Assembly: GCF_900113805.1 (NCBI RefSeq)
Contig: NZ_FOQT01000001.1
Coordinates: 186,001 to 250,000, forward strand
Source of the DNA: Halpernia frigidisoli
Lineage (GTDB): Bacteria > Bacteroidota > Bacteroidia > Flavobacteriales > Weeksellaceae
Reading direction: 5' to 3'
DNA length: 64,000 nt
A model generated the notes under the pieces. The model made no database searches and was not told where the DNA came from. It saw only the letters and a program-made list of their open reading frames with translations. The position numbers and the translations under genes are program-made. Shown piece after piece: positions 1 to 64,000 of the stretch; the first letter of the stretch is position 1; every line of letters begins with the position of its first letter.

Positions 1-334
1 CCCGTACTGCGCCGGGTTCTGTTTCTTTCATAATGCTTTCCGCTTCTTTTAAAAGACCGTCCATTGCGTCACATTTTACTGCTTTTGGTTTTTCATTCAT
101 CGCTTTAAAAGCACTTTCCAAACGACTTACTTGATTTTTAGTTTCACCTAAATGTTTTTCTATCGCTGCTTTCAATTTTGATGAAGTTGCGTTTTTAGCC
201 ATTTTTGGTAAATTTTTTACCAAAGCCTGTTCCGCCCAATAAAGGTCTTTTAAACCATCAATCAAAAAATCACGAAGATCTTCTGCTGCATCTTTTTCGG
301 GTTTAATTTTTCCGGATTCTTTTGTTTTTGCCAT
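1..334 (-). CDS. DUF892 ferritin-like protein (YciE/YciF type), partial
   Basis: The first 111 codons of a minus-strand gene read from ATG at 334 and run off the left edge, so the C-terminus is missing. The N-terminus is a Lys/Glu-rich tail followed by an amphipathic helix with LRDFLIDGLKDLYWAEQAL (about residues 20-38) and a second helix with KLKAAIEKHLGETKNQVSRLE, which is the start of the DUF892 ferritin-like four-helix bundle. Family members are small stress-associated proteins with a putative di-iron site; their exact role is unsettled. No neighbour on this side is visible. The identification rests on half a protein, but the helix pattern is characteristic. Confidence 0.8.
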   Translation of the reverse strand, partial: MAKTKESGKIKPEKDAAEDLRDFLIDGLKDLYWAEQALVKNLPKMAKNATSSKLKAAIEKHLGETKNQVSRLESAFKAMNEKPKAVKCDAMDGLLKEAESIMKETEPGAVR

Positions 335-654
335 AATATATTTTTTTTTTAAATGATAAATCTAAATTAGGCTCTTTCTTTTGACTATTCAAAATTCTAA
401 TTCAGAAAAGGTTGTATGCATCTTTAATTATTTTAATACGGTCATTTTTATTTTATGCAAATTTTTACTTTTACAGTACTAAATTTTAGGAAGTTTAACG
501 AACTCTTACTAGTTTGAAAGTTGATAAATTCTGCTATTTAATTTAAAAAAAATTAAATAAAACAAATATTTAATTTTACATGAAAAATAGTTTTCATTAT
601 TCCGAAAATGTAATTTTTAGCATTTAAATATCACAACATTAAATACAGATCAAT
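335..654. other. AT-rich intergenic region, no gene seen
   Basis: This 320 bp stretch separates the divergent DUF892 gene and the glycan cluster, so it should hold both promoters. It is very A+T rich. I see no tRNA, no convincing hairpin and no clean TAnnTTTG box, so no promoter is assigned. Confidence 0.5.
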
Positions 655-1734
655 ATGAATGATTTAAAAATCATTGACAATGCAGACTATGATATAATTG
701 TGTTCTGCCATCTTCGCTGGGATTTTGTTTACCAAAGACCGCAGCATATCTTAAGTCGGCTTTCAAAAGATTACCGCATTTTAGTTGTAGAAGAACCTGT
801 GCATGCACATGATGGTTTTTCCACACCAAAAATCATTGAGATCAATCCGCATCTTCATGTTTTAAAGCCTGAGGTATCCAATATTGAAGAGATCGGGATT
901 TTTCTAAAAAAACTTTTAAACCATAAAAATTTTCCTATTGCTTGGTTTTATTCCGCTGCTTTTGTTCAGGTTTTAGATATTTTGGATTTTGAAATCGTCA
1001 TTTACGATTGTATGGACGAACTCACTTTATTTAAAGGCGCTTCAGAAAAATTAATCGAGCAGGAAAATTATTTATTATCTGCGGTAGATGTTGTTTTCAC
1101 AGGTGGGAAATCTTTATATGAATCTAAAAAATTAAAACACAGTAATGTTCATTGTTTTCCAAGTTCGGTAGATGTTGCACATTTTGCGAATATTAATTTT
1201 AGCGATACAATTAATAGCCATGATTTGCAGGATATTCCCAAACCGATTGTTGGTTATTATGGCGTTATTGACGAACGAATTGATCTTGATTTAATAGAAA
1301 TGACAGCAATGAAAATGCCTGATGTTTCCTTCGTAATGATCGGTCCAATTTGTAAAATCGAAGAAAGTGATCTCCCTAAAAATGATAATATTTATTATTT
1401 AGGAATGAAATCTTACGAAGAATTACCGGTTTATCTTAAAAGTTTTGATTTTGCAATGATGCCATTTGCTTTAAATGATTCCACAAAATTTATCAGCCCT
1501 ACCAAAACCCTGGAATATATGTGTGCTCATAAACCAATAATTTCAACTAAAATTAAAGACGTGGTTCGTGATTACAGTGACTGCATTAATATAATAGAAA
1601 GTGATGACGATTTTGTAGCATCAATAAAAAATCCAAAGCAAAATTTCGAAAGCCGTTATGATGAAATTTTGGAAAATACGTCCTGGGATAAAACGGTGCA
1701 GGAAATGAAATCACAAATAACCAACATTAAATAA
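655..1734 (+). CDS. Family 1-like glycosyltransferase (TuaH-like)
   Basis: A 359-residue cytoplasmic GT-B type glycosyltransferase that probably transfers a sugar from a nucleotide donor to a glycan or lipid acceptor. The N-terminal half has the RWDFVYQRPQHILSRL block (about residues 21-36) seen in TuaH-like and WcaI-like enzymes. The C-terminal half carries the donor-side signature FISPTKTLEYMCAHKPIIST near residues 280-299, where the S-P-T-K and E-Y segments normally contact the nucleotide sugar. There is no signal peptide or membrane helix. Its stop overlaps the start of the UDP-galactopyranose mutase gene by one base (TAATG), which suggests translational coupling. The acceptor is unknown; galactofuranose from the next gene is a plausible donor sugar, but that is inference. 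Confidence 0.8.
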   Translation: MNDLKIIDNADYDIIVFCHLRWDFVYQRPQHILSRLSKDYRILVVEEPVHAHDGFSTPKIIEINPHLHVLKPEVSNIEEIGIFLKKLLNHKNFPIAWFYSAAFVQVLDILDFEIVIYDCMDELTLFKGASEKLIEQENYLLSAVDVVFTGGKSLYESKKLKHSNVHCFPSSVDVAHFANINFSDTINSHDLQDIPKPIVGYYGVIDERIDLDLIEMTAMKMPDVSFVMIGPICKIEESDLPKNDNIYYLGMKSYEELPVYLKSFDFAMMPFALNDSTKFISPTKTLEYMCAHKPIISTKIKDVVRDYSDCINIIESDDDFVASIKNPKQNFESRYDEILENTSWDKTVQEMKSQITNIK

Positions 1735-2879
1735 TGATAGATTTTGATATATTAATAATTGGCGCCGGAATATCCGGTTCCGTTTTAGCGAGACAATATG
1801 CAGAACTTGGAAAAAGCGTTTTAATCATTGAAAAACGTGATCATATTGCTGGAAACTGTTTTGACTATTATGATAAAAACGGTATTTTAACGTCAAAATA
1901 TGGCGCACATCTTTTTCATACCAATGATGAAGAAGTTTGGGAATACGTCAATAAATTTTCAACATGGTATCCTTGGCAGCACAAAGTGATTGCGCGCGTT
2001 GATGATAAAACGGTTCCTATTCCCGTTAATATCACCACCGTAAATACTTTATTTGGAGAAAATATTACTACGGAAAGAGAAATGCAAGATTGGCTTCAAA
2101 GAAACAGAGTTGCTTTTGATAATCCTAAAAATGGTCAGGAAGCAGTTTTAAACAGAGTTGGAGAAGTGCTTTACGACAAAATGTTCAGACATTATACGAA
2201 AAAACAGTGGGACAAATATCCTGAGGAGCTTCACGCTTCAGTTTTGGAAAGAATTCCTGTTCGTGATAATTACGATGACCGTTATTTTTCTGATAAACAC
2301 CAGGCCTTGCCGAGAGGAGGTTACACCAAATTGTTCGAAAATATTTTAGACCATCCGAATATTCAGATTTTATTAAACACGGATTATTTTGAAGTTCAGG
2401 AGCGATTGGGATGTTTTGAAAAATTATTTTACACGGGACCGATTGATCGTTTTTTTCAATTTAATGAAAATTTAAAGGAAAAATTAGAATACCGATCTAT
2501 CAATTTTGTTCGGGAAGAAATTGATCAGGAATATTTTCAGGAAAGTTCAGTGGTCAATTATCCTGGAAAAGAAGTTGATTTTACGAGAATAGTTGAATAT
2601 AAACATTTTGGCGATCAAAAATCCGGCAAAACCAGTATTGTAAAAGAATACACTGTCGACAAAGGCGAACCTTATTATCCCGTTCCTAACCAAAAAAATC
2701 AGGAGATTTATGCACAATATAAACTGGAGGCAGATAAATTAACTGACGTATATTTTGTAGGAAGACTGGCCAATTACAAATACTTTAATATGGATCAGGC
2801 ATTTAAAAATGCACTGGATCTTTTTGAAGAACTGGAAGTAGAAAACGTTGAAAATAGAGTGCATGCAAAATCCGTTTAA
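1734..2879 (+). CDS. glf: UDP-galactopyranose mutase
   Basis: A 381-residue flavoenzyme that interconverts UDP-galactopyranose and UDP-galactofuranose in the cytoplasm, feeding galactofuranose into surface glycans. The N-terminal FAD-binding fold shows GAGISG at residues 10-15, and the family-wide KYGAHLFHT segment follows near residue 62. The C-terminus has RIVEYKHFG and the closing GRLANYKYFNMDQAF segment typical of Glf. Length matches the bacterial family (about 370-390). It is coupled by a one-base overlap to the upstream glycosyltransferase and overlaps the next gene's start by 17 bases. Confident assignment. Confidence 0.95.
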   Translation: MIDFDILIIGAGISGSVLARQYAELGKSVLIIEKRDHIAGNCFDYYDKNGILTSKYGAHLFHTNDEEVWEYVNKFSTWYPWQHKVIARVDDKTVPIPVNITTVNTLFGENITTEREMQDWLQRNRVAFDNPKNGQEAVLNRVGEVLYDKMFRHYTKKQWDKYPEELHASVLERIPVRDNYDDRYFSDKHQALPRGGYTKLFENILDHPNIQILLNTDYFEVQERLGCFEKLFYTGPIDRFFQFNENLKEKLEYRSINFVREEIDQEYFQESSVVNYPGKEVDFTRIVEYKHFGDQKSGKTSIVKEYTVDKGEPYYPVPNQKNQEIYAQYKLEADKLTDVYFVGRLANYKYFNMDQAFKNALDLFEELEVENVENRVHAKSV

Positions 2880-3981
2880 ATCCTATTTTATTGGTGGTTT
2901 TGAATGTGCAGACCAAATTAACAGATCAGGCGAAAGAGTTAATCTTTTGAAGGAAACACAGCACGATATCCGGGCAGAAGAAGATTATCGATTGCTACTT
3001 GAATTAGGTATAACGTCAGTTCGTGAAGGTATTTGCTGGAGTGAAGTTGAAACTGATAAATATAACTTTGATTTTTCTGAAGTTTTAAACCGTATAAAAA
3101 TCGCGGAAAAGTTGGGGATTCAACAGATCTGGGATTTGATCCATTTCGGTTATCCGGAAGATCTCTATCCAACTCATCCCAAATTTTGCGAACGTTTTGA
3201 AGCATTATGTTTTGCTTTTGTTAAATTTTATAAAGAAAATTCTTCACAACCGCTTTTTGTAGTTCCAATTAACGAGATCAGTTTTCTAAGTTGGTTTTCA
3301 GGTGAAGCGCGCGGCACAGCGCCATTTGCACACGGAAGCGGATGGGATATTAAATATCATTTATGCAAAGCCGCAATTTTAGGTATAAAAATTTTAAAAC
3401 AAAAAGATCCATTTTGTACCATAGTTTTGGTTGAGCCGCGCGTCAGCGTCCACAACAATGGAAATTTATCGGAGGAAGAATTGTTTAAAATTAACGAATA
3501 TCAGTTTGAGGCGGCAGATATTATCGCCGGAAGATTATGTCCGGAACTTGGCGGTGATGAATCTTTTCTTGAGATTATTGGTTTAAATTACTACTGGAAC
3601 TGCCAATGGCTTGAAGGTGGCGAAACTGTGTATTGGCCGGACGCTGCGCAAAAAAGAGTGGCTTTAAATAAATTAATATCAGATGTTTATTTAAGGTATA
3701 AAAAACCTATTTTCCTATCAGAAACCGGTCATTTTGGAATTGGACGCGTTGACTGGATCGAAGAAATTTCTGAAGAATGTTTAAAAGTTTTACATCAGGG
3801 AATTCCTTTTTTTGGCATCTGTATTTATCCGGTGACTGACCGTCCCGATTGGGATAACCTTGAAAGTTACAGCAATTGTGGCATTTTTGATCTGGATGAA
3901 AAGAAAAACAGAATTCCGCATCTTGAATATATACAATCAATAAAAATGCAGCAGATCAAGCGCGCACAACTTACTTTTTAA
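2863..3981 (+). CDS. Family 1-like glycosyl hydrolase (clan GH-A fold)
   Basis: A 372-residue protein related to GH1 beta-glycosidases. I start it at ATG 2863 (MQNPFKSYF) rather than at the in-frame TTG at 2848; either start overlaps glf. Both expected catalytic glutamates are present: acid/base in VPINEISFLSW (about E138) and nucleophile in FLSETGHFG (about E287). It is shorter than typical GH1 enzymes (about 450) and has no signal peptide, so it is probably cytoplasmic. Lying inside a biosynthetic operon, it may trim or remodel a glycan intermediate rather than degrade food; that is inference. Substrate unknown. Confidence 0.75.
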   Translation: MQNPFKSYFIGGFECADQINRSGERVNLLKETQHDIRAEEDYRLLLELGITSVREGICWSEVETDKYNFDFSEVLNRIKIAEKLGIQQIWDLIHFGYPEDLYPTHPKFCERFEALCFAFVKFYKENSSQPLFVVPINEISFLSWFSGEARGTAPFAHGSGWDIKYHLCKAAILGIKILKQKDPFCTIVLVEPRVSVHNNGNLSEEELFKINEYQFEAADIIAGRLCPELGGDESFLEIIGLNYYWNCQWLEGGETVYWPDAAQKRVALNKLISDVYLRYKKPIFLSETGHFGIGRVDWIEEISEECLKVLHQGIPFFGICIYPVTDRPDWDNLESYSNCGIFDLDEKKNRIPHLEYIQSIKMQQIKRAQLTF

Positions 3982-4013
3982 AAAGTCATTCAATAAAAAT
4001 TAAGGCTAAAAAT

Positions 4014-4496
4014 TTGGAAAATTTAAAAAAAAACGGCATCACATTTAGCGCCTTTGATCTGTTTCATGCAGGTCACGTACAAATGTTGGCAGATGCAAAA
4101 GAGCATTGTGATTACTTAATTGTGGGTTTACAAACTGATCCGACAATTGACCGTCCTGAAAAAAATAAACCTTCTCAAACAGTTGTGGAAAGATATATTC
4201 AGTTAAAGGGTTGCAGATATGTTGATGAAATTATTCCATACACCTCAGAACGGGATCTTGAAGATATTTTAAAATTATACAGTATTCAGGTTAGAATTAT
4301 TGGCGACGAATACCGAAACAAATCTTTTACAGGAAAAGTTTTTTGCGAAACCAATAATATTGAGCTTTATTATAACGAAAGAAAACATCGTTTTTCCAGT
4401 ACAAATTTAAGAAATGAAGTTTTTGAAAATGAAACTTGTAAAAGAGAAAAAAGTATTCAAAAAAATGCAGATTCCAACTTAATTAAGATGCTGTAA
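4014..4496 (+). CDS. Cytidylyltransferase-like nucleotidyltransferase (TagD-like)
   Basis: A 160-residue nucleotidyltransferase-fold protein of the glycerol-3-phosphate cytidylyltransferase group, which joins CTP to a phosphorylated alcohol or sugar. The HxGH nucleotide-binding motif is HAGH at residues 18-21, and the second signature is SSTNLR near residues 128-133. The start is TTG at 4014: the next in-frame ATG (4085) would delete the HxGH motif, so TTG is strongly preferred. A lysine-rich 25-residue tail follows the domain. It lies 32 bp after the GH1-like gene in the same operon and could activate an alcohol phosphate for the product of this cluster. The exact substrate cannot be read. 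Confidence 0.8.
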   Translation: MENLKKNGITFSAFDLFHAGHVQMLADAKEHCDYLIVGLQTDPTIDRPEKNKPSQTVVERYIQLKGCRYVDEIIPYTSERDLEDILKLYSIQVRIIGDEYRNKSFTGKVFCETNNIELYYNERKHRFSSTNLRNEVFENETCKREKSIQKNADSNLIKML

Positions 4497-4522
4497 AATT
4501 TATCTCAAAATAAAAAAACTTA

Positions 4523-5047
4523 ATGAAAAACGTTTTATTTGAAAGTTGGGACGGAATTTGTAAAATAATATTTACAACAGTTTCAGCTTACTTTTTGGTT
4601 TTTATCTTACTTCGCGTATCAGGAAAGCGAACTTTAGCTAAAATGAACGCTTTTGATTTTATTGTTACGATTGCTTTAGGTTCGATATTAGGTTCAGTGA
4701 TTTTAAATAAAAGTATTCCGTTATTAGAAGGATTTTGCGCAATTGCTGTACTAATTTTTTTGCAGTTTTGTATTACTTTTATCTCTGTAAGAAACAAAAG
4801 TTTTAATAATTTTGTAAGTAGCTGTCCTACAATTTTATTTTACAATGGTGAAATTTTGTACCCGATATTAAAAAAAGAACGGATAACGCTAGGTGATATT
4901 CAAAAATCTATCAGGGAAGCTGGGTTTTCAAGTTTTTCCTTTGTTGAATCAATTGTTTTGGAGTCAAACGGCGATATTACGGTAATCAGTAAAAATGAAA
5001 GCAGAAATCAGAACGCAATGAGCGATGTAAAAAATATCAAATTTTAA
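4523..5047 (+). CDS. DUF421 (YetF-type) membrane protein
   Basis: A 174-residue integral membrane protein with about three N-terminal helices (roughly residues 12-30, 40-60 and 65-85). Helix 2 is preceded by the family signature GKRTLAKMNAFDFIVTIALGS. The cytosolic C-terminal YetF domain is recognisable around GDIQKSIREAGFSSFSFVES. Length is slightly below the usual 200-230 residues and the C-terminus looks short. YetF relatives are linked to spore or envelope physiology, but the molecular function is unknown. It sits 26 bp after the cytidylyltransferase gene, in the same direction. Confidence 0.85.
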   Translation: MKNVLFESWDGICKIIFTTVSAYFLVFILLRVSGKRTLAKMNAFDFIVTIALGSILGSVILNKSIPLLEGFCAIAVLIFLQFCITFISVRNKSFNNFVSSCPTILFYNGEILYPILKKERITLGDIQKSIREAGFSSFSFVESIVLESNGDITVISKNESRNQNAMSDVKNIKF

Positions 5048-5095
5048 AAAAAATCTCTCAATTGCCTAAAAAATTAATTTTAAAATCTTAAAGGT

Positions 5096-6280
5096 TTGCA
5101 CATAGAATTTTCTAAACTTAATGATAAAAAATTAGCAGAATTAATTATTTCTTCTAAAAAAATATCAAAATACGCTTTGGTAGAAGCATCAAAAACGGAT
5201 TCCGTCGAAAGTTTTCCGAAAGACACTTTGGCTAAAATTATTAACGCAGGTTTGTTAAAAGCTTGTATTCCCGCAAAATTTGGCGGTTCAGATCTGGGTT
5301 TGCTTCCCGGTACAAATGAGACGCTTTTGATGATTTTAAAATATATCGGTAGCGGAAATCTCGTTATGGGCAGAGTTTTAGAAGGTCACATCAATGCACA
5401 ATTACTTATCAATCAATTTGGTAAAAAATCTCAAATTAGAAATTTTTCCGAAGATGCGATCAAAGGAAAATTATTCGCAGTTTGGAACACTCAGGCTCAT
5501 GACGGCACTTTTTTAACGCCTGTAAAAAATAATAATTTTCATTTGAACGGTTCAAAAACTTTTGCCACAGGTATAGATTATGTGACCAGACCTTTAATTA
5601 CAGCTGGTTTAAAAAACGAATCCTGGCAAATGTGCATCGTTAATTTAGATAAAATTAAAGCAAAAACAGATTCCAGTTGGTGGAATCCGATGGGAATGAA
5701 AGCAAGCAGAAGTTTTAAAATAAGTTTTAAAAATGCCAATGTTGATAGAAATAATTTAATAGGAAAACCTGATTCCTATTATCTTCAACCATCATTCAGC
5801 GGAGGTTCCGTGCGTTTTGCAGCTGTTCAGCTAGGCGCAGCAGAAAGACTTTTAGAAGAAACAAAAAAATACCTTTTGAGTTTAGGCAGAACTGAAGATC
5901 CTTTCCAAAAAATGCGTGTTGGCGAAATGGCAATCGCGGTAGTTTCGGGAAATCAATGGTTGAAAGTTGCCGCCGAACACATGGATGTTTTTATGAATGA
6001 TCCGTCAAAAATAAATTCTCAGCTTCTTCTTGCTTCTGCAAATATGACGCGAACGGCGATAGAGAAGATTTGCACGGAAGTTATGATGCTTTGCCAAAAA
6101 TGCGTCGGTGCTCGTGGTTTAAATAATCCCTATCATTTTGAACGCATTATTCGTGATTTAAACACTTATTTGCGTCAACCTGCGCCGGATGCTTCGCTTG
6201 CTGATGTCGGGAAATATATTTTAAATAAAGAAAATAAAACCGAAGATCTTTGGGATCTAACTGATAAAAATAAATTTTAA
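5096..6280 (+). CDS. Acyl-CoA dehydrogenase-like flavoprotein, atypical active site
   Basis: A 394-residue protein with the acyl-CoA dehydrogenase fold: a helical N-terminal domain (AKFGGSDLGLLPG near residue 60), a central FAD-contacting beta domain with NGSKTFATG near residue 150, and a C-terminal helical domain ending CVGARGLNNPYHFERIIRDL. After that block the usual Tyr-Glu-Gly catalytic-glutamate segment is replaced by LRQPAPDA (359-366), so ordinary acyl-CoA oxidation is doubtful. The start is TTG 5096; the first in-frame ATG lies about 78 codons in and would remove conserved sequence. It is followed after 5 bp by the PIG-L deacetylase gene. It may oxidise an unusual substrate, as some flavin monooxygenases with this fold do; that is inference. 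Confidence 0.75.
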   Translation: MHIEFSKLNDKKLAELIISSKKISKYALVEASKTDSVESFPKDTLAKIINAGLLKACIPAKFGGSDLGLLPGTNETLLMILKYIGSGNLVMGRVLEGHINAQLLINQFGKKSQIRNFSEDAIKGKLFAVWNTQAHDGTFLTPVKNNNFHLNGSKTFATGIDYVTRPLITAGLKNESWQMCIVNLDKIKAKTDSSWWNPMGMKASRSFKISFKNANVDRNNLIGKPDSYYLQPSFSGGSVRFAAVQLGAAERLLEETKKYLLSLGRTEDPFQKMRVGEMAIAVVSGNQWLKVAAEHMDVFMNDPSKINSQLLLASANMTRTAIEKICTEVMMLCQKCVGARGLNNPYHFERIIRDLNTYLRQPAPDASLADVGKYILNKENKTEDLWDLTDKNKF

Positions 6281-6285
6281 ATAAA

Positions 6286-7002
6286 ATGGAAACTGAAAAT
6301 ATTCCACTTGCGCCAGAGCAATGTGTCACTGGTTTTGGGACTACTTTAATAGTTGCGCCACATGCTGACGACGAAAGCTTAGGTTGTGGAGGTGTTATTT
6401 CCTTACTTGGAAAATACCATCAGGAAGTTTATATTTTATTGCTGAGCGACGGTACTTTATCACATCCAAACAGCAAAGAATATCCTGCTGAAAAATTACG
6501 CGATTTACGAGAAAATGAGTTGGTTTCAGCGGCAAATCATTTAAATGTAAATACGGATCACATTATTTTTTGCCGACACAAAGACCGAAATGTTCCAAAT
6601 AAATTACATCCAAATTTTGACGAGGAAGTACAAAAAATTTCAAAGTTTTTACTACAGTTAAAGCCAAAAAGTATTTTTGTGCCTTGGCGACGAGATCCGC
6701 ATCCTGATCACCGCGCCGCTTTTGAATTAATTACCGCAGCTAATAATATTAATGCAACCATTTACGAATATCCAATTTGGCTTAAAGAATTGGGGGAAAA
6801 TGATGATTCGCCAAAATCGGAAGAGGTAATGCCTTTTAGAATTAATATTTCCAGCGTTTTATCGCAAAAGCAAAGTGCAATTGCCTGTCATCAATCTCAG
6901 ATTTCTGATTTGATTTCTGATGACGAAGCAGGTTTTAGGCTTTCAAAAGAAATGCTCGAACAATTTAATGTGCCTTACGAAACATTTTTTATATCTAAAT
7001 AA
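6286..7002 (+). CDS. PIG-L family N-deacetylase
   Basis: A 238-residue zinc-dependent LmbE/PIG-L family enzyme, which typically removes an N-acetyl group from a GlcNAc-containing glycolipid or small glycoside. The metal site is visible: HADDE at residues 26-30 supplies the His-x-Asp-Asp pattern, and HPDH at 139-142 supplies the further ligand region. There is no signal peptide or membrane helix. The gene is packed between the acyl-CoA dehydrogenase-like gene (5 bp gap) and the methyltransferase gene (one-base TAATG overlap), so deacetylation followed by N-methylation is a natural reading. Family confident, substrate inferred. Confidence 0.9.
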   Translation: METENIPLAPEQCVTGFGTTLIVAPHADDESLGCGGVISLLGKYHQEVYILLLSDGTLSHPNSKEYPAEKLRDLRENELVSAANHLNVNTDHIIFCRHKDRNVPNKLHPNFDEEVQKISKFLLQLKPKSIFVPWRRDPHPDHRAAFELITAANNINATIYEYPIWLKELGENDDSPKSEEVMPFRINISSVLSQKQSAIACHQSQISDLISDDEAGFRLSKEMLEQFNVPYETFFISK

Positions 7003-7583
7003 TGAAAGAACAATCTCTTAATTCACATTATTTTAAAAAGGTTTATGAAGCCAATGATGATCCCTGGAATTTCAAATCCAGCGAATATGAAACTTTAAAA
7101 TACCAGGAAACTTTAGATGCTTTGCCAAAAAGCAGATACAAAAATGCACTTGAAATTGGCTGTTCCATAGGCATTCTTACGAAATTATTATCCGGAAGAT
7201 GTGATCAGCTTTTAGCAATTGATATTTCAGAGAAGGCATTGGATCAGGCAAAAGAATATTGCTCAGATTTGGGAAATGTAACTTTTAAACAGATGAATTT
7301 TCCCTCAGAATTTCCAGATGAAAAGTTTGATCTTATAATGATATCTGAAGTCGCTTACTATCTTTCAGCTGCTGATTGGGAGTTCGCTATGGAGAATTTA
7401 TATAGTAATCTGAGTGAAAAAGCTAATGTCATACTTGTTCATTGGCTTCCAATTGTTCACGATTATCCACAGACTGGAGATGAGGTTCACGATCAGTTTG
7501 CAAAAATATTTAGTAATAAGATGAAAAATGTTTTCAGCACCAGAGCGGAGAAATACAGGATTGACGTTTGGGAAAAGTTGTAA
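7002..7583 (+). CDS. SAM-dependent methyltransferase, NodS-like
   Basis: A 193-residue class I methyltransferase. The N-terminal block DPWNFKSSEYETLKY (about residues 20-34) is characteristic of the NodS family, whose rhizobial member N-methylates the deacetylated glucosamine end of Nod factor. SAM-binding motif I is ALEIGCSIG at 49-57, followed by an acidic ribose-contact region (LLAIDIS). Its start overlaps the PIG-L stop by one base. It is the last gene of the plus-strand cluster and abuts the convergent GT2 gene with no gap. Methylation of the amine exposed by the deacetylase is inference from family and order. Confidence 0.85.
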   Translation: MKEQSLNSHYFKKVYEANDDPWNFKSSEYETLKYQETLDALPKSRYKNALEIGCSIGILTKLLSGRCDQLLAIDISEKALDQAKEYCSDLGNVTFKQMNFPSEFPDEKFDLIMISEVAYYLSAADWEFAMENLYSNLSEKANVILVHWLPIVHDYPQTGDEVHDQFAKIFSNKMKNVFSTRAEKYRIDVWEKL

Positions 7584-8723
7584 TTAGAGTTTTGAAAGTT
7601 CTTTTTCCAAATTTTTAATGGCATTACCAATAATTTCCGGTTGATGATTTTGCAAACTATTGAGTTGTTTAAAACTAAAAAAATCTCCGTACCAGAAACC
7701 AAAGAATTTTGAGTTTTTAAATGATTTTAAAAGCTCTTCATTATAACAAATTACTTTTGAAAGTACATTAGATTCTGAATCTGAAAGCGCGTTTCGTTTA
7801 AGCCAAAGATCATTTAAATGTTTTTTTTCTTTAAATCTGCTTATGATTGATGCTGCAGATTCTACGAAAATTTCTGGGTTGTTTTTTTCTAAATTATTCC
7901 ACTCATTAAGTTGGTAGGAAAGGCCAATCTGCGTTCGCCCATTAAATCTTGCCGAAGTTTGAACTTTTACATTATGACTGTGAACAATTTTAGCATCAAT
8001 ATTTTTTAAACGTTCAAAAAACGCACAATCTTCCAGAAATTTTACATCAGGAATTCCGCCTGACTTCTCAAAACATTCTGTCGTAACCGCAAAACTTCCA
8101 TTAAAATGCTGGTGATGAGTCTGATTAGGATGTTGTGGATTTTCAACGATTTTTTCTTCAGCTTCCGCAATTAACAACTGGTACCTTTCGTCTGTAAAAT
8201 GCAGAGATCTCGTAAATTCATCCATTTCATCAATCTCATTTTGGTAAAGTGAAATTCTTCCGCCAACCGCGTCCGCACCGTGTTCAATTTCTGTTTTATT
8301 TTGGTTGATCCAATCATTTGCCACGATAGAATCGCTGTCAGTCGTCATTATAATTCCGCCACCATTTTTTGACAGTCGTTTAAACGCTGTATTCATTAAA
8401 AGTTTTCGAACGTAACCAATATTTGCTTTTTCACTATCAAGTTTAATTTCTTGACAATAAATATTTAAAAAAGGATTTTTGCGGCGAAAATTTTCAATTA
8501 ACCTAAAAGAATTATCAGAGCAATTATTTGCTAAAATTAGTATTTCAAACTGATCAAAATTGATGGGATCACCAAATTCATCTGTTTGTTGTGCGAAAGC
8601 CTGAAGCGATTTTTCTATGTGTTCTTCTTCATCTTTCACCGGAATAACGATGCAGATCTTAACACTAATTTTTGTGGAAAATCTGGAAAATAATTGGTCG
8701 TGGGAAATTTTAGAAAAATTCAT
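7584..8723 (-). CDS. Family 2 glycosyltransferase
   Basis: A 379-residue GT-A glycosyltransferase. The N-terminal nucleotide-binding strand reads KICIVIPVKDEEEHI (about residues 22-36), and the metal-binding acidic motif is TTDSDS at 127-132. A second acidic cluster, FLEDCAFFERL, lies near residue 230, as expected for the acceptor base region. No membrane helix is seen. It is convergent with the methyltransferase gene and directly abuts it. Relatives of this gene commonly accompany acyl-CoA dehydrogenase, PIG-L and NodS-like genes, so I count it as part of the same biosynthetic system although it is on the other strand. Confidence 0.85.
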   Translation of the reverse strand: MNFSKISHDQLFSRFSTKISVKICIVIPVKDEEEHIEKSLQAFAQQTDEFGDPINFDQFEILILANNCSDNSFRLIENFRRKNPFLNIYCQEIKLDSEKANIGYVRKLLMNTAFKRLSKNGGGIIMTTDSDSIVANDWINQNKTEIEHGADAVGGRISLYQNEIDEMDEFTRSLHFTDERYQLLIAEAEEKIVENPQHPNQTHHQHFNGSFAVTTECFEKSGGIPDVKFLEDCAFFERLKNIDAKIVHSHNVKVQTSARFNGRTQIGLSYQLNEWNNLEKNNPEIFVESAASIISRFKEKKHLNDLWLKRNALSDSESNVLSKVICYNEELLKSFKNSKFFGFWYGDFFSFKQLNSLQNHQPEIIGNAIKNLEKELSKL

Positions 8724-8895
8724 AAAAAGTGTTACAAAGAGTTCATTTTACTCAAATTTGTTCCATTTTTTTAATCAAACATTTTGCCAAGTGTCGCCTA
8801 ATTTGAATAGTTAGACAAAATAAAGAGAGGTAATTTTAAATCAACATTTCATAATTTAAAATTTCCTTGGGAAGTAATAAATATTTTAAAAACAA

Positions 8896-8935
8896 GAAAC
8901 CCCTAAAATTATTTCAAAGTAATTTAAGGGGTTTT
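8896..8935 (-). terminator. Rho-independent terminator after tRNA-Cys
   Basis: Arms AACCCCT and AGGGGTT extend through AAATTA/TAATTT into a long stem with A/T tracts on both sides. It starts about 6 nt beyond the 3' end of the minus-strand tRNA. Confidence 0.75.
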
Positions 8936-8940
8936 TCCTG

Positions 8941-9011
8941 AGGTTTCGAGCGGATTCGAACCGCTGTAGATGGTGTTGCAGACCACTGCCTAGCCACTCG
9001 GCCACGAAACC
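8941..9011 (-). tRNA. tRNA-Cys (GCA)
   Basis: The reverse complement folds as a 71-nt tRNA. The acceptor stem is GGTTTCG/CGAAACC with discriminator T, as expected for tRNA-Cys. The D arm contains GAGTGGCTAGGC, the anticodon loop reads CTGCAAC with anticodon GCA, and the T arm has GGTTCGAATCC. The variable loop is short. CCA is not encoded. A terminator hairpin follows about 6 nt downstream. Confidence 0.95.
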
Positions 9012-9068
9012 GTTTTTTAAGAAGTGCAAATATAAGGTTTTATCTTTTTCTGGAAAAGTTTATTAATA

Positions 9069-9566
9069 CTATTTTCCCAGATTGTCCAAATCATTTTGAA
9101 GAGTGGTCGCCGCGTCATATTTTTTCTTGACTATAACGCTTGTATGCGTTAAAGAATCGTGCCATCCGCCACTTCCTAAAAAACTTAGTTGATCCAAAGG
9201 AATTGCCCTTGAAATATTTCTTAAAAAATAATCTTTGAGCGAAAGTGGTTTCCCGTTATTTTTTACAGCAATTGTTCCGGTGATATATTTGCCGACACTT
9301 CTTCCATTAGTTGCCCATTCTGTTAAAAATATAAAAAGACCATAAAAAATAAGCGACAATAACCGATCAAAAATTTTATTATTGTCTTCAAAACTATTAA
9401 TAATAGCATCAACAGAATCTGGAAAAAATATTTCTAAGACAATTCCAACAAGGTTAAAAAAGATGATCACAACTACATAAATAAAAACAAGATCAATGAT
9501 GTAATTTAAAAAACGAAGACCTTTGTCTGCCTTGTTTTCGTAAACAATTTTTAAAATTTTTGCCAT
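9069..9566 (-). CDS. RDD family membrane protein
   Basis: A 165-residue membrane protein with the Arg-Asp-Asp family layout: a first helix beginning at FLNYIIDLVFIYVVVIIFF (about residues 19-37, carrying the conserved Asp), a second helix near residues 88-108, and the conserved loop GRSVGKYITGTIAVKNNGKPLS. The C-terminal block RNISRAIPLDQLSF and the GWHDSLTHTSVI motif are also typical. The family is possibly involved in transport or ion homeostasis, but its function is not established. It lies 23 bp downstream of the DUF4403 gene on the same strand and is probably co-transcribed with it. Confidence 0.85.
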   Translation of the reverse strand: MAKILKIVYENKADKGLRFLNYIIDLVFIYVVVIIFFNLVGIVLEIFFPDSVDAIINSFEDNNKIFDRLLSLIFYGLFIFLTEWATNGRSVGKYITGTIAVKNNGKPLSLKDYFLRNISRAIPLDQLSFLGSGGWHDSLTHTSVIVKKKYDAATTLQNDLDNLGK

Positions 9567-9589
9567 TTTTTTCTAAATTTATTTAAAAA

Positions 9590-10966
9590 TTAAATTCCCT
9601 GCAATTTTATTTGTAAGGTAGCTTGGGTTAAGATGACAGCGGTAATTCCGTTTGGAGTTAAAAGAATTTGATGGGGCTTAAGTTTAAAAACTTTCCCACT
9701 GATTTTTAGACCTTTGTAATAATCTTTGTTAAAAGCCTCTTCAATACTGCTTTTTGAACTTAATTCAAGATCTGCAGTTGGAATACCGTAATCTTCGGCA
9801 ATCATTTTTACGATCTTGTTTTTAAATAAAATCGTTAATGTTTTTTGAAAAAAATTGCTGGTTTTTAATTTAAATTTTATGTCACTTAATACGATTTTAT
9901 GTTTCACTTCATCATAAACCGGAATGCCTGAAATATATGAAGTTCCATTAATTGTCCCCGAAGTTTCCGCTTCGATCATTAATCGGTTTTCTTCGCCGTA
10001 CACTTTAATTCCCGTAATTGTTACCGAATAATTTCCGTCTTTAAAATTATATTTTTTATTCAAAAAAGTTTGTTTCGCAATTTCCGTTGCTGATTCGTAG
10101 GGAATATTTGAAGTTGTATTTAAAGTAAACGCATTTTGAAGCTGCGGTACAAAATTAAAATTTCCGATCGCTCCAACAACAGGCGAAGTTTGAGGTTTTA
10201 AGCCTGTGAAAGTTTCAGAATAAATATCCAAACCAATATTTGTTTGAATTTCATTTCCAAAGAATTTCAGCGGTGTAAGATTTACATTTAACGGCGTAAT
10301 TTTCAACCAAGTTTTAAAATCTTCCGAAACATTAAATGGTTCTACGAAAAGATTCCACGCGGTAATTGCAAGTTGCTGGAAATTAAGTTGCGTTTTCATC
10401 TGTTCATCGATGGTCGTGCAAAATTTCGCCTGTTGTTCTTTCAAACTGTTTTCAACCAAAGACGTAATTGGCACTTTAATTCTACCGTAATCTAAAACTG
10501 GTTTTGTAACCCATTTGAATCCATTTGCCGTTGTTTTTGTAGAAATTATCCAGTTATTATTGGCTGTCAATTGCGTGTTGAAAAACATCGTTGTTTCAAA
10601 AGTTGTATTTTGATACGTGTAAACGCCCAAAGTGCCTATGCCTTTTTCGGCATAAATTTTTAATGAAACTGCGATCAATAAATTATCATGCGTGCCGCCG
10701 ACAATTCTGATCGGTTTTGTTTTCCAGACTTTTACTTTAAACTGATCGTTATTATTGTCCTCGAACGAATTATCTTCGTAAATCAGATCTTTTACTGAAG
10801 AATTAACCATTGAGGAAATTTCACTTAAAGGAATTTTCACCGGCATCGTAATGCTCGATTTTATTTTTGGAAAAGCATAAGTTGGCGAAATTATCGGCGT
10901 TTCTTGTGCAGAAATTGAGAAAAATAAAAATAAAATAAGGAATTTAAATAATTTCAAAATGATCAA
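9590..10966 (-). CDS. DUF4403 family exported protein
   Basis: A 458-residue protein with an N-terminal signal peptide (MIILKLFKFLILFLFFSISAQ, cleavage expected after the SAQ) and no later membrane segment, so periplasmic or surface. The body is rich in beta-strand repeats with the opening IKSSITMPVKIPLSEISSMVN typical of DUF4403 proteins, which are common in Bacteroidota and of unknown function. It is one of a run of minus-strand genes (9069-11518) with short gaps; the next gene upstream is 9 bp away. Confidence 0.7.
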   Translation of the reverse strand: MIILKLFKFLILFLFFSISAQETPIISPTYAFPKIKSSITMPVKIPLSEISSMVNSSVKDLIYEDNSFEDNNNDQFKVKVWKTKPIRIVGGTHDNLLIAVSLKIYAEKGIGTLGVYTYQNTTFETTMFFNTQLTANNNWIISTKTTANGFKWVTKPVLDYGRIKVPITSLVENSLKEQQAKFCTTIDEQMKTQLNFQQLAITAWNLFVEPFNVSEDFKTWLKITPLNVNLTPLKFFGNEIQTNIGLDIYSETFTGLKPQTSPVVGAIGNFNFVPQLQNAFTLNTTSNIPYESATEIAKQTFLNKKYNFKDGNYSVTITGIKVYGEENRLMIEAETSGTINGTSYISGIPVYDEVKHKIVLSDIKFKLKTSNFFQKTLTILFKNKIVKMIAEDYGIPTADLELSSKSSIEEAFNKDYYKGLKISGKVFKLKPHQILLTPNGITAVILTQATLQIKLQGI

Positions 10967-10975
10967 TTTTTAAAA

Positions 10976-11518
10976 TTAATAATAGTTAGAATTCGCAATT
11001 ATACTTTCGTAATTTGATTCTGCTAATTTTCCTTTCTCAGCGTAACTTTTTAAAACTGAAAGATTTTTGATAGAATTTTCTTCGGTTTGTTCAAAAAAAT
11101 AAACAAGTTTTTCTTCGTTTTGTAAATTTATAAACAACTCGTTATTCGTTCCCAAAGATTTTAAACCGCGAAATTCACCTTTAATATCATTTCCTTTTAT
11201 TCTTACTGTTGCGATATTTTCTAATGAATAAATGTTATCTAAAACTTCAATTTCATTTTCTTTAAAAATTAGCGTTCCCATGAAAACACCTTTTTTCTGT
11301 TGAAAAAAATTGTGCTGTAAAATTTTGACAACGATAAAAAAGCCTAATAAAACGCCAGCAATTTTAAAAACTATTTCTTTATGAAAATCGACATACCAAA
11401 AAAATATTGTCGCAAGAAAAAAAACTATTAAAAAAATAGTCAGAGAAATGATTGTAAAATTTAATATTTTACTAATTTTTAATTTGCTTTCTTTTGGTTT
11501 TTCTAAAACTCGGAACAT
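10976..11518 (-). CDS. Hypothetical two-helix membrane protein
   Basis: I do not recognise the family. The 180-residue protein has two adjacent membrane helices (about residues 22-42 and 50-68) followed by a cytosolic domain of about 110 residues. The strand pattern GTLIFKENEIEVLDNIYSLENIATVRIKG looks like a bacterial PH-like domain. It lies 9 bp upstream of the DUF4403 gene and 18 bp downstream of folB, so it is probably in their operon. Confidence 0.6.
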   Translation of the reverse strand: MFRVLEKPKESKLKISKILNFTIISLTIFLIVFFLATIFFWYVDFHKEIVFKIAGVLLGFFIVVKILQHNFFQQKKGVFMGTLIFKENEIEVLDNIYSLENIATVRIKGNDIKGEFRGLKSLGTNNELFINLQNEEKLVYFFEQTEENSIKNLSVLKSYAEKGKLAESNYESIIANSNYY

Positions 11519-11536
11519 TATAATTTACTTTTAAAT

Positions 11537-11899
11537 TTATTTAAAGCTTTCTTCAATTTCTACACTTACGCCGTCGATTTCGCCTTTCATCGGCGGATTT
11601 GTTTTCGTTAGTTTCACTTTTACAAATGAAATTATTGGGAAAGTATTTTTAATATTATTAATAATTCTTCCAATCACGTGTTCTAAAAGTTGAGATGAAA
11701 TTGCCATTTCAGAATGAAGAATATCATTAATTTCGGCGTAATTTATCGTGTCTTTTAAATCATCAGATTCTGCGGCTTTTGATAAATCTGCGCTGATTTC
11801 CACATTTAAAATATAGTAAGTTCCCAGAATTTTTTCTTCTGGTAAAACACCGTGATAAGCGTAGATTTTTAGGTTTTCGAAGAGGATTTTTGAGGTCAT
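11537..11899 (-). CDS. folB: Dihydroneopterin aldolase
   Basis: A 120-residue cytoplasmic enzyme of folate synthesis that cleaves dihydroneopterin to 6-hydroxymethyl-dihydropterin and glycolaldehyde. The family block YAYHGVLPEEKILGTYYILNVEI lies at residues 12-34, SQLLEHVIGRI at about 71-81, and the catalytic-lysine region VKVKLTKTNPPM near residue 100. Length matches FolB. It overlaps the upstream lipoprotein gene by 4 bases. A second folate gene, folP, lies 5 kb away on the opposite strand. Confidence 0.93.
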   Translation of the reverse strand: MTSKILFENLKIYAYHGVLPEEKILGTYYILNVEISADLSKAAESDDLKDTINYAEINDILHSEMAISSQLLEHVIGRIINNIKNTFPIISFVKVKLTKTNPPMKGEIDGVSVEIEESFK

Positions 11900-12480
11900 T
11901 TATAAATTGTTGGCTTTGGTGGAAGAGGATAATAAAAAGTTGTAATATGAATAACTTTACTCTTTCCAATTCTATTATTTACACAAATTAAATTAATTTC
12001 CTCTTTTTCAGGAAAATCTAAACCCTCTTGAAATATAAAAACTTTTTTATCTTCAGAATAAAAAGGTTGAGAATAAAACGAAGTATTTACATCTCTTCCG
12101 TCATTATGATTATAAAAACTTTTATTACAATTTGTTTTTAGCGAAAAAAAATCTTTGGTGTAAACATTGTTTTTTGAGTGAAGAAAATAGTTTAAATCCC
12201 TTTTAGTTATAATTTTTTCATTAATTAATTCTTGAAATTGTTTATCTAAAAAACAACTTTTAAGAATTTCTTCAGAATATCTTTTTTTTTGATTTTTTAT
12301 AGAATCATTTGTCAAAATTCTTAATTTTTGAAAATTTGAATTTATCGAGAAACTTTTAATATGTCTTTTGCAAACTTCATCTAAATAATCTTGTCCTATA
12401 TAATTTTGCAGATGATTTTTATGACTTTCTTTACAAGAAAATAAACCAATTATTAAAAAAAGCAAAATTTTATTTTTCAT
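11896..12480 (-). CDS. Hypothetical lipoprotein
   Basis: I do not recognise the family. From ATG 12480 the protein is 194 residues, with a short lipoprotein signal MKNKILLFLIIGLFSC and the lipidated Cys at residue 16. An ATG five codons upstream (12495) is possible but gives a less natural signal. The mature part is Lys/Asn-rich and polar with no membrane helix. It overlaps folB by 4 bases. A dispersed repeat element lies in its upstream region. Confidence 0.65.
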   Translation of the reverse strand: MKNKILLFLIIGLFSCKESHKNHLQNYIGQDYLDEVCKRHIKSFSINSNFQKLRILTNDSIKNQKKRYSEEILKSCFLDKQFQELINEKIITKRDLNYFLHSKNNVYTKDFFSLKTNCNKSFYNHNDGRDVNTSFYSQPFYSEDKKVFIFQEGLDFPEKEEINLICVNNRIGKSKVIHITTFYYPLPPKPTIYK

Positions 12481-12539
12481 TTTAAATTTATTCAAACTTT
12501 GTCAAATAGATTAGATAAATTTATATTCAGCGAAATATT

Positions 12540-12631
12540 GCAGCCCGACTTGAGTGGAAATCCTTTTTGTGTAGCAAAGCGGAAAAAAAAGATTGGGAAC
12601 GGAAGGCGGAAATTGCTGCCCAAAAAATGCT
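12540..12631 (-). repeat. Dispersed intergenic inverted-repeat element, copy A
   Basis: Read on the minus strand, it opens with GGGCAGCAATTTCCGCC, continues to CAATCTTTTTTT, has a short spacer, and closes with AAAAAGGATTTCC and GTCGGGCTGC. The same architecture recurs at 18424, 24639, 29004 and 33517. It begins 4 nt after the nadA stop and lies upstream of the lipoprotein gene, both minus strand. With no separate hairpin after nadA, it may itself end that transcript. Confidence 0.8.
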
Positions 12632-12635
12632 TAAT

Positions 12636-13652
12636 CTATTTTATACTTTTACTCATTTCCAACATCGCTTCTATCGGTTTTAAGGCTTTTAAACGCAATT
12701 CTTCGTTCATCGTGATTTCTGGCAATTCATATTTCATGCAGAGATACAATTTTTCTAAAGTGTTTCTTTTCATATAAAAGCACTCACTGCAATTACAACT
12801 TTCATCAAAAACAAGCGCGGGAATTAATTCTTTTTGCGGCGCACGTTTTTTCATTTCGTGCAAAATTCCTTCTTCCGTAGCAACGATAAACTTCTGACAA
12901 TCATCATTTTCGACATAACTTAAAAGGGCAGAAGTGGAGCCGATAAAATGCGCCAGATCTAAAACAGCTGTTTCAGACTCTGGATGCGCGATCAATTTTG
13001 CACCAGGATTTTCCGCCAATTGTTTTGCGATTCTTTCCATAGAAAAGGCTTCGTGCACGATGCAACTTCCGTCCCATAATATCATCTCGCGGCCCGTTTT
13101 TTTAGACAGATATTTACCTAAATTTTTATCAGGCGCAAAAATTATCGGTCTGTCTTTTGGTAAAGATTCGATGATAACTTCGGCATTTGAACTAGTTACA
13201 ATGATGTCTGATTCTGCTTTGGTTTCAGCGTTGCAATTGATGTAAGTGGCGATCAAAGCATTTGGATGTTTGGCGCGCATTTCACGTAAACCCTCTCCGC
13301 TGCAACCATCTGCAAGAGAACAACCGGCCTGTAAATCCGGCAACACCACTTTTTTTGTAGGATTCAAAATTTTTGCTGCTTCCGCCATAAAATGAACACC
13401 ACAAAAAACGATCATATCGGCGTCGGTATTTTTTGCCTCACGCGCCAATTGAAGAGAATCACCCAAAAAATCTGAAATAACCTGAATATCCGCCGTCTGG
13501 TAATAATGCGCCAAAATAATGGCGTTTTTTTCTTTTTTTAAATCTAATATTGCCTGAACTAATGCCTCACCTTTTGGAATTTCAAATTCTTTCAAATTCA
13601 AAAATCCGTGAATTGGAAGTGTTACTTTTGCTTTTTCTAATGCGTTTTCCAT
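12636..13652 (-). CDS. nadA: Quinolinate synthase
   Basis: A 338-residue [4Fe-4S] enzyme that condenses iminoaspartate with dihydroxyacetone phosphate to quinolinate, the second step of de novo NAD synthesis. Visible features are the N-terminal ILAHYYQ segment, the cluster-cysteine segments FCGVHFMAEAA, QAGCSLADGCS and CNCSECFYMKRNTLEKL, and TYINCNAETKAESD near residue 140. Length suits the NadA type. No nadB or nadC is nearby. Triosephosphate isomerase, which makes its co-substrate, lies just upstream on the same strand. Confidence 0.95.
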   Translation of the reverse strand: MENALEKAKVTLPIHGFLNLKEFEIPKGEALVQAILDLKKEKNAIILAHYYQTADIQVISDFLGDSLQLAREAKNTDADMIVFCGVHFMAEAAKILNPTKKVVLPDLQAGCSLADGCSGEGLREMRAKHPNALIATYINCNAETKAESDIIVTSSNAEVIIESLPKDRPIIFAPDKNLGKYLSKKTGREMILWDGSCIVHEAFSMERIAKQLAENPGAKLIAHPESETAVLDLAHFIGSTSALLSYVENDDCQKFIVATEEGILHEMKKRAPQKELIPALVFDESCNCSECFYMKRNTLEKLYLCMKYELPEITMNEELRLKALKPIEAMLEMSKSIK

Positions 13653-13745
13653 AAGTATTTTTAAACAATTAAAACTGTTATTAACGAAGGTAAAGGTTTG
13701 ATTTTTAAACTAGTACCCAAAAACTAAAACCTACAATCTAATTTT

Positions 13746-14504
13746 TTAATTAAATCCCTCAATAATTTTAGAGAAATCTTCGATTTTCAATGCAGCGCCG
13801 CCAATTAAACCGCCGTCAACATCTGGTTTTGAAAAAATTTCTTTTGCATTGTCCGGTTTCACAGAACCGCCGTATAAAATTGAAATCTCATCTGCGACTT
13901 CTTTTTCGTATTTTTCAGCGATTAAATTTCTGATGAAAGCATGAACTTCCTGCGCCTGATCTGCACTTGCTGTTTCACCTGTTCCAATTGCCCAAACTGG
14001 TTCGTACGCGATCACTACTTTTTGTATTTCATCTGCCGAAAGATTGAATAAAGCCGTTTCAGTTTGATTTTTTACAACGTCTAAATATTTACCGGATTTT
14101 CTTTGTTCTAAATTTTCACCATTGCAGTAAATAGGCGTAAGATTTTTATCAAGAAGATTTTTGATCTTTACATTGGCCTGAGAATCAGTTTCGCCATGAA
14201 ATTGGCGTCTTTCTGAATGAGAAACCAAACTTCCATTTATACCAATTGAACTGATCATTTCTACGGAAGTTTCACCAGTATAAGCACCAGATCTAAATTC
14301 CGAAATATCTTGGGAAAAAACACCAATTTCTCCGTTGTCAAATGTATCTTTTGCCGTTGTCAAGTACAAACTTGGTGGCGCGATCCAAACTTCGCAATTT
14401 GTTTTATTATTTTTTTTATATTCTAAAAGTTTTAACATTAATTGTTTTGCTTCAGAATAATTTAGATTCATTTTCCAGTTTCCTGCGACAATATTTTTTC
14501 TCAT
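13746..14504 (-). CDS. tpiA: Triosephosphate isomerase
   Basis: A 252-residue cytoplasmic glycolytic enzyme interconverting dihydroxyacetone phosphate and glyceraldehyde-3-phosphate. The three catalytic regions are intact: GNWKMN at the N-terminus (Lys), SHSERR near residue 96 (His), and AYEPVWAIGTG near residue 167 (Glu). The phosphate-gripping GGSVKPDNA and GGLIGGAALK segments follow. Its start is 1 bp from the upstream TerB-like gene, in a minus-strand run with DoxX and DUF1599 genes. Confidence 0.97.
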   Translation of the reverse strand: MRKNIVAGNWKMNLNYSEAKQLMLKLLEYKKNNKTNCEVWIAPPSLYLTTAKDTFDNGEIGVFSQDISEFRSGAYTGETSVEMISSIGINGSLVSHSERRQFHGETDSQANVKIKNLLDKNLTPIYCNGENLEQRKSGKYLDVVKNQTETALFNLSADEIQKVVIAYEPVWAIGTGETASADQAQEVHAFIRNLIAEKYEKEVADEISILYGGSVKPDNAKEIFSKPDVDGGLIGGAALKIEDFSKIIEGFN

Positions 14505-14505
14505 T

Positions 14506-14856
14506 TTAGTTTATTTTCCAGATTTTTTTCATGGTCGTATAATAATTGTGTTCTTCTTCGGAAACATCATTATCAGCTTTTATAAGAGTCTTGGCAAATT
14601 TCAGAAATTCTTTTCTCTCTTCTTTGGTTGAATCGTCAAGGAAACATTTGGCGTGAAATTCAAAATGTGCTTTCCATTCTTCCGTTTTCAGCGTGGCGAT
14701 AACGTCAAGTTCATTATCAAGATCAATATTAAAAGGAAATTCAGTTGCCATGTAATTTTGAACTAAAATTCCTTCTTCTGGTGTAAACTCAAAATCAACA
14801 GATGACAATATCATTAAAAGATGATAACCTGCGATTGATTTATTAGATTTTTGCAT
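14506..14856 (-). CDS. Small TerB-like hypothetical protein
   Basis: A 116-residue soluble helical protein. Two acidic motifs, SSVDFEFTPEEGILVQNYM near residue 18 and IKADNDVSEEEHNYYTTM near residue 92, resemble the duplicated metal-binding helices of TerB-like domains, but the match is by eye. It sits 1 bp upstream of tpiA and 6 bp downstream of the DoxX-like gene, so it is probably in one operon. Function unknown. Confidence 0.6.
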   Translation of the reverse strand: MQKSNKSIAGYHLLMILSSVDFEFTPEEGILVQNYMATEFPFNIDLDNELDVIATLKTEEWKAHFEFHAKCFLDDSTKEERKEFLKFAKTLIKADNDVSEEEHNYYTTMKKIWKIN

Positions 14857-14862
14857 AATTTT

Positions 14863-15942
14863 TTATTTTTTTAAGTAATCTTCCATAGAAGATTTTGCGA
14901 TGATTTTTCCGTTTTGTAAAGTTAATATAAATGGATTACTTCGTGCAATAGTTTTAATTGCTGTGCCGTCCATCATTGCGTTATTAATACCAAAAAAAGT
15001 ATTTGGCGCGTTCGAAACGCCCAACAGTAAAGCATCTTTATTGCTTTTCATTTTTTCAATGGCAGTTGTAATATTTTTTTTGTCCATATTTGAAGGATCA
15101 TAAGAAAATATTAGAATGGCTTTAGAAACCATAATTATTTCATCTGTAAAAACATTTCCTCTTTCGTCCTCGATCTTAAATTTTGAAATTTCCGACGTGT
15201 AACCGGGATTTACCATTTCTGACGTGGTTTTATCCGATTGAAGTTCAAGATTTTTGTCCTGCCAATAATTTTTTGAAATATAATCGTCCTGATTTACCTT
15301 AATAATTTCACCCGTTTTTTTATTTTTTAAAGAATAAAAAGTTTTAAATTCTGACGGATTTGCTTCGATTTTCAACTGTTCTGCTTTTATATCTGTACCA
15401 ATTTTGTAATCTCTAAAGTCGATTAATGGCTCATGTTTTATACCGTAATAAATATTAAACAGAAAGTCTAAAATTAAAATAACAAAAACAGAATATCTCA
15501 AAATTTTTGAAGATGAATCTGAGTAATCTTTTCTGTACAAATAATAAAGAATGAAAAGTAATACCAGAAAAATAAGATCTTTTCCGAAACTTTGCCACGG
15601 TGTAAATTTAATAGCATCGCCGAAGCAACCACAATCTGTAACGACTTTAAAATAAGCAGAATAGAAAGTTAAGAAAGCAAAGAAAATACATAGTAAGATC
15701 AATAAATTTAGCGTCCATTTTAATTTAATTTTTAAAACTAACATCAATCCTAAAATCAATTCTAAAAGCACCATAAAAATGGAAAGTGGCAATGCAGACT
15801 TCTCTAAAAACGGCATATTAAAAACAGAAGCAGAAAAATATTCTTCCATTTTAAAGGAAAAACCAATGACGTCAATCGATTTTACAAAACCTGAAGCAAT
15901 GAAAATTAAGCCGACAAAAATTCGTAATATATTTTTAAGCAT
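14863..15942 (-). CDS. DoxX/MauE-like membrane protein with C-terminal extension
   Basis: A 359-residue protein. The N-terminal 160 residues form about four membrane helices with the MauE/DoxX signature VTDCGCFGDAIKFTPWQSFGKDLIF near residue 105. A fifth hydrophobic segment precedes a soluble C-terminal domain of about 180 residues with thioredoxin-like strands (IIMVSKAILIFSYDPS) but no CxxC. The fusion resembles BT_3928-like proteins of Bacteroidota. Its position between DUF1599 and tpiA is an arrangement I associate with this group. A role in envelope redox is plausible but unproven. Confidence 0.7.
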   Translation of the reverse strand: MLKNILRIFVGLIFIASGFVKSIDVIGFSFKMEEYFSASVFNMPFLEKSALPLSIFMVLLELILGLMLVLKIKLKWTLNLLILLCIFFAFLTFYSAYFKVVTDCGCFGDAIKFTPWQSFGKDLIFLVLLFILYYLYRKDYSDSSSKILRYSVFVILILDFLFNIYYGIKHEPLIDFRDYKIGTDIKAEQLKIEANPSEFKTFYSLKNKKTGEIIKVNQDDYISKNYWQDKNLELQSDKTTSEMVNPGYTSEISKFKIEDERGNVFTDEIIMVSKAILIFSYDPSNMDKKNITTAIEKMKSNKDALLLGVSNAPNTFFGINNAMMDGTAIKTIARSNPFILTLQNGKIIAKSSMEDYLKK

Positions 15943-15946
15943 ATTT

Positions 15947-16513
15947 TTAAATAAAATGAGTTTCAGCAGTTTTGTTTTCCTCTGAAAATTTTATGAGACA
16001 AAAAACGGCGTAATTTAAAATGTCAAAATAATTAGCGTCCAAACCTTCCGAAACCAAGGTTTTGCCGTTGTTATCTTCAATTTGTTTTGTTCTTAAAACT
16101 TTTTGGTAAATTAAATCCGTGATGGAAGAAATCCGCATTTCGCGCCACGCTTCACCGTAATCATGATTTTTTTTCTGCATTAATTCCGTTGCTTCTTTCG
16201 CATAGAAATCATATAATTTTAAAATTTCAGTTTGATTTTCGTCTAAAGTTTCGCTAAAACCTTTCTTTAATTGAATCAAACCAATGATTGAATAATTGAC
16301 AATCGCGATAAATTCGCTTTCTTCGCTTTCGTCGATCAACTGTTTTCCTGTGATCTGAATCGTCCGGATTCTGTTTACTTTAATATAAATTTGATCAGTG
16401 ATCGAACTTGGCCGCAAAACACGCCACGCAGCGCCGTAATCTTTGAGTTTTTTTTCAAAAAGTTCGCGGCAAGTATTGATGATTTGCGAGAATTGTAATT
16501 GGGTATTTTGCAT
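15947..16513 (-). CDS. DUF1599 protein with two tandem domains
   Basis: A 188-residue soluble protein made of two copies of one domain. KKLKDYGAAWRVLRPSSITD (about residues 21-40) is matched by KKNHDYGEAWREMRISSITD (about 113-132), and each is followed by a Y-I/Q-K-V-x-R-I/T helix. DUF1599 proteins are restricted mainly to Bacteroidota and are probable nucleotide-binding proteins of unknown role. It is divergent from folP and 4 bp upstream of the DoxX-like gene. Confidence 0.85.
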   Translation of the reverse strand: MQNTQLQFSQIINTCRELFEKKLKDYGAAWRVLRPSSITDQIYIKVNRIRTIQITGKQLIDESEESEFIAIVNYSIIGLIQLKKGFSETLDENQTEILKLYDFYAKEATELMQKKNHDYGEAWREMRISSITDLIYQKVLRTKQIEDNNGKTLVSEGLDANYFDILNYAVFCLIKFSEENKTAETHFI

Positions 16514-16627
16514 AAAATTTCTTTGCGCCTCAAATATAGTGAAAATTTGAATTTTTAGAAGTTGTAAAGTCGTTTAGTTGCAAAGTTGGGACGCCGACAT
16601 TTATAATTTAATTCTTAATTTTGAACT

Positions 16628-17479
16628 ATGATTTCAGACTTTCAAAAACCATGTCATTCTATTAATTGCAAAGGAAAATTAGTCGATTTAAATAAACCCA
16701 AAATCATGGGAATTTTAAACCTCACGCCCGATTCTTTTTCAGATGGCGGACAATTTTTTGACGAAAAATCGGCTTTAAAACAAGTTGAAAAAATGGTTTC
16801 TGAAGGTGCAGATTTTATTGATATTGGCGCACAATCGACGCGTCCAAAAGCCGAATTTCTTTCTGCGGAAACTGAAATTGAACGATTAGGAAACATTATT
16901 TCGACAATAAAAAAAGAATTCCCGGAAGTTTTAATTTCTTTGGATACTTTTTATTCGGAAGTGGTAAAATTTGGTTTTGATCAAGGAATTGATTTGGTTA
17001 ATGACATATCTGCAGGACAATTTGATCCTCAACTTTTGGAAACTGTTGGAAATTTAAAATTGCCTTACATTTTGATGCACAATCATTCCGAATATTCCAA
17101 AATGCATGAAAAAATCGAACATGAAGATCTGGTTTTGACTTTAAATTATTTCTTTTCAGAGAAACTTTTAGAGTTGGAATATCATGGAATTACAGATTAT
17201 ATTTTAGATCCGGGTTTTGGTTTTGGGAAAACTGCGGAACAGCAATTTCAATTAATTGATGAGCTGGAATATTTGAATTTTGGCAAAAACCCATTGTTAA
17301 TCGGTATTTCGCGGAAATCTTTTATTTACAAACCTTTAAATAAATCGCCTTTGGAAATTAATGACGAAACGCAAAAATTACATTTAAAATGTTTGAAAAA
17401 AGGCGCGAAAATTTTGAGGGTTCATGATGTGGCGGAAGCAAAAAAGACAATTGGGTTTTTTGAAACTAATTTAAATTAG
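16628..17479 (+). CDS. folP: Dihydropteroate synthase
   Basis: A 283-residue TIM-barrel enzyme that joins 6-hydroxymethyl-dihydropterin diphosphate to p-aminobenzoate in folate synthesis; it is the target of sulfonamides. Signatures are IMGILNLTPDSFSDGG (about residues 26-41), FIDIGAQSTRP, DPGFGFGK near residue 196, and GISRKSF near 227. Length is normal. It is the only plus-strand gene in this block, and its 3' end overlaps the convergent 78-residue gene by 14 bases. Confidence 0.96.
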   Translation: MISDFQKPCHSINCKGKLVDLNKPKIMGILNLTPDSFSDGGQFFDEKSALKQVEKMVSEGADFIDIGAQSTRPKAEFLSAETEIERLGNIISTIKKEFPEVLISLDTFYSEVVKFGFDQGIDLVNDISAGQFDPQLLETVGNLKLPYILMHNHSEYSKMHEKIEHEDLVLTLNYFFSEKLLELEYHGITDYILDPGFGFGKTAEQQFQLIDELEYLNFGKNPLLIGISRKSFIYKPLNKSPLEINDETQKLHLKCLKKGAKILRVHDVAEAKKTIGFFETNLN

Positions 17480-17702
17480 CAATTTTCTCAGCGTATTCTT
17501 CAGCAAACCTTTTTTGATCAATTTTTAATTGCCCGATTTCTTTGGGCAACAAATATTCGAACAATGCTTTTTCTTCTTCGTCCAAAAAAAGGATGAGTTT
17601 TTCTTCGCCGTCAATCATTAATGCGAAAACGTCCCACATGGATTCGCCTTTTAGTTTTAATAATTCAAAAAAACTACCTGCTTTTATTTCTATTGTTTTC
17701 AT
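17466..17702 (-). CDS. Small hypothetical protein
   Basis: I do not recognise this 78-residue, strongly acidic soluble protein. It has a hydrophobic strand region WDVFALMIDGEEKLILFLDEEE and a charged C-terminal helix, with no signal or membrane segment. It lies 12 bp downstream of the alpha/beta hydrolase gene on the same strand and overlaps folP's 3' end by 14 bases in convergent orientation. It could be a toxin-antitoxin-like small protein, but no partner is visible. Confidence 0.55.
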   Translation of the reverse strand: MKTIEIKAGSFFELLKLKGESMWDVFALMIDGEEKLILFLDEEEKALFEYLLPKEIGQLKIDQKRFAEEYAEKIANLN

Positions 17703-17714
17703 TCTTTGGCAAAA

Positions 17715-18359
17715 TTAATTTAAAATTTCTTGTAAAGCCGTAGAAACTTCTTCAGCGTTATTCAAAACCATTAAATGACTTCCATTTTCTATTTCAAAAT
17801 CTGGTGGCAAAACTTTTAAAGGTAAAAGATGATCGTTACTTCCATGGATTCTGTGTAAATTTTGTGGTAAATAATCGTTTTTCCAGTTGATAATTTGTTC
17901 GATGGCCCAAACCGCAAAATCTAAATCGGTGTCTTTTAAAACTTCTTTTAATAAGTTTTTATCTTCTTCGTTTTTCACACCAAAAAGCCAATAAACAAAG
18001 AAATTGGTTTGTTTAAAAAGTTGTTTTGGAATTAATTTATTTAATTTAAAATAAGCTGCAAATTTGTATAAAAAGGGAATTTCAGATTTGTCTTTCGCAC
18101 TGGAAATTAAAATTATTTTTTCAGTTTTTATTTGTTTCGCAATTTCTACAGCTATTATTCCGCCAAAGGATAGACCGATAATCACGGGATTTTCTTCAGT
18201 AATTTGAGTTAATAATCGGGAAGCATAATCTGCAATGTTTTCATTCTTTTTTGTTGGGAGCCACTTTATGAAAACCGGCGTGCAATTGTAGAAATTTAAA
18301 CGATGAAACATTCTTTCATCTGCGCCAAGTCCACTTATTAAAAATATTTTTTTTGACAA
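17715..18359 (-). CDS. Alpha/beta hydrolase
   Basis: A 214-residue cytoplasmic alpha/beta hydrolase. The nucleophile elbow is IGLSFGG (Ser about 64), the N-terminal oxyanion region is ISGLGADERMFHRL, an acidic residue lies in IHGSNDHLLP near residue 171, and the catalytic His is probably in NGSHLMVL near residue 193. It is short for the fold, with a small cap of two helices. Substrate unknown. Probably co-transcribed with the small hypothetical gene 12 bp downstream. Confidence 0.8.
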   Translation of the reverse strand: MSKKIFLISGLGADERMFHRLNFYNCTPVFIKWLPTKKNENIADYASRLLTQITEENPVIIGLSFGGIIAVEIAKQIKTEKIILISSAKDKSEIPFLYKFAAYFKLNKLIPKQLFKQTNFFVYWLFGVKNEEDKNLLKEVLKDTDLDFAVWAIEQIINWKNDYLPQNLHRIHGSNDHLLPLKVLPPDFEIENGSHLMVLNNAEEVSTALQEILN

Positions 18360-18423
18360 AATCTATATTATTGGGATTCTAAAAGTACTAAATTATTTCT
18401 GACTTTTCTTCTACGCGATCATT

Positions 18424-18508
18424 GCGTAAGCGATTGGAACGGCATCCTTTTCTATTATTTTTTTTTAAAAAAATGAAAAAAAAGATATAGTGGAAAGCGC
18501 GGTGCTTC
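18424..18508 (-). repeat. Dispersed intergenic inverted-repeat element, copy C
   Basis: On the minus strand it reads CGCGCTTTCCACTATATCTTTTTT, an A/T spacer, then AAAAGGATGCCGTTCCAATCGC. It is closest to the copy at 29004. It begins just beyond the terminator that follows the DUF5686 gene and lies upstream of the alpha/beta hydrolase gene, all minus strand. Confidence 0.75.
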
Positions 18509-18512
18509 AAAT

Positions 18513-18552
18513 AAAAAAAAGGATTATTTTGAAATAAATAATCCTTTTTTTT
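18513..18552 (-). terminator. Rho-independent terminator after DUF5686 gene
   Basis: Arms AAAAAGGATTATT and AATAATCCTTTTT form a near-perfect stem with a loop of about 8 nt and a run of A (T on the minus strand). It lies about 22 nt after the DUF5686 stop. Confidence 0.85.
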
Positions 18553-18574
18553 ATTTAAAGCATACGCCCAAAAT

Positions 18575-21010
18575 TTAGAAACCTAAGAAGCTAAATTTCA
18601 ACTGTAATGCAAAATTTTCTTTGAAAACCGGCGTATTATAGTAACCAACGCGGTAGAAAAAGCCTAAATTAAATCTAGTAGAAAGAAAATTATTATACTG
18701 CAAACCAAATTCCTGGTAAAGGTGATCTAACGGCTGGAATTCAAAGTTATGGTACTCAGGATGCTTCATATCACCGATGATCCCGCGATAAATGACATCA
18801 AAACTGGAAATGTTTTTGCCAAAACTTTTAAAGTAAAGCGGAATTCTTTGTGAAACGTAGTAACCGGCAAATTTATCATTGTAGTATTTGCCGCCCTGCA
18901 TTGTTGCAAATCCCAAATAACTACTCAAATTGAAGTGAGAAAGCAAACCTGTGATCTCTCTTCCGCCCAAACCATTTGCGGAAAACTGATGCCAGATCGG
19001 TGTATCCGAAGTAGAAAAACCACCAAATAGGCGAACGCCTGTGTCACCTAATTTTGATTTAAAAACATGGTTTAACATAGCGTCAACTCTGCTGTACTGA
19101 AGATCGCCGCCCAAAGTTTTTATACCTTGTTCGTAATTTAAATACAATTCCGGATATTTCTGCTCATAAGTATATTTCCCCGAAGGCGTCATGATATTTT
19201 TAGAATTTGGCGAAAATTTAATAGAAACCAGAGTCGCAAAATTATCAAATTGATTGCCTAAATTTTTATAAGTATATGGAAAAAGCGATTCTTCTTTGTC
19301 TTTTTTTGCAGAAACATTGATGGTAATTCCGTTCGTAATATCGTTTTCGTAGGAAAGTTTTAATCCTTGAAAACCATAAAAACGGTCATTTTTTAAATCT
19401 ACGCCTGCATTACTCAACTTCATGCGGAAATCCCACTGGTTTTCACTAAAACGTCCAGCAGCCTGCACATCATCATAATATTCTACACGAAAAAAGGAAT
19501 TTTTTTGAAGTGTGGTTTTAAAATCAACACCGACTCCGTATTTAAAACCTCTATCTTTAAAACCATAAGCTATGTAAGCGTCCGGGGAAATATATTTGTT
19601 AAAATTTTCGTTTAATTTTATACCTAATCCAACGCGCAATCCTTCATACTGATCGTAACCAAGTAACTTTGCAGCGTTAAAATCGACAATTCCGTAGCGA
19701 ACTCTTCCTTTTAAAAGATTGCTATAAAAACTAGCTTTTCGGTCAAAATTTTCTTTTTGTCCCAAACTGTCAATTTTCACATATGTATTTTGCTCGCGTT
19801 CATCAAGCGGCAGCGTGCGGTATTGCGCAAGGGTAGAACCGTCTGATTTTTCTACACTCATCGTGTAACCACCGAAATCCTTCGAAGTAGCCACAGAAGG
19901 AGATTTAAAATCGAAATAGTCAGAATTTACATAAATATAATTACCGAATTTCGTCTCTTTTTCATCCTTTTTTTCTTTCGGAGAATTATCTTTAAAAGAA
20001 GTGTCACCGGCTTTTATTTTTACATTTTCTTTTTCTAAAAACCATTTGTTGTCGTGGAGATTCCAGATTGAGGTAATACTGCCTTCGCTTTTTATTTTGC
20101 TATTACTTTCTATTTTCTTTAATCCGTAAGTTTGTTTGTCAACATAGAGAAGTCCGCTGAATTTTCTACGGTTCGTCGCTTCCTGTTTGCCAACCGGACG
20201 AAAACGAATCACGTAATTTTCACGACCGTCAATTTGTATAGAATCTGTTAAGAAAAATCGGTAAAGATTTCTGTTTTCTCTTTTTATTTCTTTGGGAATT
20301 TCCTTAAGATTTGAGCGAAAAGCCATCAATTCATAAACCGGATTTTGCAAACCTGAAACACGATTGTCCAACACATTAACCTTATCCCCATATTTTTGTG
20401 AATAAAGATGTTCCTGAACGCGTTCCCAAAGAAAATATTTACTCGTTTTTACGATTTTGGAAACGTTGACTAATTTTACAGAATCTTCTTTTTTCTTCTC
20501 TGAAAGATTATTTGGAGATACATTTTTTAAGGAATCATTTCTTTTTGAAACATAATCTCTGTAAGTCGAAAGACTGTCTGTGTTGATATCGTAGGCGATT
20601 TTATTATATGATTTATAACTGTAAGATTCTAAACTTTTTGGAGAGTTTTCGCTATATTTTTCATTTACGAGATTCAAAATCCGCAATGCCCGCGGATCGC
20701 TAATGTCGTTAACAACAACACCTTCGATATTTTTTTCATTTTGATCTTCTTTAGCTAAAGAAACTTCCATTTTTTTATCAACAACCGCGTCATCCTGAAT
20801 AAAACCGACTTTGTAAATGCTCACTTTTGAACATTTGGATTTAAAATTTAAATTTCCTTGTGCATCAGTATAGCCGATTACTTTATTATTACAGCTTATT
20901 TTAGCACCCGAAACTGGAGTGCCATTTGCGTCAGAGACAACTGTAAGCTTTGATTGTGCTGAAAAAAAAGTGGAAATGATGAGGAGGAAAAAAAGAGATA
21001 TATTTTTCAT
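18575..21010 (-). CDS. DUF5686 outer-membrane protein with CarboxypepD_reg-like domain
   Basis: An 811-residue exported protein. The signal peptide is MKNISLFFLLIISTFFSAQ; residues of about 20-95 form a carboxypeptidase-regulatory-like beta sandwich (VVSDANGTPVSGAKISCNNKVIGYTDAQGNLNF) common at the front of Bacteroidota outer-membrane proteins. The middle is a soluble DUF5686 domain. The last 400 residues alternate aromatic and polar residues and end in LQLKFSFLGF, consistent with a beta barrel and a terminal Phe. Function is unknown; relatives are surface-associated. It is a single-gene unit with a terminator after it and the alaS terminator before it. Confidence 0.85.
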   Translation of the reverse strand: MKNISLFFLLIISTFFSAQSKLTVVSDANGTPVSGAKISCNNKVIGYTDAQGNLNFKSKCSKVSIYKVGFIQDDAVVDKKMEVSLAKEDQNEKNIEGVVVNDISDPRALRILNLVNEKYSENSPKSLESYSYKSYNKIAYDINTDSLSTYRDYVSKRNDSLKNVSPNNLSEKKKEDSVKLVNVSKIVKTSKYFLWERVQEHLYSQKYGDKVNVLDNRVSGLQNPVYELMAFRSNLKEIPKEIKRENRNLYRFFLTDSIQIDGRENYVIRFRPVGKQEATNRRKFSGLLYVDKQTYGLKKIESNSKIKSEGSITSIWNLHDNKWFLEKENVKIKAGDTSFKDNSPKEKKDEKETKFGNYIYVNSDYFDFKSPSVATSKDFGGYTMSVEKSDGSTLAQYRTLPLDEREQNTYVKIDSLGQKENFDRKASFYSNLLKGRVRYGIVDFNAAKLLGYDQYEGLRVGLGIKLNENFNKYISPDAYIAYGFKDRGFKYGVGVDFKTTLQKNSFFRVEYYDDVQAAGRFSENQWDFRMKLSNAGVDLKNDRFYGFQGLKLSYENDITNGITINVSAKKDKEESLFPYTYKNLGNQFDNFATLVSIKFSPNSKNIMTPSGKYTYEQKYPELYLNYEQGIKTLGGDLQYSRVDAMLNHVFKSKLGDTGVRLFGGFSTSDTPIWHQFSANGLGGREITGLLSHFNLSSYLGFATMQGGKYYNDKFAGYYVSQRIPLYFKSFGKNISSFDVIYRGIIGDMKHPEYHNFEFQPLDHLYQEFGLQYNNFLSTRFNLGFFYRVGYYNTPVFKENFALQLKFSFLGF

Positions 21011-21070
21011 AAAATATTTTTAACAAATTTATAGTAATTATTAAGATTTTTTACTTTTTCTGCAAAAGAA

Positions 21071-21102
21071 AAAAGGGTGTCAAAAATTGAACCCTTTTCT
21101 TA
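21071..21102 (-). terminator. Rho-independent terminator after alaS
   Basis: AAAAGGGT and ACCCTTTT arms flank a loop of about 12 nt and are followed on the minus strand by a T-rich run, about 20 nt beyond the alaS stop. Confidence 0.75.
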
Positions 21103-21121
21103 ATTGTATATTAAAAAATTT

Positions 21122-23779
21122 TTAAATTTCTAAAGCCATTTGATACGCTTTTTCTAAACCTTCAAGGTTTTTTCCACCTGCCGTTGCAAAACCAGGGTTT
21201 CCACCGCCGCCGCCTTGGATTTCTTTTGCCATATTTTTAATGATATTTCCCGCTTGAAATTTTCCTTCCAGATCTGCAGAAACGCCAACGGTGATCATTG
21301 GTTTTCCTTGCGAATCAGATAAAATAATGGTTACAGAATTGGGAATTTCTTTCTTTAATTGGAAAACCAGATCTTTCACAGAACCTGCATCAAGCGAAGT
21401 TTTCTTTACTAAAAGCATTTTCCCGTCTTTTTCTTGGTAATTATTTTTCCAGTCAGAAACTTCGCTATTTGCTTTTTCTTTATTTAAAGAATCGATTTCC
21501 GATTTTAAATTTGAGTTTTCTTCTAATAATTTTTCAACAGATTTTTTAAGATCTTTAGTTTTTAAAAGTTCAGAAAGTTCTTTAATTTCTATTTCTAAAT
21601 TTTTAAAATATTCAGAACTTTTTTCACCAGAAATCGCTTCAATACGTCTGATTCCAGCCGCCGCTGAAGTTTCTTGCTGAATTTTAAAATGACCAATTTC
21701 GCCTGTATTTTTCACATGCGTTCCGCCACACAATTCTTTGGAACTTCCAAACTGAATTAATCGAACATTATCGCCGTATTTCTCCCCAAAAAGAGCCATT
21801 GCGCCTTTTTCCATGGCTTCAGCAATTGGAATGTTTCTAAATTCTTGTAATGCTAAATTTTCTTTAATTTTTTGGTTGACTTTACTTTCAACCAAAGCCA
21901 GATCTTCTTCGCCGATTTTCCCAAAATGTGAAAAATCAAAACGAAGGTAATTTGGACTTACAAAAGACCCTTTTTGTTCGACGTGCGTTCCTAATACATC
22001 TCGCAAAGCCTCGTGCAACAAATGTGTCGCAGAATGATTGGCTTGGGAATTTTGGCGGTCGTCATTCTTAATTTTAGCAAAAAACAAGGCACCGGCATCT
22101 TTTGGCAAATCTTTAATTAAAGAAATATTAAGATTATTTTCTTTTTTAGTTTCCAGAATTTCAATTATTTCTGGATTATTTTCAATATTAAATAAATTAG
22201 GATTTGAAATATCAAAATCTTTCGCATAAGACGGAATCAGAAAACCTTTATCGCCAATTTGTCCGCCACCTTCTGGATAAAAAGGTGTTTTTGCTAAAAC
22301 AATTTGGTGAAAAATTCCATCTTTATTTTCTATTTTTCTAAATCTGTTAATAGAAGTTTCCGTTTCAGATTCATCGTAACCAACAAATTCTTGTGGACTT
22401 TCATCTAAAATTTCCCAGTCGTAAACTTTCTGTGCAGAAGATTTTTTAGAACGCGTTTTTTGATTTAGCATTTCTTCGTCAAACGCTTTTTCATCGATGC
22501 TTAAACCTTTTTCTTCTGCAATAATTCTTGATAAATCTGCGGGAAAACCAAACGTGTCGTACAATTCAAAAACCTGATTTCCAGGAAGAATTTTTTCGTT
22601 TTTAAAAATCGTTTCTGTAATAATATGATCAAGTCGAAGCAAACCGGTTTCAATGGTTTTTAAGAAAGAATTTTCTTCTTCTTTTATAACTTCAGTTATC
22701 AGTTTTTCCTGTTTAATTAATTCCGGGAAAAAATCGCCCATTTCATTTTTTAAAACTGCAACCAATTCAAAAAGAAAGGCTTCTTTCATATTTAAAAAAC
22801 GGTAAGAATAAGAAATTGCTCTACGCAAAATCCTTCGTATAACATAACCTGCGCCTGTATTTGAAGGTAATTGTCCGTCTGCAATCGCAAAAGAAACTGC
22901 GCGAATATGATCGACTAAAACACGGATGGCAATGTCTTTTTCATCTTCTAAAATCCCGGTGTATTTTTGACCGGAAAGTTCTTCAACTTTTGAAATTAAA
23001 GGCGTGAAAACATCGGTGTCATAATTTGAAGTTTTCCCTTGCAAAGCCATACACAAACGCTCAAAACCCATTCCTGTATCGACATGTTTGTTGGGTAATT
23101 TTTCTAAACTTCCGTCGGCTTTTCGGTTAAATTCCATGAAAACCAGATTCCAAACTTCTACAACTTGCGGATGATCGTTATTAACCAAATCTAAACCGGA
23201 AACTTTTGCTTTTTCTTCGTCGCTTCTGATATCAATGTGAATTTCTGAACACGGTCCGCACGGTCCGGATTCACCCATTTCCCAGAAATTATCTTTTTTA
23301 TTTCCATTAATAATTCGGTCTTCTGAAATGTGTTTTTTCCAGTAATCAAAGGCTTCCTGATCTCGTCCTAAATTTTCGTTTTTGTCGCCTTCAAAAACGG
23401 TAACGTATAAATTTTCTTTTGGAATTTTATAAACTTCAGTTAATAATTCCCACGCAAAATCAATGGCTTCTTTTTTAAAATAATCACCGAAAGACCAGTT
23501 TCCGAGCATTTCAAACATCGTGTGGTGGTATGTATCGCGGCCAACATCGTCCAAATCATTGTGTTTCCCGGAAACGCGCAAACATTTTTGAGTGTCTGCA
23601 ATTCTTGGCGAACTTGGCGTTTTGTAGCCTAAAAAGTAATCTTTAAACTGCGTCATTCCAGAGTTGGAAAACATCAAAGTGGGATCATCCTTTAAAACAA
23701 TTGGTGCAGAAGGCACGATTTGATGCTGTTTACTTTTAAAATAATCTAAAAATTGCTGACGGATATTTTGTGAAGTCAT
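21122..23779 (-). CDS. alaS: Alanyl-tRNA synthetase
   Basis: An 885-residue class II aminoacyl-tRNA synthetase that charges tRNA-Ala. The catalytic core occupies about residues 1-460 (motif region FSNSGMTQFKDYFLG; class II Arg in DTYHHTMFEMLGNWSFGDYF). The editing domain carries the zinc-binding pair NHSATHLLH near residue 585 and CGGTHV near 685. The C-terminal glycine-rich GGGGGNPGFATAGG domain completes it. Length is typical. It is flanked by its own terminator and by a TAAATTTG-type promoter box upstream on the minus strand. Confidence 0.97.
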   Translation of the reverse strand: MTSQNIRQQFLDYFKSKQHQIVPSAPIVLKDDPTLMFSNSGMTQFKDYFLGYKTPSSPRIADTQKCLRVSGKHNDLDDVGRDTYHHTMFEMLGNWSFGDYFKKEAIDFAWELLTEVYKIPKENLYVTVFEGDKNENLGRDQEAFDYWKKHISEDRIINGNKKDNFWEMGESGPCGPCSEIHIDIRSDEEKAKVSGLDLVNNDHPQVVEVWNLVFMEFNRKADGSLEKLPNKHVDTGMGFERLCMALQGKTSNYDTDVFTPLISKVEELSGQKYTGILEDEKDIAIRVLVDHIRAVSFAIADGQLPSNTGAGYVIRRILRRAISYSYRFLNMKEAFLFELVAVLKNEMGDFFPELIKQEKLITEVIKEEENSFLKTIETGLLRLDHIITETIFKNEKILPGNQVFELYDTFGFPADLSRIIAEEKGLSIDEKAFDEEMLNQKTRSKKSSAQKVYDWEILDESPQEFVGYDESETETSINRFRKIENKDGIFHQIVLAKTPFYPEGGGQIGDKGFLIPSYAKDFDISNPNLFNIENNPEIIEILETKKENNLNISLIKDLPKDAGALFFAKIKNDDRQNSQANHSATHLLHEALRDVLGTHVEQKGSFVSPNYLRFDFSHFGKIGEEDLALVESKVNQKIKENLALQEFRNIPIAEAMEKGAMALFGEKYGDNVRLIQFGSSKELCGGTHVKNTGEIGHFKIQQETSAAAGIRRIEAISGEKSSEYFKNLEIEIKELSELLKTKDLKKSVEKLLEENSNLKSEIDSLNKEKANSEVSDWKNNYQEKDGKMLLVKKTSLDAGSVKDLVFQLKKEIPNSVTIILSDSQGKPMITVGVSADLEGKFQAGNIIKNMAKEIQGGGGGNPGFATAGGKNLEGLEKAYQMALEI

Positions 23780-23856
23780 TTTGCTTTTTAATAATCTGCA
23801 AATTTAAGAAAATTTTGAGTGTTAAAAGTTGACAATTTATACGATTTGTGAGAAAA

Positions 23857-23887
23857 ACCTTGTCAAGGTTTCAAACGTTGACAAGGT
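23857..23887 (-). terminator. Hairpin terminator after the 228-residue gene
   Basis: A perfect 10-bp inverted repeat, ACCTTGTCAA/TTGACAAGGT, with an 11-nt loop. On the minus strand it is followed by TTTTT. It starts right at the gene's stop codon. Confidence 0.8.
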
Positions 23888-24573
23888 CAAAATTGCCGTT
23901 TTCTTAAACTAAAAATAGAAATGCAGAATAAAATAAAATAACCAAAAACAATCAAAAATGCTGAGTTTGGAAGTTTAAAAAAATCTAAAAGTGAAGGTTT
24001 TATTGAATAGAAAAAATCAAGAAACCATTTTGAATATCTATTTTCTGAAAGAATTTGTTCATATTTAAACTGATAGAAAGTTTGTGAAATCTGATCATTG
24101 CAAAGATAACAAGGTTCGTCAATCTTATTAGGATCTTTATAATTTACAACTGCAAAAACATTTCCAGTTCCATTCAAGTCAATAAAGTAGTTAGCGTTTT
24201 TGGCAATATGAAAATCGTTTAGGATAGAAGCGAAATCACCATAAGTGCTGTTTTTGTTTAAAACAAATTCAAGTCCAGCATATTTAATATTATTTTCAGT
24301 TAATTTTTTAATTTCTGAAACATAAAATTTAGAATTGCTTTTTGCTAATTTGCTTGGAACAATAATTTTTTTACTATTTAAATCCTTTGAAGGATTTAAA
24401 TCATATTGTGAAACCAAGTTTTTAGCAGATTCTACTTTTGCTGGCAGACCGATATCCATCACATTTGGAATTGGCTTTTGAAGTTCTCGATTTCCCAAAT
24501 ACCAAAATACCAGCGGAATAAGAATTGCGCTGATCATTCCGGGAACGTAATATATTTTCTTTAAAGTTTTCAT
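23887..24573 (-). CDS. Hypothetical protein with terminal membrane helices
   Basis: I do not recognise this 228-residue protein. It has one N-terminal helix (about residues 8-26) and one C-terminal helix (about 203-220), with a periplasmic or cytosolic middle domain of about 150 residues containing paired cysteines in EPCYLCNDQ. The strand-helix pattern around FYVSEIKKLTENNIKYAGLEFVL loosely recalls ExbD/TolR domains, but the membrane layout differs. It sits upstream of alaS and downstream of a repeat element, in its own transcription unit. Confidence 0.6.
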   Translation of the reverse strand: MKTLKKIYYVPGMISAILIPLVFWYLGNRELQKPIPNVMDIGLPAKVESAKNLVSQYDLNPSKDLNSKKIIVPSKLAKSNSKFYVSEIKKLTENNIKYAGLEFVLNKNSTYGDFASILNDFHIAKNANYFIDLNGTGNVFAVVNYKDPNKIDEPCYLCNDQISQTFYQFKYEQILSENRYSKWFLDFFYSIKPSLLDFFKLPNSAFLIVFGYFILFCISIFSLRKRQF

Positions 24574-24638
24574 TGAAAAATTAAAGTTAATGAAATGTAT
24601 TTTGTTTTTATTAAATTCTTTGAAAATAGCGAAAATTT

Positions 24639-24714
24639 GCAGCCCGACTTGAGTGGAAATCCTTTTTTTGCATTTGAAAAAAAAGATTGGAAACGGAAGG
24701 CGGAAATTGCTGCC
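24639..24714 (-). repeat. Dispersed intergenic inverted-repeat element, copy B
   Basis: Nearly identical to copy A at both arms: on the minus strand GGCAGCAATTTCCGCCTTCC leads to CAATCTTTTTTT, and the closing arm has GGATTTCCACTCAAGTCGGG. The spacer is shorter and unrelated. It follows the terminator of the ABC-2 permease gene and precedes the 228-residue gene, all minus strand. Confidence 0.85.
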
Positions 24715-24720
24715 CCAAAA

Positions 24721-24750
24721 AAAATCCGCAAAATAACTTTGCGGATTTTT
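24721..24750 (-). terminator. Terminator after ABC transporter operon
   Basis: ATCCGCAAA/TTTGCGGAT stem with a 5-nt loop and A/T tracts on both sides; on the minus strand it lies about 65 nt beyond the permease stop. Confidence 0.85.
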
Positions 24751-24815
24751 ATAAATATTGATATTATTCAGTTGATTTTTAAACTAAAACCTAAAAACCA
24801 TAACCTAATACCTAA

Positions 24816-25661
24816 TTACCAATCTCTCTTTTTCAAGATTAAATAAGAACCTGCGATAAAGATAATTGACCAAACTACACACGCAATTAATGCGCCTGTT
24901 GGATAGTGAAATTGATATTCCATTCCTAATATTTTCGCCAGTTTTAGTCTGTTAAAAGGTGCTTCGATCAATTTTGACATGCTGCTTAAAGGTAAATAAT
25001 CTGAAAAAAATGTTTTTTCTTCCATTACTTTCATCACTTCTTTTGGATTTAAACCTCTTACGTTAGCAAACTTTTCAATTCCGCTTGCGATGCCTTCTAC
25101 AAACCACAAAACAAAAAATCCTAAAAATACAAAAATTGATTTACGAAGTAAAATTGACAAAAACATGAGGAAAGAAAAGAAGGTGAAAAGTTTTAGAAAA
25201 TAGTTTCCGATGAAGAAAATTTCCTTGAAGACTGCTTCGCTGTCCTGGTTTTCAGAATAAGTTTTGCCTAAATAAAGCGTGATCAAAAACACCAAAACTG
25301 TTGATGCTAAAGAAAATATTAAAATAGTGGAAAGTTTGGAAATGATAAATTCTTTCCGACTTAAACCGTCAATTAAATTCTGTTTAAACATTCGGTTTGA
25401 GAATTCCTGGCAGATGGAAAAAATAATAATACAGCCCAAAAATATTTTAAGCAAACCTACAATGTAAGTCGTGAAATTCCAGATTTCGGGAAAGTTGTAA
25501 ATGCCTTCTTCCCTTAAATTGATATTCTTTCCGAATAAATCAAAATCAATTAAACCGACGAAAAGTAAGAGGATTACAATAGAAAAGTAGAGGATCGTGA
25601 AGATTTTGAAGGGCTTGTAATTGTAGTTTTTCAGCCATTCTATTTTTATTAATCTGTTCAT
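24816..25661 (-). CDS. ABC-2 type transporter permease
   Basis: A 281-residue integral membrane protein with about six helices (clear hydrophobic stretches near residues 20-40, 60-82, 108-128, 150-166, 170-190 and 255-275). Between helices lies the segment FSICQEFSNRMFKQNLIDGLSRKEFI, typical of ABC-2 permeases. It follows the ATPase gene by 1 bp and is certainly its partner. The substrate cannot be read; such pairs in Bacteroidota are often gliding-type or drug-export systems. Confidence 0.88.
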   Translation of the reverse strand: MNRLIKIEWLKNYNYKPFKIFTILYFSIVILLLFVGLIDFDLFGKNINLREEGIYNFPEIWNFTTYIVGLLKIFLGCIIIFSICQEFSNRMFKQNLIDGLSRKEFIISKLSTILIFSLASTVLVFLITLYLGKTYSENQDSEAVFKEIFFIGNYFLKLFTFFSFLMFLSILLRKSIFVFLGFFVLWFVEGIASGIEKFANVRGLNPKEVMKVMEEKTFFSDYLPLSSMSKLIEAPFNRLKLAKILGMEYQFHYPTGALIACVVWSIIFIAGSYLILKKRDW

Positions 25662-25662
25662 G

Positions 25663-26553
25663 TTATTTTTTTACAAGTTCTAAAAATTGGGTTTCAAGGC
25701 TTTCTTTTTTCTTCACTAAATGAGAAAGGAAAATATCTTTTTTTACTAAAATCTGGTTTAGATCTTTCGCGGAAATATCATCAGAAATCTGCGCAACGAT
25801 TAAATTTTCTTTCATTTTCACCGATGAAAATAAATTTAAATCAGTTAAAATTTTCATCAAATTTTCAGGATTTTCTGCATTTAATTCGAAAAAACCTTTG
25901 CTGTTGCTCATACCTTCGACACTTCCTGAATAGAGCGACGTTCCATTTTTTAGAACGATCACGTGACTGCAAATTTTTTCAATCTCGTCAAGTAAATGGC
26001 TTGCAATTATAATTGTAGTTCCGGTTTTTGCGATATTTGAAATAATTTCACGGATCTGAATAATTCCTTCCGGATCCAAACCGTTTGTTGGTTCGTCTAA
26101 AATTAAAACTTGCGGTGAATTCAACATCGCAGAAGCAATCGCTAAACGCTGTTTCATTCCCAGCGAATAGGTTTTAAAAGGATCTTTTTTTCTGCCTAAT
26201 AAGCCAACGATTTCTAAAACTTCGTCAATTTTAGTAAAGGGAACACCTTTGATTTCAGCAACAATTTGTAAGTTTTTTTCAGCACTTAAATAAGGATAAA
26301 AATTGGGTTGTTCGATAATTGCACCGATTTTTTTTAAAGTATCAGTCGAAGTTCCTTTTTCGCCAAACCAGTACCAATCGCCGGAAGTTGGGTTTATGGT
26401 CGTTAATAACATACCAAAAGTCGTCGATTTTCCGCTACCGTTTGGACCGAGAAGTCCGTAAACATTGCCTTTTTCTACATCAAATGAAATATTATCAACG
26501 GCCATATGTTTAAATTTTTTGGTGAGATTTTTCACCGAAAGTACATTTTCCAT
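25663..26553 (-). CDS. ABC transporter ATP-binding protein
   Basis: A 296-residue ABC ATPase that powers the permease encoded 1 bp downstream. Walker A is GPNGSGKS (about 36-43), the signature is YSLGMKQRLAIASAM near residue 134, Walker B is VLILDEPTNGLDPEG near residue 155, and the H-loop is ASHLLDE. The C-terminal 80 residues are the extra domain found in ABC-2 exporter ATPases. All motifs look intact. Confidence 0.95.
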   Translation of the reverse strand: MENVLSVKNLTKKFKHMAVDNISFDVEKGNVYGLLGPNGSGKSTTFGMLLTTINPTSGDWYWFGEKGTSTDTLKKIGAIIEQPNFYPYLSAEKNLQIVAEIKGVPFTKIDEVLEIVGLLGRKKDPFKTYSLGMKQRLAIASAMLNSPQVLILDEPTNGLDPEGIIQIREIISNIAKTGTTIIIASHLLDEIEKICSHVIVLKNGTSLYSGSVEGMSNSKGFFELNAENPENLMKILTDLNLFSSVKMKENLIVAQISDDISAKDLNQILVKKDIFLSHLVKKKESLETQFLELVKK

Positions 26554-26711
26554 TAATTATTTGTTTGCTTATTTAGTAGTTTTAAAAGTTATATTGTTAC
26601 AATTTTCAGTTAAAGTTGAAAAAGTCAAATCTTAAAATTTAAATGGTATTTATTTTATAATAGTTCTAAATTGGTTAAAATTTTTAAATTTGATATTCTA
26701 AATAAGATTTA

Positions 26712-27686
26712 ATGGCTGTTTTTAAAAATGTAGATTGTGATGATTTCATCGGTTATAAAGATTTATTCGATTATATTTCCGATGCGGTTGAACCTTTTAT
26801 TGGGAAGGAAGAAAGTGACAATTGGGGCATTCAAAAACCTGCGGGAATTATTTTATATGGTCCGCCTGGTTCCGGGAAAATATTTTGGGCGAATAAAATT
26901 GCAGAAATCACAAAGTATCAATTTAAGGAAGTAAAACAGCATTATTTGGGCGCTACTTTCGTGAATGGGAAACATGAAGATTTCAATCATTTTTTGGTTA
27001 ATGCCATAAAAGAAGAAAATGTTTTGCTTTTTTTAGAAGATTTCAATACATTGATGCAAGAAAAAAATAGTCCGGAATCTGCAAATTATGAGGATCAGGA
27101 AACCAAAGAAATTGTGCTTCATTACATCAGTAAATTTGAAAAAGAAGGTGTTTTAGTCATAGGTTCTGCCGATTTTTTACAAGGTATTGATCCTGAAATT
27201 TTAGCACCCGGAAGATTTGATGTTTTAATTCCGATCTTTCCCCCAAATGCTGATGAACGCGCAGAATTGTTACTTTTTAATATGATAAAAGATTTAAATG
27301 ATAAAGCAGATCTTTTAACAATTTTAAAGGAAAGTAAAGCAGATTCTATTGATTTTTGGAAGCCTATTTCAGAGAAAATGAAAGCCTTTTCAAACACGAT
27401 GATCATTGATTTTACCCAAAGTTTAAAAAAGAAATTGCGAAAAGAATTTCTAAAAAATAAAGATAACAAATTGATTGGTGAAAAATTACTGGAAAGTGCG
27501 CTGAAAGAAGCCTCGTCAAAGTTGACGCCTGATTATTTAAATAAAGTGGATCAGTTTGTAGAAGACGTGAAAAAGAATAATTCTGATGATTTTGAAGATA
27601 GAATCTTATCCCTTGAGGCAGAATTGGAAACCTATAAAATCCAGCCCAAATCTGAAAATCCGATTGGCTTCCATCACAATGAATAA
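26712..27686 (+). CDS. AAA-family protein with altered Walker motifs
   Basis: A 324-residue protein of the FtsH/p97-like AAA group. The fold is clear, but key positions are changed: Walker A is GPPGSGKI (50-57), with Ile in place of the magnesium-binding Thr/Ser. Walker B reads LLFLED (105-110), with Glu-Asp where Asp-Glu is expected. Sensor 1 is GSAD rather than GATN. The Arg-finger block LAPGRFD is kept. A C-terminal helical part ends in a short coiled coil (DRILSLEAELETYK). It may bind ATP weakly or act as a scaffold; a catalytically altered AAA protein is inference. It stands alone, divergent from the ABC genes. Confidence 0.8.
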   Translation: MAVFKNVDCDDFIGYKDLFDYISDAVEPFIGKEESDNWGIQKPAGIILYGPPGSGKIFWANKIAEITKYQFKEVKQHYLGATFVNGKHEDFNHFLVNAIKEENVLLFLEDFNTLMQEKNSPESANYEDQETKEIVLHYISKFEKEGVLVIGSADFLQGIDPEILAPGRFDVLIPIFPPNADERAELLLFNMIKDLNDKADLLTILKESKADSIDFWKPISEKMKAFSNTMIIDFTQSLKKKLRKEFLKNKDNKLIGEKLLESALKEASSKLTPDYLNKVDQFVEDVKKNNSDDFEDRILSLEAELETYKIQPKSENPIGFHHNE

Positions 27687-27857
27687 CTGAAATATTCATT
27701 TAAAATTTGCAGAATTATTTCTCGCAGGTTTGACAAATTGATCAGATTTTAATCTTTGCCTTGAAAAAGATCTGCGTCATCTGCCAAATCTTCGAGACAC
27801 TATTTTTTATTCCTTTAAATTTTATAGCAAATTTTTTTCCTTAAATTTGCCATCGCT

Positions 27858-28970
27858 ATGATTAATAACGACCAAATTAAAGACCTTCAAAACCGAATTG
27901 AAGATCTTCACAAATACCTTCAAATTGACAAAAAGAAACTCGAGATCCATAATGATGACGAGAAAACTTTGGCGCCAGATTTTTGGGATAATGCAAAAGA
28001 AGCCGAAGTATTTTTAAGGATTTTACGCTCAAAAAAAAAATGGGTCGAAGGATATGAAACGATTTTTACAGATTTTGAAGACCTTCAGGTTTTAATTGAA
28101 TTTGCGAAAGAAGATCCAGATTCTGAAAAAGATTTAGACGAAAATTTCCCAAAAATTCTTGAGAAAGTTGAGAATTTAGAATTCAAAAATATGCTTTCAA
28201 ATGAAGGCGATGAATTATCTGCCGTTTTGCAAATTACCGCCGGCGCAGGCGGAACGGAATCCTGCGATTGGGCGCAAATGTTGATGCGGATGTACACAAT
28301 GTGGGCGGAAAAACAAGGTTATAAACTACGTGAACTCAACTTTCAAGCGGGCGATGTTGCAGGCGTAAAAACCGTAACCATCGAGATCGAAGGAGAATTT
28401 GCCTTTGGATATTTAAAAGGCGAAAACGGCGTTCACAGGCTCGTACGTATTTCGCCCTTCGATTCCAACGCTAAAAGACACACCAGTTTCGTGTCCGTTT
28501 ACGTGTATCCGCTCGTCGATGATTCCATTGAAATTAACATAAATCCCGCTGATATTTCCTTTGAAACTATGCGAAGTTCCGGCGCCGGTGGACAAAATGT
28601 GAATAAGGTAGAAACCGCGGTTCGCCTTCGTCACGCACCTTCCGGGATCATTATTGAAAATTCAGAAAGCCGTTCCCAACTTCAAAATAAGGAAAAAGCG
28701 ATGCAACTTTTGAAGTCCAGATTATACGAAATGGAACTTGCCGAAAAACTCAAAGCGCGTAACGAAATTGAAGCCAATAAGATGAAAATCGAGTGGGGCA
28801 GCCAGATCAGAAATTACGTAATGCAACCATATAAATTGGTAAAAGACGTGCGTTCCGGGCACGAAACTTCCGACGTAGACGGAGTCATGAACGGCGATAT
28901 CACACCTTTTCTAAAAGCATTTTTGATGGCAGATGGAACTTCTGTTTCTGACGAAGATGATGTTTTTTAA
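27858..28970 (+). CDS. prfB: Peptide chain release factor 2
   Basis: A 370-residue class I release factor that recognises UGA/UAA and triggers peptide release on the ribosome. The codon-recognition SPF tripeptide is in [13 protein letters not shown] near residue 203, and the catalytic GGQ is in [13 protein letters not shown] near 244. Unlike many bacterial prfB genes, the N-terminal region ([13 protein letters not shown]) is read in one continuous frame, with no in-frame UGA and therefore no programmed frameshift. A TAAATTTG promoter box lies just upstream (about 27842-27849). Confidence 0.95.
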
Positions 28971-29003
28971 GAGCAACAAAAGTATTTCATCTTCCGAAAA
29001 TTC

Positions 29004-29100
29004 TTCCCGCTGTCCACTATATCTTTTTTGCTTTTTAAAATTTATTTTTAATTAGACAATAAATTTCAGGCAAAAAAGGATGCCGTTTCCATCGCGGCTA
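29004..29100 (+). repeat. Dispersed intergenic inverted-repeat element, copy D
   Basis: Plus strand: TTCCCGCTGTCCACTATATC and TTTTTT, an A/T spacer of about 45 nt, then AAAAAAGGATGCCGTTTCC and ATCGCGGCTA. It starts 33 nt after the prfB stop and precedes the EEP-family gene, all plus strand. There is no separate terminator between prfB and the element. Confidence 0.8.
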
Positions 29101-29254
29101 TAAAGAAGATTTTTTCTTTTTCCGAAGATTATCATTATAATTTCGTGAGAATTTTAAGTGGAAAATTTTTAATCAATAAAATTCACAAACTGCTAAAAAG
29201 TCTGTTTATATTTTTGCCATTAAAAAACTCTAAATTTGATAAAAATTGTTACGC

Positions 29255-30082
29255 ATGAATTTTAAATTTTCTCTCTTACTTTGTTTTATCATCGGTTTAT
29301 TTTCTGCGCAGAATCTGAAAGTGATGACTTACAATATTCGTTTATCATTAGATTCTGATAATGAAAATGCCTGGATCAACCGAAAACCCGAAGTAGTTGC
29401 TTTATTGATTTATTATCAACCTGATTTTTTTGGCGTTCAGGAATCCTTATTTTCTCAAATGCAGGATCTTGGCAATGGTTTGCCGAAGTATAAATATGTT
29501 GGCGGCGGAAGAGACGATGGTAAAGAAAAAGGAGAGTTTTCAGCAATTTTTTACAATACAGAAAAACTGACCGTTGAAAAATCTGCTACTTTTTGGTTGT
29601 CAGAAACGCCGGAAAAGCCGTCAAAAGGTTGGGACGCAGCACTAAATAGAATCTGCACTTATGCTTTTTTTAAAGATAAGAAAACAGGGAAAAAATTTCT
29701 GGCGATGAACGTCCATTTCGATCACATTGGAAATGTTGCGCGTGTAAAATCTTCTGAATTAATTTTAAAAAAAGCAAAAGAATTAAATCCTAAAAACCTG
29801 CCTTTAGTCCTGACCGGCGATTTTAATTTAACAGAAGATTCTGAACCCATAAAAATATTGTCAAAAAACCTTGATGACAGTTTTTATCATTCGAAAACTA
29901 AACATTACGGCCCTTTGGGAACTTTCACTGCTTTTCATATAAATGTAATTCCAAAAGACCGAATCGATTATATTTTCGTAAAAGATTTTAAAGTATTATC
30001 GCACCGTCACATCAACGACAGACGGGAAAATCTACTTTATCCATCAGATCATTTCCCGGTTTTGGCGGAATTAAAATTTTAA
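29255..30082 (+). CDS. Exported endonuclease/exonuclease/phosphatase family protein
   Basis: A 275-residue metal-dependent phosphoesterase of the EEP superfamily. I start at ATG 29255, which gives a clean signal peptide (MNFKFSLLLCFIIGLFSAQ); a TTG nine bases upstream only adds residues to it. Family motifs are VMTYNIRLS, FGVQES, VLTGDFNLTEDSEP and YPSDHFPVLAEL at the C-terminus, giving the Asn/Asp/His active site. It is secreted to the periplasm or outside. The substrate could be nucleic acid, phosphoinositide-like or sugar phosphate and cannot be decided. A TATTTTTG box lies at about 29209. Confidence 0.88.
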   Translation: MNFKFSLLLCFIIGLFSAQNLKVMTYNIRLSLDSDNENAWINRKPEVVALLIYYQPDFFGVQESLFSQMQDLGNGLPKYKYVGGGRDDGKEKGEFSAIFYNTEKLTVEKSATFWLSETPEKPSKGWDAALNRICTYAFFKDKKTGKKFLAMNVHFDHIGNVARVKSSELILKKAKELNPKNLPLVLTGDFNLTEDSEPIKILSKNLDDSFYHSKTKHYGPLGTFTAFHINVIPKDRIDYIFVKDFKVLSHRHINDRRENLLYPSDHFPVLAELKF

Positions 30083-30196
30083 TTAAAATTCACAAAATAA
30101 TTCAGAAAAATTTTAAAATTATCAATTTGTTAAAAAAGTCACAATAATTTTTTAAACCCCATTAAATAAACTATTTTTGTGACATAACATACGAAA

Positions 30197-30868
30197 ATGG
30201 ATCACTTTGAAAGTTGGAAAGACCTATTAAACCCGCAGTTTTATATTGACAACGGTGGTTTTTGGCTTATTTTATTTATTATTTTCGCAGAAACGGGCTT
30301 ATTTGTCGGTTTTTTTCTGCCTGGTGATAGTTTACTTTTTGTTTCCGGCATTTTCGCAGTGAATATTATTAGCGAAACATTTACTTCAACAGGAAGTGAT
30401 TTTTTAGATACTGCAATTTTAGCGACATGTGTTTCAGTTGCTGCAATTATTGGTAACGAAGTTGGTTATTTTTTTGGTTTAAAAACGGGACCAATTCTTT
30501 ATGAAAAGAAAGATTCGTTTTTATTCAAGAAAAAATATCTTTTTAAAGCCCATGATTTTTTTGAAGAACATGGAAATGTTGCCGTAATTATGGCGCGCTT
30601 TCTTCCTATCGTTCGTACGTTTATTCCAATTGTTGCGGGAATTGTGAAAATGGACAAAAAGAAATTCTTCGTAGACAATGTAATCGGCGCATTTCTTTGG
30701 TCATTTATATTAATTTTTGCCGGTCATTATTTAAATGAACTATTCAAAAATCAATTTGGTATAGATCTAAAGGCTCATCTGGAAATCATTATTCTGATAA
30801 TCGTACTAGTGACAACTCTTCCAATTATCATCAAGTTTTTTACTGGTAAAAAAGAAATAAAAAGTTAG
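30197..30868 (+). CDS. DedA family membrane protein
   Basis: A 223-residue integral membrane protein of the DedA/SNARE-associated family, whose members are implicated in lipid-carrier flipping and membrane homeostasis. The first re-entrant block reads FAETGLFVGFFLPGDSLLFVSG (about residues 30-51), and the second is MARFLPIVRTFIPIVAGIVKM near residue 137, with the conserved Arg and Pro residues. Four to five further hydrophobic segments are visible. It is monocistronic and convergent with the YeiH-like gene 6 bp away. Confidence 0.92.
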   Translation: MDHFESWKDLLNPQFYIDNGGFWLILFIIFAETGLFVGFFLPGDSLLFVSGIFAVNIISETFTSTGSDFLDTAILATCVSVAAIIGNEVGYFFGLKTGPILYEKKDSFLFKKKYLFKAHDFFEEHGNVAVIMARFLPIVRTFIPIVAGIVKMDKKKFFVDNVIGAFLWSFILIFAGHYLNELFKNQFGIDLKAHLEIIILIIVLVTTLPIIIKFFTGKKEIKS

Positions 30869-30874
30869 ATTTCT

Positions 30875-31804
30875 TTAAATACTAAAATTCGTGATATAAA
30901 CTAACGCGAAAACCGAAATCGTCACCCAAAGAATGACCGCCAGTAAAATCGGTTTGTAACCTGTTGCTTTTAAATCTTTAAAACTTATCGTTGTTCCTAC
31001 TAAAAAGAGCGTTAAAACCAAAAGTCTTTTAGAAATCAAAACAATGTTGTCAGTAATAAAAGTTGGCAGAATATGAGAAGAATTCAACAAAATGGCCAAA
31101 ATAAATAAGCCAATAAAATAAGGAATTTTAATTTTTTCGCCTTTTGTTTTAAATACAAACATTGATAAAATCGATAGTGGAATGATCCACAAAGTTCTGG
31201 AAAGTTTTACTGTTGTTGCAATTCTTAACGCTTCGTCGCCATATCCCAAAGCCGCACCAACAACCGAACTTGTGTCGTGAATTGCAACCGCACACCACAA
31301 TCCAAACTGGTTTTGACTTAAATCAAAATAATGTCCAAGCGGCGGAAAAACAAAAAGTGCAATAGAATTTAGCAAAAACACAATTCCCAAAGCAATACTA
31401 ATTGTTTTTGCGTCTGCTTTTATAACCGGTGCAACTGTCGCAATCGCACTTCCACCACAAATTGCCGTTCCCGACGTAATTAAATGTCCCAATTTTAAAT
31501 CAATTTTAAAAAGTCGGGAAAGTAAAATTCCCAGCGAAACGGTTATGATTATTGAGAAAAAAGTCAGGCTTAAACCTTCTTTTCCGGTTTCTAAAGTTTG
31601 CTTGATAAACATTCCAAAACCCAAACCTACAACTGCAATTTTCAGTAAATAAGAAATTGTTTTTTGACTTTGTTCCTCATATGGATGTGCGAAAATAAAA
31701 GCGAAAATAAAACCGAGTAAAAGTGCAGCTGGACTATTTATAATTCCTAAAAGAGCCAAAATTCCGATACCGAAGAAGATGATTTGCGAAATGATTTTAT
31801 TCAT
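30875..31804 (-). CDS. YeiH/UPF0324 family putative transporter
   Basis: A 309-residue protein of about ten membrane helices. The conserved blocks HLITSGTAICGGSAIATVAPVIKAD and WCAVAIHDTSSVVGAALGYG are diagnostic for the YeiH/UPF0324 family, sometimes annotated as putative sulfate exporters; substrate evidence is thin. It is convergent with the DedA gene and divergent from the ECF sigma gene, sharing an 80-bp promoter region with it. Confidence 0.9.
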   Translation of the reverse strand: MNKIISQIIFFGIGILALLGIINSPAALLLGFIFAFIFAHPYEEQSQKTISYLLKIAVVGLGFGMFIKQTLETGKEGLSLTFFSIIITVSLGILLSRLFKIDLKLGHLITSGTAICGGSAIATVAPVIKADAKTISIALGIVFLLNSIALFVFPPLGHYFDLSQNQFGLWCAVAIHDTSSVVGAALGYGDEALRIATTVKLSRTLWIIPLSILSMFVFKTKGEKIKIPYFIGLFILAILLNSSHILPTFITDNIVLISKRLLVLTLFLVGTTISFKDLKATGYKPILLAVILWVTISVFALVYITNFSI

Positions 31805-31835
31805 TTAAATTTTAAAGTCTCAAAGTTAAATTATT

Positions 31836-31868
31836 TTGAAATTTATATCTTCTAAAATTTTATCTTTG
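31836..31868 (+). promoter_or_regulatory. Bacteroidota-type promoter for the ECF sigma gene
   Basis: TTG at 31836 and TATCTTTG at 31861-31868 are separated by 22 nt and match TTG-N19/22-TAnnTTTG. The ATG is 17 nt downstream. Confidence 0.6.
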
Positions 31869-31884
31869 TTAAAGCACTGAAATT

Positions 31885-32445
31885 ATGACCAAAGAAAAAC
31901 TTTTACCGCTTTTGCAACTCGCTTTAGAAAAAAATCAAAAAGCGCAAACGCAGTTGATCAATTACTACTGGAATGACGTTTTTTCTTTCAGTCTTCAAAA
32001 GTTGGGCGATTATAATGTTGCTGATGAAATTACAGTGGCCGTTTTTGCTAAAGTTTTATCTAAATTAAATCTCTACGATCCTGCTTTTCAGTTTAAAACC
32101 TGGATCTTAACAGTTACTCAAAACACGATTATCGATTATTGGCGGAAAAAATCGCGTGAAAATGAAGACGCAACAGATGGTTTGGAAATGGTCGAAAACC
32201 AGTTCGCAAGATCGCCCGAAGAGTTGATGATTTCTGAAGAAGAACAGAAAAAAATCGCAAAAATCATCGAAACTTTGGATGCTAATTATCAAACAATAAT
32301 TCAACTTCGTTTTTTTGAAGAAAAAAGTATCAAAGAAATCTCGGAAGAATTGCAGATCTCAGTTTCAAATACAAAAGTGAGAATTATGCGCGCAAAGAAA
32401 TTGTTAGCCAAACTCTTGCAAAATGAAGATTTTAGTGAACTTTAA
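31885..32445 (+). CDS. ECF-type RNA polymerase sigma factor
   Basis: A 186-residue sigma-70 family protein with only regions 2 and 4. Region 2 spans about residues 22-95 (NVADEITVAVFAKVLSKL; FKTWILTVTQNTIIDYWRKK) and region 4 about 125-180 (IIQLRFFEEKSIKEISEELQISVSNTKVRIMRAKKLL). It redirects RNA polymerase to a specific gene set. No anti-sigma gene is adjacent, unlike the second sigma gene in this window at 43562. lipA follows 88 bp downstream with its own promoter box. Confidence 0.92.
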   Translation: MTKEKLLPLLQLALEKNQKAQTQLINYYWNDVFSFSLQKLGDYNVADEITVAVFAKVLSKLNLYDPAFQFKTWILTVTQNTIIDYWRKKSRENEDATDGLEMVENQFARSPEELMISEEEQKKIAKIIETLDANYQTIIQLRFFEEKSIKEISEELQISVSNTKVRIMRAKKLLAKLLQNEDFSEL

Positions 32446-32533
32446 TGTGATATATTTCATCGACAAATTCAATATTCTCATAAAATTATTCTAAAAAATT
32501 AGCCGTAAATTTGTTTTTTAAAAAGTAAATTTA

Positions 32534-33403
32534 ATGCAAGAAACTGCAACATTACCAGAAACTTTACAAAAACCAAAATGGATCCGCGTAAAACTTCCAA
32601 CAGGAAAAAATTACCGCGAACTCAGAACCTTGGTTGATAAATATAAATTAAACACCATTTGCCAAAGTGGAAGTTGCCCAAACATGGGCGAATGTTGGGG
32701 CGAAGGAACGGCGACGTTTATGATCTTGGGAAATATTTGTACCAGAAGTTGTGGATTTTGTGGCGTAAAAACCGGTAAACCTTTAGACGTTAATTGGGAC
32801 GAACCCGAAAAAGTAGCACGTTCCATAAAATTAATGAAAATAAAACACGCCGTTTTAACTTCCGTTGATCGTGATGATTTAAAAGATATGGGTTCAATTT
32901 TGTGGGCAGAAACTGTAAATGCTGTGCGCAGAATTTCACTTGGAACGACGATGGAAACTTTGATCCCGGATTTTCAAGGCATTGAAAAACACATCGACAG
33001 AATTCTTGAAGTTGCGCCAGAAGTTATTTCTCACAATATGGAAACTGTGAAACGTTTAACGCGTGAAGTGAGAATTCAGGCAAAATATGAGCGCAGTCTG
33101 GAAGTTTTAAATTACATGAAAAACGCCGGACAAAAACGCACAAAAACAGGATTAATGCTCGGTTTGGGTGAGGAAAAAGATGAGGTTTTAAGAACAATTG
33201 AAGACATTAGAAATGCGCAGGTTGATGTGATTACGATCGGTCAATATTTGCAGCCGACCAAAAATCACTTGCCTGTAAAACGTTTCGTTTCTTTAGAAGA
33301 GTTCGAAGAATACAGACTTTTTGCTTTAGATTTAGGTTTTCGCCACGTCGAAAGTTCGCCTTTGGTGAGAAGTTCTTACCACGCAGAAAAACACATCCAT
33401 TAA
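32534..33403 (+). CDS. lipA: Lipoyl synthase
   Basis: A 289-residue radical-SAM enzyme that inserts two sulfurs into octanoyl groups of lipoyl-dependent enzymes. The auxiliary cluster cysteines are in CQSGSCPNMGEC (about residues 38-49), and the radical-SAM cluster is CTRSCGFC near residue 64. The C-terminal SPLVRSSYHAEKH contains the conserved serine that binds the auxiliary cluster. Length matches LipA. A TAAATTTG box lies at about 32506-32513. A strong terminator follows. Confidence 0.97.
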   Translation: MQETATLPETLQKPKWIRVKLPTGKNYRELRTLVDKYKLNTICQSGSCPNMGECWGEGTATFMILGNICTRSCGFCGVKTGKPLDVNWDEPEKVARSIKLMKIKHAVLTSVDRDDLKDMGSILWAETVNAVRRISLGTTMETLIPDFQGIEKHIDRILEVAPEVISHNMETVKRLTREVRIQAKYERSLEVLNYMKNAGQKRTKTGLMLGLGEEKDEVLRTIEDIRNAQVDVITIGQYLQPTKNHLPVKRFVSLEEFEEYRLFALDLGFRHVESSPLVRSSYHAEKHIH

Positions 33404-33451
33404 ATAAGAACCAAGTTAAGATTTTAAAATCAAGATTAAATTTCTAATAAT

Positions 33452-33486
33452 TTGCCAAAGTTTAAAACCTTTGGCAATTTTTTTTA
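33452..33486 (+). terminator. Rho-independent terminator after lipA
   Basis: Perfect 9-bp stem TTGCCAAAG/CTTTGGCAA with an 8-nt loop and at least 8 T. Confidence 0.9.
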
Positions 33487-33516
33487 GGAGCAAAAAGTTT
33501 TCTCTTCTTTCAAAGG

Positions 33517-33628
33517 ACTTCCCGCTTTCCATTTCAATCTTTTTTGTCATTGCGCTTCTAGATTATTGCGACCAAAGAAAAAATAGCTTCGCAATAACAA
33601 AAAAGGATTTCCATTTCAATCGGGGCTA
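33517..33628 (+). repeat. Dispersed intergenic inverted-repeat element, copy E
   Basis: Plus strand: CTTCCCGCTTTCCATTTCAA then TCTTTTTT, a spacer of about 55 nt, then AAAAAAGGATTTCC and ATTTCAATCGGGGCTA. The spacer itself has an inner inverted pair around CATTGCG and CGCAATAAC. It follows the lipA terminator and precedes the dienelactone hydrolase gene, all plus strand. It shows the clearest consensus of the five copies. Confidence 0.85.
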
Positions 33629-33813
33629 TTTTTCACATTCCTTTTTTTGTTCGTTTGGATGAAAATAAAAATTTAAAAAACAGAAAATTTTTATAATTAT
33701 TTAAGTTTTTTTTAACTTGAAAATGAATTTTTGTGTTTTTAAAGTTCTGTATATTTGTTTTTAATAAAATGTTTTTAAAGATTAAAATTTTAATTAAACC
33801 AACAAATCCACAT

Positions 33814-34644
33814 ATGAAAATTTCCTTATCGATCATTCTTTTCGCTTTCACACTTTCACTTTCATCCTGCTTTAAAAAAAGTGAAAAAGTAATGCTGGAA
33901 GAAATTGGCGAAAAAGCACCAGTTCCTGTCAAAACTGAAGTTGTGGAATACCAACTTAACGGAAAAACATATAAAAGTTTTGCGGCTTTCCAAAACACGG
34001 ATGAAAAAAAACCGGTAGTTATTGTCATACCTGAGTGGTGGGGTTTAAATGATTATGCAAAAAGCCGTGCGAAAAAACTAGCTGATCTTGGATATTTTGC
34101 TTTGGCAGTTGATTTTTACGGCGATGGACAGTTTGTAGAAACACCTGATGAAGCGACTACATTATCAGCACCATTCTACACCAATTCTAAATTGGCAAAG
34201 GAAACTTTTGATGCGGCAAAAAACTCATTATCAAAATTTCCAAGTGCAGATACGACGCAAACAGCCGTTATTGGATATTGTTTTGGTGGCGCACAAGCCT
34301 TAAATATGGCGCGACAAGAAGCTGATTTAAAAGGCGTTGTTAGTTTTCACGGAAATTTGATGACTTGTGTAAAACCAAGTAATAATGATGTTCCTTATTT
34401 AGTATTAAATGGTGAGGACGATTCTTATGTTCCTCAAAAAGAAAGAGACGCCTTTAAAAAGCAAATGGATTCTGCCCAGATCGATTATCAGTTTGTCAAT
34501 TATCCAGGCGCAGTTCATTCTTTCACGAATCCAAATTCTACAGCTGTTGGTAAAAAATATAACATGAAAGTTGCTTATAATAAAGAAGCTGATGAAAAAT
34601 CCTGGACAGCAATGAAAGATTTCTTCGATAAAATTTTCAAATAA
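33814..34644 (+). CDS. Dienelactone hydrolase family lipoprotein
   Basis: A 276-residue alpha/beta hydrolase. I start at ATG 33814, which gives a lipoprotein signal MKISLSIILFAFTLSLSSC with Cys at residue 19; the longer frame from 33733 adds unlikely sequence. The nucleophile is the family's Cys in IGYCFGGAQALN, the acid is in NGEDDSYVP, and the His is in GAVHSFTNP, matching the Cys-Asp-His triad of dienelactone hydrolases. It would be anchored in the envelope. True substrate unknown. A bidirectional terminator follows. Confidence 0.87.
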   Translation: MKISLSIILFAFTLSLSSCFKKSEKVMLEEIGEKAPVPVKTEVVEYQLNGKTYKSFAAFQNTDEKKPVVIVIPEWWGLNDYAKSRAKKLADLGYFALAVDFYGDGQFVETPDEATTLSAPFYTNSKLAKETFDAAKNSLSKFPSADTTQTAVIGYCFGGAQALNMARQEADLKGVVSFHGNLMTCVKPSNNDVPYLVLNGEDDSYVPQKERDAFKKQMDSAQIDYQFVNYPGAVHSFTNPNSTAVGKKYNMKVAYNKEADEKSWTAMKDFFDKIFK

Positions 34645-34660
34645 AATCAGAAATTTAAAA

Positions 34661-34695
34661 TAAAAAAGGTCTCAAATTTTGAGACCTTTTTTTAT
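34661..34695. terminator. Bidirectional terminator
   Basis: AAAAAAGGTCTCAAA/TTTTGAGACCTTTTTTT stem between two convergent genes; A/T tracts allow use on both strands. Confidence 0.9.
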
Positions 34696-34705
34696 TTGAC
34701 AAAAT

Positions 34706-35173
34706 TTATTTTTTGATAACCACGCCGATCTGGTAAACATTGGCATGTTTCAAATATTTAGCGCGCTCTATCGAAGTCACAGATTCTAACTCGCCGTTTT
34801 TTAAAACAATAACAGGATCTTCTTCTAACTGTGTTTTCCCCGGTGCAAAATACTTTTCCTGAATATCTTCATTATCAAGATCTGATTTTTTTTCCATTAA
34901 ATTGGCGGCATAATCTTTAAATTGTGGATCACCTGAATGAATGAATCTATATTCTTCACCTGCAAAAGCTGCGAAATGGTTTTTATCTGCTAATAGATTT
35001 GCTTCACTCGTCATTTCAGGATTGTCATTTCCATTTCTGAACGCAACCTCTGATAATGTTCCATTTTCTGCGATTGAAAAATTTTCAGCGTCATTATAAT
35101 TTGAAAATCCCGTGTAGATTACTTCGTCATCAAATTCATATTTGTTTAATTTTTCTTTTGATTCCTGATTCAT
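34706..35173 (-). CDS. Hypothetical acidic protein
   Basis: I do not recognise this soluble, acidic protein. From ATG 35173 (MNQESKEKLNKYEF) it has 155 residues; a TTG 25 codons upstream is less likely because the extra segment looks like untranslated leader. There is no signal peptide or membrane helix. Repeated YXAPGKTQ/AENGTLSE-like polar turns suggest a small beta-rich fold. It is convergent with the dienelactone hydrolase gene and divergent from the DUF819 gene. Confidence 0.6.
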   Translation of the reverse strand: MNQESKEKLNKYEFDDEVIYTGFSNYNDAENFSIAENGTLSEVAFRNGNDNPEMTSEANLLADKNHFAAFAGEEYRFIHSGDPQFKDYAANLMEKKSDLDNEDIQEKYFAPGKTQLEEDPVIVLKNGELESVTSIERAKYLKHANVYQIGVVIKK

Positions 35174-35326
35174 GATTTTGTTTTTATAATTAAAAATGAT
35201 AGAATTGCTCAAAACTACCTGTTTTGTATCATTCAATAACATTGCCAAATAAAAATTTATTGAAGGAAGGTTTTTCTTTAAATAAATTTTACTATTTTCA
35301 TCGGATCAATATTTTAACTTAATAAA

Positions 35327-36613
35327 ATGACAGAAGTTCTAAAGGCAGCGCCGCTTTTTCAAAATAACATTATTGTTTTTGGCATTTTAGCCTTCTCACT
35401 TTCTTTAATTTTTTATACTTCATCATTAAAAAGCTGGAAGAAATTTTATACTATTTTTCCCGCTTTATTACTTTGCTATCTTATTCCGGCTCTATTAAAT
35501 ACAGCAAACGTAATCTCAAGCGAAACAAAAGAATACGAAGACTTATATTATGTTTCAACGCGCTATCTTTTGCCAGCTTCACTATTTTTACTATGTTTAG
35601 GAATCGATCTTAAAGGATTAATTAATCTAGGTTGGAAACCGATCGCGATGTTTTTCGCGGGAAGTCTGGGCGTAATTTTCGGCGGGCCAATTGCTCTCTT
35701 TTTATTTAGTCAAATTCATCCTGCAACAGTTTCAGGCACAGGAAATCAGGAAATTTGGCGAGGGCTCTCTACCATTGCCGGAAGTTGGATCGGCGGTGGC
35801 GCAAATCAAACGGCCATGCTGGAGATTTTCAGCTTTGATAAAAAACTTTATGGCGGAATGATCCTCGTAGACATTGTAGTTGCTAATATTTGGATGGCGA
35901 TTTTACTATTTCTTATCTCAAAAAATGAAAAAATAAACAAATGGTTAAAAGCCGATAATTCTTCCGTTGAAAACTTAATTGAAAGGGTAGAGAATTATTC
36001 TCTAAGTGTCCAGAAACAGCCCACCTTGAAAGATTATATGGTCATGTTTGGAATTACTTTTGGCGGTTTGGCAGTATCATTTTACTTCGCGGAATTAATT
36101 TCTAAATATTTATCCGGAATTCCTTCATTTGCAGATCCAAAATCTTTTTTCAATTCCTTTACTTCCAGTTTTTTGTGGTTAATTTTATTTTCAACAGTTA
36201 TCGGTGTTATAGTATCGACAACGAAATTGCGCGCATTAGAAGGCGTTGGTGCGAGTAAAATCGGTAGTATTTTTATTTATATACTTGTGGCAGTTATTGG
36301 AATGAGAATGGACATTATGCAGATCTTTGATAATCCATTCTTAATTTTTCTGGGAATTTTGTGGATCACAATTCATGTGGCCTTGTTATTTTTAGTGGCA
36401 AAATTAATTAGAGCGCCACTGTTTTTTATCGCTGTGGGAAGTCAGGCCAATATTGGCGGTGCTGCTTCTGCACCGGTTGTTGCGGGTGCATTTGATCCAA
36501 GTTTAGCGCCAGTTGGTGCTTTGCTTGCAATTTTAGGATATATTGTAGGAACTGTGGGTGCGCTTTTTTCTGCTTTAATGATGGAGTGGGTTTCGAATAA
36601 TTTTATAAATTAA
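35327..36613 (+). CDS. DUF819 family membrane protein
   Basis: A 428-residue integral membrane protein with about twelve helices. The family-defining segments GSWIGGGANQTAMLEIF (about residues 150-166) and GSQANIGGAASAPVVAGAF (about 371-389) are both present and likely form re-entrant substrate-binding loops, as in symmetric secondary carriers. Family function is not settled. It is monocistronic, divergent from the acidic hypothetical gene and 78 bp before the first peptide transporter. Confidence 0.9.
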   Translation: MTEVLKAAPLFQNNIIVFGILAFSLSLIFYTSSLKSWKKFYTIFPALLLCYLIPALLNTANVISSETKEYEDLYYVSTRYLLPASLFLLCLGIDLKGLINLGWKPIAMFFAGSLGVIFGGPIALFLFSQIHPATVSGTGNQEIWRGLSTIAGSWIGGGANQTAMLEIFSFDKKLYGGMILVDIVVANIWMAILLFLISKNEKINKWLKADNSSVENLIERVENYSLSVQKQPTLKDYMVMFGITFGGLAVSFYFAELISKYLSGIPSFADPKSFFNSFTSSFLWLILFSTVIGVIVSTTKLRALEGVGASKIGSIFIYILVAVIGMRMDIMQIFDNPFLIFLGILWITIHVALLFLVAKLIRAPLFFIAVGSQANIGGAASAPVVAGAFDPSLAPVGALLAILGYIVGTVGALFSALMMEWVSNNFIN

Positions 36614-36633
36614 AGTAAAGACTAAATATTTTC

Positions 36634-36663
36634 TTGTCAAAAATTTAAAAAAAACTATATTTG
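36634..36663 (+). promoter_or_regulatory. Bacteroidota-type promoter for peptide transporter gene
   Basis: TTG at 36634-36636, 19-nt spacer, TATATTTG at 36656-36663: a close match to the TTG-N19-TAnnTTTG consensus. The ATG is 28 nt downstream. Confidence 0.75.
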
Positions 36664-36691
36664 CTAAGATTAACAAAAAATTAACATAAAA

Positions 36692-38440
36692 ATGAATGAC
36701 GTTCAAGCCTTAGATGCAAATGAGGAGTTTATAAACCAGCCTAAAAGCAAACATCCGAAAGGATTATGGGTACTTTTTGGTACCGAAATGTGGGAGAGAT
36801 TTAATTTCTACGGAATGCGTGCGTTATTAACGCTTTTCATGGTAAACTCTCTTTTAATGAATGAAGGAGATGTTACTATTATCTACGGTGGATTTTTGGC
36901 ATTGTGTTATCTTACACCAATGTTGGGTGGTTTTATAGCAGATCGTTTTTTAGGAAACAGATATTGTATCATTATCGGTGGTTCATTAATGGCGGTCGGG
37001 CAGTTTTTAATGTTCATGAGTGCCTCCACTTTTGGAACAAATTTAGGTTCCGCTCAAATGTTGATGTGGGTTGCTTTGGGTGTAATTATTTTTGGAAATG
37101 GTTTTTTTAAACCAAATATTTCCTCAATGGTTGGAAGTCTTTATCCAAAACAGGAAAAATCAAAACTTGATTCGGCTTTCACAATTTTCTATATGGGTAT
37201 CAATCTGGGTGCTTTTTTAGGTCAGTTTATTTGTCCTTTTTTAGGCGATGTGAAAGATTCAGCGGGTATTAGAGATATTCATGCTTTTAAATGGGGATTT
37301 TTAGCGGCTTCCATAGCAATGGTTATCGGTACGATCACTTTTATAATGCTTAAAAATAAATATGTTGTAACGCCTGAAGGCAGAGCAATTGGTGGTTTGC
37401 CAAGTCAAAACACAGCAGAAGATTTTGAGGAAGGGGAAGCTCAAACAGCTAATTTTTCTGGAAAATCCATTGGTATCGCTGTTGTTGTTTTCATAGGTAC
37501 ATTTTTAGGATTTCAGTATCTTTTTGTAGATCGTATTGGCTTCGGCTCTGTTGGAATGGGAGAATTCGTGAAAGCGGTTATTTATCCTTTTATTTATTCA
37601 ATGGGCCTTGCTTTGGCTTATTTAATTATGTCTGCTACCGAAAATAAAATCGAAAGAGACAGAATTTGGGTAATATATATCGTTTCGTTTTTCATTATTT
37701 TCTTTTGGGCCGCTTTTGAACAGGCAGGTTCATCACTTACTTTTATAGCGGATAATCAAACTGACAGACATATTTTTGGCTGGAATATGCCACCATCAAT
37801 GGTACAGATCTTTAATGGTTTATTTATTGTGATTTTGGCCGTTCCGTTCAGTATGCTTTGGGATAAGATGAGAGCAGCTAAAAAAGAACCGGTTTCTCCT
37901 TTAAAACAGGCAATTGGTCTTGGTTTAATTGCTTTAAGTTATTTAATCATCGCTTATAACGTAAAAGATCTTGGGAATTCAGGACTTTTAGCTGTTAAAT
38001 GGCTGATTTTACTTTATTTAATTCAAACGATGGGTGAGCTTTGTCTTTCGCCAATCGGTTTATCTTTAGTAGGAAAATTAGCGCCGAAAAGATTTGCATC
38101 ACTTTTATTTGGAGTGTTTTTCATAGCAAATGCTGCTGGTTATGCATTATCCGGAATTTTAGGTTCAATCTTACCTGCAACAGGTGATAAATTTTTAAAA
38201 GCAAAAGAATTAGGTTTTAACCTTCAGGATATCTTGGATAAAAAAGTTTCATTGACTACGGATCAATTAGCAATATTTAGTAAAGAACAGATTCCAACGG
38301 TTTATAATAGTTTTGTAGGCTTTGAAATCCATAATTTATTTGAATTTTTTATGGTATTTGTTATCCTTTGTGGAATTGCGGGTGCAATTTTGGCACTTAT
38401 TTCTCCGATTTTGAAGAAAATGATGCACGGCGTTAACTAA
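36692..38440 (+). CDS. POT-family peptide MFS transporter (first copy)
   Basis: A 582-residue proton-coupled oligopeptide transporter with twelve or more membrane helices. The first helix carries the family ExxER-type motif in GTEMWERFNFYGMRALLTLFM (about residues 30-50). FFKPNISSMVGSLYP near residue 140 and the FxxxxQAGSS-like segment FFWAAFEQAGSSLTF near residue 340 are also typical. It imports di- and tripeptides across the inner membrane. A paralogue of 503 residues follows 85 bp downstream, separated by a terminator. Its good upstream promoter suggests independent expression. Confidence 0.93.
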   Translation: MNDVQALDANEEFINQPKSKHPKGLWVLFGTEMWERFNFYGMRALLTLFMVNSLLMNEGDVTIIYGGFLALCYLTPMLGGFIADRFLGNRYCIIIGGSLMAVGQFLMFMSASTFGTNLGSAQMLMWVALGVIIFGNGFFKPNISSMVGSLYPKQEKSKLDSAFTIFYMGINLGAFLGQFICPFLGDVKDSAGIRDIHAFKWGFLAASIAMVIGTITFIMLKNKYVVTPEGRAIGGLPSQNTAEDFEEGEAQTANFSGKSIGIAVVVFIGTFLGFQYLFVDRIGFGSVGMGEFVKAVIYPFIYSMGLALAYLIMSATENKIERDRIWVIYIVSFFIIFFWAAFEQAGSSLTFIADNQTDRHIFGWNMPPSMVQIFNGLFIVILAVPFSMLWDKMRAAKKEPVSPLKQAIGLGLIALSYLIIAYNVKDLGNSGLLAVKWLILLYLIQTMGELCLSPIGLSLVGKLAPKRFASLLFGVFFIANAAGYALSGILGSILPATGDKFLKAKELGFNLQDILDKKVSLTTDQLAIFSKEQIPTVYNSFVGFEIHNLFEFFMVFVILCGIAGAILALISPILKKMMHGVN

Positions 38441-38463
38441 ATTCATTTTTATAAATAATATCA

Positions 38464-38492
38464 AAACCTCTGATCATTCAGAGGTTTTTTTT
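38464..38492 (+). terminator. Rho-independent terminator between peptide transporters
   Basis: AACCTCTGA/TCAGAGGTT stem with a short loop and 8 T. Confidence 0.9.
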
Positions 38493-38525
38493 GTATAAAT
38501 TCGTACATAAATTAATTTTCAAAGC

Positions 38526-40037
38526 ATGAACCTTACATTAGACCAGATACAGGATTTTAAAGGTAAATATCCCAGACAGATCTGGAGTCTCTTTTTCTCA
38601 GAAATGTGGGAAAGATTTTGCTTTTATGGTATGCGTGGAATGTTGGTTTTCTTTATGATCTCTCAACTTCATTTAGATGAAAAAGATGCTAATTTACAAT
38701 ATGGGGCAACCCAGGCTTTCGTTTACGCCTTTACTTTTGTGGGCGGAATTTTTGCCGATAAAATTTTAGGTTTTAGAAAATCTCTCTTTTGGGGTGGTTT
38801 TTTAATGATTATTGGGAGCGTAATTCTGTCTATAAATCCACACACTTATTTTTTTCTTGGTATTTCTTTTACCGTTGTAGGAACGGGTTTTTTTAAACCA
38901 AATATTTCGACAATGGTTGGTAAACTTTACAAATCCGGAGATAACAGAACGGATGCTGGATTTTCCCTTTTTTATGCAGGCATTAATCTGGGCGCTCTTT
39001 TGGGCGGTTATTTTTGTGTTGCCATAGGAAAAGGTGAAATGTTCGCTAATTTAATTCCTGAAGATAAAAGATGGAATGTTGCATTTGGATTAGCCGCTGT
39101 AGTAATGGTAATAAGTTTAATTAATTTTATTTTTACCCAAAGAAGATTAGGCCCGATCGGATTGCAGCCTTTAAAAATTTTAAAAGACGGTAGCGAAGTT
39201 GCCATTGAAAAGTGGAAAGAATATGGTGTTTACGTTTTGTCCCTGATTTTTGTCCCTCTAATAATGATCATGGTTGCAAAAACGGAGTACACAGATTATT
39301 TTATGTACACGGTCGGACCCTTAACGCTGCTTTATTTATTTTATGAAATGACGAAAGTCTCCGCGGTTGAACGAAGTAAACTCTTTGCTGCATTAATTTT
39401 CATTTTATTTTCTATCGTATTTTGGGGGATTTATGAGCAGAGTGGGGGTTCATTAAGTATTTTCGCTGCACAAAATTTAAATCAGGATTTGTTGGGATTA
39501 GATCCAAATGGTGTTAATAATTCTGGCGGCGCATTCTTCATTTTATTAGTCGCTGTACCAATTGGTTTGCTGTGGATCTGGCTTAGCAAAAAGAAACTGG
39601 AGCCTAATACGATCATAAAATTCGGACTGGGATTTTTATTTTTAGGTTTAGGATTTTACGCAATTTTTGCCACTAAATTTTTTGCAAATGCGATGGGAGT
39701 TACATCTTTAAGTATTTTTACTATTGCTTTATTCATAATAACTTTGGGAGAAATGTGTCTTTCCCCGATCGGACTTTCAATAATGACAAAACTTTCCACT
39801 GAAAAACTTCAGGGAATGATGATGGGAATGTGGTTTTTAGCCTCAGCTTACGGCCAATATGTTGCTGGATTAATTGGTGCAAACCTCGCAACAGCAAGAG
39901 AAAATTCCTCAAATCTTGAAAAATTGAATGCCTATACTTCCGGTTATAAAGATTTAGGATTATATGCCATCATTGCGGGAGTGGTATTAATATTGATATC
40001 GCCACTTGTGAAAAAGCTCATGCACGGCGTGAAATAG
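38526..40037 (+). CDS. POT-family peptide MFS transporter (second copy)
   Basis: A 503-residue paralogue of the preceding gene with the same landmarks: FSEMWERFCFYGMRGMLVFFM (about residues 22-42), FFKPNISTMVGKLY near 123 and IYEQSGGSLSIF near 305. It lacks the long loop that makes the first copy 80 residues larger. Both end in the same VKKLMHGV/MMHGV tail. It probably differs in peptide specificity. A thioredoxin-like gene starts 18 bp after its stop and may be co-transcribed. Confidence 0.93.
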   Translation: MNLTLDQIQDFKGKYPRQIWSLFFSEMWERFCFYGMRGMLVFFMISQLHLDEKDANLQYGATQAFVYAFTFVGGIFADKILGFRKSLFWGGFLMIIGSVILSINPHTYFFLGISFTVVGTGFFKPNISTMVGKLYKSGDNRTDAGFSLFYAGINLGALLGGYFCVAIGKGEMFANLIPEDKRWNVAFGLAAVVMVISLINFIFTQRRLGPIGLQPLKILKDGSEVAIEKWKEYGVYVLSLIFVPLIMIMVAKTEYTDYFMYTVGPLTLLYLFYEMTKVSAVERSKLFAALIFILFSIVFWGIYEQSGGSLSIFAAQNLNQDLLGLDPNGVNNSGGAFFILLVAVPIGLLWIWLSKKKLEPNTIIKFGLGFLFLGLGFYAIFATKFFANAMGVTSLSIFTIALFIITLGEMCLSPIGLSIMTKLSTEKLQGMMMGMWFLASAYGQYVAGLIGANLATARENSSNLEKLNAYTSGYKDLGLYAIIAGVVLILISPLVKKLMHGVK

Positions 40038-40055
40038 TTTTTTTAAAATTTTATC

Positions 40056-40583
40056 ATGAAAAAAATTATCAATCTTTTATTACTTGTTAATTCGTTTTTC
40101 CTTAAATCTCAGGTGAAATGGATGACTTTTGCAGATGCAATAGCCGCGCAAAAAGTACAGCCTAAAAAAATTATTATAGACTTTTACGCAGAATGGTGCA
40201 AACCCTGCAAAGAGATGGATGCAAGAACATATGGAAATTCTGAAATTTCAAATTATATAAACGAGAATTTTTATCCCGTAAAATTTGAAGCTGATGGAAA
40301 TGCTACTGTAAGTTATTTGGGTAAAGATTTTGGCAAAAAGGACGGCAAAAGTAAAAAAGAAGCTTTAAATGAATTTACAAGATTCATGAATGTAAGTACA
40401 ATTCCTTCAACTGTATTTCTTGATGAAAATTCTAATCCTGTGACTAATTTGAATGGATTTTTAACCGCAAAAGAATTAGAGCCTTATCTTCACATGATCG
40501 CCACTGATGATTACAAAAAGATAAAATCCAGATCAGATTGGGAAACCTACACTAGTAAGTTAAGATCAAAGATCCGGGAATAA
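40056..40583 (+). CDS. Exported thioredoxin-fold protein
   Basis: A 175-residue thioredoxin-like protein with a short N-terminal signal (MKKIINLLLLVNSFFLKSQ). The redox motif is CKPC in DFYAEWCKPCKEMD (about residues 44-57), and the cis-proline is probably in STIPSTVFLDENSNPV. It resembles periplasmic thiol oxidoreductases of the DsbD-gamma type. It is 18 bp after the second peptide transporter gene and ends before a terminator. Confidence 0.88.
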   Translation: MKKIINLLLLVNSFFLKSQVKWMTFADAIAAQKVQPKKIIIDFYAEWCKPCKEMDARTYGNSEISNYINENFYPVKFEADGNATVSYLGKDFGKKDGKSKKEALNEFTRFMNVSTIPSTVFLDENSNPVTNLNGFLTAKELEPYLHMIATDDYKKIKSRSDWETYTSKLRSKIRE

Positions 40584-40592
40584 ATTTAAATT

Positions 40593-40624
40593 AAACTTTG
40601 TCAAATTTTGTCAAAGTTTTTTTT
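40593..40624 (+). terminator. Rho-independent terminator before recG
   Basis: AAACTTTG/CAAAGTTT stem followed by 8 T. An in-frame TTG at 40608 lies inside this hairpin, arguing against a recG start there. Confidence 0.75.
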
Positions 40625-40664
40625 ATTAAAAAAAATCTCTTACTTTCATATCAAATTATTTTTT

Positions 40665-42758
40665 TTGTTAAATCTCGACACTTCCATAGAATTTTTAAAA
40701 GGTATCGGTGCAGAACGTGCAAAGATCATTAAATCAATTCTGGGTCTTTCGACTGTTGAAGATTTTCTTACTTTTTACCCAAACAGATATTTAGATAAAA
40801 GTAAAATTTATCTAATTAAAGATTTGTCTGAAGATTTACCGGATATACTTTTAAAAGGTAGAATCACCGATATTCAGGAGATTACTTCTGGAAAGGTAAA
40901 AAGATTAGCTGCGAAATTTCACGACAATTCCGGAACGCTTGATTTGGTTTGGTTTCGTTATTCAAAATGGCAAAAAGAACAAATTCCCCTCAATGTTGAA
41001 CTTTTTATTTTTGGTAAAGCGACTTTGTTTAACAACGTTTTTTCTATTGCGCATCCGGAAATTGAAACTGAAGAAAATAAGGAAACGGAAGTTCGGTTAA
41101 GACCTATTTATCCAGGTTCTGAAAAATTGGTAAAACGTGGTTTAAATCAGAAGTTTTTTTTGCAAACGATGAGAAATTTAATGGTAGAAATGCCTAACAT
41201 CATTAGTGAAAATTTACCAGCCTACCTGATCACGGATTTAAAACTGATGCCTCGTCAAAACGCTTATTATAATATTCATTTCCCGAAAGATTTGGTACAT
41301 TTTGAAGCTGCAGAACGGCGTTTAAAGTTTGAGGAAGCATTCTTTTTTCAACTTAGTTTTGGACTTAAAAAGCAGTATCATAAGGTAAATTCTATTGGCA
41401 ATCCAATGCCAAAGGTTGGCGAGAACTTTAATGATTTTTACACCAAATATTTACCTTTTGAACTAACGGGTGCGCAAAAAAAAGTTTTAAAAGAAATAAA
41501 AAAAGACTTGGCAAAACCGATTCAGATGAATCGTCTATTGCAGGGTGATGTTGGTTCGGGGAAAACAATGGTGGCTTTATTAGCGATGCTTTTGGTTTTA
41601 GATAATGGGTTTCAATCTTGTTTGATGGCACCGACGGAAATTCTCGCACAACAACATTTTAATGGTATTTCAGAACTTTTAAGTGAAACAATTATTAAAG
41701 TAAAATTGCTCACAGGTTCGACCAAAAAATCAGAAAGAAAAATAATTCATGAAGATTTATTAACTGGAGAATTATCAATATTAATAGGTACTCACGCCGT
41801 TTTGGAAGATATTGTTCAGTTTAAAAATCTTGGTTTGGCAATTATTGATGAGCAACATAGATTTGGTGTGGCGCAAAGAGCAAAACTTTGGGCTAAAAAT
41901 CAAATACCGCCGCATATTTTGGTCATGACTGCAACACCTATCCCGCGGACTTTAGCGATGAGTTTTTACAGCGATCTTGAAGTTTCTGTTATTGATGAAA
42001 TGCCTGTTGGAAGAAAGGAAATAATAACGGCTCACAGACGCGAGAAAGACAGGGGTTTTGTCTATAATTTTTGCAAAGACGAAATTAAAAAAGGACGGCA
42101 GATTTATTTTGTTTATCCTTTAATTGAAGAATCTGAAACTTTAGATTATAAAAATTTAATGGAAGGTTTTGAAAAAATTTCAGAATATTTTCCTAATCCA
42201 GATTTTAATACGACGATGCTTCACGGTAAAATGAAGCCAATTGAAAAGGATGCGGCGATGCAATATTTTGCTGGTGGCAATGCTAATTTAATGGTGGCAA
42301 CAACAGTGATTGAAGTTGGAGTAAATGTCCCAAATGCTTCAGTGATGGTGATTGAAAGTGCGGAAAGATTTGGACTTTCTCAACTTCATCAACTCCGTGG
42401 AAGAGTAGGACGTGGCGCAGAACAAAGTTATTGCATCTTGATGACTTCAGATAAATTAACCAACGAGAGCCGAAAAAGGATCAAAACGATGTGTGAAACC
42501 AATGATGGTTTTAAAATTTCAGAGGTTGATATGGAATTGCGCGGTCCGGGAGATATTTTAGGAACTCAGCAAAGTGGTGTGGTTGATTTTAAAAAGCTGG
42601 ATCTTGTCAAGGATGGAAATATTATCAAAGCATCAAAGGACATTGTCGAAAAAATATTAAAAAAAGATCCGGAACTTTCGGCTGCGGATCATATATCTTT
42701 AAAGAATTTTTATGTAAAACAATACAAAGCAAAAAACAAATGGGGAAAAATTTCTTAA
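40665..42758 (+). CDS. recG: ATP-dependent DNA helicase RecG
   Basis: A branch-migrating superfamily 2 helicase that regresses stalled forks and processes recombination junctions. I start at TTG 40665 (MLNLDTSIEFLKGIG), giving 697 residues, close to E. coli RecG; the upstream TTG 40608 lies in a terminator. The wedge domain covers about residues 1-160. Walker A is GDVGSGKT near residue 300, the DExH box is IIDEQHRFG near 400, and the motif VI region is QLHQLRGRVGRG near 585. The C-terminal accessory part is present. Convergent with the anti-sigma gene, with no gap. Confidence 0.95.
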   Translation: MLNLDTSIEFLKGIGAERAKIIKSILGLSTVEDFLTFYPNRYLDKSKIYLIKDLSEDLPDILLKGRITDIQEITSGKVKRLAAKFHDNSGTLDLVWFRYSKWQKEQIPLNVELFIFGKATLFNNVFSIAHPEIETEENKETEVRLRPIYPGSEKLVKRGLNQKFFLQTMRNLMVEMPNIISENLPAYLITDLKLMPRQNAYYNIHFPKDLVHFEAAERRLKFEEAFFFQLSFGLKKQYHKVNSIGNPMPKVGENFNDFYTKYLPFELTGAQKKVLKEIKKDLAKPIQMNRLLQGDVGSGKTMVALLAMLLVLDNGFQSCLMAPTEILAQQHFNGISELLSETIIKVKLLTGSTKKSERKIIHEDLLTGELSILIGTHAVLEDIVQFKNLGLAIIDEQHRFGVAQRAKLWAKNQIPPHILVMTATPIPRTLAMSFYSDLEVSVIDEMPVGRKEIITAHRREKDRGFVYNFCKDEIKKGRQIYFVYPLIEESETLDYKNLMEGFEKISEYFPNPDFNTTMLHGKMKPIEKDAAMQYFAGGNANLMVATTVIEVGVNVPNASVMVIESAERFGLSQLHQLRGRVGRGAEQSYCILMTSDKLTNESRKRIKTMCETNDGFKISEVDMELRGPGDILGTQQSGVVDFKKLDLVKDGNIIKASKDIVEKILKKDPELSAADHISLKNFYVKQYKAKNKWGKIS

Positions 42759-43559
42759 TTAAGTAGTTCCCATAACGTACATTGCTTCCATAGTTGGTGA
42801 AGCAACGCCGCCAGTTTTTTCTAATGTAATTGCGAAAGCCTGCGCTTTGTCTATCACCGCCATAGACTGTATTTTTTCGGGTTGACTATCATCAAACATC
42901 CCAGCGCTTACTGGCTTACCGTCAACAATTGCCCAAAGTTGATACTGCTCACCTTTTGGTGCCGCGGGTAAATTATTTACTTTTAAATAAACTTTTTTAG
43001 AAGAATCCCAATAAATATTTGCCAGCATTCCAGGATGCGTTTTTACACCCTCAAGTTTAATATTTCTTGAATTTAGCATCAAAGCATTTTGACTTTGAAG
43101 ATCTGTATTTTGAATTTTTAGCTGGTCATTGCTCGCAGACATTTTAGAAATCTCTTGCTCTTGGTTTTGACTGTTATAAAAATTGTAGCCCAAACTTAAT
43201 AATAAAAGCAGTGATGCTGCTATTAAAGCAAATTTAGAAAAATTGTTACTTTCCTGCTTATTTGAATTCAAAGGAATTACAGGCGCAATATATTTATTAG
43301 TAACGTTAATATCTGAAGTATTGTCGGAATTTTTGCTAAAATCTAATTTGCCAAAAATCTCGGCTTTTAGATGAGAAGGAGGTTCTACAGCATCTATGTC
43401 TGCCAAAAGCTCAAAAGTTTTTTGCGCTTCTAAAACTGCTTCCCGCACTTCCAGATTATTTTTCATTACACATTCCAAAATAGAAGCGTCTTCCTGAGGT
43501 AGAACTCCTAATGCGTATTCTTCAATAATACCGGTTGATATGTAAGTTTTTGTATCCAC
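42759..43559 (-). CDS. Anti-sigma factor, RskA-like
   Basis: A 266-residue membrane-anchored anti-sigma factor. The cytosolic N-terminus (EEYALGVLPQEDASILECVM, about residues 13-32) is a zinc-less anti-sigma domain. One membrane helix lies at about 110-128, followed by a short coiled coil (130-160) and an extracytoplasmic RskA-type domain with GEQYQLWAIVDGKPVSAGMF and AFAITLEKTGGVASPT. It should hold the sigma factor encoded 2 bp upstream and release it on envelope stress. The pair is divergent from msrB and two fasciclin genes. Confidence 0.9.
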   Translation of the reverse strand: MDTKTYISTGIIEEYALGVLPQEDASILECVMKNNLEVREAVLEAQKTFELLADIDAVEPPSHLKAEIFGKLDFSKNSDNTSDINVTNKYIAPVIPLNSNKQESNNFSKFALIAASLLLLLSLGYNFYNSQNQEQEISKMSASNDQLKIQNTDLQSQNALMLNSRNIKLEGVKTHPGMLANIYWDSSKKVYLKVNNLPAAPKGEQYQLWAIVDGKPVSAGMFDDSQPEKIQSMAVIDKAQAFAITLEKTGGVASPTMEAMYVMGTT

Positions 43560-43561
43560 TT

Positions 43562-44119
43562 TTATAAATTGTGTTTAAAACCTTTCAACAATTCGCGCAG
43601 TTCTCTTATTGCTGCCCTGCAGCGCGTTTTCACTGTTCCCAAAGGAATTCCAAGATCTTCTGAAATTTCCTCGTGGGTGAAACCGCCAAAATAAGCTTTA
43701 TTAATTATGATTTTATAGTCGTCACGAAGTTTATCTACAAAAGACTGTACTTCATTAAACTCATGTTTCTGCTCCGTTGAAAGTGTTGTACTGTCATTTA
43801 CGAAGTCAGGAATACTTTGGTTTTTAAGATCGTTTCGAAAGGATTTAGATTTAAGACGGTCGATCGCTGAGTTGCGTGCTATATTGAGCATCCACGTGTA
43901 AAGGCTGCCTTTATTTTCGTCAAAAGAATTGATGGAATTCCATACTTTCACGAAGACATCCTGCAAAACTTCGTTCGTCTCTTCTTTGTAGGTAATGATT
44001 TTAATAATTATTCCATAAAGTGCACCGGAATAATTTTCATACAAATAATTAAAGCCAGATTCATCTCTGCTTTTCAGCAAAGTGACCAATTGTTCTGTTG
44101 TGAGCTTTAGTTTATTCAA
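43562..44119 (-). CDS. ECF sigma factor, SigK-like
   Basis: A 185-residue ECF sigma factor. Region 2 covers about residues 20-95 (NEVLQDVFVKVWNSINSFDENKGSLYTWMLNIARNSAIDRLKSK) and region 4 about 120-180 (AYFGGFTHEEISEDLGIPLGTVKTRCRAAIRELRELL). The pairing with an RskA-type anti-sigma makes it SigK-like. The start is TTG 44119; no ATG lies near the N-terminus in frame. Likely targets are the divergent msrB and the fasciclin genes, given the shared upstream motif described separately. Confidence 0.9.
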   Translation of the reverse strand: MNKLKLTTEQLVTLLKSRDESGFNYLYENYSGALYGIIIKIITYKEETNEVLQDVFVKVWNSINSFDENKGSLYTWMLNIARNSAIDRLKSKSFRNDLKNQSIPDFVNDSTTLSTEQKHEFNEVQSFVDKLRDDYKIIINKAYFGGFTHEEISEDLGIPLGTVKTRCRAAIRELRELLKGFKHNL

Positions 44120-44230
44120 AATCTTAATTCGTTGTAAATATAAATCAATTTTTAAAGAACAGAAACTTTTTTTAAAATTTTTTCGTAAATTATCGTGAAA
44201 TATTCACATAATTAGTAAATAAAAATAATA

Positions 44231-44773
44231 ATGAAATTTAAAGTCTTAAAATTAGCAGCAATTTGCCTATTTGCAATTGCTATGAGTTCAAATGTAGCAG
44301 CTCAAAAAATTCAGATCGTTAACGGAAAAAAGATTGTTAATCCTTTTTATTCCCGTACAAATACTTCAATATTACGATTAACCGATGCTCAATGGAAAAA
44401 AGTCTTAAGTAAAGATTTATATGCCACTGCGCGCAAAAATGATACGGAAGCAGCTTTTACGGGAAAATACAATGAGTTTGATGGTTTGGGCACTTATTAT
44501 TGTGCAGCTTGCGGCAATGCGCTTTTTCGTTCAGATGCAAAATTTGCTTCAACTTGCGGTTGGCCTAGCTTTTTTGAAACAATGAGACCTAAATCTGTTA
44601 TCTATAAAAAAGATGCATCCTATAATATGGTAAGAACTGAAGTCCGATGTGGCAGATGTGATGCGCATTTGGGGCATTTGTTTGATGATGGTCCTACTGC
44701 AAATAAAAAAAGATACTGCATGAACTCCATCTCTCTGGAATTTGTACCGGATAAAAAAATGGCGAAAAAATAA
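44231..44773 (+). CDS. msrB: Exported peptide-methionine (R)-S-oxide reductase
   Basis: A 180-residue enzyme that repairs methionine-R-sulfoxide in proteins. An N-terminal signal (MKFKVLKLAAICLFAIAMSSNVAAQ) directs it to the periplasm. The zinc cysteines are in CAACGNALF and CGRCDAHLGH, and the catalytic Cys is in RYCMNSISLEF. The whole MsrB core is intact. It lies first in the group divergent from the SigK/RskA-like pair, so envelope oxidative stress is the likely context. A partial copy of the motif found upstream of the fasciclin genes occurs 42 bp before its ATG. Confidence 0.95.
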   Translation: MKFKVLKLAAICLFAIAMSSNVAAQKIQIVNGKKIVNPFYSRTNTSILRLTDAQWKKVLSKDLYATARKNDTEAAFTGKYNEFDGLGTYYCAACGNALFRSDAKFASTCGWPSFFETMRPKSVIYKKDASYNMVRTEVRCGRCDAHLGHLFDDGPTANKKRYCMNSISLEFVPDKKMAKK

Positions 44774-44798
44774 ATCTAAAAATAATTTGTGTTCGTAA
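44772..44798 (+). promoter_or_regulatory. Putative sigma-specific promoter of fasciclin gene 1
   Basis: AAATCTAAAAA (44772-44782), exactly 10 nt, then TCGTAA (44793-44798). The same two blocks with the same spacing occur at 45811-45837 before the second fasciclin gene. It is 55 bp before the ATG. Confidence 0.5.
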
Positions 44799-44853
44799 AT
44801 TATACCAACACAATGTCACTATGTATTTTTTCAACTATTAAAATTCATTATTT

Positions 44854-45429
44854 ATGAACTATTCAAAAATCACAACCTCAGCATTAGCAGTCCTAATGAC
44901 TTTCGGTTTAGCAAATCAGGCTTCTGCACAGAAGATGATGACAAAGCAAAAGACCGTAATGGTTGGTGGAGCAGCAATGTACCCTACTAAAAACATCATA
45001 GAAAACGCGGTTAATTCTAAAGACCACACAACTTTGGTTGCGGCAGTAAAAGCAGCAGGTTTGGTAGAAACTTTATCAGGTAAAGGGCCTTTCACCGTTT
45101 TTGCTCCAACAAATGCAGCTTTCGAAAAATTACCAGCTGGAACTGTAGAATCAGTTTTGCAGCCTGAAAATAAAGCAACATTGACTTCGATCCTAACTTA
45201 TCACGTAATAGCACGAAAAATTTCTTCTAAAGATTTAGCCGCCTGGATTGCGAAAGGAAAAGGAAAGTACACAGCGAAAACTGTTCAGGGAGAGAAATTA
45301 ACATTTACAGCTAGCGGAAAAAATATCTATGTTTCTGATATGAAAGGGAACAAAGCAAAAGTTACCATCGCAGATGTTAACCAGTCAAATGGTGTTATAC
45401 ACGTTATAGACACGGTATTAATGCCATAG
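44854..45429 (+). CDS. Secreted fasciclin-domain protein 1
   Basis: A 191-residue protein with a Sec signal peptide (MNYSKITTSALAVLMTFGLANQASAQ) and one FAS1 domain (about residues 45-190). FAS1 landmarks are HTTLVAAVKAAGLVETL, GPFTVFAPTNAAFEKLPAGTV, LTYHVIARKISSKDL and the closing VNQSNGVIHVIDTVLMP. FAS1 domains mediate adhesion or protein contact at cell surfaces. It is a close paralogue of the gene at 45885, differing mainly in its N-terminus. Predicted periplasmic or secreted. Confidence 0.93.
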   Translation: MNYSKITTSALAVLMTFGLANQASAQKMMTKQKTVMVGGAAMYPTKNIIENAVNSKDHTTLVAAVKAAGLVETLSGKGPFTVFAPTNAAFEKLPAGTVESVLQPENKATLTSILTYHVIARKISSKDLAAWIAKGKGKYTAKTVQGEKLTFTASGKNIYVSDMKGNKAKVTIADVNQSNGVIHVIDTVLMP

Positions 45430-45459
45430 TTTTCATAGTTTTTTAATGTTATGTGAAGG

Positions 45460-45493
45460 TGCCGCAATTGGAGATAATTGCGGCATTTTTTAT
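45460..45493 (+). terminator. Terminator after fasciclin gene 1
   Basis: GCCGCAATT/AATTGCGGC stem, 6-nt loop and T run. The stop-to-hairpin sequence closely matches that after fasciclin gene 2. Confidence 0.9.
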
Positions 45494-45810
45494 TTAAAAG
45501 AATTTGTTTTAATTTTAGTATTTAATATTACTAAAAATTTTTATTTATTAAAAAATAAAACTACTTTGGTTCATTAATTGTAGTAGCCAAAAAGTACAAA
45601 ATTTAATTATTTTGAAAATAATTTGAGAATTTTATCCTTAGATTATATAGAAAAAAAGCTTTTAATTATGTATAAAATTTAATATTAAATGAAAATGAAG
45701 ATTTTGTATATATTTAGCGTCTCTTTTAACTAAAAACAGGTAAAATAAATTGAGAGTTAATTTATTAACACAATTTTAACACATTGTTTTAAAATAAAAA
45801 AACGAACATT

Positions 45811-45837
45811 AAATCTAAAAAATTTAAGCTGTCGTAA
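45811..45837 (+). promoter_or_regulatory. Putative sigma-specific promoter of fasciclin gene 2
   Basis: AAATCTAAAAA (45811-45821), 10-nt spacer, TCGTAA (45832-45837), matching the arrangement at 44772-44798. It is 47 bp before the ATG. Confidence 0.5.
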
Positions 45838-45884
45838 GTAACATTATAAACTTTCACTAAAATAATAATTAAAAAAGTAAAATT

Positions 45885-46472
45885 ATGAACTATTTAAAAA
45901 TGACCGTAGCAACACTTGCATTAACTGCAGGGATTGCATTTTCAACTCAATCTTGCTCATCAATGATGGGAAACAAATCCATGGATATGGATAAAACAGT
46001 AATGGTTGGTGGAGCAGCAATGTATCCTACAAAAAACATCGTTGAAAACGCTGTAAATTCAAAAGACCATACAACTCTAGTTGCAGCTGTAAAAGCAGCA
46101 GGTTTAGTAGAAACTTTATCAAGTAAAGGACCATTCACGGTTTTCGCACCTACGAATGAAGCTTTCGATAAATTACCTGCAGGAACTGTAGATACAGTTT
46201 TAAAACCTGAAAATAAAGCAATGCTTACTTCAGTTTTAACTTACCACGTTGTTCCGGGAAAAATTTCTTCCAAAGATCTTGCTTCATGGATCATGAAAGG
46301 TAACGGATCCTACATGGCAAAAACTGTACAAGGTGAAGAATTAACTTTTACAATGTCAGGAAAAAATATTTATGTTGCTGATATGAAAGGCAACAAAGCA
46401 ATGGTAACAATTGCAGATGTAAACCAATCTAATGGAGTAATACACGTTATTGACAAGGTATTAATGCCATAG
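45885..46472 (+). CDS. Fasciclin-domain protein 2, probable lipoprotein
   Basis: A 195-residue paralogue of the preceding fasciclin protein. The FAS1 domain (about residues 48-195) is nearly identical, with FTVFAPTNEAFDKLPAGTV, LTYHVVPGKISSKDL and VNQSNGVIHVIDKVLMP. The N-terminus differs: MNYLKMTVATLALTAGIAFSTQSC ends in a Cys suited to lipid attachment, though the lipobox (TQSC) is weak, so this copy is probably membrane-anchored while copy 1 is soluble. A Met-rich linker (SSMMGNKSMDMDK) follows and could be an oxidation target for MsrB; that is inference. Confidence 0.93.
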   Translation: MNYLKMTVATLALTAGIAFSTQSCSSMMGNKSMDMDKTVMVGGAAMYPTKNIVENAVNSKDHTTLVAAVKAAGLVETLSSKGPFTVFAPTNEAFDKLPAGTVDTVLKPENKAMLTSVLTYHVVPGKISSKDLASWIMKGNGSYMAKTVQGEELTFTMSGKNIYVADMKGNKAMVTIADVNQSNGVIHVIDKVLMP

Positions 46473-46501
46473 TTTTCATAGTTTTTTTATGTTATGTTAA
46501 G

Positions 46502-46535
46502 ATGCCGCACTCTAAAAAGGGTGCGGCATTTTTTA
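46502..46535. terminator. Terminator between fasciclin gene 2 and GNAT gene
   Basis: ATGCCGCAC/GTGCGGCAT perfect 9-bp stem with a 10-nt loop and T run; serves fasciclin gene 2 and may serve the convergent GNAT gene. Confidence 0.9.
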
Positions 46536-46536
46536 T

Positions 46537-47031
46537 TTAAAATTTAAATTCCATTAAAAAATCATCCATAACGAAGCCGTTTCCTATATCAAAAGTTCCT
46601 TCTCTATATGTCTCAAATCCTTGTGATTCGTAGAATTTGATAGCTGGATTTTCCTTGTTCACATTTAAAATTATTCTGCTATTATCAGTTTTTTTTATTT
46701 CAGATTTTAAAAATTCAACTGCAAATTTTCCGAATCCTTTTCCTTTTGTTTCCTTTAAAAGATAAATTCTGTGAAGTTTGGTCGTATTTTTTTCATAACA
46801 AGTTTCAAAACCCAAAATGCCGACTGCAGTATTTTCTGCTGAATTAATTAAATAATATTTATAATTTTTATTCTCAAAATCTTTACTTAAAGCTTTTTCA
46901 CTGTACATAATTTCAAGCATATAATCGATTTGTTCATCAGAAATAATGCCTGGATAATTGGCGCGCCAGCTTTTTTCTGCTAAAGATTTAATTAGAGGTA
47001 TATCTTTTTCTTCTGCTTTTTTGATCGTCAT
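46537..47031 (-). CDS. GNAT family N-acetyltransferase
   Basis: A 164-residue acetyl-CoA-dependent acetyltransferase. The CoA-binding signature (R/Q-x-x-G-x-G/A) appears as LLKETKGKGFGKFAVEFL (about residues 96-113), followed by ILNVNKENPAIKFYESQGFE, the typical GNAT C-terminal strand-helix. The substrate is probably a small amine or protein N-terminus and cannot be assigned. It is single, convergent with the fasciclin genes and divergent from rimO. Confidence 0.88.
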   Translation of the reverse strand: MTIKKAEEKDIPLIKSLAEKSWRANYPGIISDEQIDYMLEIMYSEKALSKDFENKNYKYYLINSAENTAVGILGFETCYEKNTTKLHRIYLLKETKGKGFGKFAVEFLKSEIKKTDNSRIILNVNKENPAIKFYESQGFETYREGTFDIGNGFVMDDFLMEFKF

Positions 47032-47266
47032 TTTATAGCTTTAAATTAAATTGGTTAAATTTTTAAAATTATTTAGGTCAAATATAATAAATATTAAAAA
47101 TTAAGGGAAAAATAAATGAGCGGAGAAATAAAGTTCATGTTTAAAATATTCTTTCTCAACACTTTTGTGGCTAATTTTTATTAAATTTGCACCCTCAATA
47201 ATCGGCCGTTTGGTCATTCAATTTGTGAGCGGAATTTATTCCGAAATATTCAATATTTTTAAAAAA

Positions 47267-48568
47267 ATGCGTACAAAATCAACCGGTCAAAAAAAGATAA
47301 ATATCGTCACACTCGGCTGCTCGAAGAATGTTTATGATTCTGAAGTTTTAATGGGACAATTGCAAGCCAACGGAAAAGAAGTTGTGCATGAAGACCGTGG
47401 TGATATTGTCGTTATAAATACCTGCGGGTTTATAGACAACGCCAAGGAAGAAAGCATCAACACTATTTTAGATTACGTTGATGCAAAAAAACGCGGCGAA
47501 GTAGAAAAAGTATTTGTTACAGGATGTTTGTCCGAAAGATATAAACCGGATTTATTACGTGAGATTCCAGATGTTGATCAATATTTTGGTACGAGAGATC
47601 TTCCACTTCTGTTAAAACAACTTGGCGCTGATTATAAGCACGAGTTAGTTGGTGAAAGAATGATCACAACGCCAAAACATTACGCCTATTTAAAAATTTC
47701 CGAAGGTTGCGACAGGCCGTGTTCTTTTTGCGCAATTCCTTTAATGCGGGGAAAACATATTTCAACACCGATAGAAAATTTAGTTTTAGAAACTAAAAAG
47801 CTGGCTAAAAAAGGGGTAAAAGAATTAATTTTAATTGCACAGGATCTTACATTTTATGGTCTGGACATTTATAAGAAACGCGCGCTTGGCGATTTGCTAA
47901 AAGAATTGGTAAAAGTGGACGGTATTGAATGGATTCGTTTGCATTATGCTTTTCCTACAGGTTTTCCTGAAGATGTTTTAGATATTATAAGAGAGGAAGA
48001 AAAAATATGTAATTATATTGATATTCCGTTACAACATATTAATTCTAAAGTTTTAAAAGACATGAAACGTGGAACTAGCCACGAAAAAACAAATGCTCTT
48101 TTAGATAAATTTCGGGAAAAGGTGCCAAATATGGCGATAAGAACAACTTTAATAGTCGGTTTTCCCGGCGAAAGCGAAGAAGACTTTCAGGAGATGAAAG
48201 AATGGGTGAGAACGCAGCGTTTTGACCGTTTAGGATGTTTCACATATTCTCACGAGGAAAATACCACAGCTTTTGTTTTAAACGATGATGTGCCGCAGGA
48301 GGTAAAAGATGCACGTGTGGAAGAAATTATGGAGGTACAGTCGCAGATCTCCTGGGAGAAAAACCAGGAAAAGATCGGTAAAGTTTTCAATTGCTTATTT
48401 GATCGAAAAGAAGGTAATTATTTTGTCGGAAGAACTGAATTTGATTCTCCCGATGTTGATAATACTGTATTAGTACCAACTGAAAATATTTATATATCTG
48501 TTGGAGATTTCGCAAACGTAAAAATTACTTCAGCAGAAGAATTTGATTTAATTGGTGAGTTAGTTTAA
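47267..48568 (+). CDS. rimO: Ribosomal protein S12 methylthiotransferase
   Basis: A 433-residue radical-SAM enzyme that methylthiolates an aspartate of ribosomal protein S12. I start at ATG 47267 (MRTKSTGQ): a TAAATTTG promoter box lies at 47182-47189, so the in-frame TTG at 47165 would be upstream of the transcript. The N-terminal MTTase domain has IVTLGCSKNVYDSE and VINTCGFIDNAKEES, the radical-SAM cluster is CDRPCSFC near residue 147, and a TRAM domain ends the protein. A terminator follows. Confidence 0.95.
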   Translation: MRTKSTGQKKINIVTLGCSKNVYDSEVLMGQLQANGKEVVHEDRGDIVVINTCGFIDNAKEESINTILDYVDAKKRGEVEKVFVTGCLSERYKPDLLREIPDVDQYFGTRDLPLLLKQLGADYKHELVGERMITTPKHYAYLKISEGCDRPCSFCAIPLMRGKHISTPIENLVLETKKLAKKGVKELILIAQDLTFYGLDIYKKRALGDLLKELVKVDGIEWIRLHYAFPTGFPEDVLDIIREEEKICNYIDIPLQHINSKVLKDMKRGTSHEKTNALLDKFREKVPNMAIRTTLIVGFPGESEEDFQEMKEWVRTQRFDRLGCFTYSHEENTTAFVLNDDVPQEVKDARVEEIMEVQSQISWEKNQEKIGKVFNCLFDRKEGNYFVGRTEFDSPDVDNTVLVPTENIYISVGDFANVKITSAEEFDLIGELV

Positions 48569-48590
48569 ATTATTTACCATATTTAAAAAT

Positions 48591-48627
48591 AAAAAATCCC
48601 TTCATTTTGTGAAGGGATTTTTTATTT
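48591..48627 (+). terminator. Rho-independent terminator after rimO
   Basis: AAAAAATCCCTTCA/TGAAGGGATTTTTT stem with a short loop and T-rich tail. Confidence 0.92.
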
Positions 48628-48819
48628 TAACTAATTGATATATAATGCATTGTGTATGATTTTAACAAATAAATATCTAATTTTAGTTAATTGCATTAAC
48701 TTTTAATGAAGATTTTTAACACAAATTAACAATCTTTGGAAAAACCCTTTAACAAAGGGAAAAATAGAAAGTCTTTATGTAATTTAACAAAACTTTAACA
48801 CAATTAGTTAATGAAGTTA

Positions 48820-48848
48820 TTGCATAGTTCAAAAACTAAATACCTTTG
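48820..48848 (+). promoter_or_regulatory. Bacteroidota-type promoter for rlpA-like gene
   Basis: TTG at 48820-48822, 18-nt spacer and TACCTTTG at 48841-48848. The ATG is 28 nt downstream. Confidence 0.75.
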
Positions 48849-48876
48849 ACCCGTCAAAAAACCCAAAATATATAAA

Positions 48877-49251
48877 ATGGAAAAAAGACTTATATTAATA
48901 GCGATAATGATAATATCAGTTTTCGGTATTTATTCTTTCAAAAGCGGTGCCAATTTAGATAGCGTAAAAACAAGTTTCGCATCTTATTACCACAGCAAGT
49001 TTAACGGTAAAAAAACAGCAAGCGGTGAGATTTTTAGTAATACTAAAATGACCGCAGCAAATAAAAGCCTTCCGTTCGGTACATTAGTAAAAGTTACTAA
49101 TCTTCGCACAAATAAAAGTGTAGTTGTTAAAATCAACGATAGAGGACCTTATCATACATCTCGAGCAATTGATCTTTCAAAAGCAGCGTTTGATGAAATT
49201 GGAAATCTGGATCGTGGAATAATGCCAATTGAATATGAAGTTGTGAATTAA
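48877..49251 (+). CDS. RlpA-like double-psi beta-barrel protein
   Basis: A 124-residue protein with an N-terminal signal or anchor (MEKRLILIAIMIISVFGIYSF) and one RlpA-type double-psi beta-barrel. Landmarks are ASYYHSKFNGKKTASGE (about residues 35-51), LPFGTLVKVTNLRTNKSVVVKINDRGPY and the conserved Asp in AIDLSKAAFDEIG. RlpA proteins act on denuded glycan strands of peptidoglycan at division sites; the SPOR domain that targets E. coli RlpA is absent here. It has its own promoter and UUCG-capped terminator. Confidence 0.9.
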   Translation: MEKRLILIAIMIISVFGIYSFKSGANLDSVKTSFASYYHSKFNGKKTASGEIFSNTKMTAANKSLPFGTLVKVTNLRTNKSVVVKINDRGPYHTSRAIDLSKAAFDEIGNLDRGIMPIEYEVVN

Positions 49252-49271
49252 AACACTTCTAATTTTAAAAA

Positions 49272-49304
49272 CAAAAAAAGTTTGCTTCGGCAGGCTTTTT
49301 TTTT
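49272..49304 (+). terminator. Terminator with UUCG tetraloop after rlpA-like gene
   Basis: AGTTTGC-TTCG-GCAGGCT stem (two G-U pairs) followed by 9 T. Confidence 0.88.
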
Positions 49305-49485
49305 GGATTAATTTAAATATTGTATCGGAAACGCTTATATCAAAAATTAATAAAAGACATTATAAAATTAAAAAATACAGCAATAAAAGTAAAATTCTAC
49401 AAAAAAAATCTTTTGCACGATTTGTGTATAGTAGAAAAGATTTCTTATTAGAAGTTATTTGAAATCTTTATATTTACATACACAA

Positions 49486-49830
49486 ATGAATCTTATGAAA
49501 AATACTAATTCCGTTTACGAACAGAATGGTTACGACCGTAACTCTATATTAAATGAAAATTATCTATTTATAAATAATTTTACAAAAAAAACGGGGAGAT
49601 TCGGAAACTATTATCAACATGAGGACAGTGCACTATTTAGATGCTGGTTCTTAAATGGCAATTTGCAGGTAGGGAAAAAAAGTGGAGTTGATGGAGAATG
49701 TTTCTGGGTCGCAGCGATTCAAAATGAAATAGATTTCAAAAATATTTATCGAATCATCACTTCCAAAGAGTTATTAACAACTACAATGTCATTGGAATTA
49801 AATGGCTATTCGTTTGAAACTGGTGTATAA
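49486..49830 (+). CDS. Hypothetical small protein
   Basis: I do not recognise the family. From ATG 49486 it is 114 residues (ATG 49495 would remove three). It is soluble, Asn/aromatic-rich, with Cys in FRCWFLNGNL and GECFWVAAIQNEID and no signal peptide. It lies alone between the rlpA-like gene and a convergent hydrolase. Codon use looks like its neighbours, so it is probably a real gene, but short and orphan. Confidence 0.5.
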   Translation: MNLMKNTNSVYEQNGYDRNSILNENYLFINNFTKKTGRFGNYYQHEDSALFRCWFLNGNLQVGKKSGVDGECFWVAAIQNEIDFKNIYRIITSKELLTTTMSLELNGYSFETGV

Positions 49831-49854
49831 CTAATTTTCTACAATAAACATTTT

Positions 49855-51015
49855 TTAAATTTTCTTCTGTCTTTTTTGTTCCGTCACAGACTGGAAAAAA
49901 CGACAAAGTGAATACATAGAAAGTTGGCCCGCAGGACCATTCAGATTGTATTCAAACCCATGGGTTCCCCAAGGAATTGTCAGCAGATAATTTTTAACTT
50001 TATTTTTATCAAGTTCTCTTTTAAGAGCTACACTTTGTACATGCCAAACGTGAGCATCATTAATTCCGTGTGCTAAAAATGTCGGTGGTGATTGTGAATT
50101 GACATGGAACAGAGCAGATTCTGCGTTATATCTTTCAGGTACCTCTTCAGGAGTTCCGCCCAAAAAGTCACGTTCTACTTTTTTTGAATCCATTATCCAT
50201 GGATTATCCGGGTTTTTGTAGCTCCACGGCAATGCAATCGCACCGTAAAAACCTGCCACGCCTTTTACGCCATTTTCATGACCAGTATAGGCCATTGTTA
50301 AAACTATCGATGCGCCAGCAGAGCGGCCTAACATTACAAAATTCGTAGTATCAATTTTTAATTCGGTTGCATGAGCCCGCAGCCATTTAAATGCCGAATG
50401 CAGATCTTCCTGCTGCGCCGGACTTGGATATTTTGGAGCAAGCCGGTAACTTATAGTTGCGACTTGATAACCAACATTTGCAAAATAAGTATTTTCATGC
50501 TCAATTTCATGAAAATTTCCCTGTTTCCATGAGCCGCCATGAACGACAACTAAACAAGGGCGAACGCCGGGAAGGGCAGAATGTGTAAAATTTAATTGTA
50601 AATCTACACCATCAGGTTTTGCAAAAGTGTAGGTTTTATAAGGAATATCTTTTGCGCCGTTTCCTGTAAACATTTGCAAAAAACTAAAAGGTTTGTCCTG
50701 ATGAAAGCCTTTTACCTCTGAATCTTTCAGTCCGTAGGCATTTTCAAGTTCTTTGTCTAAATTACTGCCAACATTATATGCACGAACAATTGGTGAGGTC
50801 AATATTACAAAAGTCACCGCACTTATAATCAAAGAAAATTTTCTAAGCTTTAAAGAATACCAACTCCAGATAAAAAGCGCAAGTGAAACAAGCATAAATA
50901 TCCACGGAAATTCTGGCACTGCGATCCCGGCATACCAGGTACTTTGACTGGGAACCGGAAAATAATTAACTAGAGACAGTACGAAGAGAATGATGATGAG
51001 TATAAATCGTATCAA
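49855..51015 (-). CDS. Alpha/beta hydrolase with N-terminal membrane helices
   Basis: A 386-residue esterase/lipase-like hydrolase. Three N-terminal helices (about residues 2-18, 34-52 and 58-78) anchor it, and the catalytic domain follows. The oxyanion motif VVHGGSWKQG and the nucleophile elbow LGRSAGASI define an HSL/carboxylesterase-type active site. The acid is in LAHGINDAHVW and the catalytic His in WGTHGFEY. The active site is probably on the periplasmic face. Substrate unknown. Single gene, upstream of the molybdenum operon's 3' end. Confidence 0.85.
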   Translation of the reverse strand: MIRFILIIILFVLSLVNYFPVPSQSTWYAGIAVPEFPWIFMLVSLALFIWSWYSLKLRKFSLIISAVTFVILTSPIVRAYNVGSNLDKELENAYGLKDSEVKGFHQDKPFSFLQMFTGNGAKDIPYKTYTFAKPDGVDLQLNFTHSALPGVRPCLVVVHGGSWKQGNFHEIEHENTYFANVGYQVATISYRLAPKYPSPAQQEDLHSAFKWLRAHATELKIDTTNFVMLGRSAGASIVLTMAYTGHENGVKGVAGFYGAIALPWSYKNPDNPWIMDSKKVERDFLGGTPEEVPERYNAESALFHVNSQSPPTFLAHGINDAHVWHVQSVALKRELDKNKVKNYLLTIPWGTHGFEYNLNGPAGQLSMYSLCRFFQSVTEQKRQKKI

Positions 51016-51151
51016 AATGTTAGTTTTTAGTTATCGTGTTATATAATTGTAAAAGATACGATTAAATATAGATGTTAGACTTAAATCTCCATTCCATTTT
51101 TATTTTTTAAAAACTTCTAAATAAGATATTTTTTAAACAAAAAATAAGATT

Positions 51152-52156
51152 CTATCCGCCAATTGTGATCATACTTCGATTATGATGATTGCTTAAATCT
51201 TCAAAATCCGCATTTTCATCCATTCCGGCGCGAACTGCTTTTTTCTTTGTCACAGCCGTATAAATAACGTCCTCAATATTATCGCCATTTCTTAATGCTG
51301 TTAAAAGATCAGTCTCGGAAGTTGAAAATAAACAGTTTTTAATTTTACCGTTTGCCGTTAAACGAATTCTGTTACAAACATCACAAAACGGATTTGTTAC
51401 TGAAGAAATAATTCCAAAACTTCCCGCGTAATCTTTTATTTTAAAATTTCTCGCGGTAAAATTCTGTTCATTTTTTATAGAAATAATATCTTCTGACTTG
51501 TATTTGTCAGAAACTCTATCCAAAATTTGTTGGTAACTGACCAGTTTAGATTTATCCCAACTGTTTCCGCTAAAAGGCATAAACTCAATAAACCTGATAT
51601 TCACAGCATTATTTTTGGTAAATTCTATAAAATTAATTATCTCATTTTCATTAAAATCATTGAGTAGAACTACGTTTACTTTTACGTTGAAACCTTCTTT
51701 AATCAGCAAGAGAACATTTTCAAAAGCTTTGTCAAATTGATTTCGTTTTGTGATCGTATTAAATTTTTCCGGGTTTAAAGTATCCAAACTAACATTGATA
51801 TCTCTTAAATCGTATTTTTTAAAATCATCAATAAAACGATCAACTAAGATTGCATTAGTCGTAATTGAGATCTGAACGGGAAATTCAGCTAATCCGGCTA
51901 AAATTTCCGAAAAATCTTTTCTTAAAAGTGGTTCGCCACCTGTTAATCTTATTTTATTTACCCCGTTTTTCACGAAAACTTTTGCGATCTCTACCACTTC
52001 AGATGAGGTCATTAAATTTTCTTTCGGCGTCAATGGTACGCCGTGTTCCGGCATACAATAAGTACAGCGCAAATTGCACTTTTCTATGAGCGAGATCCGC
52101 AAATAATTATGTTGACGTCCGAATGTATCGGTTAATATTTCTGTCGTTTTACTCAT
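51152..52156 (-). CDS. moaA: GTP 3',8-cyclase (molybdenum cofactor step 1)
   Basis: A 334-residue radical-SAM enzyme converting GTP to 3',8-cyclo-GTP, the first step of molybdopterin synthesis. The SAM-cluster motif is CNLRCTYC (about residues 27-34). The C-terminal second [4Fe-4S] cluster cysteines are in FCDVCNRIRLTANGKIKNC (about 260-278). The C-terminal double-glycine tail (ITIGG) is present. It is the last gene of the minus-strand molybdenum operon; the moaCB gene abuts directly upstream. Confidence 0.96.
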   Translation of the reverse strand: MSKTTEILTDTFGRQHNYLRISLIEKCNLRCTYCMPEHGVPLTPKENLMTSSEVVEIAKVFVKNGVNKIRLTGGEPLLRKDFSEILAGLAEFPVQISITTNAILVDRFIDDFKKYDLRDINVSLDTLNPEKFNTITKRNQFDKAFENVLLLIKEGFNVKVNVVLLNDFNENEIINFIEFTKNNAVNIRFIEFMPFSGNSWDKSKLVSYQQILDRVSDKYKSEDIISIKNEQNFTARNFKIKDYAGSFGIISSVTNPFCDVCNRIRLTANGKIKNCLFSTSETDLLTALRNGDNIEDVIYTAVTKKKAVRAGMDENADFEDLSNHHNRSMITIGG

Positions 52157-53062
52157 TTAATGTTTGTCTCCGTTCATCATTTTAAAACTGTGAAAAAGTG
52201 CCGGAAAAACGGCATCTAAACTTTCTTCCACGCCTTTGCTGGAACCGGGAAGTGATAAAATTAGAGTCTCATCAAGTGTCCCGACAATGCTTCTGGAAAG
52301 CATTGCAAACGGCATTCTGTCCTGACCGTATCTTCTTATCGTTTCCTCTGCGCCGGATAATCTTTTATCCAGAAGTGGCAGAATGGCTTCCGGTGTGTTG
52401 TCTCTCGGTGACAAACCTGTTCCGCCGGTTAAAACAATAATATTGTAAATTTTTTTCAGGTCCTTCACAGCATTTTGAATTTTATCTAAATCATCGGAAA
52501 CGATAAATATTTCTGATGTTTTCAAACCAAATTTCTGCATTTTTTCTTTAATAACTAAGCCCGATTTATCAATTCCTTCACCTTTAAATAAACTGTCAGA
52601 ACAAACAATAATTCCCACTTTTAAACCAGAAATATCAGCAATAGGGAAAGAACTTTTTCCGCCCTTTTTTTCTAAAAGTTTGATGGTTTTTATCTCAATT
52701 CCTTTATCAATAGGTTTTAGCATATCGTAAATATTGAGTGCGACAACACTTGCGCCGTGCATTGCTTCAACTTCCACGCCTGTTTTATAAATAGTTTTTA
52801 CAGTTACTTTTATGATAATTTCAAGATCTTTAATTTCGTATTCAACGCCTGTAAATTCGATTGGCATCGGATGACAGTCGGGTAATAATTCAGGCGTTTT
52901 TTTTACCGCTAATAATCCGGCGGCTTTGCTCATTTCAAAAATATTTCCCTTCGGAACTTTATTATTTTCAATAGCTTTTATCGTTTCTATAGTGCTAACG
53001 GAAACCGTCGCCTGAGCTGTCGCACTCCGTAAAGTATTTGATTTATGTGTAATATCTACCAT
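52157..53062 (-). CDS. moaCB: Bifunctional MoaC/MoaB protein
   Basis: A 301-residue fusion. Residues of about 1-150 are MoaC, which converts cyclo-GTP to cyclic pyranopterin monophosphate: VDITHKSNTLRSATA, LLPDCHPMPIEFTGVEYE and AMHGASVVALNIYDMLK are visible. Residues of about 155-301 are MoaB/MogA-like, which adenylylates molybdopterin: VGIIVCSDSLFKGEG, VLTGGTGLSPRDNTPEA and LPGSSKGVEESLDAVFPAL. The fusion joins an early and a late step and is known in some bacteria. It abuts moaE and moaA without gaps. Confidence 0.95.
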   Translation of the reverse strand: MVDITHKSNTLRSATAQATVSVSTIETIKAIENNKVPKGNIFEMSKAAGLLAVKKTPELLPDCHPMPIEFTGVEYEIKDLEIIIKVTVKTIYKTGVEVEAMHGASVVALNIYDMLKPIDKGIEIKTIKLLEKKGGKSSFPIADISGLKVGIIVCSDSLFKGEGIDKSGLVIKEKMQKFGLKTSEIFIVSDDLDKIQNAVKDLKKIYNIIVLTGGTGLSPRDNTPEAILPLLDKRLSGAEETIRRYGQDRMPFAMLSRSIVGTLDETLILSLPGSSKGVEESLDAVFPALFHSFKMMNGDKH

Positions 53063-53503
53063 TTAAATATTCTTTTTCCATTGGTGAGATTCATCTTCAA
53101 AAATTTCTTTTCCAAAGATCGGCACTTCACTTTTTACACGATTCACGATGTATTCTGTCGCCTCGTAAACTTCCGGCCGGTGTCCTGCAGAAACAAAAAC
53201 CAACAGGCAAATCTCGCCCACATTTATTCTTCCCAAACTGTGATAAATATGCATGCAGGTCAGATGGTATTTCTCAAAAGTTTCTTCCCTGATGATTTCC
53301 AGTTTCTTATTTGCCATTTCTTCATAACAGCTAAAATGTAATGCAGTAACGTTTTTACCCTCAATAACATCCTTCCGAACCTGACCCATAAAAATATTAT
53401 GTGCGCCAATTTCGCTTTTGGTCTGGTGATTTTGAATCATTTCTGCAATAAATTCCGGGGTAATTTTACCCTGCAAAAAGACCTGTTTTGTTTTCTTTGT
53501 CAT
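53063..53503 (-). CDS. moaE: Molybdopterin synthase catalytic subunit
   Basis: A 146-residue MoaE subunit that inserts sulfur from MoaD into cyclic pyranopterin monophosphate. I start at ATG 53503 (MTKKTKQ), five codons inside the longest frame. The conserved GAHNIFMGQVR block, HIYHSLGRINVGE and the catalytic-lysine segment RVKSEVPIFGKE are present. Its 5' end overlaps the 3' end of the moeB-rhodanese gene by 38 bases, implying translational coupling. Confidence 0.95.
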   Translation of the reverse strand: MTKKTKQVFLQGKITPEFIAEMIQNHQTKSEIGAHNIFMGQVRKDVIEGKNVTALHFSCYEEMANKKLEIIREETFEKYHLTCMHIYHSLGRINVGEICLLVFVSAGHRPEVYEATEYIVNRVKSEVPIFGKEIFEDESHQWKKNI

Positions 53504-54524
53504 TAATTTCTGGTGCATTTTCCATTAAACAATAAATGTTATTAAAGTTTTTCTCGATTAAAATTTTTGCTGCAACTTCACTTCTTTTTCCACTTTGGCA
53601 AAATATAAATAGAGGATTTTCGGTTGGAATTTTATCTAAATTTTCCTCTAAATTAAGAATTGGAATTTGAAGGTAGTTTTCAAGTGAAATTTTCGGTTTT
53701 TCCTCAGGATTTCTCACATCTAAAAAAGTGCCGTTTAGTTCTTTTGCTTCTTTAAATGAAATTTTATTGATTTTTTGAGAATATTCATTAACGAAAAAAT
53801 CTTCGGTGATATAATGAGCTTCCTTTTTTTTGTAATTAAATAAATGCTGTTCGTTATTTAAAGAATTGACTAAAAGCATCTTGTCAGTCAATAATTTTCC
53901 GATATTTAAAAAATATTTAAAAACTTCGTTCGCCTGATAAATTCCTGCCATTGCAACAGTGACGGGCATCACACCAGCTTCCGCGCAACTTTGAACTTCC
54001 TGCGGTGGATTCGGATAAAGACATCTGTAATTTCCGCTGTTTTCAACATTAAATGTCGCAATTTGAAACTGAAAACGATAAACAGACGCATGAACAAACG
54101 GTTTTTTCGTTAAAATACAAGCGTCGTTAATTAAATATCTGATGTTAATATTGTCCGTCGCATCAACAATTAGATCAAATTCCGTGAAGATTTGTAAAGC
54201 ATTATCGACATTTAAATAGTCGTCATAATTTTTAATTAAAATATCCGGAAACTGCATTTGTAACTTTTCTGCTGCGGTTTTTGATTTTGATTGATTTAAA
54301 TCTTTTTCAGAAAATAAAATCTGGCGGTGAAGATTACTGTTCGTAACCACGTCGCCGTCAATAATCCCAATTTTTCCTATTCCAGAGGAAGCAAGATAAG
54401 GCAAAACAGCATTTCCCAAACCTCCGGCTCCAACTACCAAAACGGAAGCATTAGTTAACTTTTCCTGACCTTTTTGACCAATTTGTGGCAAAGTTATTTG
54501 ACGTAAATATCTGTTTTTTTCCAT
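53466..54524 (-). CDS. moeB: MoeB/ThiF-type E1 enzyme with rhodanese domain
   Basis: A 352-residue protein that adenylylates the C-terminus of MoaD. The E1-like domain (about 1-235) has the nucleotide-binding GAGGLGNAVLPYLASSGIG and the adenylation-site IIDGDVVTNSNLHRQ. Residues of about 250-352 form a rhodanese domain with active-site loop IFCQSGKRSE, so it may also supply sulfur, as in eukaryotic MOCS3. The usual paired CxxC zinc motifs of MoeB are not seen. It lies 5 bp after moaD and overlaps moaE. Confidence 0.9.
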   Translation of the reverse strand: MEKNRYLRQITLPQIGQKGQEKLTNASVLVVGAGGLGNAVLPYLASSGIGKIGIIDGDVVTNSNLHRQILFSEKDLNQSKSKTAAEKLQMQFPDILIKNYDDYLNVDNALQIFTEFDLIVDATDNINIRYLINDACILTKKPFVHASVYRFQFQIATFNVENSGNYRCLYPNPPQEVQSCAEAGVMPVTVAMAGIYQANEVFKYFLNIGKLLTDKMLLVNSLNNEQHLFNYKKKEAHYITEDFFVNEYSQKINKISFKEAKELNGTFLDVRNPEEKPKISLENYLQIPILNLEENLDKIPTENPLFIFCQSGKRSEVAAKILIEKNFNNIYCLMENAPEINDKENKTGLFAG

Positions 54525-54529
54525 AGTAT

Positions 54530-54760
54530 TTATCCTCCTGCAAACGCAGAAAGAACTGCAATTTCGTCTATTTCTTCTAAATTTTTCTCCTCTGAAATTT
54601 CTATAATTGAATGATTGACCGCAATTTGAAAATCACTTTCATTCAAATGATAAGTTATTTTTAAAAAAGTGATCAGAGAATTAACGTCAGAAATTTCCTG
54701 CAAATTTTCTGAAGTTTTGTTGGTCTTTTCAGCTATTTCGCCAAAATATGAGATTTCCAT
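54530..54760 (-). CDS. moaD: Molybdopterin synthase sulfur-carrier subunit
   Basis: A 76-residue ubiquitin-fold sulfur carrier ending in SAFAGG; the terminal Gly-Gly is the thiocarboxylation site charged by the MoeB-like protein. The beta-grasp pattern MEISYFGEIAEKT at the N-terminus fits. It is the expected size and sits between moeA and moeB in the operon. Confidence 0.93.
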   Translation of the reverse strand: MEISYFGEIAEKTNKTSENLQEISDVNSLITFLKITYHLNESDFQIAVNHSIIEISEEKNLEEIDEIAVLSAFAGG

Positions 54761-54786
54761 TTTTTCTTAAATATTTTTAAAGGTAA

Positions 54787-55959
54787 TTAATCGAGTTTCA
54801 AATAAGAAACCGATTCTCCTTTTTTTATGATTTTTACATTTTCCGGCACAATAAGCAAAGCATTTGAAACCGCAAAAGATTTCAACATGGAAGAAGCCTG
54901 CCCGGAAAATTCTGTCGCAATATCATTTTCCACATTTCCTTTTAAAAATAAAGTTTTTGCAAAATTATTTTTTATATCATTTTCGGATTTTGCCTGTAAT
55001 TTTGGCAACTGTAAAGTTTTAAAACCCATTTGCGCTTTTAAAAGTGGCAACGCATAAATGTAAAAACACGTTAAACTTGCGGCAGGATTTCCAGGTAAAG
55101 CGAAAATCATTTTTTCTTCTTTTTTACCAAACCACAGCGGTTTTCCTGGTTTTTGATTGACTTTATAAAAAAGTTGATCTGCGCCATTTTCTTTTAAAGC
55201 TTCTTCTACAAAGTCATAATCACCAACAGAAATTCCACCTGAAATTAAAACAACATCGTTATTTTCCAGTAATTTTTTAAGGCAAATTGTGGTTTCCTCT
55301 AAAATATCTTTTGCAAATAAAATTTCTACTTCTTCGATGCTGAGTTTTTTTAGAGCCAACTTCAAAGTCAAAGAATTGCTGTCAAAAATTTCACCTTCCG
55401 CTAAAGTATCTCCGCTTTTTTTGATTTCATTCCCAGTAATTAAAATCCCTACTTTTGGTTTTGCGTAAACCTCAATATTTTTAATTCCAAGTCCGGCTAA
55501 AAAACCGACGGCAGCTTCATTTAAAAAATTTCCTTTTTCTAAAGCCACTTCTCCAACCTTGATCTGTTCACCTTCCGGTCGCACATTGCTGCCTTTTTCG
55601 GGAATTTTATCAATAAATATTTGATCTTCAGTTCTTGCAACATGTTCTTGCATCACGACTGTATCTGCATCATCAGGAACTCTTGCTCCGGTAAAAATAC
55701 GGATTGCTCCGCCTTTTTTTATTTCAATATTCTTCGAAATACCGGTTTGAATTTCGGCAATCACTTTAAAAGAATTTTCTTCTGAATGAATAAACGCATA
55801 ACCATCCATCGAAGACTGCCTGAAAGGCGGCATATTTAAAGGTGAGATCACATCTTCTGCTAAAATATAACCGTAAGAATCTGCAACATTTTTCGTCACG
55901 GATTTTAAAGGAAAACAATATTTTTCTACGATGGAAAGTGCTTTTGAAACTGAAATCAT
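54787..55959 (-). CDS. moeA: Molybdopterin molybdenumtransferase
   Basis: A 390-residue enzyme that inserts molybdate into adenylylated molybdopterin. Family blocks are MPPFRQSSMDGYAF (about residues 39-52), GGAIRIFTGARVPDDADTVVMQEH (about 83-106), VGILITGNEI and ISGGISVGDYDFV, and FALPGNPAASLTCFY near 286. Length matches MoeA. Its start overlaps the end of the nucleotidyltransferase gene by 4 bases (ATGA). Confidence 0.95.
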   Translation of the reverse strand: MISVSKALSIVEKYCFPLKSVTKNVADSYGYILAEDVISPLNMPPFRQSSMDGYAFIHSEENSFKVIAEIQTGISKNIEIKKGGAIRIFTGARVPDDADTVVMQEHVARTEDQIFIDKIPEKGSNVRPEGEQIKVGEVALEKGNFLNEAAVGFLAGLGIKNIEVYAKPKVGILITGNEIKKSGDTLAEGEIFDSNSLTLKLALKKLSIEEVEILFAKDILEETTICLKKLLENNDVVLISGGISVGDYDFVEEALKENGADQLFYKVNQKPGKPLWFGKKEEKMIFALPGNPAASLTCFYIYALPLLKAQMGFKTLQLPKLQAKSENDIKNNFAKTLFLKGNVENDIATEFSGQASSMLKSFAVSNALLIVPENVKIIKKGESVSYLKLD

Positions 55960-56534
55960 TTAATAAAATTTTTATAGTCTTCGGGCGTATCAATGTCTGT
56001 TAAATCAACTTTCATGTCAATTGTTTTCACATCCAAAACATCATTATTCAGCAGATCTGAGGCGCCTTTTTCTCCTTGCAATTTACGTAAATCCGGAAAA
56101 TATTTTAGCGGAAAAATTGCGGGAACTCCATTTTTTTTTGAGTATTTAGAGGCGAAAATATGATCAGGTTTTTTTTTAAAATTTAAAATTAAAGCGTTCA
56201 GATAATCTGCTTTTATATTTGGTTGATCGCCGAGCATGATCAAAGCTGCATCAAATGACGATTTTTCTAAATATTTTATCGCGCAGGAAATACTGGAACT
56301 CACTCCTTCAGTATAATTTAAGTTCTCAATAATATCAATATTATAATCTTTAATGTTAGACCTAATTTCAGTTGAATTTGCACCTAAAACGCAAAAAATA
56401 TCTTCGACGTGTGTTTTCAAAGCATTTTCAATGGTCAAACCTAAAAGTGTTTTATCACCTACTGGCAATAATTGTTTGGCGGTTTTCATCCGGGAAGAAT
56501 TTCCGGCAGCGAGAATTAAAAGGGCAATTTTCAT
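55956..56534 (-). CDS. Molybdopterin nucleotidyltransferase (MocA-like)
   Basis: A 192-residue NTP transferase of the MobA/MocA group. The N-terminal signature LILAAGNSSRMKTAKQLLPVGDKTLL (about residues 6-31) and the metal-binding ALIMLGDQPNI near residue 94 are clear. Because it is wedged between moeA and the xdhC-like gene and serves a xanthine-oxidase-family enzyme, it more probably makes the cytosine dinucleotide form (MocA) than the guanine form (MobA). It overlaps both neighbours by 4 bases. Confidence 0.85.
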   Translation of the reverse strand: MKIALLILAAGNSSRMKTAKQLLPVGDKTLLGLTIENALKTHVEDIFCVLGANSTEIRSNIKDYNIDIIENLNYTEGVSSSISCAIKYLEKSSFDAALIMLGDQPNIKADYLNALILNFKKKPDHIFASKYSKKNGVPAIFPLKYFPDLRKLQGEKGASDLLNNDVLDVKTIDMKVDLTDIDTPEDYKNFIK

Positions 56535-57553
56535 TGATCAGAATGAATTTTTCCAATATTGTTTTGCATCTCCATCAAATCAGTTTTTCGGGTCACAACT
56601 AAAATTTCTGAAAGAATTGACAGCGCAATCTCTTCAGGTGTTACAGCGCCAATATTTAAACCTGCGGGACTGTGGATTTTATCTAAAAATTCTTCGTCAA
56701 GATCTGGATTTAATTCAATCAATTCATTTAATATCAATTCCCGGCGTTTTTTAGAACCTAAAATTCCGATATATTTTAGATCGAAAAGCTGTAATTTTAG
56801 AAGATATTTGAGATCAAGTGCGTAATTATGCGTCATTAAAATTACGGCAGTTTGTGCATCTAGATGAAAATCTGCGATCTCCGGCGTTTGCGCAGAAACA
56901 TTTTTAGCCCCCGGAAAATCTGAAAGTTCTTTTGGATCTTTTATCGAAGTAATGATTTCAACGTCCCAACCGAGAAAACTTGCCATTGTACACAGTTTTA
57001 CGGAATCATGTTCGCCACCAATAATAATTAATTTAAAAGCTGGTTCTAGATTTTGAGTAAAAAGCTCTAAATTATCTGTTTTTTCTAGATCAAATTGATC
57101 GTTAAATTTATAAGCAGAATTATCATTAAATTTAATTTGACTTCCAAAATTTCCTATCACATCATCTTCTTTTTTAAACAAAGAACTGATCTGAAAACTT
57201 TCTCTTTTATGTAAAACTTCCTGAAATTTTAAATTAAGCGCTTCTGAAATTTTAAACGGTTCAATTAAAATATAGAGAATGCCTTCACAACCTAATCTGT
57301 AGCGGCCATCGTAAGTCATTACTTTTGCTTCGCCAGTTTTAAAAACACTTTCTGCGCGGTATTTTATTTCTTTTTCTACGCAACCGCCACTTACGGCGCC
57401 CGTCAACTTTCCATCTTCTGAGATCAACATTGTAACGCCAGGTTTTCTATAAGATGAACCTTCTAAAAAAACCACTGTCGCCAAAACGCTTTTTATGCTG
57501 TTTTGTTGATTTAAAAGGACATTTTCAAAGATTTTTTTTAGTTCGTGTGTCAT
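56531..57553 (-). CDS. XdhC/PaoD-like molybdenum cofactor maturation factor
   Basis: A 340-residue XdhC-family protein that binds molybdenum cofactor, protects it and helps insert it into xanthine-oxidase-family enzymes. N-terminal features are VLATVVFLEGSSYRKPGVTMLI and GAVSGGCVEKEI (about residues 50-61), with a Rossmann-like C-terminal part (FKLIIIGGEHDSVKLC; YIGILGSKKRR; GLNIGAVTPEEIALSILSEI). It is the first gene of the minus-strand molybdenum operon and lies back to back with the target enzyme genes. PaoD is the E. coli counterpart. Confidence 0.92.
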   Translation of the reverse strand: MTHELKKIFENVLLNQQNSIKSVLATVVFLEGSSYRKPGVTMLISEDGKLTGAVSGGCVEKEIKYRAESVFKTGEAKVMTYDGRYRLGCEGILYILIEPFKISEALNLKFQEVLHKRESFQISSLFKKEDDVIGNFGSQIKFNDNSAYKFNDQFDLEKTDNLELFTQNLEPAFKLIIIGGEHDSVKLCTMASFLGWDVEIITSIKDPKELSDFPGAKNVSAQTPEIADFHLDAQTAVILMTHNYALDLKYLLKLQLFDLKYIGILGSKKRRELILNELIELNPDLDEEFLDKIHSPAGLNIGAVTPEEIALSILSEILVVTRKTDLMEMQNNIGKIHSDQ

Positions 57554-57784
57554 TAAAATTATCAGTGTAGACTTATGAAAAATTGATTCGAATCAAAATT
57601 AGTAATTTTTAAAGCATCGCAAAAATTAAATTTAATATGACAGTAAAAGATTTAAACTATGATTTTTGTCGATATTTTGATAAATAGTAAGATTTTCTAA
57701 AAAGCATTTTTATTTTCAGATTTTTTTTTTAATTTAGTAAACGAAATAAGCGTATTTATTTCAAATCAACTTTAATCATTTTTT

Positions 57785-58609
57785 ATGAATAAATCTATAA
57801 ATAAATCAGGTCTTACCGAGGCTGAACAAAAATTACTAGAAGAAATTTTGGCTGAAGATGCAGCTGGGGTGACTCCTTTAGGTGAAAGTCGCCGCCATTT
57901 TATAAAACTAATGATGACTGCTGGTGCGGGCGTAATGGCTTTACAAATGGTTGGCGGTGCGCAGGCTGTTACTAAAGGTTTCACCGCTGAAGAACCAACT
58001 TCGCTGGAAAATCCTTTAAAAGTTAATTTTAAAGTAAACGGCGTGTCAAAATCATTAACGATAGACTCTAGAATGACTTTGCTCGATGCTTTGCGGGAGC
58101 GTTTGCAATTGACAGGTTCCAAAAAAGGTTGTGATCATGGTCAATGTGGTGCGTGTACGGTAATTGTGGATGATCATCGGCTTCTTTCGTGTTTAACTTT
58201 AGCAGCAAGTTGTGAAGGAAGTTCCGTAACTACAATTGAGGGAATTGCAAATAATGATGTTTTGCATCCTATTCAATCTTCGTTTATAAAACATGATGGT
58301 TTCCAGTGTGGTTATTGTACGCCGGGACAAATCTGTTCCTCAGTTGCTTTGCTTGGTGAAATTAAAAGGGGCGATGTCAGTTTTGTAACACCTGATGTTA
58401 AAAATATGAAACCAGTAATTTCTGACGATGAAATCAGAGAAAGAATGTCTGGAAATATTTGTCGCTGCGGCGCTTATCCTAACATCATTGCGGCAATACG
58501 CGAGGTTTATGGTGGAAAAGAAGTTGCCCAGTTTTGGCAGTTTTTAGATGATAAGGAAAGTGTTGCTCAAAGTAGTATTACAAATTTAAAAGAAGAAAAA
58601 ACGATATGA
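57785..58609 (+). CDS. Periplasmic aldehyde oxidoreductase, 2Fe-2S subunit (PaoA-like)
   Basis: A 274-residue electron-transfer subunit of a molybdo-flavo hydroxylase. A twin-arginine signal (ESRRHFIKLMMTAGAGVMAL, RR at 36-37) sits behind a 34-residue N-terminal extension. The plant-type 2Fe-2S cluster uses Cys116, Cys121, Cys124 and Cys136 (CDHGQCGACT). The second cluster uses CGYC (175-178) and the pair in NICRCGAYPN near 231-233. It resembles PaoA more than cytoplasmic xanthine dehydrogenase subunits because of the Tat signal. Its stop overlaps the next start by 4 bases. Confidence 0.92.
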   Translation: MNKSINKSGLTEAEQKLLEEILAEDAAGVTPLGESRRHFIKLMMTAGAGVMALQMVGGAQAVTKGFTAEEPTSLENPLKVNFKVNGVSKSLTIDSRMTLLDALRERLQLTGSKKGCDHGQCGACTVIVDDHRLLSCLTLAASCEGSSVTTIEGIANNDVLHPIQSSFIKHDGFQCGYCTPGQICSSVALLGEIKRGDVSFVTPDVKNMKPVISDDEIRERMSGNICRCGAYPNIIAAIREVYGGKEVAQFWQFLDDKESVAQSSITNLKEEKTI

Positions 58610-59598
58610 GAGCCTTTAAATACTCAAGAGCAACCGAGCCTAAAAGTGCTTCAAAATTAGTCTCTGCAAATGAAAAAGCGCAGTTTTTAGCGGGAGGTAC
58701 AAATGTTTTGGATCTAATGAAAGAAGATGTGGAAAGACCAACTGAGCTTGTTGACATTTCCAAAATTCAGTTGACTGATGTGACCGAAAGTGGCAATCTG
58801 ATTTCCATTGGCGGACTTGGCAAAAATACGGCAACTGCAAATCATCCTTTAATAAGAAATAATTTTCCGATGTTGACGCAGGCGATTTTAGCAGGCGCCT
58901 CCGCTCAGATCCGAAATATGGCGACGAATGGTGGAAATTTAAACCAAAGAACACGTTGTTCCTACTTTTTTGAAACGGCAATGCCTTGTAATAAAAGAGA
59001 ACCTGGTTCTGGTTGTGGTGCTTTGGAAGGCGTAAACAGAATGCACGCTATTTTTGGCTGGTCAGAAAGTTGTATCGCTGTTCATCCGTCTGATATGTGT
59101 ATTCCTTTAGTCGCTTTGGATGCAGTTGTTAAAATTCAAGGTGTAAATGGTGAGATGAAAAATATTCCTTTCTCAGATTACCACAGACTTCCGGGAAATG
59201 ATCCTCAAAAAGATAATAACTTAGTTCATGGTGAACTAATCACGTCCATCGATATTCCAAAAAATAATTTTGCAAATAATTCCTGTTATTTAAAAATAAG
59301 AGACCGATCCAGTTATGCATTTGCTTTAATATCAGTTGCAGCAGCTTTGGAGCTTGATGGCAAATCCATAAAAGATGTTCGTTTGGCTATGGGCGGCGTT
59401 TCACATAAACCTTGGCGTGCTTTGGCAGCTGAAAAATTTTTAAAGGGAAAAACAGCAAATATGGCAAACTTTAAAATTGCGGCCGAGGAAGAAATGAAAT
59501 CAGCTAAAGCTTTTGAACACAATCAATTTAAAATTGAAATGGGCAAAAAAGCAATTGTCAGAGCTTTATCTCAAGCTTTAGATGGCGGAACAGCGTAG
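58606..59598 (+). CDS. Periplasmic aldehyde oxidoreductase, FAD subunit (PaoB-like)
   Basis: A 330-residue FAD-binding subunit. The FAD contact FLAGGTNVLDLMKEDVERP (about 27-45) and the second loop ATNGGNLNQRTRC are present. A cysteine-bearing insert (Cys118, Cys128, Cys137 and Cys156) matches the extra [4Fe-4S] cluster loop of PaoB and 4-hydroxybenzoyl-CoA reductase-type subunits, which is why I favour the PaoABC type over xanthine dehydrogenase. It has no signal of its own and would be carried out with the Tat-tagged small subunit. Confidence 0.9.
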   Translation: MRAFKYSRATEPKSASKLVSANEKAQFLAGGTNVLDLMKEDVERPTELVDISKIQLTDVTESGNLISIGGLGKNTATANHPLIRNNFPMLTQAILAGASAQIRNMATNGGNLNQRTRCSYFFETAMPCNKREPGSGCGALEGVNRMHAIFGWSESCIAVHPSDMCIPLVALDAVVKIQGVNGEMKNIPFSDYHRLPGNDPQKDNNLVHGELITSIDIPKNNFANNSCYLKIRDRSSYAFALISVAAALELDGKSIKDVRLAMGGVSHKPWRALAAEKFLKGKTANMANFKIAAEEEMKSAKAFEHNQFKIEMGKKAIVRALSQALDGGTA

Positions 59599-59726
59599 TG
59601 AAAACTTCAGACTTTCTAAAAATATCTTAATTAAATAAAATTATTAATGAATGGCTAAAATTAAGTCTTCTTATAAATAGAGATTTGTTTTGGTAGAATT
59701 TATTAAATCAAATAAAAAATTTACTC

Positions 59727-62018
59727 ATGGAAAAAGAAACCGTAATAGGGAAACCGCTGGACAGAATTGATGGGCCACTGAAAGTAAGCGGTACTGCAAA
59801 ATATGCGGCGGAATTCAATCAAAAAAATATGGCTTATGCTTTTCCGGTTCGGTCAACAATTGCCAGTGGTTCGATTTCAAGCATTGACATTTCCGAAGCA
59901 AAAAAAGCGCCCGGAGTGGTCAATATTCTTACACATGAAAATGCGCCAAAATTAGCGCCTGCAAGTGGGGAAGAGTTCAAAAAAAGTGGAGCAAGCGTAG
60001 GGGAAAATTTTATTCCTATGCAGGATAATCAGGTTCATTACTGGGGACAATATATCGCGCTTGTGATTGCAGAAACTTATGAGGAAGCTCGTATGGCTGC
60101 GGCAATGGTTAAAGTTAATTATACAAAAGGAATTGTTTCAGTCAATTTAGAAAAAGCGCTTCCGGGCGGTTTCAGACCGGAGAAATCCAATGGACAGCCT
60201 GCCCAGATCAACGCTGGAAAAACACAATCGATAATTGATTCAGCTGCTGTTAAGGTTGATCATTCTTATTCAACATCCACGGAAAATCACCATCCTATGG
60301 AACCTCATGCTTCCGTTGCAGTCTGGAACGGGGAAAGTAAAGTTACATTATATAGTTCTTCACAAGGCGTTATTGCATTAAGTGCAACAGTTGCCTATTT
60401 TTTTAAATTAAAACCGGAAAATGTTCAGATCATCAATCCTTTTGTTGGTGGTGGTTTCGGATCTAAAGGTTCAGAATGGGGTCAGGGAATTTTAGCGACA
60501 ATGGCTGCAAAAGTGGTGAAAAGACCTGTGAAGTTGGTTATTACGCGTCAAATGATGCAAACCAATGTTGGCCGCAGAAGTGAAACAATTCAGAAAGTAG
60601 CATTGGCAAGTGATAGAAACGGAAAATTACAGGCAATTCGTCATGAAAACGGCACTTACGCCAATCTTTCAGAATATTTTGAACCAAGTGGAAAGCAATC
60701 CGCGGTTTTATACGCATCACCTCTAAGGGAAATTACCCATAAAGTGGCAAAACTAAATATTGGAACACCAACATTTATGCGTGCTCCGGGAGAAACTCCG
60801 GGCGTTTTCGCTTTGGAAACGGCAATGGACGAGTTGGCTTACGAATTAAAAATGGATCCGATAGAATTGCGGCGTATTAATCACACCGCTGTAGATCCAA
60901 TGAAAAATCATCCTTTTAGCAGTGAATATCTGCTCGATTGTTATACAATTGGTGCAGAAAAATTTGGCTGGAATAAAAGAGACATGAAACCAGGCAAAAA
61001 TAAAGTTGGAAATCAATTAATTGGCTACGGAATGGCGACTGCGACTTATCCTGCCATACGAAGTTCTGCATCGGCAAAGGTTCAACTAAAAAGTGACGGT
61101 TCCTTTGTGGTAATGTGCGCAACACAGGATATTGGCACAGGAACTTACACGATCATGGCGCAAACTGCTGCTGAAGCTTTAGGAGTTGATGTTAAAAATA
61201 TTACCGTAAAATTAGGAGATTCAAGCCTTCCACCGGGACCAGTTTCCGGAGGTTCTACAACAACTGCCAGTGTAAATCCAGCTGTTTATGAAGCTGCAAA
61301 AAAACTTCGAAATGACCTCTTGATTTTAGCCAGGGCAGATTCTCAATCTCCGCTTTATGGTAAAAAAACAGAAGATATTAACTTTTCAGATGGCTTATTT
61401 TATTTAAAAAATGACCCAGCGAAAAAAGATGCCTACGTCGCGATTATGTTAAGACATAAAAAAACTTTGATGGAAGGTTGCGTGACAGCAATGCCTGCTT
61501 CCGGAAGTGGATTAGGTTCTCAAAAATCAATGTGCAGCAACGCAGAGATTGAACTGGATGAAAATGGAGATGCTGAGAAATATTCCTTTCACTCTTTCGG
61601 GGCGCAGTTTGCGGAAGTTTGGGTGGATGAAGATTTTGGAACTGTTCGCGTTAAAAGATTTGTAAGTGTTCATGATGTAGGAACGATCATGAATGAAAAA
61701 ACCGCACGTTCACAGATTCTTGGTGGTGTAATTTATGGATTTGGTTCAGCTTTAATGGAGGAAACAGTTTATGATCAACGTTATGGAAATCCGGTGACGC
61801 GTACTTTAGCAGATTATCACGTTCCGGTGAATTTAGATGTGCCGGAAATTGATGTTTATTTTATCGGTAAAAAAGACCCGCATATTTCGCCAATTGGCGC
61901 AAGAGGAATTGGCGAAATTGGTATTACCGGCGTTTCTGCAGCAATTGGAAATGCGATATTCAATGCGACAGGAAAAAGACTTCGGGATCTGCCATTTACA
62001 CCAGATAAATTAGTGTAA
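59727..62018 (+). CDS. Periplasmic aldehyde oxidoreductase, molybdenum subunit (PaoC-like)
   Basis: A 763-residue catalytic subunit that binds the molybdopterin cytosine dinucleotide cofactor and hydroxylates aldehydes or N-heterocycles. N-terminal domain: GKPLDRIDGPLKVSGTAKYAAEF. Cofactor-binding blocks are FVGGGFGSKG near residue 247, RAPGETPGVFALE near 352, and DIGTGTYTIMAQTAAEALG near 465. The catalytic Glu is in GARGIGEIGITG (about E730). Length fits PaoC. It lies 128 bp after the FAD subunit gene and a terminator follows. Confidence 0.93.
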   Translation: MEKETVIGKPLDRIDGPLKVSGTAKYAAEFNQKNMAYAFPVRSTIASGSISSIDISEAKKAPGVVNILTHENAPKLAPASGEEFKKSGASVGENFIPMQDNQVHYWGQYIALVIAETYEEARMAAAMVKVNYTKGIVSVNLEKALPGGFRPEKSNGQPAQINAGKTQSIIDSAAVKVDHSYSTSTENHHPMEPHASVAVWNGESKVTLYSSSQGVIALSATVAYFFKLKPENVQIINPFVGGGFGSKGSEWGQGILATMAAKVVKRPVKLVITRQMMQTNVGRRSETIQKVALASDRNGKLQAIRHENGTYANLSEYFEPSGKQSAVLYASPLREITHKVAKLNIGTPTFMRAPGETPGVFALETAMDELAYELKMDPIELRRINHTAVDPMKNHPFSSEYLLDCYTIGAEKFGWNKRDMKPGKNKVGNQLIGYGMATATYPAIRSSASAKVQLKSDGSFVVMCATQDIGTGTYTIMAQTAAEALGVDVKNITVKLGDSSLPPGPVSGGSTTTASVNPAVYEAAKKLRNDLLILARADSQSPLYGKKTEDINFSDGLFYLKNDPAKKDAYVAIMLRHKKTLMEGCVTAMPASGSGLGSQKSMCSNAEIELDENGDAEKYSFHSFGAQFAEVWVDEDFGTVRVKRFVSVHDVGTIMNEKTARSQILGGVIYGFGSALMEETVYDQRYGNPVTRTLADYHVPVNLDVPEIDVYFIGKKDPHISPIGARGIGEIGITGVSAAIGNAIFNATGKRLRDLPFTPDKLV

Positions 62019-62497
62019 GTTGTACGACATTATAATATTTTAATGCAAACTTAAAATTGTATTAATGACAAAAAAAGCGTTGGTAATCAACGCTTTTTTT
62101 TTGTAGAAATGAAGGTGCTTTGAGTATATCTTCGTAGAACTCAATAGAGGCTTATTTTAATTAAAATCAGTTAATTATCTATTAATAAATACTTATTAAA
62201 TGGAATAAATAACACCTAATCTGATTCTAGATTTTTAAAAAAGGGGCTCCGTCTAATAGCAATGAATTTTAATCTTTTTTTTTAAATTTCATAAAACGCA
62301 ATATTAATAAGGGTTTAGTAACAGGTAATTTCTTTAAAAGATAAAACGAAAATTCGTTTTTGATAATTTTTAGTCAAAATTAGAGATTTTAATTTTAAAT
62401 CTTCATTTATAGTAAAAAACTAAACGTAATTTTTGAAAGTTCCTGTAAATATTTAATTTTTAGAATAGAAATTGATAAAATTGTCCACTTCGTTTGT
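62019..62497. other. Intergenic region between PaoC-like gene and transposase
   Basis: 479 bp holding the paoC-like terminator (62071-62103) and then about 390 bp of A/T-rich sequence. I see no gene here and no clear insertion-sequence end. Confidence 0.5.
62071..62103 (+). terminator. Rho-independent terminator after PaoC-like gene
   Basis: AAAAAAGCGTTG/CAACGCTTTTTTTTT perfect stem with a 5-nt loop. Confidence 0.92.
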
Positions 62498-63802
62498 TTA
62501 TGGGCATCCTTTACTACAAACAAAATTTTTATTGGTTGCAATTCGTTCTTTATTTAATTTCGCAAAGAAGATTTTAGTGTCTTTTAATTTCGGGTTTTCA
62601 TAAATCTCGTCTGGTGTGTATATTTTGTGAAAATAGTGGGGCTTTACACCGTTATATTCTAAATAAGATTTATCCACATGATTTTTCAATTCAAATGAAA
62701 CTACTTTATTCTGTTTCAAAAAAGTTTGTTTCAAAATTCGGTTATTTCCTTCGATCAAACTATTTGAAAAAAGCACGTCTTTTAATGCAACTTTTTTGTG
62801 AATGCCTACCTTACAGTCAATAATAAATTCATGAATTGTAATATTGTTGTTTTCACTTCCGCCATCTACAATCAAATCTAATTTTTGCGTGTCAATTTTT
62901 AAATCTTTTTTCTGTAAAAATTGCTCATCAATCGCACGTTTTAAACTCTTTAATCTTATCGCTCCAGAAAGTTTTTCACTCACATCCCAATCCAAAACCT
63001 TTCTCGAGAAATTGTCCATCAAAGTGTAAATGAACATCATTTTATTGTCCGTGGTTTTGTATCTCGTAACATCCATGTGCCAAATTTCATTCGGCTTTTC
63101 TGCTCTTATAGAAATTCGCTTTCGCTTTTGGTAAAATTTCTTACGCTTCAATCCGAACCCCAAAAGTTTTGCATAATGATACCAACTTTGTCTGGACATA
63201 GAAATTTTGCCGTCTTTCACGCCTTTTCCCCAAACAGAGCCGCTGCTCCAATGAAGATACTTTTTATCCGCCAATAACAATTTCATTATATGGATTTCCT
63301 TTTGGCTAATTTGTCGGCTAACTCTTTTGTAACACATCCAAATCAGAGATTCCTTACATTCATATTTCTTCATTTTTTGCCATTGCCCAAATTGATTTGA
63401 TGAGATTTTTAAAAATTTTAAAACCACACTTTTGTTTTCCGAAATCTCTATAAATTTTGCAATAAAAGGGGTTAAAATTCTATAATTGGTTTTAATGAAA
63501 TTTTGAAATTTTTTCTCACCAAAGAGATTTATAATGCTCAAGTACAGCCTGCCAAATGAAAGAAATAGTTGTCTGCTTTTTTGCAACCGCATATCTGCAA
63601 TTATTTTCAGGTCTTCTAATGTGCATTGAGCCACTTCTTCAAATTCCGTCCCGGAATAATGAGCAGTATCTTTATTTTTCCAATAAACCGAAGTACTTCT
63701 GGGTATTTTTTCTAAATACGTTTCTGGGAAAATCTGCTTTTCAATCCCCAAGGAAAAGCAAAGTTTGATGTTGGTGTGGTAGGAAGTATAGGTCTGTGGC
63801 AT
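62498..63802 (-). CDS. DDE-type transposase/integrase-core protein
   Basis: From ATG 63802 the protein has 434 residues; the longer frame from 63871 adds unlikely sequence. A helical N-terminal DNA-binding part is followed by an rve-type catalytic core with Asp in IWHMDVTRYK, Asp in LIVDGGSENNN and Glu in NSLIEGNNRILKQ, so the DDE triad is intact. A C-terminal HxVDKSYLEYNGVKPHYF segment is typical. It is a single-reading-frame element rather than the two-frame IS3 layout. I could not identify terminal inverted repeats or target duplications. It may be a functional or recently decayed insertion sequence. Confidence 0.85.
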   Translation of the reverse strand: MPQTYTSYHTNIKLCFSLGIEKQIFPETYLEKIPRSTSVYWKNKDTAHYSGTEFEEVAQCTLEDLKIIADMRLQKSRQLFLSFGRLYLSIINLFGEKKFQNFIKTNYRILTPFIAKFIEISENKSVVLKFLKISSNQFGQWQKMKKYECKESLIWMCYKRVSRQISQKEIHIMKLLLADKKYLHWSSGSVWGKGVKDGKISMSRQSWYHYAKLLGFGLKRKKFYQKRKRISIRAEKPNEIWHMDVTRYKTTDNKMMFIYTLMDNFSRKVLDWDVSEKLSGAIRLKSLKRAIDEQFLQKKDLKIDTQKLDLIVDGGSENNNITIHEFIIDCKVGIHKKVALKDVLFSNSLIEGNNRILKQTFLKQNKVVSFELKNHVDKSYLEYNGVKPHYFHKIYTPDEIYENPKLKDTKIFFAKLNKERIATNKNFVCSKGCP

Positions 63803-64000
63803 ATAATTTCTGTTTGATTGTACAGTAATATTATGATTAAATTTTAAAACCTTGCTTGTAAATAATTTCAATAATTTTTATCAAAAATTATTAGTTTTTA
63901 ATTTTAATGCAAATATTACTATTATGATTTTTTTTAATTATTCGTAAAAGCATAAAATCTAGTTTCAAGGATATATCGCTAAATAAATACTATTTAGAAG

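Follow-up and report, generated by a model that had tools for sequence, protein, structure and literature searches.

Among described systems, the mpt83-sigK-rskA cassette comes closest to the locus analysed here; a 2008 paper by Veyrier is cited on it (PMC7509140). MPT70 is a secreted protein, CCATCC is the motif associated with SigK promoters, and promoters of ECF sigma factors share an AAC/CGT architecture. Our literature search yielded no mycobacterial SigK promoter consensus for comparison. The cassette is described from mycobacteria and Yersinia, with a predicted SigK site before mpt83 (PMC7509140). The same account reports a SigK-type cysteine pair in 94% of ECF18 and 56% of ECF19 factors (PMC7509140), and a CGT −10 box has been described in ECF-type promoters (PMC9723704).

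The window, a 64,000-nt stretch of the 3.02-Mb genome of Halpernia frigidisoli, contains a comparable arrangement. From left to right, an anti-sigma gene (42759..43559, minus strand) and an ECF sigma gene (43562..44119, minus strand; 185 aa, TTG start) are followed on the plus strand by msrB (44231..44773), whose product is a methionine-R-sulfoxide reductase (SelR) that appears to carry a signal peptide, and by the fasciclin-domain genes FAS1a (44854..45429; apparent signal peptide) and FAS1b (45885..46472; likely lipobox), the signal peptides and lipobox being judged by eye. A domain search found the RskA C-terminal domain (PF10099) in the adjacent anti-sigma factor at 78 bits against a cut-off of 29.4. 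The best NCBIfam model for the sigma protein was SigK (PRK09646; 126.8 bits, under the cut-off of 226), and among solved structures RpoE (2q1z, E 3.1e-22) ranked first and SigK (4nqw, E 7.6e-21) second. The protein has a single cysteine (Cys 167) and lacks the SigK-type cysteine pair of PMC7509140. The protein plainly resembles SigK, but not to a degree that settles its identity, and the pair is absent; we therefore refer to the factor only as SigK-like. Among 98 relatives, cysteines at alignment columns 135 and 170 each occur in 20, perhaps as a pair like that of SigK, which the window protein lacks.

The locus resembles the cassette in joining a SigK-like ECF factor to an RskA anti-sigma factor and, as putative targets, FAS1 proteins, where the cassette has MPT70 and MPT83 (PMC7509140). 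MPT70 is itself a FAS1 protein, and FAS1b matches its solved structure (E 2.3e-17). As a secreted protein and a lipoprotein by eye, FAS1a and FAS1b would echo the MPT70/MPT83 pair, MPT83 having a described lipid anchor (PMC7509140). The locus differs in belonging to another phylum and in having msrB, a second MsrB gene and a ferritin-like gene among its predicted targets. Moreover, the available text of PMC7509140 names no intragenic promoter for the cassette, whereas one is predicted within the window sigma gene. For fasciclin genes linked to ECF or anti-sigma factors in Bacteroidetes or Flavobacter, our literature search found nothing on point.

A spaced two-block motif precedes msrB and both fasciclin genes

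An earlier note on this DNA had claimed that a motif, AAATCTAAAAA-N10-TCGTAA, recurs upstream of both fasciclin genes. Both exact copies are present (44772-44798 and 45811-45837), at the claimed distances of 55 bp from the ATG of FAS1a and 47 bp from that of FAS1b. We read these as predicted plus-strand promoters. For FAS1a (44772..44798), a −35 element, AAATCT (44772-44777), and a −10 element, TCGTAA (44793-44798), are separated by 15 nt (N15); the −35 element overlaps the final two bases of the msrB stop codon, and a conserved T follows at 44800. For FAS1b (45811..45837), AAATCT lies at 45811-45816 and TCGTAA at 45832-45837, again with N15. Upstream of msrB, where a partial match had been noted, a site does exist, but it is not partial: GAAACT (44162-44167), N15 and TCGTAA (44183-44188) form a full predicted promoter with the same spacing (44162..44188, plus strand).

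FAS1a and FAS1b are tandem duplicates that share 81% identity over 550 nt, i.e. most of each gene and ∼70 nt on its 3′ side, and the duplication spans 44854-46542. In agreement with the claim that the flanks differ, their 5′ leaders are 53% identical, compared with a mean of 56% for shuffled leaders. The shared motif is thus an island of similarity between leaders that otherwise match no better than shuffled sequence. With up to three mismatches allowed, the window contained five matches where chance predicts 2.95; besides the two exact copies, each of these has three mismatches.

The motif is conserved at orthologous loci

We collected msrB and FAS1 upstreams beside the orthologous sigma gene from H. 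humi, Kaistella montana, K. palustris, a Chitinophagaceae MAG and those family genomes that had a sigma match at a threshold of E 1e-30 (48 of 148; the other 100 had none). This gave 76 distinct upstreams, including the window's own three. The window copy (L056), a locus from the same species as L057 (L031) and the distant own FAS1 loci (L043, L046 and L047) were left out. Two loci without msrB or FAS1 (L033 and L035) fall outside the upstream count, and four of the 48 sigma loci, with neither gene in the stretch examined (L065, L067, L068 and L111), enter no upstream count.

The earlier note had taken an A-rich stretch as the conserved part; in relatives, the conserved pattern is instead NAA(A/T)C(C/T)-N15-NCGTANNT (hereafter NAAWCY-N15-NCGTANNT). 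At exactly N15 it was present in 72 of the 76 upstreams (30/30 for msrB and 42/46 for FAS1), a count in which genomes of the same genus are not independent. Dinucleotide shuffles of the 76 upstreams gave a mean of 0.14 and a maximum of 1, and each other spacing from 8 to 23 was found in 0 to 4 of them. The four FAS1 misses are near-sites, with AGAACC at N15 (L060 and L061) or a 16-base spacer (L082 and L109). A 16-base spacer was also seen inside the sigma gene of L254. The first −10 base, before CGTA, is T, C or G, with TCGTA in 65/72 sites, and three positions past CGTA all 72 sites carry a T, a base that the search pattern did not specify.

A held-out set was analysed with a rule, fixed beforehand, that specified A or G as the first −35 base. 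In 18 fresh genomes, 16 of 27 upstreams fitted (msrB 11/11; FAS1 5/16). Ten of the 11 misses differ only by having C as the first −35 base, so 26/27 fit once this base is freed, a relaxation that was made after the data were seen.

A matching site within the sigma gene

Unexpectedly, and beyond anything in the earlier note, the sigma gene itself contains a site in the sense direction (43798..43824, minus strand; −35 AAAACC at 43824-43819, N15, −10 TCGTAA at 43803-43798). This site, one of 16 matches in its own genome (L053), lies 238 nt before the anti-sigma start, and its codons specify a portion of the linker (KNQSIPDFVN) that joins the two DNA-reading domains. NAAWCY-N15-NCGTANNT was found in 87 of 98 sigma genes, at the same codon in 85, and 200 synonymous shuffles of the 98 genes gave a mean of 2.06 and a maximum of 7. 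Clustering retained the signal: the site was present in 26/36 representatives of 75%-identity clusters (shuffles 0.49, maximum 3) and in 13/22 of 60% clusters (shuffles 0.22, maximum 3). With rules written beforehand, held-out samples gave 15/20 sigma genes for the phylum and 39/62 for the class, Bacteroidia (synonymous shuffles of the class sample 0.83, maximum 5). Pooled, 126 of 160 sigma genes have the intragenic site, 123 of them at one alignment column and three from one genus (L224, L270 and L331) eleven columns away; nine sigma matches (G210, G303, G323, G416, G538, G632, G656, G690 and G723) are outside the counts. The site was absent from 11/98 and 23/62 sigma genes, and where the intragenic promoter is lost another arrangement may replace it. 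A trade-off between an upstream site and intragenic loss was considered and rejected (Fisher P = 0.0095 in the first set and 0.35 in the second).

The site is maintained by codon choice. In 79 sigma genes its codons are nearly invariant (AAC for N100, TTC for F106 and GTA for V107). Codon 106 ends in C in 148/159 genes, across eleven amino acids, whereas 44.8 are expected from the same genes; valine 107 is encoded by GTA in 143 of 148 cases, and codon 108 ends in T in 145/155 (88.9 expected). When third-base bias was ranked over 704 column/base combinations in the 160 sigma genes, the top three were 106-C, 107-A and 100-C, with 108-T in fifth place after column 174, which is outside the motif. 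Per-column scores in the 98 genes reached z 9.8 at non-motif columns, so some of the bias reflects shared ancestry; the top ranks still belong to the motif, with 106-C, 107-A and 100-C at 11.3–13.5.

The best reading of these data is that the intragenic site is a sigma-dependent promoter that would raise anti-sigma levels, acting as a negative-feedback brake. Alternatively, sigma–RNA polymerase might bind the site without productive transcription and, as a roadblock or decoy, reduce sigma-gene transcription. Such a roadblock would be negative feedback too, and there is a precedent in Streptomyces coelicolor, whose sigma E, also an ECF factor, reportedly represses certain genes by binding its own recognition sequence (PMC10771440), a route by which the present factor could likewise lower expression. 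Unlike the case described there, the present site sits within the sigma gene and faces the anti-sigma gene (87/98 sense versus 4/98 antisense), and what characterizes the msrB/FAS1 promoters, the T beyond the −10 element among it, is retained. We therefore consider a roadblock unlikely and favour the anti-sigma promoter. An N-terminally shortened sigma product expressed from this promoter was also considered but is not proposed, as in-frame start codons beyond the site share no position in the six genes inspected.

Intragenic promoters are known in other ECF circuits. In Caulobacter, the sigV promoter is within cabp (PMC13171946); there, a promoter in a neighbouring gene drives sigV, whereas here a promoter in the sigma gene would drive the anti-sigma gene. 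No anti-sigma gene driven by a conserved promoter inside a sigma gene was found in our literature search, which subscription papers mostly fell outside. For Bacteroidia as a whole, we think it reasonably probable that ECF sigma genes contain a sigma-dependent promoter between the regions encoding the DNA-reading domains, held by codon choice and acting as a brake via anti-sigma.

Association with the neighbouring sigma factor

A site also precedes the sigma gene itself in 5/98 loci (L033, L210, L213, L215 and L227) and in 5/62 further loci. L033 is from a Chitinophagaceae MAG, and L210, L213 and L215 are from one family. In more distant relatives, further genes next to the sigma gene have the site in front; they encode DUF4331 proteins, identified by Pfam in L221 and by sequence likeness in L255 and others, and small RIDF-motif proteins (L227 and L252). 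The DUF4331-like proteins (“DHIDAP” or similar) lie beside the sigma gene in other families with the site in front (L221:2257-2904, L226, L229, L231, L255 and L271). The RIDF-motif proteins, which are alike by eye, have the site in front in three genera (L237:1554-1973, L252:1095-1523 and L227:912-1343), and Pfam gave no match for those of L237 and L252.

These placements bear on a rival view, in which generic ECF promoters would be served by another ECF factor, or by several, and not specifically by the neighbouring sigma. ECF promoters typically have a CGT −10 box. SM6, a motif with such a box from ECF-type promoters of another member of the Bacteroidota, Flavobacterium psychrophilum, was not attributable to any single one of seven ECF factors (PMC9723704). 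The selected SM6 targets presented there are T9SS and other genes, whereas the targets here would include FAS1 and msrB; “fasciclin” and “sulfoxide reductase” do not appear in the main text of that paper (PMC9723704). Against a generic promoter, many families have the site both next to this particular sigma gene and within it, and a few genomes have it upstream of the gene. In addition, of 16 family genomes without a sigma match (from the 100), 11 had no FAS1 match and five had divergent FAS1 genes with no site in the locus examined, although this is a weak control because their FAS1 proteins are only 36–44% identical. Generic recognition is accordingly improbable in our view, and the repeated motif is very probably a promoter for the neighbouring stress sigma factor, which would turn on surface and repair genes. 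The earlier suggestion of a promoter for a SigK-like factor thus gains support from comparative evidence, namely architecture, conservation and recurrence at orthologous sigma genes.

Promoter features and genome-wide distribution

The sites have the architecture of ECF promoters: a −35 element with an invariant C, a −10 element with CGT, and a fixed N15. As had been claimed, they are unlike the housekeeping box TAnnTTTG, which was absent from all 76 msrB/FAS1 upstreams (110 nt each). Before sigma genes, that box was found in 60/98 cases compared with 9.5 in shuffles. In the window, TATATTTA (44135..44142, minus strand), upstream of the sigma gene, is one base off this box, and TATATTTG is present in the sigma upstreams of H. 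humi and K. montana. The lack of a housekeeping box in the 76 upstreams also argues against the motif being an operator for a dedicated repressor or activator. A two-block form is seen in binding sites as well, but this motif is not palindromic, its N15 is rigid and its 72 conserved copies sit 21–62 nt before start codons, which makes an operator very unlikely and again favours a promoter.

Genome-wide, the bare motif shows no excess. When at most one mismatch was allowed, AAATCT-N15-TCGTAA matched the 3.02-Mb genome 72 times, compared with 93 for a reversed control; the counts were 16 versus 13 for RAAWCY-N15-TCGTAA and 59 versus 73 for RAAWCY-N15-NCGTAW. We therefore do not use raw counts, which are not clearly above the control, as evidence, and the case rests on placement and conservation. 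Six of the 16 RAAWCY-N15-TCGTAA matches are intergenic and 33–55 bp before a start codon, compared with 0/13 in the control (one-sided Fisher P = 0.017), where the nearest match is 127 bp from a start codon; without the three sites that suggested the pattern, the numbers are 3/13 versus 0/13 (Fisher P = 0.11). In six other genomes (61 matches, 11 of them outside inspection), most inspected matches were again inside genes. The earlier note had named a motif equally common at random positions as evidence against its proposal; raw counts agree with that objection, whereas placement and conservation do not. That A-rich upstream sequences are alike by chance, as an AT-rich genome and the unenriched counts might suggest, has a negligible probability given the spacing-specific conservation (72/76 versus 0.14 in shuffles).

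The six placed matches precede msrB, FAS1a, FAS1b, a second MsrB lipoprotein gene (L002), a ferritin-like Tat-signal protein gene (L049) and an M36 peptidase gene (L006), the last being only a candidate target. The third FAS1 gene of the genome has AAATCT-N15-ACGTAT 31 bp before its ATG, within a spurious-looking 80-aa ORF of the crude gene caller. The second MsrB and third FAS1 genes answer the proposal in the earlier note that further FAS1 or msr genes be checked for sites; upstreams examined for the remaining two of the five FAS1 genes had none. The second MsrB gene also has the site in G006 (L235), a genome of the same genus whose sigma locus has upstream sequences identical to those of H. 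humi DSM 21580. For the ferritin-like gene, sites were likewise seen in G113 (L244) and, next to the sigma gene, in G054 (L199). L205 and L206 have the ferritin-like gene behind FAS1, so in the window genome a gene at a separate location, with a site to itself, carries the same predicted promoter. This Tat-signal protein travels with the system, being encoded 3′ of FAS1 (L205:1-530 and L206:3010-3534), divergently from the sigma gene (L199:758-1471) or at a distance with its own site (L049:745-1461); the Pfam assignment is that of L049.

Other candidates were not retained. A site precedes tatA in the window genome (L118), but none of the seven relatives whose upstreams were examined (of nine; L274 and L280 left out) had one, so tatA was rejected as a regulon member. 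Glutathione peroxidase is not claimed as a target: its ORFs (L225:344-973 and L228:2795-3382) lie 0.3–0.6 kb 3′ of a site near the sigma gene (336 nt in L225 and 566 nt in L228), with a 41-aa ORF intervening in L228. Further matches to the wider pattern were seen in L116, L120, L122 and L136.

Discussion

The motif, its exact spacing, its placement, its conservation and the codon-level selection within the sigma gene were all established by computation. Building on them, we propose that RNA polymerase with the adjacent SigK-like ECF sigma factor reads one block as a −35 element and the other as a −10 element. The RskA-type anti-sigma factor would hold this sigma until a signal arrives and then release it. 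Released sigma would turn on msrB, FAS1a and FAS1b and, elsewhere in the genome, the genes for the second MsrB lipoprotein, the third FAS1 protein and the ferritin-like Tat-signal protein, a predicted target set that joins the envelope to oxidative repair (methionine-sulfoxide repair, FAS1 and ferritin-like proteins). In 60/98 relatives the sigma gene itself is preceded by a housekeeping-type box.

Transcripts from the intragenic promoter would include the anti-sigma gene but begin beyond the sigma start codon. Because this predicted sigma-dependent promoter is inside the sigma gene, active sigma would make a transcript for anti-sigma and not for functional sigma; the ratio of anti-sigma to sigma would rise, and the response would be shut down. 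RskA inhibits SigK but has also been reported as a SigK activator (PMC7509140), so extra anti-sigma need not act as a brake alone. Recognition by the SigK-like sigma is inferred, as are transcription at these sites, the signal itself and which way the feedback runs. For the model as a whole, with promoters of the SigK-like factor at the targets and an intragenic anti-sigma promoter as a brake, we estimate a probability of about 0.75.

This reading would equip a widespread ECF factor of the Bacteroidota with a concrete code for its promoters and with an initial regulon (FAS1, MsrB and ferritin-like proteins, with DUF4331 proteins in other genera), and would link that factor to the SigK-RskA-MPT83 cassette of mycobacteria and Yersinia. 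The intragenic site reveals regulatory selection within a coding sequence that can be read from codon choice across families. Feedback through an internal anti-sigma promoter would thereby become testable by a handful of silent changes.
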